Part shown: positions 1-21,885 of the stretch, in pieces
How the letters are laid out: the number at the start of each line of letters is the position of its first letter
Position numbering within the stretch: the first letter of the stretch is position 1
Virus record (IMG/VR): IMGVR_UViG_3300034375_010564
Span: 1-21,885 of that record
Strand: one strand, 5' to 3'
Length of the DNA: 21,885 nucleotides
Source: a virus
The notes under the pieces: model-generated
What the model was told of the DNA's origin: nothing
Seen by the model: the letters and a program-made list of their open reading frames with translations, nothing else
Databases searched by the model: none
Translations under genes and position numbers: made by a program

Positions 1-1
1 T

Positions 2-1084
2 TCTCTTAATGCTAATACGACTGGTACACCTAATACAGCACTAGGTGGAATTGCATTACAAGATAACACTACAGGAAATGATAATACAGCAATAGGTTAT
101 GGTGCTTTAGCTGATAACACGACTGCAAGTGGTAACACAGCTTTAGGCAGAGAAGCATTAAGATTAAATGTCACTGGTGCTAGTAACACAGCACTAGGAA
201 GAAGTGCTTTATACAACAATACAGCATCTAATAATACCGCTGTTGGATTTTATGCACTTCAAGCTAATACAACTGGTGCAAGCAATACTGCATTAGGCTA
301 TAGAGCAGGTGAAGCAGTAACAACAAGTAGTGATGGTACTTATCTTGGTGCGTATGCAGGTGAAAGAGTTACTACTGGTGCAGGTAATGTCGCCATAGGT
401 CAAGCGTCTTTAAATTTTTGTACTAGTGGTAATAATAATGTTGCTATTGGTAAATCTTCTTTGTATGCAAGTACAACAAGCAGTAATTTAACTGGTGTTG
501 GTTATCAAACTTTAAATGCTAATACAACAGGAAATACTAATTCTGCTTTTGGTTATCAGTCTTTATTAATAGTGACCACTGGTACTCAAAACACTGGATT
601 AGGTGCATTTTCTGGTAGTAGTATAACAACAGGTACAAATAATACTTGTGTTGGATACAATGCTTTATCATCAACAAATACTGTATCAAATCAAATTACT
701 TTAGGTGATGCTTCTATTTCTAGTTTAAGATGTAATACAACAACGATTTCATCGTTATCAGACGCAAGAGATAAAACAAATATTGAAGATATACCTTTTG
801 GTATAGACTATATCAATTCTCTAAGACCTGTTAAGTTTGACTGGAATAGAAGGGATGGAAGTTTTGAAGGTAAAAAAGATTTTGGATTTATTGCACAAGA
901 ACTTGATTTAGTTCAAGAAAAATTTGGATTAGAAGATTATACAAGATTAGTATTAAAAGAAAATCCAGATAGATTAGAAGCTGATGTAATGAAAACTTAC
1001 CCAATTCTAATTAAAGCAATACAAGAATTATCAGCGAAAGTTGATACACTTCAAGAAGAAGTAAACACATTAAAAGGAGCATAA
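2..1084 (+). CDS. Tail fiber/spike with C-terminal S74 self-cleaving chaperone (5' partial)
   Basis: The frame is open from the window edge, so the N-terminal virion-attachment part is missing and 360 residues are visible. Residues 5-225 are about 13 copies of a 17-residue repeat of the form NTTG..NTALGY.AL, resembling the left-handed beta-roll heads of trimeric adhesins. A C-terminal domain follows with the SDARDK signature of the intramolecular chaperone of endosialidase family (Peptidase S74). Ser253-Asp254 is the expected self-cleavage site, which would release about 107 residues after trimer folding. The end, from about residue 335, is a heptad-like coiled coil. By family knowledge the protein binds the host surface and is trimeric. 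A downstream small gene follows by 1 base. No catalytic glycosidase domain is seen in the visible part. Family assignment is strong; receptor unknown. Confidence 0.88.
   Translation, partial: SLNANTTGTPNTALGGIALQDNTTGNDNTAIGYGALADNTTASGNTALGREALRLNVTGASNTALGRSALYNNTASNNTAVGFYALQANTTGASNTALGYRAGEAVTTSSDGTYLGAYAGERVTTGAGNVAIGQASLNFCTSGNNNVAIGKSSLYASTTSSNLTGVGYQTLNANTTGNTNSAFGYQSLLIVTTGTQNTGLGAFSGSSITTGTNNTCVGYNALSSTNTVSNQITLGDASISSLRCNTTTISSLSDARDKTNIEDIPFGIDYINSLRPVKFDWNRRDGSFEGKKDFGFIAQELDLVQEKFGLEDYTRLVLKENPDRLEADVMKTYPILIKAIQELSAKVDTLQEEVNTLKGA
14..673 (+). repeat. 51-bp coding tandem repeats in the fiber gene
   Basis: About 13 tandem units of 51 bp (17 codons) begin at 14, 65, 116, 167, 218, 266 and so on; the fifth is one codon shorter. 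The units share NTTG and ALG/AIG cores but are diverged in DNA, so this is an old protein-level repeat rather than a recent satellite. It encodes the stacked turns of the fiber shaft or head. Confidence 0.85.
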
Positions 1085-1085
1085 T

Positions 1086-1331
1086 ATGGAAAACGAAATA
1101 ACAGCCGAAGAAATCGCACAACATTACTCAGCGATGGGTGATAGTGTGGATTTAATCAATGGTATCATTGATGGTTCTCAAATGGCAGACGATACACAAG
1201 AAGATAAAAACGATTGTGTTGATCGCAATGTCCGCCACTTAGAGATTATGGTTGCTAAAGATTTCTGGACCAACGAAGATATGACAGCGAGCAACGCTGC
1301 GATCTCCGCGGGTAAGAACTACTTAGCATAA
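1086..1331 (+). CDS. Small acidic hypothetical phage protein (81 aa)
   Basis: The start is ATG at 1086, with the Shine-Dalgarno AAAGGAG inside the end of the fiber gene, so the two are probably translationally coupled. The product is 81 residues, acidic, probably helical, with no Cys motif, signal peptide or membrane segment. The position directly behind the tail fiber suggests a fiber assembly factor or a small structural protein, but nothing in the sequence proves this. I do not recognise the family. Confidence 0.75.
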   Translation: MENEITAEEIAQHYSAMGDSVDLINGIIDGSQMADDTQEDKNDCVDRNVRHLEIMVAKDFWTNEDMTASNAAISAGKNYLA

Positions 1332-1338
1332 TAGTGCG

Positions 1339-1374
1339 TTGACAAATCGTGTGGAATACCATACGATTTGTCAC
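1339..1374 (+). promoter_or_regulatory. Sigma70-like promoter embedded in a 15-bp hairpin
   Basis: A consensus -35 TTGACA (1339-1344) and a -10-like TACGAT (1362-1367) are separated by 17 bases. The same stretch is an inverted repeat: 1340-1354 pairs with 1359-1373 (one G-T pair) around a 4-base loop. No T-run follows, so it is not a canonical intrinsic terminator. It would serve the 1398 gene and the genes after it. The inverted repeat may be an operator or, in read-through RNA, a processing hairpin. Confidence 0.55.
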
Positions 1375-1397
1375 GTATTAAAAAGAAGGAGATAGAG

Positions 1398-1610
1398 ATG
1401 ATTACTATTGACGGAAAAACCTACGAAGAAAAAGATTTAAATGACCTACAAAAGACCGTGGTGAATATACTTGTACCTATTCTTAACCAACGAGATAATT
1501 TGTCGGTTCAATTGGATCAAACACAGGTTCTCATTAACCACTATATAAATGAATTCAAAAAGGTAACCCCTGCGGAAGAGCCCGCAAAAGAAGAAAAAAC
1601 AAAGAATTAG
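1398..1610 (+). CDS. Small conserved phage protein (70 aa, DUF6447-like)
   Basis: I chose ATG 1398 because AGAAGGAG lies just upstream; an in-frame TTG at 1368 would lie inside the hairpin promoter and lacks a good ribosome site. The N-terminus MITIDGKTYEEKDL resembles small phage proteins of the DUF6447 type, which carry a short beta segment followed by a helix. The middle is a probable coiled coil (about residues 20-55), and the tail is rich in Lys and Glu. The role is unknown. It is the first gene after the promoter candidate and precedes the tail stabilisation gene. Confidence 0.75.
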   Translation: MITIDGKTYEEKDLNDLQKTVVNILVPILNQRDNLSVQLDQTQVLINHYINEFKKVTPAEEPAKEEKTKN

Positions 1611-1660
1611 ACTTCGTTTACCTCTAGAATAAATTTTTAAAAGGTGGTACATTATGCGCT

Positions 1661-3520
1661 ATGCCACTAGGAAAATTACAATTTTTACCCGGAATCGATA
1701 AACAAGACACCGAATACGGTGCCGAAGGCAAGTGGATCGATTCCGACAACATCCGCTTTCGTTATGGCCTCCCGGAAAAAATAGGAGGTTGGGAATCTTT
1801 ACTTATTCAGCCGATGATTGGTGCGGCTCGCGATCAGCATACCTATGCTGATTTACAAGGCGAACAATTCTCCGCAATTGGAACGAATCGAAAAGTTTAT
1901 GTCTATTATAATGGTAGTGTCAATGACGTCACGCCCTTATCAACAACCCTTCCCGCTGCGTTTACCTTTACTTCGGGTACGACGATGGTGGAAGTTTTGG
2001 CAACATCGAACGGTAGTGATGTCGGCGACTTTGTTACTTTCTCTTCTGTATCCGGTGTTAGTGTTATTAACATCAATAACACGACCATGGAAAATGAATT
2101 TGAAATTATTGAACGTATTGATGCCGATAACTTTAAAGTTGATATTGCGGATTTAGGAGTCACTCCAGGAACCGTTACAACCGGTGGTACAGCGGCCGGA
2201 GCGGCCTTTCAAATTCCCGTTGGTGATGCTGTGTCGGCTTCTGGTTTTGGTTGGGGTGCAGGTCGTTGGGGTATTGGTACATGGAGTAGTCCAAGTCCCG
2301 CAATTAATATTAATAGTACTCGTGTGTGGCAACTGGATAACTTTGGTGAAGACTTAATTGCCACTTTGATTAATGGTAAAACATACACATTAGATACTTC
2401 TGTTTTTAAAAACAATTTAACAACCACGCGAATGACGGAGCTTACGAATGCGCCGGATCAAAGCAACTTTATGATTGTGTCGGCTCGCGATCGACATTTA
2501 GTTTTCTTAGGAACCGAAACCACACCCGGTTCTTCGTCTACCTTTGACCCGATGTCGGTGTTATTTGGTAATCAAGAATCGACAACTGATTTTACACCTA
2601 ATGGTATTAATACCGCCGGCTTCCAACGTTTATCCGATGGTAATGCGATTGTTACCGCAATGCGAACAAGAGGAGACGTTTTAATTCTCACCGATAACTC
2701 TGCGCATGCGATGCAATATGTGGGTCCTCCCTATACTTTTGGCTTTACTCAAATTGGTACAAACTGTGGTGCCATTGGTCCGCATGTGGCTATCGAAGCC
2801 GAAAACGTGGTGTATTGGATGTCCGATGGAACCTTCTTTATGTATGACGGTACTGTAAAAACACTACCTTGTACAGTTCAAGACTTTGTCTTTGATAATC
2901 TTAATTTAGGTCAACGTAATTCTATCTTTGCAGGAGTCAACTTAAAGTTTGGTGAAATCAATTGGTTCTATCCCGATTTAGAATCAATTTATATTAACCG
3001 TGTGGTAACCTATTCTTATCGAGAAAATGCATGGACCGTGGGTACTCTAAATCGAAGTACTTGGGTGGGTTCTGATGTATTTGATAAACCCTTTGCCACG
3101 GAGTATTTACCGTCTTCCACGGCCAACGCAACGCCGACCGTGATTGGTGTCACTCCTGGTCGCTCGCAGCTCTATGAACACGAAACGGGAACCGATGCCA
3201 ATGGCTCCGCCATGACTTCTTATATTGAATCCGGCGATGTAGAGATTGTCGAAGGAGGAGATGATATTATGTTTGTTCGACGATATATTCCTGATTACAA
3301 AAATTTAGCCGGAAGTGTGGATATGACTTTTAAAGTGAGACAATACCCTGGTGGGATTCAAACCACGGCTTCTAATGCTACTGTTTATTCCACAACCACG
3401 AAAGTCGATACACGTATCCGCGGTCGACAAGTCGCGATTAAAATTGAAAGTGATGCAGTGGGAGATAACTGGCGATACGGAACACTGCGATTAGATGCCC
3501 AACCGGATGGTAAGAGATAA
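1661..3520 (+). CDS. P22 gp10-like phage stabilisation (tail accessory) protein
   Basis: The 619-residue product starts with a pattern (FLPGIDKQDTEYGAEGKW, then FRYGLPEKIGGW) that I recognise from the phage stabilisation family typified by P22 gp10, a tail hub/needle-adaptor protein. By family knowledge it plugs the portal after DNA packaging and joins the tail needle or fibers. Most of the chain is beta-rich with many Gly, Thr and Asn, as expected for a propeller-like tail protein. No signal peptide or membrane segment is seen. The start is ATG 1661, but AAGGTGG is 13 bases away and an out-of-frame ATG at 1654 is better spaced. The stop overlaps the next ATG (TAATG). CG-rich codons (TCG, ACG, CGC) are commoner than in the fiber gene. 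Confidence 0.8.
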   Translation: MPLGKLQFLPGIDKQDTEYGAEGKWIDSDNIRFRYGLPEKIGGWESLLIQPMIGAARDQHTYADLQGEQFSAIGTNRKVYVYYNGSVNDVTPLSTTLPAAFTFTSGTTMVEVLATSNGSDVGDFVTFSSVSGVSVININNTTMENEFEIIERIDADNFKVDIADLGVTPGTVTTGGTAAGAAFQIPVGDAVSASGFGWGAGRWGIGTWSSPSPAININSTRVWQLDNFGEDLIATLINGKTYTLDTSVFKNNLTTTRMTELTNAPDQSNFMIVSARDRHLVFLGTETTPGSSSTFDPMSVLFGNQESTTDFTPNGINTAGFQRLSDGNAIVTAMRTRGDVLILTDNSAHAMQYVGPPYTFGFTQIGTNCGAIGPHVAIEAENVVYWMSDGTFFMYDGTVKTLPCTVQDFVFDNLNLGQRNSIFAGVNLKFGEINWFYPDLESIYINRVVTYSYRENAWTVGTLNRSTWVGSDVFDKPFATEYLPSSTANATPTVIGVTPGRSQLYEHETGTDANGSAMTSYIESGDVEIVEGGDDIMFVRRYIPDYKNLAGSVDMTFKVRQYPGGIQTTASNATVYSTTTKVDTRIRGRQVAIKIESDAVGDNWRYGTLRLDAQPDGKR

Positions 3521-3693
3521 TGACTAAGATTAATACACCTCGACTCACGGATGCTCCTGTTGAATATCAACAAGGACAAATTGATCAAGTTATTCGAACG
3601 ATTGAATTAATTATTCGACAATTAAATACAACCTATACAAAAGAAACAGAAAACCGAGCCGAGTCTTTTGCTTGGTATAATGCGAGGTATTAA
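3520..3693 (+). CDS. 57-aa hypothetical protein between structural genes
   Basis: ATG at 3520 overlaps the stop of the stabilisation gene (TAATG), and its own TAA at 3691-3693 overlaps the ATG of the next gene in the same way. The 57-residue product begins MTKINTPRLTDAPVEYQQGQ, then has a helical stretch (IDQVIRTIELIIRQLNTTYTK, about residues 21-41) and ends in AWYNARY. Length, coupling at both ends and an amphipathic helix support a real gene. It may be a small oligomerising tail or head component; the function is not visible. Confidence 0.8.
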   Translation: MTKINTPRLTDAPVEYQQGQIDQVIRTIELIIRQLNTTYTKETENRAESFAWYNARY

Positions 3694-4469
3694 TGGCCAC
3701 TTGTAATAATGTCAATCCTGTAACAGGTGGAAGTACGGTTGATGATATTCCTTTTTACCTAGCTATACAGCAAGGTAAAGTTCCTGGTTACTCGATGATT
3801 AATAAATTTGGATATAATTCTAGTATTGGTTCAGGTGCTTTTGAAACAATTTGGGAAACAGGAAACAACTATCCTTGGCAAACAGCTCAAGCTACTCTTG
3901 ATGTAGTCAGTGATAATGCTAATGATGATGTAGTAGGAACAGCTGCAAGAACTTTAAGAATACAAGGACTTGATTCTTCTTATGCTCTTGTAGAAGAAAC
4001 TGTTGACTTGGATGGTACAAACACAGTTACTACGACACAACAGTTTTTACGAGTTTTTAGAATGTCCGTAGAGACAGCAGGATCTTTTGGAAATAATGAA
4101 GGTACAATTACAGTTACTTATACAGGGGGAGTTGATGTAGCAGCAACTATATCTCCCGGCAATGGTCAAACTTTAATGTGTTTATATACCATACCCGCAG
4201 GTTATACTGGTTATTTATTATCAATGAATATATCGTCTGGTAAAGACCAAGAAATGGATTTTAAATTTATACAAAGAGATAATAGTATTGCTAACGCAGC
4301 ATTTCAAACAAAGCAATTTTTAAATGTTAGAGGTGGACAGACAACTGTTATCTTTAATGCAATTAATGTAATACCTCAAAAGTCAGATATTTATGTTTCT
4401 GGAAAAGCAAGTTCTACCTCTTCCTCTTCTGCATCTTTTGATTTATTATTAGTACAGGATGGGTATTAA
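3693..4469 (+). CDS. Predicted virion structural protein (decoration or fiber-like)
   Basis: The product is 258 residues, beta-rich and dominated by Thr, Ser, Gly and Asn. It begins with a segment containing KVPGYSMINKFGYN and FETIWETG, followed by GTAARTLRIQGLDSSY and LMCLYTIPAGYTGYLLS. I recognise this arrangement from virion structural proteins of marine phages (pelagiphages and cyanophages), where it is usually annotated as a structural or capsid fiber protein. No transmembrane or signal segment is seen. It is coupled to both neighbours through TAATG overlaps. Low-complexity TSSSSA near the C-terminus may be a linker. A decoration role is inferred. Confidence 0.65.
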   Translation: MATCNNVNPVTGGSTVDDIPFYLAIQQGKVPGYSMINKFGYNSSIGSGAFETIWETGNNYPWQTAQATLDVVSDNANDDVVGTAARTLRIQGLDSSYALVEETVDLDGTNTVTTTQQFLRVFRMSVETAGSFGNNEGTITVTYTGGVDVAATISPGNGQTLMCLYTIPAGYTGYLLSMNISSGKDQEMDFKFIQRDNSIANAAFQTKQFLNVRGGQTTVIFNAINVIPQKSDIYVSGKASSTSSSSASFDLLLVQDGY

Positions 4470-4795
4470 TGTCTAATATTTACGCAAATGCTTTTTATGT
4501 ACCGAGTACCACAGCTCAAACGACGACTTATACTTGTAATGGTACGGCGCGTGCGATTGTTCAAAATATTCAAATAACCAATGAAGGCGGAAGTAAAAAT
4601 GTCAAAGTTTATGTTTATGATAGTTCTACTTCCAGTACGAATACGATTGCTTTTGCTTCTATTTCGGGTCCGACAATTTGTAATCTTGCAAAAGGCCCCA
4701 TTATATTAGAAGAAAATGATGCTTTATTAATTGATACTACATCAACAACAAACTTATCAGGTGTTATTTCTATACTTGAAGTTAATCGAGATTAA
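4469..4795 (+). CDS. Small beta-rich structural protein candidate (108 aa)
   Basis: The start ATG overlaps the previous stop (TAATG). The 108-residue chain alternates short hydrophobic strands with Ser/Thr/Asn turns (VKVYVYDSSTSSTNTIAF, ALLIDTTSTTNLSGVISILE), which looks like a small beta-sandwich. Such proteins sit beside tail or head decoration genes in marine podoviruses. No catalytic motif is visible. It could be a head decoration or tail-tip component; I cannot choose between them. Confidence 0.65.
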   Translation: MSNIYANAFYVPSTTAQTTTYTCNGTARAIVQNIQITNEGGSKNVKVYVYDSSTSSTNTIAFASISGPTICNLAKGPIILEENDALLIDTTSTTNLSGVISILEVNRD

Positions 4796-4809
4796 GGATA
4801 TAAATACGT

Positions 4810-5067
4810 ATGCCTATTAAGAAAGAAGGTGGAGTTATTGGAACAACAACTGTCAATGGACAAGAAGTTCCTATTGTTTCTGTGCCGACAGAAATTACAC
4901 TCAAGAACCTTAAAACAAATTTAGAATATGAATCAGAAGAAGCTGCTGACGCCGATATTGCAGATCCCAACACTGATACAACCGACGCAGACGTTCAACG
5001 AAACGTTAAAGTCAAAGTTGCGCAATTAGTGGATTTGATAGGAATGTCCGGCAGAACTGATGAATAA
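4810..5067 (+). CDS. Acidic hypothetical protein (85 aa)
   Basis: The ATG at 4810 is preceded by TAAGGA about 11 bases upstream. The first 40 residues look like a small beta unit (GGVIGTTTVNGQEVPIVSVP); the middle is very acidic (ESEEAADADIADPNTDTTDAD), and a short helix (KVKVAQLVDLIGM) ends the chain. The family is not recognised. The gene closes the run of small structural genes and overlaps the methyltransferase start by 8 bases, so it is probably translated with the modification cassette. Confidence 0.65.
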   Translation: MPIKKEGGVIGTTTVNGQEVPIVSVPTEITLKNLKTNLEYESEEAADADIADPNTDTTDADVQRNVKVKVAQLVDLIGMSGRTDE

Positions 5068-5677
5068 CCATTACAAAAGACTCACCGCATATAAAAAATT
5101 AGGTTTTATCCCTGGGAACATTTTAGATATTGGTGCCTATGAAGGTACATGGACTAAAATGGTTCGAGATGTTTATCCTACCGCCAGTGTCATTATGGTT
5201 GAGGCTAATGAAGATAAAAGAGAAATATTAGAAAAAGTAGGACCAACGAAAATTGCTTTATTAAGTAATATCGAAGGCAAAGAAGTTGATTATCATCGTT
5301 GTCAAACAGGCATTGAAACAGGCAATGGTGTTTATAAAGAGAATACAAAATTTGATTTTGTGCCGGAAAAGAGAACAACCACCACTTTAAAAAATGTATT
5401 TCCAAGTGAACCTACCTTTGATTTGATTAAATTAGATGTGCAAGGTTCGGAAATGGATATTATCAAAGGGGGATTAGATATCTTTCGTAAAGCACAAACA
5501 GTTTTAATGGAATTACAAACGGTCGAATATAACATTGGAGCTCCGATGGCTCACGAGATGATTGTCTTTATGGACAAACTCGGTTTCGACTTTATTGATG
5601 TTTTTGAATTAATGTACAATGAACACCATCAACTCATTCAGTTAGATGGATTTTTTAGGAATCGAAATGTTACCTAA
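5060..5677 (+). CDS. FkbM-family SAM-dependent methyltransferase
   Basis: The 205-residue protein has the Rossmann methyltransferase motif I DIGAYEG (residues 23-29), an acidic end of strand 2 (VEAN, 47-50) and the FkbM hallmark KLDVQGSE (124-131) followed by IIKGG. Family members transfer methyl groups from SAM, mostly to hydroxyls of sugars or small acceptors. The length suits the FkbM domain alone, without a signal peptide, so it acts in the cytoplasm. The start overlaps the previous gene by 8 bases, and the end overlaps the glycosyltransferase by 32. The neighbouring glycosyltransferases suggest a glycan as substrate, on a virion protein or on the host envelope; that is inference. Confidence 0.88.
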   Translation: MNNHYKRLTAYKKLGFIPGNILDIGAYEGTWTKMVRDVYPTASVIMVEANEDKREILEKVGPTKIALLSNIEGKEVDYHRCQTGIETGNGVYKENTKFDFVPEKRTTTTLKNVFPSEPTFDLIKLDVQGSEMDIIKGGLDIFRKAQTVLMELQTVEYNIGAPMAHEMIVFMDKLGFDFIDVFELMYNEHHQLIQLDGFFRNRNVT

Positions 5678-6587
5678 AGGCGGAACAGAAATACTCAAAG
5701 ATAGTTTATCTTCTCGAATAGAGCCTACGCTCTTAGAAGATGTTAATTTAATTACTTCTATTTGTCATCCTAGTCTTATTCAAAAGGATAAGATTAATGT
5801 GGTATGGCAACATTTAAGCTACGACCAACCGAATGTACAATATATGCAGGACCGACGCTATGTGGATTCTGTTGACTATTTTGTCTATGTGAGTCATTGG
5901 CAATATAATCGTTTTCGAGAACGCTATCAAATACCGGAACATAAATCCGTCGTCATTAAGAATGCCATTGAACCAATGGTCTTAACCGATTTTCCCTCGC
6001 ACCAAGACAAACTCCGCCTTATTTACACATCCACCCCTTGGCGGGGTTTGTCAATCCTCGTTCGAGTCATTGAAATACTAAATGACTTGCGCGATGATTT
6101 TGAATGTGATATTTACTCTTCCACAAAAATCTACGGAAAAGATTTTGAAAAAACCGAGGGAGATAAATTTGAACCACTTTTTAAAAAATGTAAGCAAACA
6201 CGCAATATTAATTACCATGGATATGCATCGAACTACGACGTTCGAGAAGCGGTTGGTAAAGCTCATCTTTTGGCGTACCCTTCAATCTTTGAAGAAACAT
6301 CTTGCTTATCAGCCCTCGAAGCATTATATGCGGGGTGTAAAGTTGTCACCACCAACTATGGAGCGCTGACCGAGACTTGCGGTGATTTTGCTGATTACAC
6401 AGAATTTGAACCTAATCATGAAGCTTTAGCCCAACGCTACGCAGCTTCTCTTAATAGTGCCATGGATACTATTTTATTAGGGGACCATGACTATGAAACT
6501 CAAAGAAAGCATTACGATAAATACTGGACTTGGGAAACTCGTAAAGAAGAATGGATAGACTTTTTAGATTTAATAAAGGAGAAATAA
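5646..6587 (+). CDS. GT4-like (GT-B) glycosyltransferase
   Basis: The 313-residue protein starts with a GGTE loop (residues 12-15) typical of GT4-type enzymes, has a YVSHWQ segment after the first Rossmann half (about residue 80), a second half starting near RLIYTSTPWRGL, and the donor-binding EX7E pair Glu217/Glu225 in YPSIFEETSCLSALEA. It should transfer a nucleotide-activated sugar in the cytoplasm. Similar phage enzymes start with a very short strand before GG, which supports ATG 5646; ATG 5667 has the nearer AGGA site and stays possible. It overlaps the methyltransferase gene and abuts the next glycosyltransferase. Acceptor unknown. Confidence 0.87.
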   Translation: MDFLGIEMLPKGGTEILKDSLSSRIEPTLLEDVNLITSICHPSLIQKDKINVVWQHLSYDQPNVQYMQDRRYVDSVDYFVYVSHWQYNRFRERYQIPEHKSVVIKNAIEPMVLTDFPSHQDKLRLIYTSTPWRGLSILVRVIEILNDLRDDFECDIYSSTKIYGKDFEKTEGDKFEPLFKKCKQTRNINYHGYASNYDVREAVGKAHLLAYPSIFEETSCLSALEALYAGCKVVTTNYGALTETCGDFADYTEFEPNHEALAQRYAASLNSAMDTILLGDHDYETQRKHYDKYWTWETRKEEWIDFLDLIKEK

Positions 6588-7352
6588 ATGCCAAAAAAGA
6601 AGGAAACAACAAAAGAGAAGAAGCACATTAAAATATTTATTGCGACACCGGCCTATGGCCACCAGGTCACCACGACCTATATGAATAGTATGATGAAATT
6701 AATCGGGCATAAAGACCCCGATATTTCTTTTACCACGATGATTCATTTGCAATCAGGAATGGCTTTGATTACCCAAGCAAGAAACAATTGTGTAGCTACC
6801 TTTATGGAAACTGATTGTGATAAAATGCTTTTTATTGATTCTGATATTGGATTTGACCCCGAAGCCGTGGTTCGCTTAGCAAAAAAAGATGTGGATGTGG
6901 CACTCACTCCTTATCCAGTGAAAGGCTATGGAAAGAATGGGGGATTACAGTTTATTGTTCACTTTAAAGAGAAAGATAAAGTCGAAGTCGAAGATGATGG
7001 ATTCTTAGAAATTAAAGCCGGACCGACCGGATTTATGATGATTGACCGAAAGGTCTTTGAAAAAATGGCTAAACACTACCCTGAAAAGAAGTGTGTCAAT
7101 ACTCAATTAGTGGGTAATACAGTCATCAAAATGAAGACTTTTTGGTATACTTTCTTTGATACTGATGTCCACCCGGAACACGGATATTTAGGCGAAGATA
7201 TCGCTTTTTGTAACCTCTGGACCAAAATGGGCGGTAAAATCTATGCGGATGCAGAGACAGCTCTTACCCACTACGGAGGCCATGGTTATAAAGGTAATTT
7301 ACAGATGATGTTTCATCCTTTAGAAGTTGACGAAGAGGAAGAAAAGAAGTAA
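6588..7352 (+). CDS. GT-A-fold glycosyltransferase
   Basis: The 254-residue protein has a Lys-rich start (residues 1-13), then a Rossmann-like strand KIFIATPAYG, a segment RNNCVATFMETDCDKMLFIDSD with the metal-binding DSD at 84-86, a GPTGFMMIDRKVFE acceptor-site region and the catalytic-type GED at 202-204, followed by THYGGH. This is the layout of GT2/Anp1-like GT-A enzymes. ATG directly follows the previous stop, with GGAG upstream. A second sugar transferase next to a GT4 enzyme implies a chain of at least two sugar additions. The acidic-basic tail (EVDEEEEKK) is unstructured. Confidence 0.82.
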   Translation: MPKKKETTKEKKHIKIFIATPAYGHQVTTTYMNSMMKLIGHKDPDISFTTMIHLQSGMALITQARNNCVATFMETDCDKMLFIDSDIGFDPEAVVRLAKKDVDVALTPYPVKGYGKNGGLQFIVHFKEKDKVEVEDDGFLEIKAGPTGFMMIDRKVFEKMAKHYPEKKCVNTQLVGNTVIKMKTFWYTFFDTDVHPEHGYLGEDIAFCNLWTKMGGKIYADAETALTHYGGHGYKGNLQMMFHPLEVDEEEEKK

Positions 7353-7359
7353 ATTATGT

Positions 7360-7800
7360 ATGTTAAATGCTAGCAAAATATACGATATTACGGTAGCATT
7401 TGGCCTTTATAAACTGTTTCCTCGCTATTCAAATCACACGTACGAGGACGTGCACACACATATAGCCCCTTCGATTGAACTGGATCAATATAAGATTCAT
7501 TACAACAAAGGTGTTCCCTATGCGTTTACTAACTGGGCGTTTTTGAATGAGGATGCAGAACAAAGATTTATGACCACAGCTATGCTAAACCCTGAAGATT
7601 ATAACTCGGGCAACAGACCGTGGCACGTGGACACCGTTTGTACCGGTAATATAAAAACCGTTATGAAATGGACAAAACAGTACTTTACAAACCTTTTAGG
7701 TTATAATAAACCTGTAAAATGGCTACGTGTATCAGATGACGATGAGATTACACGAGTAGCTGTACGATATACAAAGGAGCACTATGGGCGCAATAAGTAA
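7360..7800 (+). CDS. HlyC-like toxin-activating lysine acyltransferase
   Basis: ATG 7360 gives 146 residues; an in-frame TTG at 7327 would lie in the previous gene. The pattern fits the RTX toxin acyltransferase family: AFGLYKLFPRYSNH, then HIAPSIELDQYKI, GVPYAFTNWAFLNEDAEQRF (compare PVAYCSWANLS in HlyC), EDYNSGNRPWHVD (compare EDWTSGDRKWFID) and a helix before the C-terminus. His26 and Asp91 would match HlyC catalytic His23 and Asp92. Known members move a fatty acyl chain from acyl-ACP to internal lysines of a toxin. No RTX toxin gene lies here; neighbours are glycosyltransferases and ejection proteins, so a virion protein is the likelier substrate. Overlaps the next gene by 17 bases. Confidence 0.72.
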   Translation: MLNASKIYDITVAFGLYKLFPRYSNHTYEDVHTHIAPSIELDQYKIHYNKGVPYAFTNWAFLNEDAEQRFMTTAMLNPEDYNSGNRPWHVDTVCTGNIKTVMKWTKQYFTNLLGYNKPVKWLRVSDDDEITRVAVRYTKEHYGRNK

Positions 7801-9160
7801 AGCCGTCAACAAAATCATACCCAAAGAGATTAGACCGATTCTGCCATTTGCAGCATCGATGTTTGGTGGTCCTATCATAGGTGCAGGTTTAGGTAAACTT
7901 GGAGTTGGTTCTCAATTTTTAGGTTCTGCTTTAGGAAAAGGTTTAACAGGTGGTATTACTAATTTAGCTACTCAAGCTTTAACAGGTGGTAAGATAAGTC
8001 CTCGCTCCGCAATTCTATCGGGATTGATGAGTGGTGGTGGTAGTTTCTTACGTTCTCCTGGTGGTTTAGCTGCAACAAAGTTTGGTCAAAAATTAGCACC
8101 AAGTACATTAGAGGCGCTACAAGGTGTCGGACAAGTTTTAGATCCCGCAGAAATAACAGCAGAGGGTTATTCTTTAACAGGAACCGGTGAAGGACTAAGT
8201 CCTATTACGAGACCTGGCTATGCTGCATTAACAGTCGGTGGTGCTGAAGCGGCGTATCAAACCGCTGAAGAAGAGCAAAGAAAATTCGAAGAGGAGCAAG
8301 CGGCAAGTGAAGCTTCTCAAAGAGCCGATATGGCATCAAGAGCTGAATATTTAAGAAACTATGCAGAACTTGCTGGATATTCTGAGGAAGAAATAAATGA
8401 TTTATTAGACCGATATGGCTATTCCGGTTATCGAATGGGTGGCCGAGTTGGTTTTGAAATAGGTGGTATGTCGGATTTAGGAATATTATTTTCTAAGATA
8501 ACAGGTAAAAAACCAACTGAAGAATCTTTAATGGATTTAAGATCACGATACGCTAAAGAAATAGAAAACGAAATGATTGGTGAATTAGACACTGATTATC
8601 CTTCTGTAGAAATATTGAATCAAATTAGAAACGAAGCTAATAGACAAGCAGATATGGCTTTAAATAAATATATGGAAAGTTTAGGAATGGAGCCTTTCAA
8701 CCCACCCGAAGGTTCTGTTGGTGCTGATGTCATTGAACAAATTATGGGACCTCGAGAAGAAGGCCTCATTAGAGAAGATAGTCAAACTCCAGGGCAAGAA
8801 GCTCTTAAAGGATTAAAAGACTTTGATGTTTTACCTCCAATGGGAGAAGCCTTTCAAGGTGCAAGCGAAATGGGTTATATGGATGAATTTATGGAACGTC
8901 TTTTAAATTCAAGAAGAGGTAAGGCAAACGGTGGTTTAATGAATTTAAAAATGGGTGGTATGCCCATGGAAATGGATTTACGTGGTGGTGGTTTTGTACC
9001 AATCGGTCGAAAAGAACGTGCGGATGATGTTCCGGCAAGACTATCTAAAAATGAATTTGTCATGACCGCTGATGCAGTCAGAGCTGCCGGTGGAGGAAGT
9101 GTTAACAAAGGTGCGAAAAGAATGTATGATTTAATGAATAAATTGGAGGCTAGAGTTTAA
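7784..9160 (+). CDS. Predicted internal virion/ejection protein with conserved C-terminal module
   Basis: The start ATG 7784 follows AAAGGAG. The 458-residue protein opens with a Gly/Ala-rich membrane-active-looking region (residues 16-110, for example PFAASMFGGPIIGAGLG), then a charged coiled-coil stretch (about 160-205), then MGGRVGFEIGGM (about 218-229). The last 60 residues (GGFVPIGRKERADDVPARLS, then KNEFVMTADAVRAAGGG and a helix) match a module I recall at the ends of marine podovirus proteins. Position and composition fit a T7 gp14-like ejection protein that crosses the host outer membrane. The role is inferred from position; the C-terminal module is recognised by memory only. Confidence 0.68.
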   Translation: MGAISKAVNKIIPKEIRPILPFAASMFGGPIIGAGLGKLGVGSQFLGSALGKGLTGGITNLATQALTGGKISPRSAILSGLMSGGGSFLRSPGGLAATKFGQKLAPSTLEALQGVGQVLDPAEITAEGYSLTGTGEGLSPITRPGYAALTVGGAEAAYQTAEEEQRKFEEEQAASEASQRADMASRAEYLRNYAELAGYSEEEINDLLDRYGYSGYRMGGRVGFEIGGMSDLGILFSKITGKKPTEESLMDLRSRYAKEIENEMIGELDTDYPSVEILNQIRNEANRQADMALNKYMESLGMEPFNPPEGSVGADVIEQIMGPREEGLIREDSQTPGQEALKGLKDFDVLPPMGEAFQGASEMGYMDEFMERLLNSRRGKANGGLMNLKMGGMPMEMDLRGGGFVPIGRKERADDVPARLSKNEFVMTADAVRAAGGGSVNKGAKRMYDLMNKLEARV

Positions 9161-9936
9161 TGCCAGAAGAACAAGTCACGGTAACGAAACCCGCGCCGTT
9201 TATAGAAGCGGCAGGGACAATATTAACCGAAAAATTAATGGAGCAGTTAGGCCCGACAGGTGCTATTGACTACTCTTCTTTTTATGAAATAGATCCAGAG
9301 ACTGGTAAACCCATACAGGTAGCAGAAGAAACAGCTTTACAGGAAGGTGCCTATAAATCTGCGGCAGGTCTTGGTTCACTATTAGGTCCTGATGCTTATA
9401 AACCATATATGTCTCCTTATCAGGAAGAAGTTATTAAAGCAACCGAAGCCGGATTAGAAAGACAAAAAGCAAAAGCAATGAGAGATTTATCTGCTCAAGC
9501 AATTGGTGCAGGTGCTTTTGGTGGCGCTCGTGAGGGTGTTGCTCGAGGTGAATATCTCGCTGCACAAGATGTTGCAGCGCAACAAGCTTTAGCACAATTA
9601 CGTCAAGCTGGATTTGAATCCGCTCAACAACAAGCTCTACAACAATTAGCCGCGTCTCAAGGTTTAGGACAATATCAACAACAAATGGGATTAGCACAAC
9701 AAGCTCAACAACAAGCGATTATTGATGCTGCTGCTCAACTTGAAAGAGAACAAGCTTTTGCACCACAACAACAAATAGGTTTTGTCGGGCAACAACTAAC
9801 AGGTTTAATGGGTGGTTATCCCGCACAATCAACTTTCCAAACAACAACCACACCACCCCCTAGTCCTTTATCACAAGCATTAGGTATTGGTGCCGGACTT
9901 GCTGGTATTGGGGGTCAATTAGGATTATTTGGATAA
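9160..9936 (+). CDS. Predicted internal virion (DNA ejection) protein, Gln/Ala-rich
   Basis: ATG overlaps the previous stop (TAATG) with TTGGAGG upstream. The 258-residue protein has a conserved-looking segment YMSPYQEEVIKATEAGLERQ followed by AIGAGAFGGAREGVARGEY (about residues 85-130), then long Ala/Gln-rich helices (130-205), a Pro/Thr linker and a Gly-rich hydrophobic tail GIGAGLAGIGGQLGLFG. Such SPYQ and GAFGG segments occur in phage DNA-transfer proteins of marine phages. It probably forms part of the ejection channel with its neighbours. No enzymatic motif is seen. Confidence 0.65.
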   Translation: MPEEQVTVTKPAPFIEAAGTILTEKLMEQLGPTGAIDYSSFYEIDPETGKPIQVAEETALQEGAYKSAAGLGSLLGPDAYKPYMSPYQEEVIKATEAGLERQKAKAMRDLSAQAIGAGAFGGAREGVARGEYLAAQDVAAQQALAQLRQAGFESAQQQALQQLAASQGLGQYQQQMGLAQQAQQQAIIDAAAQLEREQAFAPQQQIGFVGQQLTGLMGGYPAQSTFQTTTTPPPSPLSQALGIGAGLAGIGGQLGLFG

Positions 9937-11096
9937 TGAGTAGAATATTAAAAAGACCAATGTTTCGTGATGGTGGCCGAGCCAATAGTAAAGGCACAGG
10001 TATTATGACGGGGATCGAGGACCGCGAAGAGTATAAAGTTGGTGGTGATGTTAATTTTTACCCTAGAACAACAGTTCCTACTATTCAAGATATTTTAGAA
10101 AGAGGTTATGGAAGTGTTGGAGCAAAATTATTTGCAGGGCAAAGAGCAAAAGAATCAGCAGCATCAGAAGTTGCAAGAGCACAAGATTTATATAATAAAT
10201 TAGGTTTTGTTCCTAATATTGAAACTCTTCCTTCTTTACCTTATGAACCTACAGGAAAACCTTTTCAAGGACAGCCTAGTTTTAGATCAGTACAAGAACC
10301 TTCTGTCTATACTCCTGAAACTACTGAAACTATTGAAACTACTGAAACTACACAGGAAACAACACCAAAAACAACACCAGAACCAAAATCAGATGAAATA
10401 GATTTTTCAGATTTTGAAGAATCTGTAAGAGGAAAATCAGAAATTTTTGAAAAAATGTTAACCGAAGGTGGTAAAAAACAAGCAGTGTTTAAAGCGTTAA
10501 CTGCTGCCGCTCCGGAACTACTAAAAGAAGATTATGGAGCCGCTATCAAAGCTGCGGGAGAAGAGCTATCCACAGTTGAAGATGTAAAAAAACAAGCAAA
10601 ACTTTTAGCTATTCAAGAAGAAATTAAACTACGACAAATAAAAGCTGCGGCAGAAGCAAAAGCAACTGGTTCTGATTCTTTACAAAAATATCAAGAATTA
10701 AGTACTTTATACCCTAATATGGATGATGAGGAAAAAAGAGCGATTGCTTTTGGAACTCAGTATCAGAAAAAAGAATCTCCGGAAGATGTTAGATTTACGG
10801 AAAGACAAACAATTCAAGCAGGGACAGATACTTTTAAAAAGAATAATAGTGCTGGTTATGAACAAGCTGCTGTTGAATCTGTTCAATATGGAATTGATAC
10901 AGTGCCTTATATAAAAGCAGATCCTGCTGATCCACAATCAGAAAGAATTATTGATTCTAGTGTATTTAGATATCCAGGGCAAACATTATTCGATCCAATC
11001 CTAAGACAGTTTTATGTTGTTAGTTCAGATGGAACTGTTGAGCCATTTAAAAATAGAAAAGACGCTTTAGATTTCGCTAAACAACAAGTAGAATAA
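9936..11096 (+). CDS. Predicted internal virion protein with N-terminal GG-GTGIM motif
   Basis: The start overlaps the previous stop (TAATG). The 386-residue protein begins with RPMFRDGGRANSKGTGIMTG, a short Gly-rich motif shared by many marine podovirus ejection proteins. Next come a helical segment, a Pro/Thr/Glu-rich spacer (about 110-155, with ETT repeats), two long charged helical regions (about 160-270) and a C-terminal domain ending at Glu386. The role in the virion interior is inferred from gene order (between two ejection candidates and the 1357-aa core protein). No catalytic motif is visible. Confidence 0.65.
   Translation: MSRILKRPMFRDGGRANSKGTGIMTGIEDREEYKVGGDVNFYPRTTVPTIQDILERGYGSVGAKLFAGQRAKESAASEVARAQDLYNKLGFVPNIETLPSLPYEPTGKPFQGQPSFRSVQEPSVYTPETTETIETTETTQETTPKTTPEPKSDEIDFSDFEESVRGKSEIFEKMLTEGGKKQAVFKALTAAAPELLKEDYGAAIKAAGEELSTVEDVKKQAKLLAIQEEIKLRQIKAAAEAKATGSDSLQKYQELSTLYPNMDDEEKRAIAFGTQYQKKESPEDVRFTERQTIQAGTDTFKKNNSAGYEQAAVESVQYGIDTVPYIKADPADPQSERIIDSSVFRYPGQTLFDPILRQFYVVSSDGTVEPFKNRKDALDFAKQQVE
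10317..10352 (+). repeat. Four 9-bp tandem repeats (GAAACTAYT type)
   Basis: Four near-identical 9-base units (GAAACTACT, GAAACTATT, GAAACTACT, GAAACTACA) encode ETT ETI ETT ETT in the linker of the 386-aa protein. Gain or loss of a unit keeps the frame, so the linker length could vary between strains. Confidence 0.8.
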
Positions 11097-11106
11097 GGAG
11101 GCTATC

Positions 11107-14100
11107 ATGGCCGAATTCAAACTTAATCTTGATAAAATTCTACAAGACCAAACTTTCAACATTGCAGGGCCCGGAGAAAGTTTTAAAGTTGATCTTAGTA
11201 AAATAACTGGTCAAGAACCAAAAGATATTGCTGAAGAAACAAAAAAAGAAGTAGAAGAACCTGATGAAAATGATGTTGGTACTATTGAATCTGTTTTAAA
11301 TGGTATTGCTTCAGGTGTTCTTAAAATACCTGAAGGTGTAGTTTCTTTAGGTGCTTCTCTTTATGATTTAGGAGCAGATACTAATACTGCTGCTAAAGTA
11401 GAAGAATGGTTTGATAAAGTTAATATCTTTGATGAAAAAGCAGAAGCTACCACAGCAGGAAAAATAACAGAAACCTTGGTTAACTTAGGTATACCAGGGG
11501 GAGTTGCTTTTACCAAAGGGGCTAGTCTTGCAAGTAAGGCTTTACGATCAAAAAAATTAGGAAAATATTTTACAGTTAAAAATCCTGCTTTAAAAGAAGC
11601 AGGGGATATCGCTGTTGATTTAAATAAGAAAGGTAAAATAGCTAAGTATGGAGCAGCATCTTTAGCAGGAGGTGTGGCAGATGCTATTGCTGTAGGTGAT
11701 GTTGAAAAAATAGGAACCTTTGGAGACATGTTAGGGGGTCCTACAGAATTAGACAGAAGTCAAATTGATGACCCCATGCAAGAAATTGTTAACCGAATTA
11801 AGTTTGGAACTGAGAGTGCTTTGTTTTCGGGTCTAATTGGTGGCACAGGTACTATTATTAAAAGACTAGCAACACGTGGAGAAAAATTAGCACGAAGTAA
11901 TAAAACTACAGATAGAATTTTATCTAAAATATATGAGGCAGTAACACCCGCAGGAAGAAAAGGAAAAGCTGCATATGAATCTGAACAGTTTTTTGCAGGT
12001 TCTAAAAAAGCAGATTTAAATAATGCTAGAAGAATAGCTGAAAGTTTAACAAAAGATATTGATTCTGTTTTTCCTTTTTATAGAAATATTTTTAATCCAC
12101 TAAAATTAAATCGAAGAACAGTTGCTCGGAAAAAATTTAATCAAGCTTTAATATCAGGAGCACCTAAATATTTAGATGAACGTGGTAATGAACTTATTGG
12201 AAATTTTAAAAAAAGTAGCATTGCTAAAGTTTTAATACCTAAAATAGATAAGGCAACAAGAGAAGAATTAAAATCTTTTGTTAAAAAAACAGGAGGTAAT
12301 ACAAAAAATTTAGACCAAGCTTTAAATAAAATGGATATGATTAGAACAGGAAAATTATCAGAATTATTTACAAACTTAGGACAATTAATTAAACCAAGAC
12401 AATGGAAAGAATTTCAAGAAAATCTTGAAACCAAATGGGGCGATTGGTTAAGTTCTACTTATGATATTTTAGAAAAACCCGCTCTTCTTCCTTTCTATCA
12501 AGCCAATAAAGCAACAGAACAAAATTTACAAAGATTTATAAAAGCCATTCAAGAAGTAGGAAAGAAAAAAGGAAAAGATATTCCTTATTCAGAAGCCGAG
12601 TTTTATGCATCGCGGGCTGTGGAAACAGCAGAAATACCCAAAGGTATTACTTTTAGTGAGAAAAGATTTCCAGGAGCAACTATAGAAGGCGAACCTTTTT
12701 TTGTACAAAATAGTTTAATGGATAGTCTTAATAGTAAAACAAGAATGAGTATTAAAGTTTTAGAACCGGAGTTACAAAGAGCCTTAAATAAAGCCTTAGG
12801 TAAAATAGAAGACCCTGTTCTAACAGTGCTATCTGGTGTAGAACGCTTATCTACAATAGTTAGAAAAAATCAATACTTTGATGATTTAATAAAAATTTCT
12901 GATGACGCAAAATTAAAAAATCCTGGAGAAGGAGGATTATTTTTTGATACAGCTGGGCAGGCCGGTGCTGTTTTTGGTAGAAATAATGTTGGTCAAGTTC
13001 AAATGGATCCAAACAAATTTTACGATATAGGAGGAACTAATCCCTTAAATGGTAAATACACTTCTGTTGGGTTAAAAGAAGCTTTAGAAGAAGGACAAAA
13101 AAATCTTATTAATAATAAAACATTATCTTTTATTTATGACAGTTTTATTCTTTATCCAAAAGCTGCATCACAAATAGCCAAAACAATTCTTTCTCCTATC
13201 ACACACGCGCGTAACTTATTTAGTGCAACTTCTTTTATGTTTGCTAATGGTTTTATACCAGGTGTTACTGTATCTCCTTTGGATATGAGTAAGGCATTTA
13301 AAACATCTTTTAATGCTATTCGACAAGGGGGTAAAGAAGGCCAAGAACTTTATGAAAAACTTTTAAGAGCGGGAGTTGTAGATTCTAGTGTCACCTATGG
13401 TGATTTATCAGGTCTTTTAAAAGATATTAAATTTGGTGAAGGTTTAACTAATCTTAATTTCTTCAAATTTATTACAAGACCTTTTTTAAAAATAGGAAGA
13501 GTTGCGGGAGACTTATATACCGCTGAAGATGATTTAATTAAAATTATGACCTTTGCAATGGAAAAGCAAAGATATGATAGAGCCTTTAGAAAAGCGTTTA
13601 GAAAAGCAGGAGTTCCAGACGGAGATGCCTTTATAGAAATACCTGGAATGAATCCTATAAAACTAGGATCTAAAGAATATGATGAATATCTTTTTAATGT
13701 CTCTGCTGATCTAGTAAAAAATAATGTTCCTAACTATGCTCGTGTGGGTCAATTAGTAAAAGATATTAGAAGAGCACCTGTTGGTAACTTTGTATCTTTT
13801 CCCGCGGAAATAATGAGAACTTCTACAGGTATTATAGACACTGCTTTAAAAGAACGTGCATTTACTATTCCTATTAAAGATGCAACAGGGAAAGTTATTA
13901 GTGAAGTAAAACCATTACAAGGAATTGCACTAAAAAGATTAATTGGTTTTGGATCAACCGTAGCAGTTGTTCCTTATACAACAGTAGAAATGTTTAAAAC
14001 CATTTATAATATTAGTGATCAACAACTAGAAGCAATGAGAAATTTTGTAGCTGATTGGTCTAAAAATTCGACACTTCTTCCAATGAAAGATGAAAAAGGA

Positions 14101-15180
14101 AATTATTATACGATTGATTTTTCACATGCCAACGCCTATGACACTATTATAAGACCTATACAAACTGTTATAAATGCTGTAGCAGAAGGAAGAGAAGACA
14201 ATGATGGAATCATGGATGATTTTATGATTGGTCTTTTCAGAGCAACTAAAGAATTAGGAGAACCTTTTATTAGTGAATCTATTTGGTTTGAAGCAGCGGC
14301 TGATATTATTTTTAGAAAAGGTGAAACAAGAGATGGAAAAACTTTATATACAGAAGCAACTCCATATGATGAAAGAGTAAGTGCGATTATTGATCACTTA
14401 TTAACTTCTTTTACACCAGGCTCTCTACCCGCATTCGAAAGAATTGATTATGCGATTACTGCTTTTGATACACCCCTTCAAGGTAAAAAAGGAAAATATG
14501 ATGAAAGAGGTAATACTTATGAATTAGGTCCTGAATTAGCAGGTATTGTTGGATTACGTCCTGTTAAATTAGAGCCTGAAAGAGGCATGCGATATAAACT
14601 TTTTGATTATAATACTAAAATAGGAAATGCTAGAAGAGAATTTACTAGTAAACTATTAAGAGGTGGCCCTGTAGAACCAAGTGAAATTATTGATAGATTT
14701 CAAATTACTAACCAAGCTGCGTATAATGCTAAAAAACAATTGTTTAAAGAATATTGGGGAGCTTTATCTTTAGGTGTTAATCAAGAGGAATTAGATAATT
14801 TAATGATTGAACGTATAGGTAAAAAAGAATTAAACTATATTAAAGAAGGAATTTTTAATCCGATTAAGGTAAGCAAAAATGTACAAGAATTATTTGCAGA
14901 ACAAGCAGCAAACGTGGAACAAGTTAATCCTTATGAAATTTCATCTGATTATATTAATGATTTAATTAATATGTATAATGACCTTCCTTTGCTGATGGAT
15001 TCTTTACCTGTCTTTCCAAACCCTTTTGCAGAAATAGAATTAAAACCAACAGATACAAGTTATTTACCTCCTTCAGGGCAACCTGTAGTTAGTAATCAGC
15101 CAACAACAGTGTCTGGTTTAAATATAAAACAAAAAGGTCAACAAGTTTTTGGTTCACAAGATAAAATATTTGGAGGTTAA
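11107..15180 (+). CDS. Large internal virion core protein (1357 aa)
   Basis: This is the largest gene, with a strong AAGGAGG site 6 bases before ATG 11107. In length and position it matches T7 gp16-type internal core proteins that extend across the periplasm and inner membrane to lead DNA into the cell. The N-terminus is acidic and helical, then comes a Gly/Ala-rich region (about 60-180). A hydrophobic stretch containing SPITHARNLFSATSFMFANG (about 695-715) may be membrane-active, and the tail is Pro-rich, ending in Gly-Gly. I see no lysozyme or transglycosylase motif at either end, unlike T7 gp16. It is Lys-rich, which would suit a lysine acyltransferase substrate, but that is speculation. 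Confidence 0.72.
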   Translation: MAEFKLNLDKILQDQTFNIAGPGESFKVDLSKITGQEPKDIAEETKKEVEEPDENDVGTIESVLNGIASGVLKIPEGVVSLGASLYDLGADTNTAAKVEEWFDKVNIFDEKAEATTAGKITETLVNLGIPGGVAFTKGASLASKALRSKKLGKYFTVKNPALKEAGDIAVDLNKKGKIAKYGAASLAGGVADAIAVGDVEKIGTFGDMLGGPTELDRSQIDDPMQEIVNRIKFGTESALFSGLIGGTGTIIKRLATRGEKLARSNKTTDRILSKIYEAVTPAGRKGKAAYESEQFFAGSKKADLNNARRIAESLTKDIDSVFPFYRNIFNPLKLNRRTVARKKFNQALISGAPKYLDERGNELIGNFKKSSIAKVLIPKIDKATREELKSFVKKTGGNTKNLDQALNKMDMIRTGKLSELFTNLGQLIKPRQWKEFQENLETKWGDWLSSTYDILEKPALLPFYQANKATEQNLQRFIKAIQEVGKKKGKDIPYSEAEFYASRAVETAEIPKGITFSEKRFPGATIEGEPFFVQNSLMDSLNSKTRMSIKVLEPELQRALNKALGKIEDPVLTVLSGVERLSTIVRKNQYFDDLIKISDDAKLKNPGEGGLFFDTAGQAGAVFGRNNVGQVQMDPNKFYDIGGTNPLNGKYTSVGLKEALEEGQKNLINNKTLSFIYDSFILYPKAASQIAKTILSPITHARNLFSATSFMFANGFIPGVTVSPLDMSKAFKTSFNAIRQGGKEGQELYEKLLRAGVVDSSVTYGDLSGLLKDIKFGEGLTNLNFFKFITRPFLKIGRVAGDLYTAEDDLIKIMTFAMEKQRYDRAFRKAFRKAGVPDGDAFIEIPGMNPIKLGSKEYDEYLFNVSADLVKNNVPNYARVGQLVKDIRRAPVGNFVSFPAEIMRTSTGIIDTALKERAFTIPIKDATGKVISEVKPLQGIALKRLIGFGSTVAVVPYTTVEMFKTIYNISDQQLEAMRNFVADWSKNSTLLPMKDEKGNYYTIDFSHANAYDTIIRPIQTVINAVAEGREDNDGIMDDFMIGLFRATKELGEPFISESIWFEAAADIIFRKGETRDGKTLYTEATPYDERVSAIIDHLLTSFTPGSLPAFERIDYAITAFDTPLQGKKGKYDERGNTYELGPELAGIVGLRPVKLEPERGMRYKLFDYNTKIGNARREFTSKLLRGGPVEPSEIIDRFQITNQAAYNAKKQLFKEYWGALSLGVNQEELDNLMIERIGKKELNYIKEGIFNPIKVSKNVQELFAEQAANVEQVNPYEISSDYINDLINMYNDLPLLMDSLPVFPNPFAEIELKPTDTSYLPPSGQPVVSNQPTTVSGLNIKQKGQQVFGSQDKIFGG

Positions 15181-15182
15181 TA

Positions 15183-15641
15183 ATGAATCTATCACCACAC
15201 TTTACGTATCAAGAATTTATTAAATCACAAACAGCATCAAGAATGGGAATCGAAAATGAACCGGATGATGCTCAGTTATATAATATGAAAATGCTTTGTA
15301 TTAATATATTAGAACCCATTAGAGAAGCTTTTGACAAACCTGTCATTATTACATCGGGTTTTCGAAGTGTGAAACTTTGTGAAGCCATTGGTTCTTCTCC
15401 TAAATCACAACACGCCAAAGGCGAAGCTGCGGACTTTGAAATTCCTGGTGTATCGAATAAAGAAGTGGCCGATTGGATACATGAAAATCTACCTTATGAC
15501 CAATTAATTTTAGAATTTTATGATGGCAAAGACCCCAACAGTGGTTGGATTCATTGTTCTCACAAAGGAAGTAATCGAGGTCAGTATTTAATTGCCACTA
15601 AAAATAAATTAGGTATTACAGAATACAGTCAAGCTATTTAA
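15183..15641 (+). CDS. M15 family zinc peptidase (probable endolysin)
   Basis: The 152-residue protein carries the M15 layout: ITSGFRS (residues 56-62), SQHAKGEAADF with zinc ligands His77 and Asp84, a probable catalytic Glu111 in LILEFYD, and GWIHCSH with the third ligand His124. Such enzymes cut peptidoglycan stem peptides (L-Ala-D-Glu or D-Ala-D-Ala type). There is no signal peptide, so export would need a holin or use in the virion. It is the last gene of the rightward structural block, and its stop overlaps the convergent helicase by 8 bases. No holin candidate was recognised next to it. Confidence 0.87.
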   Translation: MNLSPHFTYQEFIKSQTASRMGIENEPDDAQLYNMKMLCINILEPIREAFDKPVIITSGFRSVKLCEAIGSSPKSQHAKGEAADFEIPGVSNKEVADWIHENLPYDQLILEFYDGKDPNSGWIHCSHKGSNRGQYLIATKNKLGITEYSQAI

Positions 15642-17082
15642 TCCAATCGACTAATTCTTCACCCATAATCTCATTAGCAATATTAATTTTATTGCGCAGC
15701 GCTTTGACAATTCTTTCGTCCACGGTTTTCTCTGCAATTAAATCAATATAAGTCACCACATTCTTTTGACCGATACGATGCGCACGGTCTTCAGACTGTA
15801 ATCTTTTTTCTAAATCATAATTATTAGAATAATAAATCACGGTATTGGCTTCAGTCAACGTGATACCATAACCACCGGTTTGTGTATTCCCAACAAAGTA
15901 TCGAACTTCGGAGTCCGGGTCTTGAAATAATTTAATATTCTGTTGACGAGTTTCAGCATCGACATCACCATAATAACTAACCGTGGATCGTGAACCGTAT
16001 TTTTCATTTAAGGTTTCTACAATTTTTTCAATATCATAAATGTAATTCGCCCAAATAATAACCTTACCTTCAACTTCTTCTAAAATAGAAAGTAGCTCAG
16101 TTAATCGATTATTTTTTAAAGGGTTAATACTTTTATCATCAGCAGTAAAATGGCCACAAGTAATTTGATGTAGTCGCATCATTTGAGTAATCACATTCAT
16201 TGTGGTCATTGTTTTACCTTTTAATTCAGCCATCGCTGTGGCTTTCATTGAAATATAGGCTTGCACTTGCTCATCCGTTAACTCTACAGTTCTTCGAACA
16301 AAAGTCTTTTCTGGTAAATCCAAACAATCTTTCTTTAATACACGATAAGAAAAGTTTTGTAGTTTATCTGATAGTTCATCGAGTCTTCGATAAGAACCCA
16401 CAATTTGAACACGACGGCCGCCGAAGTTTCGCTCAATCATATGAGCATACCTGGAGCGAAATGCATAATAGGATTGAAATCCTAAATGCCATTCATCTAA
16501 AAAATAACACTGAGAATATAAGTCTAAAGGAGATTTCGTAACGGGCGATCCTGTTAGAATTCTACGATACTTTGCAAAATCCCTAAGTTTTAAAATACTT
16601 TTAGTTCTCTTGGCTGTCGGATTTTTGATTGTCGTAGACTCATCAATTCCTATCAAAGATTGCCCAACTGTATTGTTCAAAAATTTCTCAGCGAAGTCAA
16701 CACCTTTACTTGTTTGAAAGGCCTCTACATTCATAATAAATATCTTTAATTTGCCATCGTTTTCTGATAAACTATCTAACTCCCTCATTTTTGTTTGAGT
16801 TAAATTAGCTTCCCATAAAACCGTTGTATGTTCAATATGTTCCGGCAAGTGAACAGGTACTTCTATTTCATACCAATTTCGATACACACCTTTGGGTGCG
16901 ACAATAAGTGCCTTTTTTATTTCGCCTTTATCATACAATACGGCGATGTTATCAATTAATACTTTTGACTTACCGGTACCCATTTCCATAAATAAAGCAA
17001 ATGTTTCTTTGTCCCAGCAAGAACGCAAAGCTTTAAGCTGATGCTCATATGGCTTTGTCTTAAATTTATAATGCTCAATCAT
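15634..17082 (-). CDS. SNF2-type superfamily 2 helicase
   Basis: This is the only minus-strand gene. The 482-residue protein has YEHQLKAL (12-19), Walker A EMGTGKS (33-39), motif Ia VAPK, Walker B GIDEST (145-150), motif III LTGSP (176-180), a second RecA domain with IIWANY and TGGYGITLTEA, and motif VI QSEDRAHRIGQ (429-439), the SNF2 signature. These enzymes move along duplex DNA. The Walker B has DEST where DEAH is usual in this group. Its promoter overlaps the one for the rightward early genes. It may help replication start or branch migration; the exact job is unknown. Confidence 0.9.
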   Translation of the reverse strand: MIEHYKFKTKPYEHQLKALRSCWDKETFALFMEMGTGKSKVLIDNIAVLYDKGEIKKALIVAPKGVYRNWYEIEVPVHLPEHIEHTTVLWEANLTQTKMRELDSLSENDGKLKIFIMNVEAFQTSKGVDFAEKFLNNTVGQSLIGIDESTTIKNPTAKRTKSILKLRDFAKYRRILTGSPVTKSPLDLYSQCYFLDEWHLGFQSYYAFRSRYAHMIERNFGGRRVQIVGSYRRLDELSDKLQNFSYRVLKKDCLDLPEKTFVRRTVELTDEQVQAYISMKATAMAELKGKTMTTMNVITQMMRLHQITCGHFTADDKSINPLKNNRLTELLSILEEVEGKVIIWANYIYDIEKIVETLNEKYGSRSTVSYYGDVDAETRQQNIKLFQDPDSEVRYFVGNTQTGGYGITLTEANTVIYYSNNYDLEKRLQSEDRAHRIGQKNVVTYIDLIAEKTVDERIVKALRNKINIANEIMGEELVDWIK

Positions 17083-17095
17083 AGTAAATTCTTTC

Positions 17096-17132
17096 TTGAC
17101 AAAAATATAAACTTAACTATTTTATTTGTCAA
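17096..17132. promoter_or_regulatory. Overlapping divergent sigma70-like promoters in an 11-bp inverted repeat
   Basis: TTCTTGACAAA at 17094-17104 and TTTGTCAAGAA at 17125-17135 form a perfect inverted repeat. Each arm carries a consensus -35 (TTGACA 17096-17101 plus; its complement 17127-17132 for the minus strand). The minus promoter has TATATT at 17109-17104 with a 17-base spacer. The plus promoter has TATTTT at 17118-17123 with a 16-base spacer. Starts would lie near 17097 (minus) and 17130 (plus), giving leaders of about 15 bases. The two promoters share the same 37 bases, so they should exclude each other. The palindrome may also bind a regulator. Confidence 0.65.
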
Positions 17133-17145
17133 GAAGGAAGAAAAA

Positions 17146-17544
17146 ATGAAGAATAAAATATTTGAACTCTACAAAGACAAAAGCTTACAAGAGTTTTTAA
17201 AATTTAAAGAAGAAAACCCTGAAGAGACTTTTGTATATGTTCTTCAGCATCCCCCGGAAAATATTAATATTTTATCGGCTTCTAACTTTGGCTATTTAGT
17301 TATCTGTTTACCGCAGCTATCTCAAATAGTTTTTAGTACAGGTCCTTTTGTTTTTAAAATGAGAAAAAACTTACAGGACTTTCGTGCCCAGGATTATATT
17401 CTGTGCACCGGTGATCCCGCTGTCATTGGCTTATCCACAGCTATTGTGAGCGATATTACCACAGGTAGATTTAATCTCTTGAAATGGGATAAAAGAGAGT
17501 TTAAATATTACCCATTAAGTATTGACTTATACAAGAAAGGATAA
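17146..17544 (+). CDS. Conserved phage hypothetical protein (132 aa)
   Basis: I chose ATG 17146 because AAGAAGGAAG precedes it; an upstream in-frame ATG at 17041 would put 35 residues across the promoter and the opposite gene start. The 132-residue protein has a charged helical start (1-28), a hydrophobic beta core and YILCTGDPAVIGLSTAIVSD (about 85-104), followed by a FNLLKWDKREF strand. I recall this ending from unannotated marine phage proteins but know no function. It is the first rightward gene after the divergent promoter, so early expression is likely. Confidence 0.75.
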   Translation: MKNKIFELYKDKSLQEFLKFKEENPEETFVYVLQHPPENINILSASNFGYLVICLPQLSQIVFSTGPFVFKMRKNLQDFRAQDYILCTGDPAVIGLSTAIVSDITTGRFNLLKWDKREFKYYPLSIDLYKKG

Positions 17545-17548
17545 AGTA

Positions 17549-18115
17549 ATGAGCAATCTAATCGCTGAAATGGAACAAGACCAAGAAGGTTTTGCTTCTA
17601 AATCAGATAACATTAATCAACTAGCATCGAAGTGCCAAGAAATGTTGGACTTAGATGATCAGATAGCAGTACAGGAAAACCACCTCAAGGAACTACAACA
17701 ACGAAGAGATGTTATTAGTTCAGAAGTAATTCCTAGTTTGTTATCAGAACAAGGTTTAGCGTCATTGAAACTCCTAGACGGAAGTACTGTGGAAGTTTCT
17801 AAGAAGTACAGCTGCACCATGAAAGCAGATCCTGTTCTTAAAGAAAAGGCGCACAACTGGCTTCGCGAGAATGACTTAGGTGACATTATTAAAAACAATG
17901 TTGCTGTGAGTTTCGGCACTGGCGAGGATAACAAGGCTGAAGAATTTTTTAGCCTTGCCGCTCAAAGTGGTTACGAGCCCGAACAATCTCAAAAGGTTGA
18001 ACCGTCCACTTTAAGAGCGCTATTCAGAGAGCGTGTTCAAAACGGGTTGGACATGCCCTCTGATGTCTTTAATTTATTTATTAAAGACGAAACGAAAATA
18101 ACCCGTAAAAAATAA
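17549..18115 (+). CDS. Coiled-coil phage protein, possibly Gp157-like
   Basis: ATG 17549 follows AAAGGA; the earlier TTG at 17522 overlaps the previous gene and is less likely. The 188 residues begin with a helical pair (about 20-65, with QLASKCQEMLDLDDQIAV and LKELQQRRDVIS), followed by a small beta segment around LKLLDGSTVEVSKKYSCTM, and a winged-looking C-terminal half with VEPSTLRALFRER. A long coiled coil leading into a DNA-related fold recalls siphovirus Gp157-type proteins, but the match is weak. Between early genes and an SSB-like gene, a replication or recombination accessory role is plausible. No catalytic motif. Confidence 0.7.
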   Translation: MSNLIAEMEQDQEGFASKSDNINQLASKCQEMLDLDDQIAVQENHLKELQQRRDVISSEVIPSLLSEQGLASLKLLDGSTVEVSKKYSCTMKADPVLKEKAHNWLRENDLGDIIKNNVAVSFGTGEDNKAEEFFSLAAQSGYEPEQSQKVEPSTLRALFRERVQNGLDMPSDVFNLFIKDETKITRKK

Positions 18116-18128
18116 AGGAACGATAAAC

Positions 18129-18920
18129 ATGAACAAAGAAACGAGAACCGCGAATAGCGTAGACGTAAAAAAAGAAAGCCTACCGGCAATAAGCATGTTC
18201 GAAGAAGATGCTCATAAAGGTATGGAACAAATGGGAGGAGACGATTTTGCTCTTCCTTTCATTAGAATCTTGGGTGACTTATCTCCACAAGTAAAGAAAT
18301 CGAAAGCGGAATACATTGAAGGTGCAAGACCTGGAATGTTATTTAACACCGTCTCGAAAAAACTTTACGACGGAGAGAAGGGTATCAAGGTAGTACCTTG
18401 TTATTACAAAAGAGAATATGTGGAATGGACAGATAGAGGTGAAGGCTCCGGCGCACCTGTAGCAGTTCATCCGGCAAACACCCCTCTTTTAGGCCAAGTG
18501 CAAAGAGATGCGATGTATAAAGATAGATTACCGAATGGTAACTATTTAGAAAACACTGCATCTTATTTTGTGATTGTCATCGGAGACGATGGAGCGGCAG
18601 AAACTGCTTTGATTACCATGAAGTCTACAGGATTAAAAACAAGTAGACAGTGGAACTCGATGATTAGCAGTATCAAGATGCAAGGGAAAAACGGATTATT
18701 CACGCCGTCTATGTTTAGCCATGTATATCATCTAACAACAGTCGAAAGGTCCAACAACAAAGGAACATGGAACACATGGTCCGTTGCGAAGATAGGTCCG
18801 GTCGAAGATAGAGGACTCTATCAGCAAGCAAAAGAATTTGCTGAAAGTGTTTCTAAAGGTGACGTGCAAGCAAAACATAATAATGAAGAAGAAGAATCAG
18901 AAGATAAAGTTCCCTTTTAG
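18129..18920 (+). CDS. Probable ssDNA-binding/recombination accessory protein with SSB-like acidic tail
   Basis: The 263-residue protein starts at ATG 18129 with AAAGGA upstream. A disordered charged start (1-25) leads to LPFIRILGDLSPQVKKSKAE and an OB-like beta core (about 45-215; KVVPCYYKREYVEW, SYFVIVIGDDG, SHVYHLTTVE). The last 15 residues, EEEESEDKVPF, are acidic and end in Pro-Phe as in bacterial SSB (DDDIPF), the site that recruits replication partners. That tail and its place just before the primase suggest a phage SSB, although the core is not a textbook SSB fold by eye. T7 gp2.5-like or a RecT-linked accessory are alternatives. DNA binding is inferred. Confidence 0.65.
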   Translation: MNKETRTANSVDVKKESLPAISMFEEDAHKGMEQMGGDDFALPFIRILGDLSPQVKKSKAEYIEGARPGMLFNTVSKKLYDGEKGIKVVPCYYKREYVEWTDRGEGSGAPVAVHPANTPLLGQVQRDAMYKDRLPNGNYLENTASYFVIVIGDDGAAETALITMKSTGLKTSRQWNSMISSIKMQGKNGLFTPSMFSHVYHLTTVERSNNKGTWNTWSVAKIGPVEDRGLYQQAKEFAESVSKGDVQAKHNNEEEESEDKVPF

Positions 18921-18930
18921 GGTTGCTCAT

Positions 18931-18956
18931 GGTGGTGGGGTTTAAGGGCCCCACCA
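18931..18956. other. GC-rich hairpin between SSB-like and primase genes
   Basis: GTGGTGGGG (18931-18939) pairs perfectly with CCCCACCAC (18948-18956) around an 8-base loop, in an otherwise AT-rich 55-base gap. The bases after it on either strand are not a T-run, so it is not a standard intrinsic terminator. It may be an mRNA-stabilising or attenuating structure that tunes primase relative to the abundant SSB-like protein. Confidence 0.6.
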
Positions 18957-18975
18957 CAACAAAATAGAGGTGGAT

Positions 18976-20496
18976 ATGCAAGAAAGATTTAAAGAAATAT
19001 TTGAAGGTTTTAATGACGCTCACGGTTATACTTTTAAAACCGGGGAACGTGACAATCGCGGAAAAGAAAAAGTTAAATCCGGATTTGAAAGAAAAAAAGT
19101 TACTGATGAACTATGGCAACGTCATTTAGACGGTGAACTGCCAGCTCTAGGAATTATTCCTATTAATGAAAACAATCAATGTAAGTGGGGCTGTATTGAT
19201 ATCGATATCTATAACCTCGACCACAAAAAACTAATTCAACAGGTTCGCAAGAACAATCTGCCCCTATGTGTGTTCCGTTCGAAATCGGGCGGAGCACATG
19301 TCTTTTTATTTGTAAAAGAATTTGTTTCCGCAAAGTTAATGCGATTGAAACTCAAAGAGATTGCCAACCTCCTAGGTTATCATGATTCGGAAATCTTTCC
19401 GAAACAAGACGAGGTCTTGGTAAAAGAGGGACACCTCGGTAGCTTTTTAAATTTGCCTTATCATGGCGGCACTAAGAGTCTCCGTTATGCCTTAAATGAT
19501 AATGCTGATCCATTAGAATTAGATGAGTTTCTAGGCATCTATGATCAATATGCGCTAACCGAGGTTGCTCTCGATGAATTAAAAATTAACAAACCCAAAC
19601 TCAAAGAAGCTTTTGTTGATGGGCCTCCTTGCTTAAATAAACTAGCAGAAAGTGGATTTGGTGAGGGAAGTCGTAACAATGCTTTATTTAATATCGGAGT
19701 TTTCTATAAGAAAATGGATCCGGATAATTGGAAAGATTTATTAGAAGAAGCAAATCAAAACTACATGAATCCTCAACTCAAAGCTGCGGAAGTTTTGAAT
19801 GTCATTAAGTCTTTAGATAGAAAAGATTATGATAAGTATCGATGCAAAGATGCACCCATTAACTCCGTTTGTAATGCGAGTTTATGTAAAACAAAAAAGT
19901 ACGGTGTCGGTTTTGAAGAAGAGTCTTTACCGGAACTGAGAAATTTAACCAAGATGACTTCAACACCACCGGAATGGTTTTTAGAAGTCGACGGAAAAGT
20001 TATCAAATTAAAATCAGAAGAATTACATAGTCCTAATATGTTTGCTTTGTGTTGTCTTGATCAAGCTAATCTTGTGGTGCCGAATGTGGCACCACGTGAT
20101 TGGCGACAGGTTATTCTCAAAGAACTATTAGAAAACTTACAAGAGATTAAACCTTTGGAATCTTTAAATCATGACAATCAATTAGAAAATTTATTGTATG
20201 ACTTTACCGTGAATAGAGCTCAAGCAAGAGTGAAAGAAGATATGTTGAATAAAATGTCGTGGACCGAGGAAGACCATAGTCATTTTAGACTCGAAGACTT
20301 TTATAACTTTGCAAGAAGAAACAATTGGGAATTAGATAAAACCAAAACAGGTAATTTATTAAAACAATCTGAATTGTTTGTTGAAGAAGTTCGAATGACT
20401 TTAAAAAATCAAACACCAAGAATAATAAAAATTAAAGCAATGAAGAAAACAGAGCCTAGTATATCGGAGGTAAAATATGAACAAGACTATTATTAG
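18976..20496 (+). CDS. AEP-superfamily primase (TOTE-type primase domain)
   Basis: ATG 18976 has GAGGTGG just upstream; GTG 18970 lies inside that site. The 506-residue protein shows AEP motif I CIDIDIY with Asp75/Asp77, motif II SGGAH (104-108) and a later conserved segment EIFPKQ (139-144) with GSFLNLPY (155-162), typical of the primase found in TOTE conflict systems and many phages. A Cys cluster (about 291-309: C..., C-x4-C) looks zinc-binding, and a domain with PPEWFLEVDGKVIKL follows. No Walker A is present, so helicase activity must come from another gene. It would make primers for replication. The gene overlaps the zinc-ribbon gene by 20 bases. Confidence 0.82.
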   Translation: MQERFKEIFEGFNDAHGYTFKTGERDNRGKEKVKSGFERKKVTDELWQRHLDGELPALGIIPINENNQCKWGCIDIDIYNLDHKKLIQQVRKNNLPLCVFRSKSGGAHVFLFVKEFVSAKLMRLKLKEIANLLGYHDSEIFPKQDEVLVKEGHLGSFLNLPYHGGTKSLRYALNDNADPLELDEFLGIYDQYALTEVALDELKINKPKLKEAFVDGPPCLNKLAESGFGEGSRNNALFNIGVFYKKMDPDNWKDLLEEANQNYMNPQLKAAEVLNVIKSLDRKDYDKYRCKDAPINSVCNASLCKTKKYGVGFEEESLPELRNLTKMTSTPPEWFLEVDGKVIKLKSEELHSPNMFALCCLDQANLVVPNVAPRDWRQVILKELLENLQEIKPLESLNHDNQLENLLYDFTVNRAQARVKEDMLNKMSWTEEDHSHFRLEDFYNFARRNNWELDKTKTGNLLKQSELFVEEVRMTLKNQTPRIIKIKAMKKTEPSISEVKYEQDYY

Positions 20497-20659
20497 ATGC
20501 ATGGATTGTGGTAAGAAATATTCTCGGTCAATGATTATGACGATTGAAAATGTTTTACAACCAGGAAGAAAAACAAAAGCCCACGAACACTATTGTATCA
20601 AATGTTATAACAAGGAGCACTATGAAGACGATCATACTGGGACCACCGGGAACAGGTAA
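20477..20659 (+). CDS. Small zinc-ribbon protein (60 aa)
   Basis: ATG 20477 lies within the end of the primase, with ATCGGAGG upstream. The 60 residues carry CMDCGKKYSRSM at the start and CIKCYN at residues 40-45, a Cys4 zinc ribbon made of two CxxC knuckles. The C-terminus is His/Asp-rich. It overlaps the primase by 20 bases and the next helicase by 38, so all three are likely translated together. The family is not recognised; a DNA-binding or cofactor role beside primase and helicase is inferred. Confidence 0.75.
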   Translation: MNKTIIRCMDCGKKYSRSMIMTIENVLQPGRKTKAHEHYCIKCYNKEHYEDDHTGTTGNR

Positions 20660-21885
20660 GACAACTACTTTATTAAACCTGGTGGATCAATTTATCCAAC
20701 AAGGTGTTCGACCCAAAAAGATTGGGTATTTTTCTTTTACCAAGAAAGCAGCGCAAGAAGCAAAGACTCGAGCAGAATTAAAATTTAATTTAAATCCCGA
20801 CTCGGACTTAATTCATTTTAGAACACTTCATTCTTTAGCTTTCAAATTAGTCGGGGCTAGTCGTGAAAGAATGATGAGTGTAGCAGACTATCGAGACTTT
20901 GGAGAAAAGTGTGGTATTCCTATTAAAGTAGCGGCGTATTCTGATGATGACGGTATCTTTAATTCCGATAATGAATACTTAAAAACCATTGAAAAAGCTA
21001 GAGTTAAAGGCATTTCTGTACTCGAACAATATGATTTGAACGAGCATCTTTTAGATATGGAACGCGATACGTTGTATCTAATTGACAAAGAATTAAGTCG
21101 ATACAAAAAAGAAAAGAGTATGAAAGATTTTACTGATCTTTTAATTGACTTTATAGAAGGCGATAACTGTCCTAGCTTTGATGTTTTGTTTATTGATGAG
21201 GCTCAAGATTTATCCTATTTGCAATGGCAAATGGTTCGTAAGATGTGGGAAAAATCAGAGAAAACTTATTTAGCAGGGGATGATGACCAAGCTATTTTTC
21301 AATGGGCCGGAGCCGACATTGATCACTTCATTGCTTTAAAAGATGAAGTCGATGAAATCAAAGTCTTAGAACAATCCTATCGTATTCCGGGGGGACCTAT
21401 TCATGAATTATCTCAGCGTATCATTGCCAATGTTTCTAATCGTTATGATAAAGTTTACAAACCTCGAGATGAAACCGGTGTTTTAAAACATTACAATGAT
21501 GTGACTCAAGTCGATATGAGTGAAGGACAATGGTTAGTATTATCAACTGCTCATTATTTTTTAGAAGATGTCAAAGAATTATGTGAACTGCAAGGTTGGT
21601 ATTATTCTCACCGTGGTAAAAATTCTATTTCTTTAGAATTACTTTTTGCTATTTCCAATTGGGAAAGTTTACGAAAAGGAAATTATTTAAACAGTTTAGA
21701 ACTAAAAAATATTTATTCTTATTTAGGAATGAATGTGACACCTGGATTTCGTGACGGTAAAACTTTTCATTCGAATATGAAATATAATATAGAACAGTGC
21801 ATCGCGGATCATGGATTGTTAACAGAGAAAGTATGGTTTGAATCTTTTGATAAATTAGATACAATCACCGAAAATTATATAAGAA
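20622..21885 (+). CDS. UvrD/Rep-like superfamily 1 helicase (3' partial)
   Basis: The frame from ATG 20622, behind AAGGAG, is open to the window end (421 residues so far). It starts MKTIILGPPGTGKTTT, a Walker A within the first 14 residues, then motif Ia FSFTKKAAQEAK, motif Ic FRTLHSLA, motif II FIDEAQDLS, motif III LAGDDDQAIFQWAGAD and motif IV EQSYRIP, a near-perfect match to SF1 UvrD/Rep/PcrA helicases. Motifs V and VI lie beyond the edge or in the C-terminal part not seen. It should unwind DNA 3' to 5' and partner the AEP primase, which lacks a motor. The first 38 bases overlap the zinc-ribbon gene. Confidence 0.92.
   Translation, partial: MKTIILGPPGTGKTTTLLNLVDQFIQQGVRPKKIGYFSFTKKAAQEAKTRAELKFNLNPDSDLIHFRTLHSLAFKLVGASRERMMSVADYRDFGEKCGIPIKVAAYSDDDGIFNSDNEYLKTIEKARVKGISVLEQYDLNEHLLDMERDTLYLIDKELSRYKKEKSMKDFTDLLIDFIEGDNCPSFDVLFIDEAQDLSYLQWQMVRKMWEKSEKTYLAGDDDQAIFQWAGADIDHFIALKDEVDEIKVLEQSYRIPGGPIHELSQRIIANVSNRYDKVYKPRDETGVLKHYNDVTQVDMSEGQWLVLSTAHYFLEDVKELCELQGWYYSHRGKNSISLELLFAISNWESLRKGNYLNSLELKNIYSYLGMNVTPGFRDGKTFHSNMKYNIEQCIADHGLLTEKVWFESFDKLDTITENYIR

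Follow-up and report, generated by a model that had tools for sequence, protein, structure and literature searches.

A 63-bp gap between two divergent genes of a virus carries a perfect inverted repeat with a consensus TTGACA hexamer in each arm. This arrangement raises the question of whether the gap is a switch, an operator for a regulatory protein, or a pair of promoters that share the same DNA. The gap lies in a virus record of 21,885 bases, which was analysed over its whole length and is called the window here. Genes run rightward up to that of an M15 peptidase and are followed by the leftward gene of a SNF2-type helicase, whose ATG at 17082 faces the rightward ATG at 17146 of a gene for a gp32-like protein (Table 1). 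The phage is related to viruses of the marine bacterium Pelagibacter, and we infer its host from these relatives. We consider it probable that the gap holds an interlocked pair of sigma-70-type promoters that is read by host RNA polymerase, exclusive in each binding event, and that results in co-expression in a set ratio rather than in a switch.

Table 1. Genes and promoter elements around the helicase-gp32 junction of the window (positions within the 21,885 bases).
Feature	Position	Strand	Basis or remark
M15 peptidase	15183-15641	+	tail to tail with the leftward SNF2-type helicase
SNF2-type DNA helicase, downstream of the leftward promoter	15634-17082	-	PF00176 (E 1.2e-20), PF00271; phrog_62 DNA helicase
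Left arm of inverted repeat, TTCTTGACAAA	17093-17103	.	read directly from the sequence
-35 box of rightward promoter, TTGACA	17096-17101	+	promoter scan; kept in relatives
Predicted leftward start	17097	-	7 nt past the -10 box, from geometry
-10 box of leftward promoter, TATATT, 17-bp spacer	17104-17109	-	promoter scan
-10 box of rightward promoter, TATTTT, 16-bp spacer	17118-17123	+	promoter scan
Right arm of inverted repeat, TTTGTCAAGAA	17125-17135	.	read directly from the sequence
-35 box of leftward (helicase) promoter, TTGACA	17127-17132	-	promoter scan; kept in relatives
Predicted rightward start	17130	+	7 nt past the -10 box, from geometry
Pam3 gp32-like protein, gene 1 of rightward operon	17146-17544	+	PF23992 (E 4.2e-26)
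Pam3 gp33-like and gp34-like genes of rightward operon	17522-18115, 18129-18920	+	PF23984, PF23977
Primase, rightward operon	18970-20496	+	PF22548, PF08708, PF00580 (jointly with UvrD-type helicase)
UvrD-type helicase, rightward operon	20544 to record end (21884)	+	PF22548, PF08708, PF00580 (jointly with primase)

The original prediction had described an 11-bp perfect inverted repeat with two consensus TTGACA boxes, and direct reading of the sequence confirms it; the repeat starts at 17093, one base before the 17094 given there. Its arms, TTCTTGACAAA and TTTGTCAAGAA, are separated by 21 nt and grow to 15 nt at 93% complementarity (17089-17103 and 17125-17139). By our reading, they consist of the -35 boxes and the adjacent purine-rich ribosome-binding stretches. 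Both promoters show the hallmarks of sigma-70 recognition, namely a -35 box near TTGACA, a -10 box near TATAAT and a spacer of 16-18 bp. The leftward promoter (11 of 12 consensus matches) ties for best among the 29 promoter-like sites between 12000 and 21885; the rightward promoter has 10 of 12 matches, and its -10 box is weak. Each of the two points at an ORF, the helicase to the left and the gp32-like gene to the right. As had also been predicted, each -10 box adjoins the -35 box of the other promoter at a distance of 2-3 bp, and thereby lies inside the opposite spacer; the two -10 boxes are separate, with 8 bp between them. The predicted starts are about 33 bp apart and each falls within the opposite -35 box, an overlap that by geometry alone is that of a bidirectional promoter.

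The palindrome by itself proves little: if the arms may stand 8-40 nt apart, the window has 3 perfect inverted repeats of at least 11 bp and its dinucleotide shuffles have 0.54 on average, with one or more in 27 of 100 shuffles. The pattern TTGACA-N24-26-TGTCAA occurs once in the window and once in all 100 shuffles together, and the pair at 17093-17135 is the sole interlocked pair of the window with at least 9 of 12 matches in both promoters. Promoter-like sites as such do not exceed chance (29 versus a shuffle mean of 36.2 between 12000 and 21885). A single match therefore proves nothing, and the case rests on comparison.

For this comparison four sets of helicase relatives were taken from IMG/VR, each named by its query and not a strict clade: set W (80 loci; query: the helicase of the window), set D (query: the helicase of L081, a 58% relative), set H27 (query: Pelagibacter phage HTVC027P) and set H23 (query: HTVC023P). 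The helicase tree places L080 and L081, both of W, among D, and L079/L114 as well as L080/L110 are identical contigs counted in W and D. A usable helicase start was kept in 78 each of the 79 D, 80 H27 and 80 H23 loci, and two D loci were too short. Interlocked pairs were scored by their matches to TTGACA and TATAAT, with spacers of 16-18, an outer span of 34-40 and a position within 130 nt of the helicase start. A threshold of 8/12 was dropped as uninformative, H27 and H23 reaching 8 in 35 and 41 of their 78 loci, respectively.

With at least 9 of 12 matches in both promoters, the pair is found in 75 of the 80 W loci and 50 of 76 D loci, and is nearly absent from H27 (1 of 78) and H23 (0 of 78). 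Counted over distinct upstream regions, the numbers are 53/57 (W), 38/53 (D), 1/55 (H27) and 0/56 (H23); shuffles of these regions reach the same score in 5.8%, 3.5%, 3.0% and 4.0% of cases, respectively. At 10 of 12 or better, 41/57 W and 19/53 D regions retain the pair, with one region in H27 and none in H23, at a shuffle rate of 0.09% in W and D and of at most 0.13% overall. Away from the junction, 1.24 Mb of the same, partly redundant loci contain 89 sites at 9 and none at 10. Of the 58 distinct gaps between helicase and gp32 in set W, the window and the relative MW574966, a choice that is blind to the score, 51 contain TTGAC...GTCAA at a distance of 26-28 nt. The layout is conserved between helicase and replication operon. 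To this extent the original interpretation stands: there are divergent promoters on the same DNA, conserved at this junction. The switch and the operator that it had proposed do not follow from the data, as detailed below.

The members differ in which part of the promoters is kept. Among 33 W cores of span 37, five bases per -35 box are invariant, and the median identity between any two of the 25-nt spacers is 44%, in a profile whose cores were selected by a score that favours the boxes. The 38 passing D regions have a perfect -10 box (6/6) on the helicase side in 30 and on the other side in 33 cases, and a spacer of 17 in 29 and 37 cases, respectively; TATAAT is near-perfect both ways and the -35 boxes are variable (TTGACT, TTGATT, TTGCAT, TTGAAA etc.). 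Mean matches of the threshold-passing cores are 5.8 (-35) and 4.4 (-10) in W, and 4.4 and 5.8 in D. The quality of the -35 box falls as that of the -10 box rises (Spearman -0.28 in W, -0.38 in D), but this trade-off is partly an artefact of the score threshold and is not counted as evidence. The predicted starts are 33 bp apart in 42 of 43 D cores and 33-37 bp apart in 55 of 55 W cores. Fifteen of the 53 distinct D regions stay below 9/12: in eight a pair with scores of 8 and 9 occupies the usual position, in six a pair occurs only at a greater distance upstream, and L101 lacks one altogether. Under a strict rule (A at -11, T at -7) one or both promoters fail in most W members beyond the nearest relatives of the window; the failing -10 boxes often read TATATA or TATATG. 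In L113 and L112 of set D the partner gene is a shorter gp32 homologue.

These profiles bear on the reading that a single promoter is active and that the hexamers opposite it arose incidentally, from the AT-richness of the DNA and from the ribosome-binding sites of the two strands, which we regard as quite unlikely. The region is indeed AT-rich, and promoter-like sites are no more frequent in it than in shuffles. The AAGAA at the outer end of each arm falls within the purine-rich ribosome-binding stretch of the gene next to it, and many W members have a -10 box with just 4/6 matches, one side having 3 matches in 5 of the 51 gaps. However, both -35 boxes have stayed the same where the spacer between them has drifted, and the pair arises in only 3-6% of whole-region shuffles. 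If the -35 boxes are fixed and the spacer is shuffled, both -10 boxes reach at least 4/6 in 29% of shuffles, versus 46 of 51 real gaps. Moreover, both -10 boxes of D are near-perfect, and both flanking genes require a promoter in or near the 63-bp gap. That the palindrome marks something other than a promoter, for instance an origin or a site of recombination, is very improbable: its position at the start of the replication module and the AT-rich DNA would suit such a site, but the hexamers and their 16-18 bp spacings are those of sigma-70 promoters, the intervening sequence is free to change, and the palindrome is lost in most of D.

The same cores bear on the proposed operator for a phage regulator. 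Beyond the -35 hexamers the arms drift and are largely not conserved, which counts against an operator and not against promoters. Among 55 distinct W cores, 31 have a perfect arm of 6-7 bp, 10 have one of 9-10 bp, and in 14 the hexamers do not pair. The hexamers of D are non-complementary in 40 of 43 cores, for example TTGATT with TTGCTT or TTGAAA, and the symmetry of the arms is not maintained under change. Because the two -35 boxes vary independently in D, a protein that reads the dyad is unlikely, and two separate -35 boxes would allow such variation. An arrangement in which the arms bind the dimer of a phage regulator that shuts one or both promoters, or flips between them, is therefore unlikely in our view, despite the perfect 11-bp arms of the window. 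Two further observations would be in its favour: in other phages the same interlocked promoters stand beside KilA-N/Bro-N genes and weak Arc/ribbon-helix-helix matches, and the fold neighbours of gp32 include Csa3, a CRISPR-associated transcription factor (over the first 142 residues, by our reading the CARF part). On the other side, the genes that flank the pair encode a SNF2 helicase and gp32, the latter with an alpha/beta fold model, neither of them a recognisable DNA-binding regulator. For the relative MW574966, 36 proteins out of 86 annotated features were scanned, and transcription-factor families are absent from the best 25 of 29 Pfam and the best 25 of 50 PHROG families. A regulator encoded next to the promoters, of the pLS20 or P22 immI type, is not seen here; an unrecognised or distant regulator may exist. 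The composition of the junction points to two interlocked sigma-70-type promoters and not to a dyad operator.

How two such promoters would work together is suggested by their geometry. The predicted starts lie in each other's -35 boxes, and a polymerase at one promoter should therefore cover the other. For bidirectional promoters, steric constraints are described in parts of PMC12825309 as barring simultaneous polymerase binding; geometry and this precedent together suggest that the two promoters of the phage should be occupied exclusively. The relative HTVC027P encodes no RNA polymerase, and that of the host is said to be used throughout, according to PMC12753301, which covers an RNA-seq study of this phage in HTCC1062. 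Host RNA polymerase would thus read both promoters of the interlocked pair, and a polymerase bound at one would block the other for the duration of a binding event and then leave. The helicase unit and the gp32-33-34/primase/UvrD operon would be expressed together from one entry point, the ratio of their outputs being set by relative promoter strength, with no either-or decision.

The strengths of the two promoters were scored with a rough frequency matrix. Mean scores for the helicase side and the other side are 11.4 and 11.0 in W, and 11.9 and 12.8 in D; the helicase side is the stronger one in 26 of 56 W and 14 of 40 D members, and in the window (14.5 versus 11.7). The original prediction of a switch between helicase and replication genes loses its footing here: there is no recognisable flanking regulator, the promoters are about equal on average in the relatives, and both sides serve DNA replication. 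A bistable switch is not read into the locus, because it needs feedback and none is seen. Given promoters of similar mean strength, replication genes to either side and no recognisable regulator, the economical reading is that the two units are expressed jointly and in a set ratio. Across members the strengths of the two promoters are only weakly correlated in both W and D (Spearman 0.21 in each, not significant), and a tightly kept ratio therefore lacks support.

Overlapping divergent promoters are known in principle. The bidirectional promoters of E. coli and other prokaryotes resemble the phage pair in that pseudo-symmetrical DNA is bound by polymerase in two orientations, there with divergent RNAs as the outcome; if both RNAs are mRNAs, they often encode proteins with a functional link (Warman et al. 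2026, PMC12825309). They differ in that they share a -10 element and have starts most often 18, but also 10 or 23 bp apart, whereas the phage promoters have separate -10 boxes and predicted starts about 33 bp apart. The window pair does not have the shared -10 with starts 10, 18 or 23 bp apart, and H27 (21 bp, see below) comes closer. By its sequence the pair would be a variant of these known promoters, with predicted starts at about 33 bp rather than 10-23 bp. The five E. coli bidirectional promoters tested had a basal activity too low to compete unless one direction was raised (PMC12825309); in the phage both -35 boxes are consensus. How far competition is felt depends on occupancy, and two consensus -35 boxes should make for stronger promoters than the E. 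coli ones tested. The Pc/Pr promoters of pLS20 are likewise overlapping and divergent without joint occupancy by RNA polymerase, but are of very unequal strength and are governed by the regulator Rco, which represses one and activates the other, and by a DNA loop (PMC4207663, in part); none of this is seen in the phage pair.

Sigma-70 promoters have been noted for another pelagiphage, Skadi-1, in a passage of PMC10504331. The word 'promoter' is absent from the main text of PMC9599517 and PMC12753301, and no description of the interlocked helicase-gp32 pair was noticed among the top results from the open-licence literature. What appears to be new, as far as these results go, is the combination of separate -10 boxes with consensus -35 boxes at the ends, found group-wide and with no recognisable flanking regulator.

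Polymerase competition itself might be the selected function, setting the ratio of helicase to replication proteins and damping noise without a regulator, with evolution moving between start distances of 33 and 21 bp and the overlap being kept; we put this forward as doubtful but possible. If true, the lineage would have kept, and one subgroup perfected to 24/24 consensus, a two-way promoter in which one direction costs the other. The extent of steric competition at overlapping promoters in nature has been little studied. The phages provide a natural series, from W (weak -10, perfect -35) over D (the reverse) and six contigs with 24 of 24 matches to H27 (with a likely shared -10), and the pair lends itself to the study of polymerase competition, not of an on-off switch, on short fragments in vitro.

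The pair is dispensable in the wider phage group, because H23, H27 and DSL-LC04 do without it; the latter has no pair at threshold 9, though its helicase and gp32 genes are divergent. In cyanophage Pam3 the helicase and gp32-34 all run in one direction. A quick tree of 86 helicase rows (<90% identity), which has no bootstrap and long outgroup branches, requires five changes to explain presence of the pair. In this tree six reference phages were assigned their states manually, and four were later rescored at threshold 9 (MW574966 with the pair; HTVC027P, HTVC023P and DSL-LC04 without), the states of Pam3 and MW202510 being manual only. The H27 core, which lacks the pair, sits among pair-bearing rows (L073, L242 and four contigs from the consensus-pattern scan described below). 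Relatives in H27, including HTVC027P itself, have the same divergent helicase and gp32 genes and overlapping, opposed promoter-like elements, but with overlapping candidate -10 boxes. TTGACT-17-TATATA faces TTTACT-18-TATAAT/TATATT, and 41 of 55 distinct regions have a distance of 21 bp between the predicted starts, a count made at lax thresholds and without a shuffle control. The rightward -35 box, TTTACT, sits at the start codon of the helicase and could be a chance match. By its sequence, H27 seems to have another two-way promoter, near the type with a shared -10.

Four exceptions to the layout were examined. In L034 (145-aa ORF), L110 (170 aa) and L120 (150 aa) the helicase is separated from the pair by an additional gene, and the pair stays beside gp32; L066 has the same arrangement, as read from its sequence. 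The inserted genes (L034, 4126-4563; L110, 1833-2345; L120, 2062-2514) are not all of one kind, that of L034 being unlike the other two, which resemble each other. Matches as far as 700 nt upstream include chance ones, as seen in 3 of 53 H23 rows and 1 of 54 H27 rows.

A scan for one consensus promoter with an opposing TTGACA, leaving the opposing -10 free, returned at least 120 stretches, 80 of which were examined. Among these 80, an opposing -10 box of 5-6 matches is found at 13 sites, 11 of them between divergent ORFs. Counted per strand match in the same stretches, which include some near-identical phages, divergent ORFs surround 15 of 18 sites with a -10 of 5-6 matches versus 22 of 68 with a weaker one. 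With all 24 consensus positions fixed (span 38), 2.9 million viral contigs contain six stretches (L354, L361, L398, L403, L409 and L429), all six at the helicase-gp32 junction, and 84,980 bacterial and archaeal genomes contain two. The latter lie in records titled uncultured Ruminococcus and Herbivorax (L450, 3090-3127, and L451, 1464-1501, respectively); in L451 the ORF that ends just upstream of the pair is helicase-like and 26% identical to the window helicase.

Among the 80 stretches examined, interlocked consensus promoters also separate a small gene from a KilA-N/ORF11CD3 gene in L342 and L374, and from a Bro-N gene in L333. L348, L385 and L350 have identical cores; the Pfam content of the cassettes is that of L342, L374 and L333. 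These cassettes share the interlocked geometry and the divergent genes with the window, but differ in that one flanking gene is KilA-N/ORF11CD3 or Bro-N. Their partner genes give a weak Arc or ribbon-helix-helix match below the Pfam cut-off in two cases and none in one. A regulator may thus be at hand beside the interlocked pair in these phages. We take the divergent KilA-N/Bro-N cassettes to recall P22 immI (Pant/Pmnt).

The gp32-like protein itself was modelled with a pLDDT of 92 as an alpha/beta fold. A Foldseek search of the model against solved folds gave no match at E 0.001 or better. VIA-align lists 50 neighbours, and the first 44 of them are without exception, by title, of the CARF/SAVED type associated with CRISPR or CBASS, with Z values all <8 (SAVED of Cap5, 7.9; Csa3, 7.0, residues 1-142; also Cad1, ring nucleases and Can2). 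Similarity at this level may reflect only a common arrangement; the agreement of the neighbours suggests cyclic oligonucleotide binding or cutting as a candidate function. A role of gp32 as autoregulator was considered and set aside; the absence of HTH and RHH from the lists of neighbours excludes nothing.

Within the rightward operon, a G+C-rich hairpin (18932-18957, + strand) separates the gp34-like gene from the primase. Of 50 corresponding regions in relatives, 44 could be examined, and 43 of these have a hairpin of -10 kcal/mol or lower at this place, with differing sequences. A T-rich run follows in only four, and most are therefore not plain terminators. No Rfam match at gathering score was found in the window. 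The primase coding sequence contains a very stable hairpin of 14 pairs (19268-19299, + strand; -24.5 kcal/mol, z -5.7), after which comes CTTTTTATTT, and L002 has a hairpin resembling it at an almost equal distance from the helicase start.
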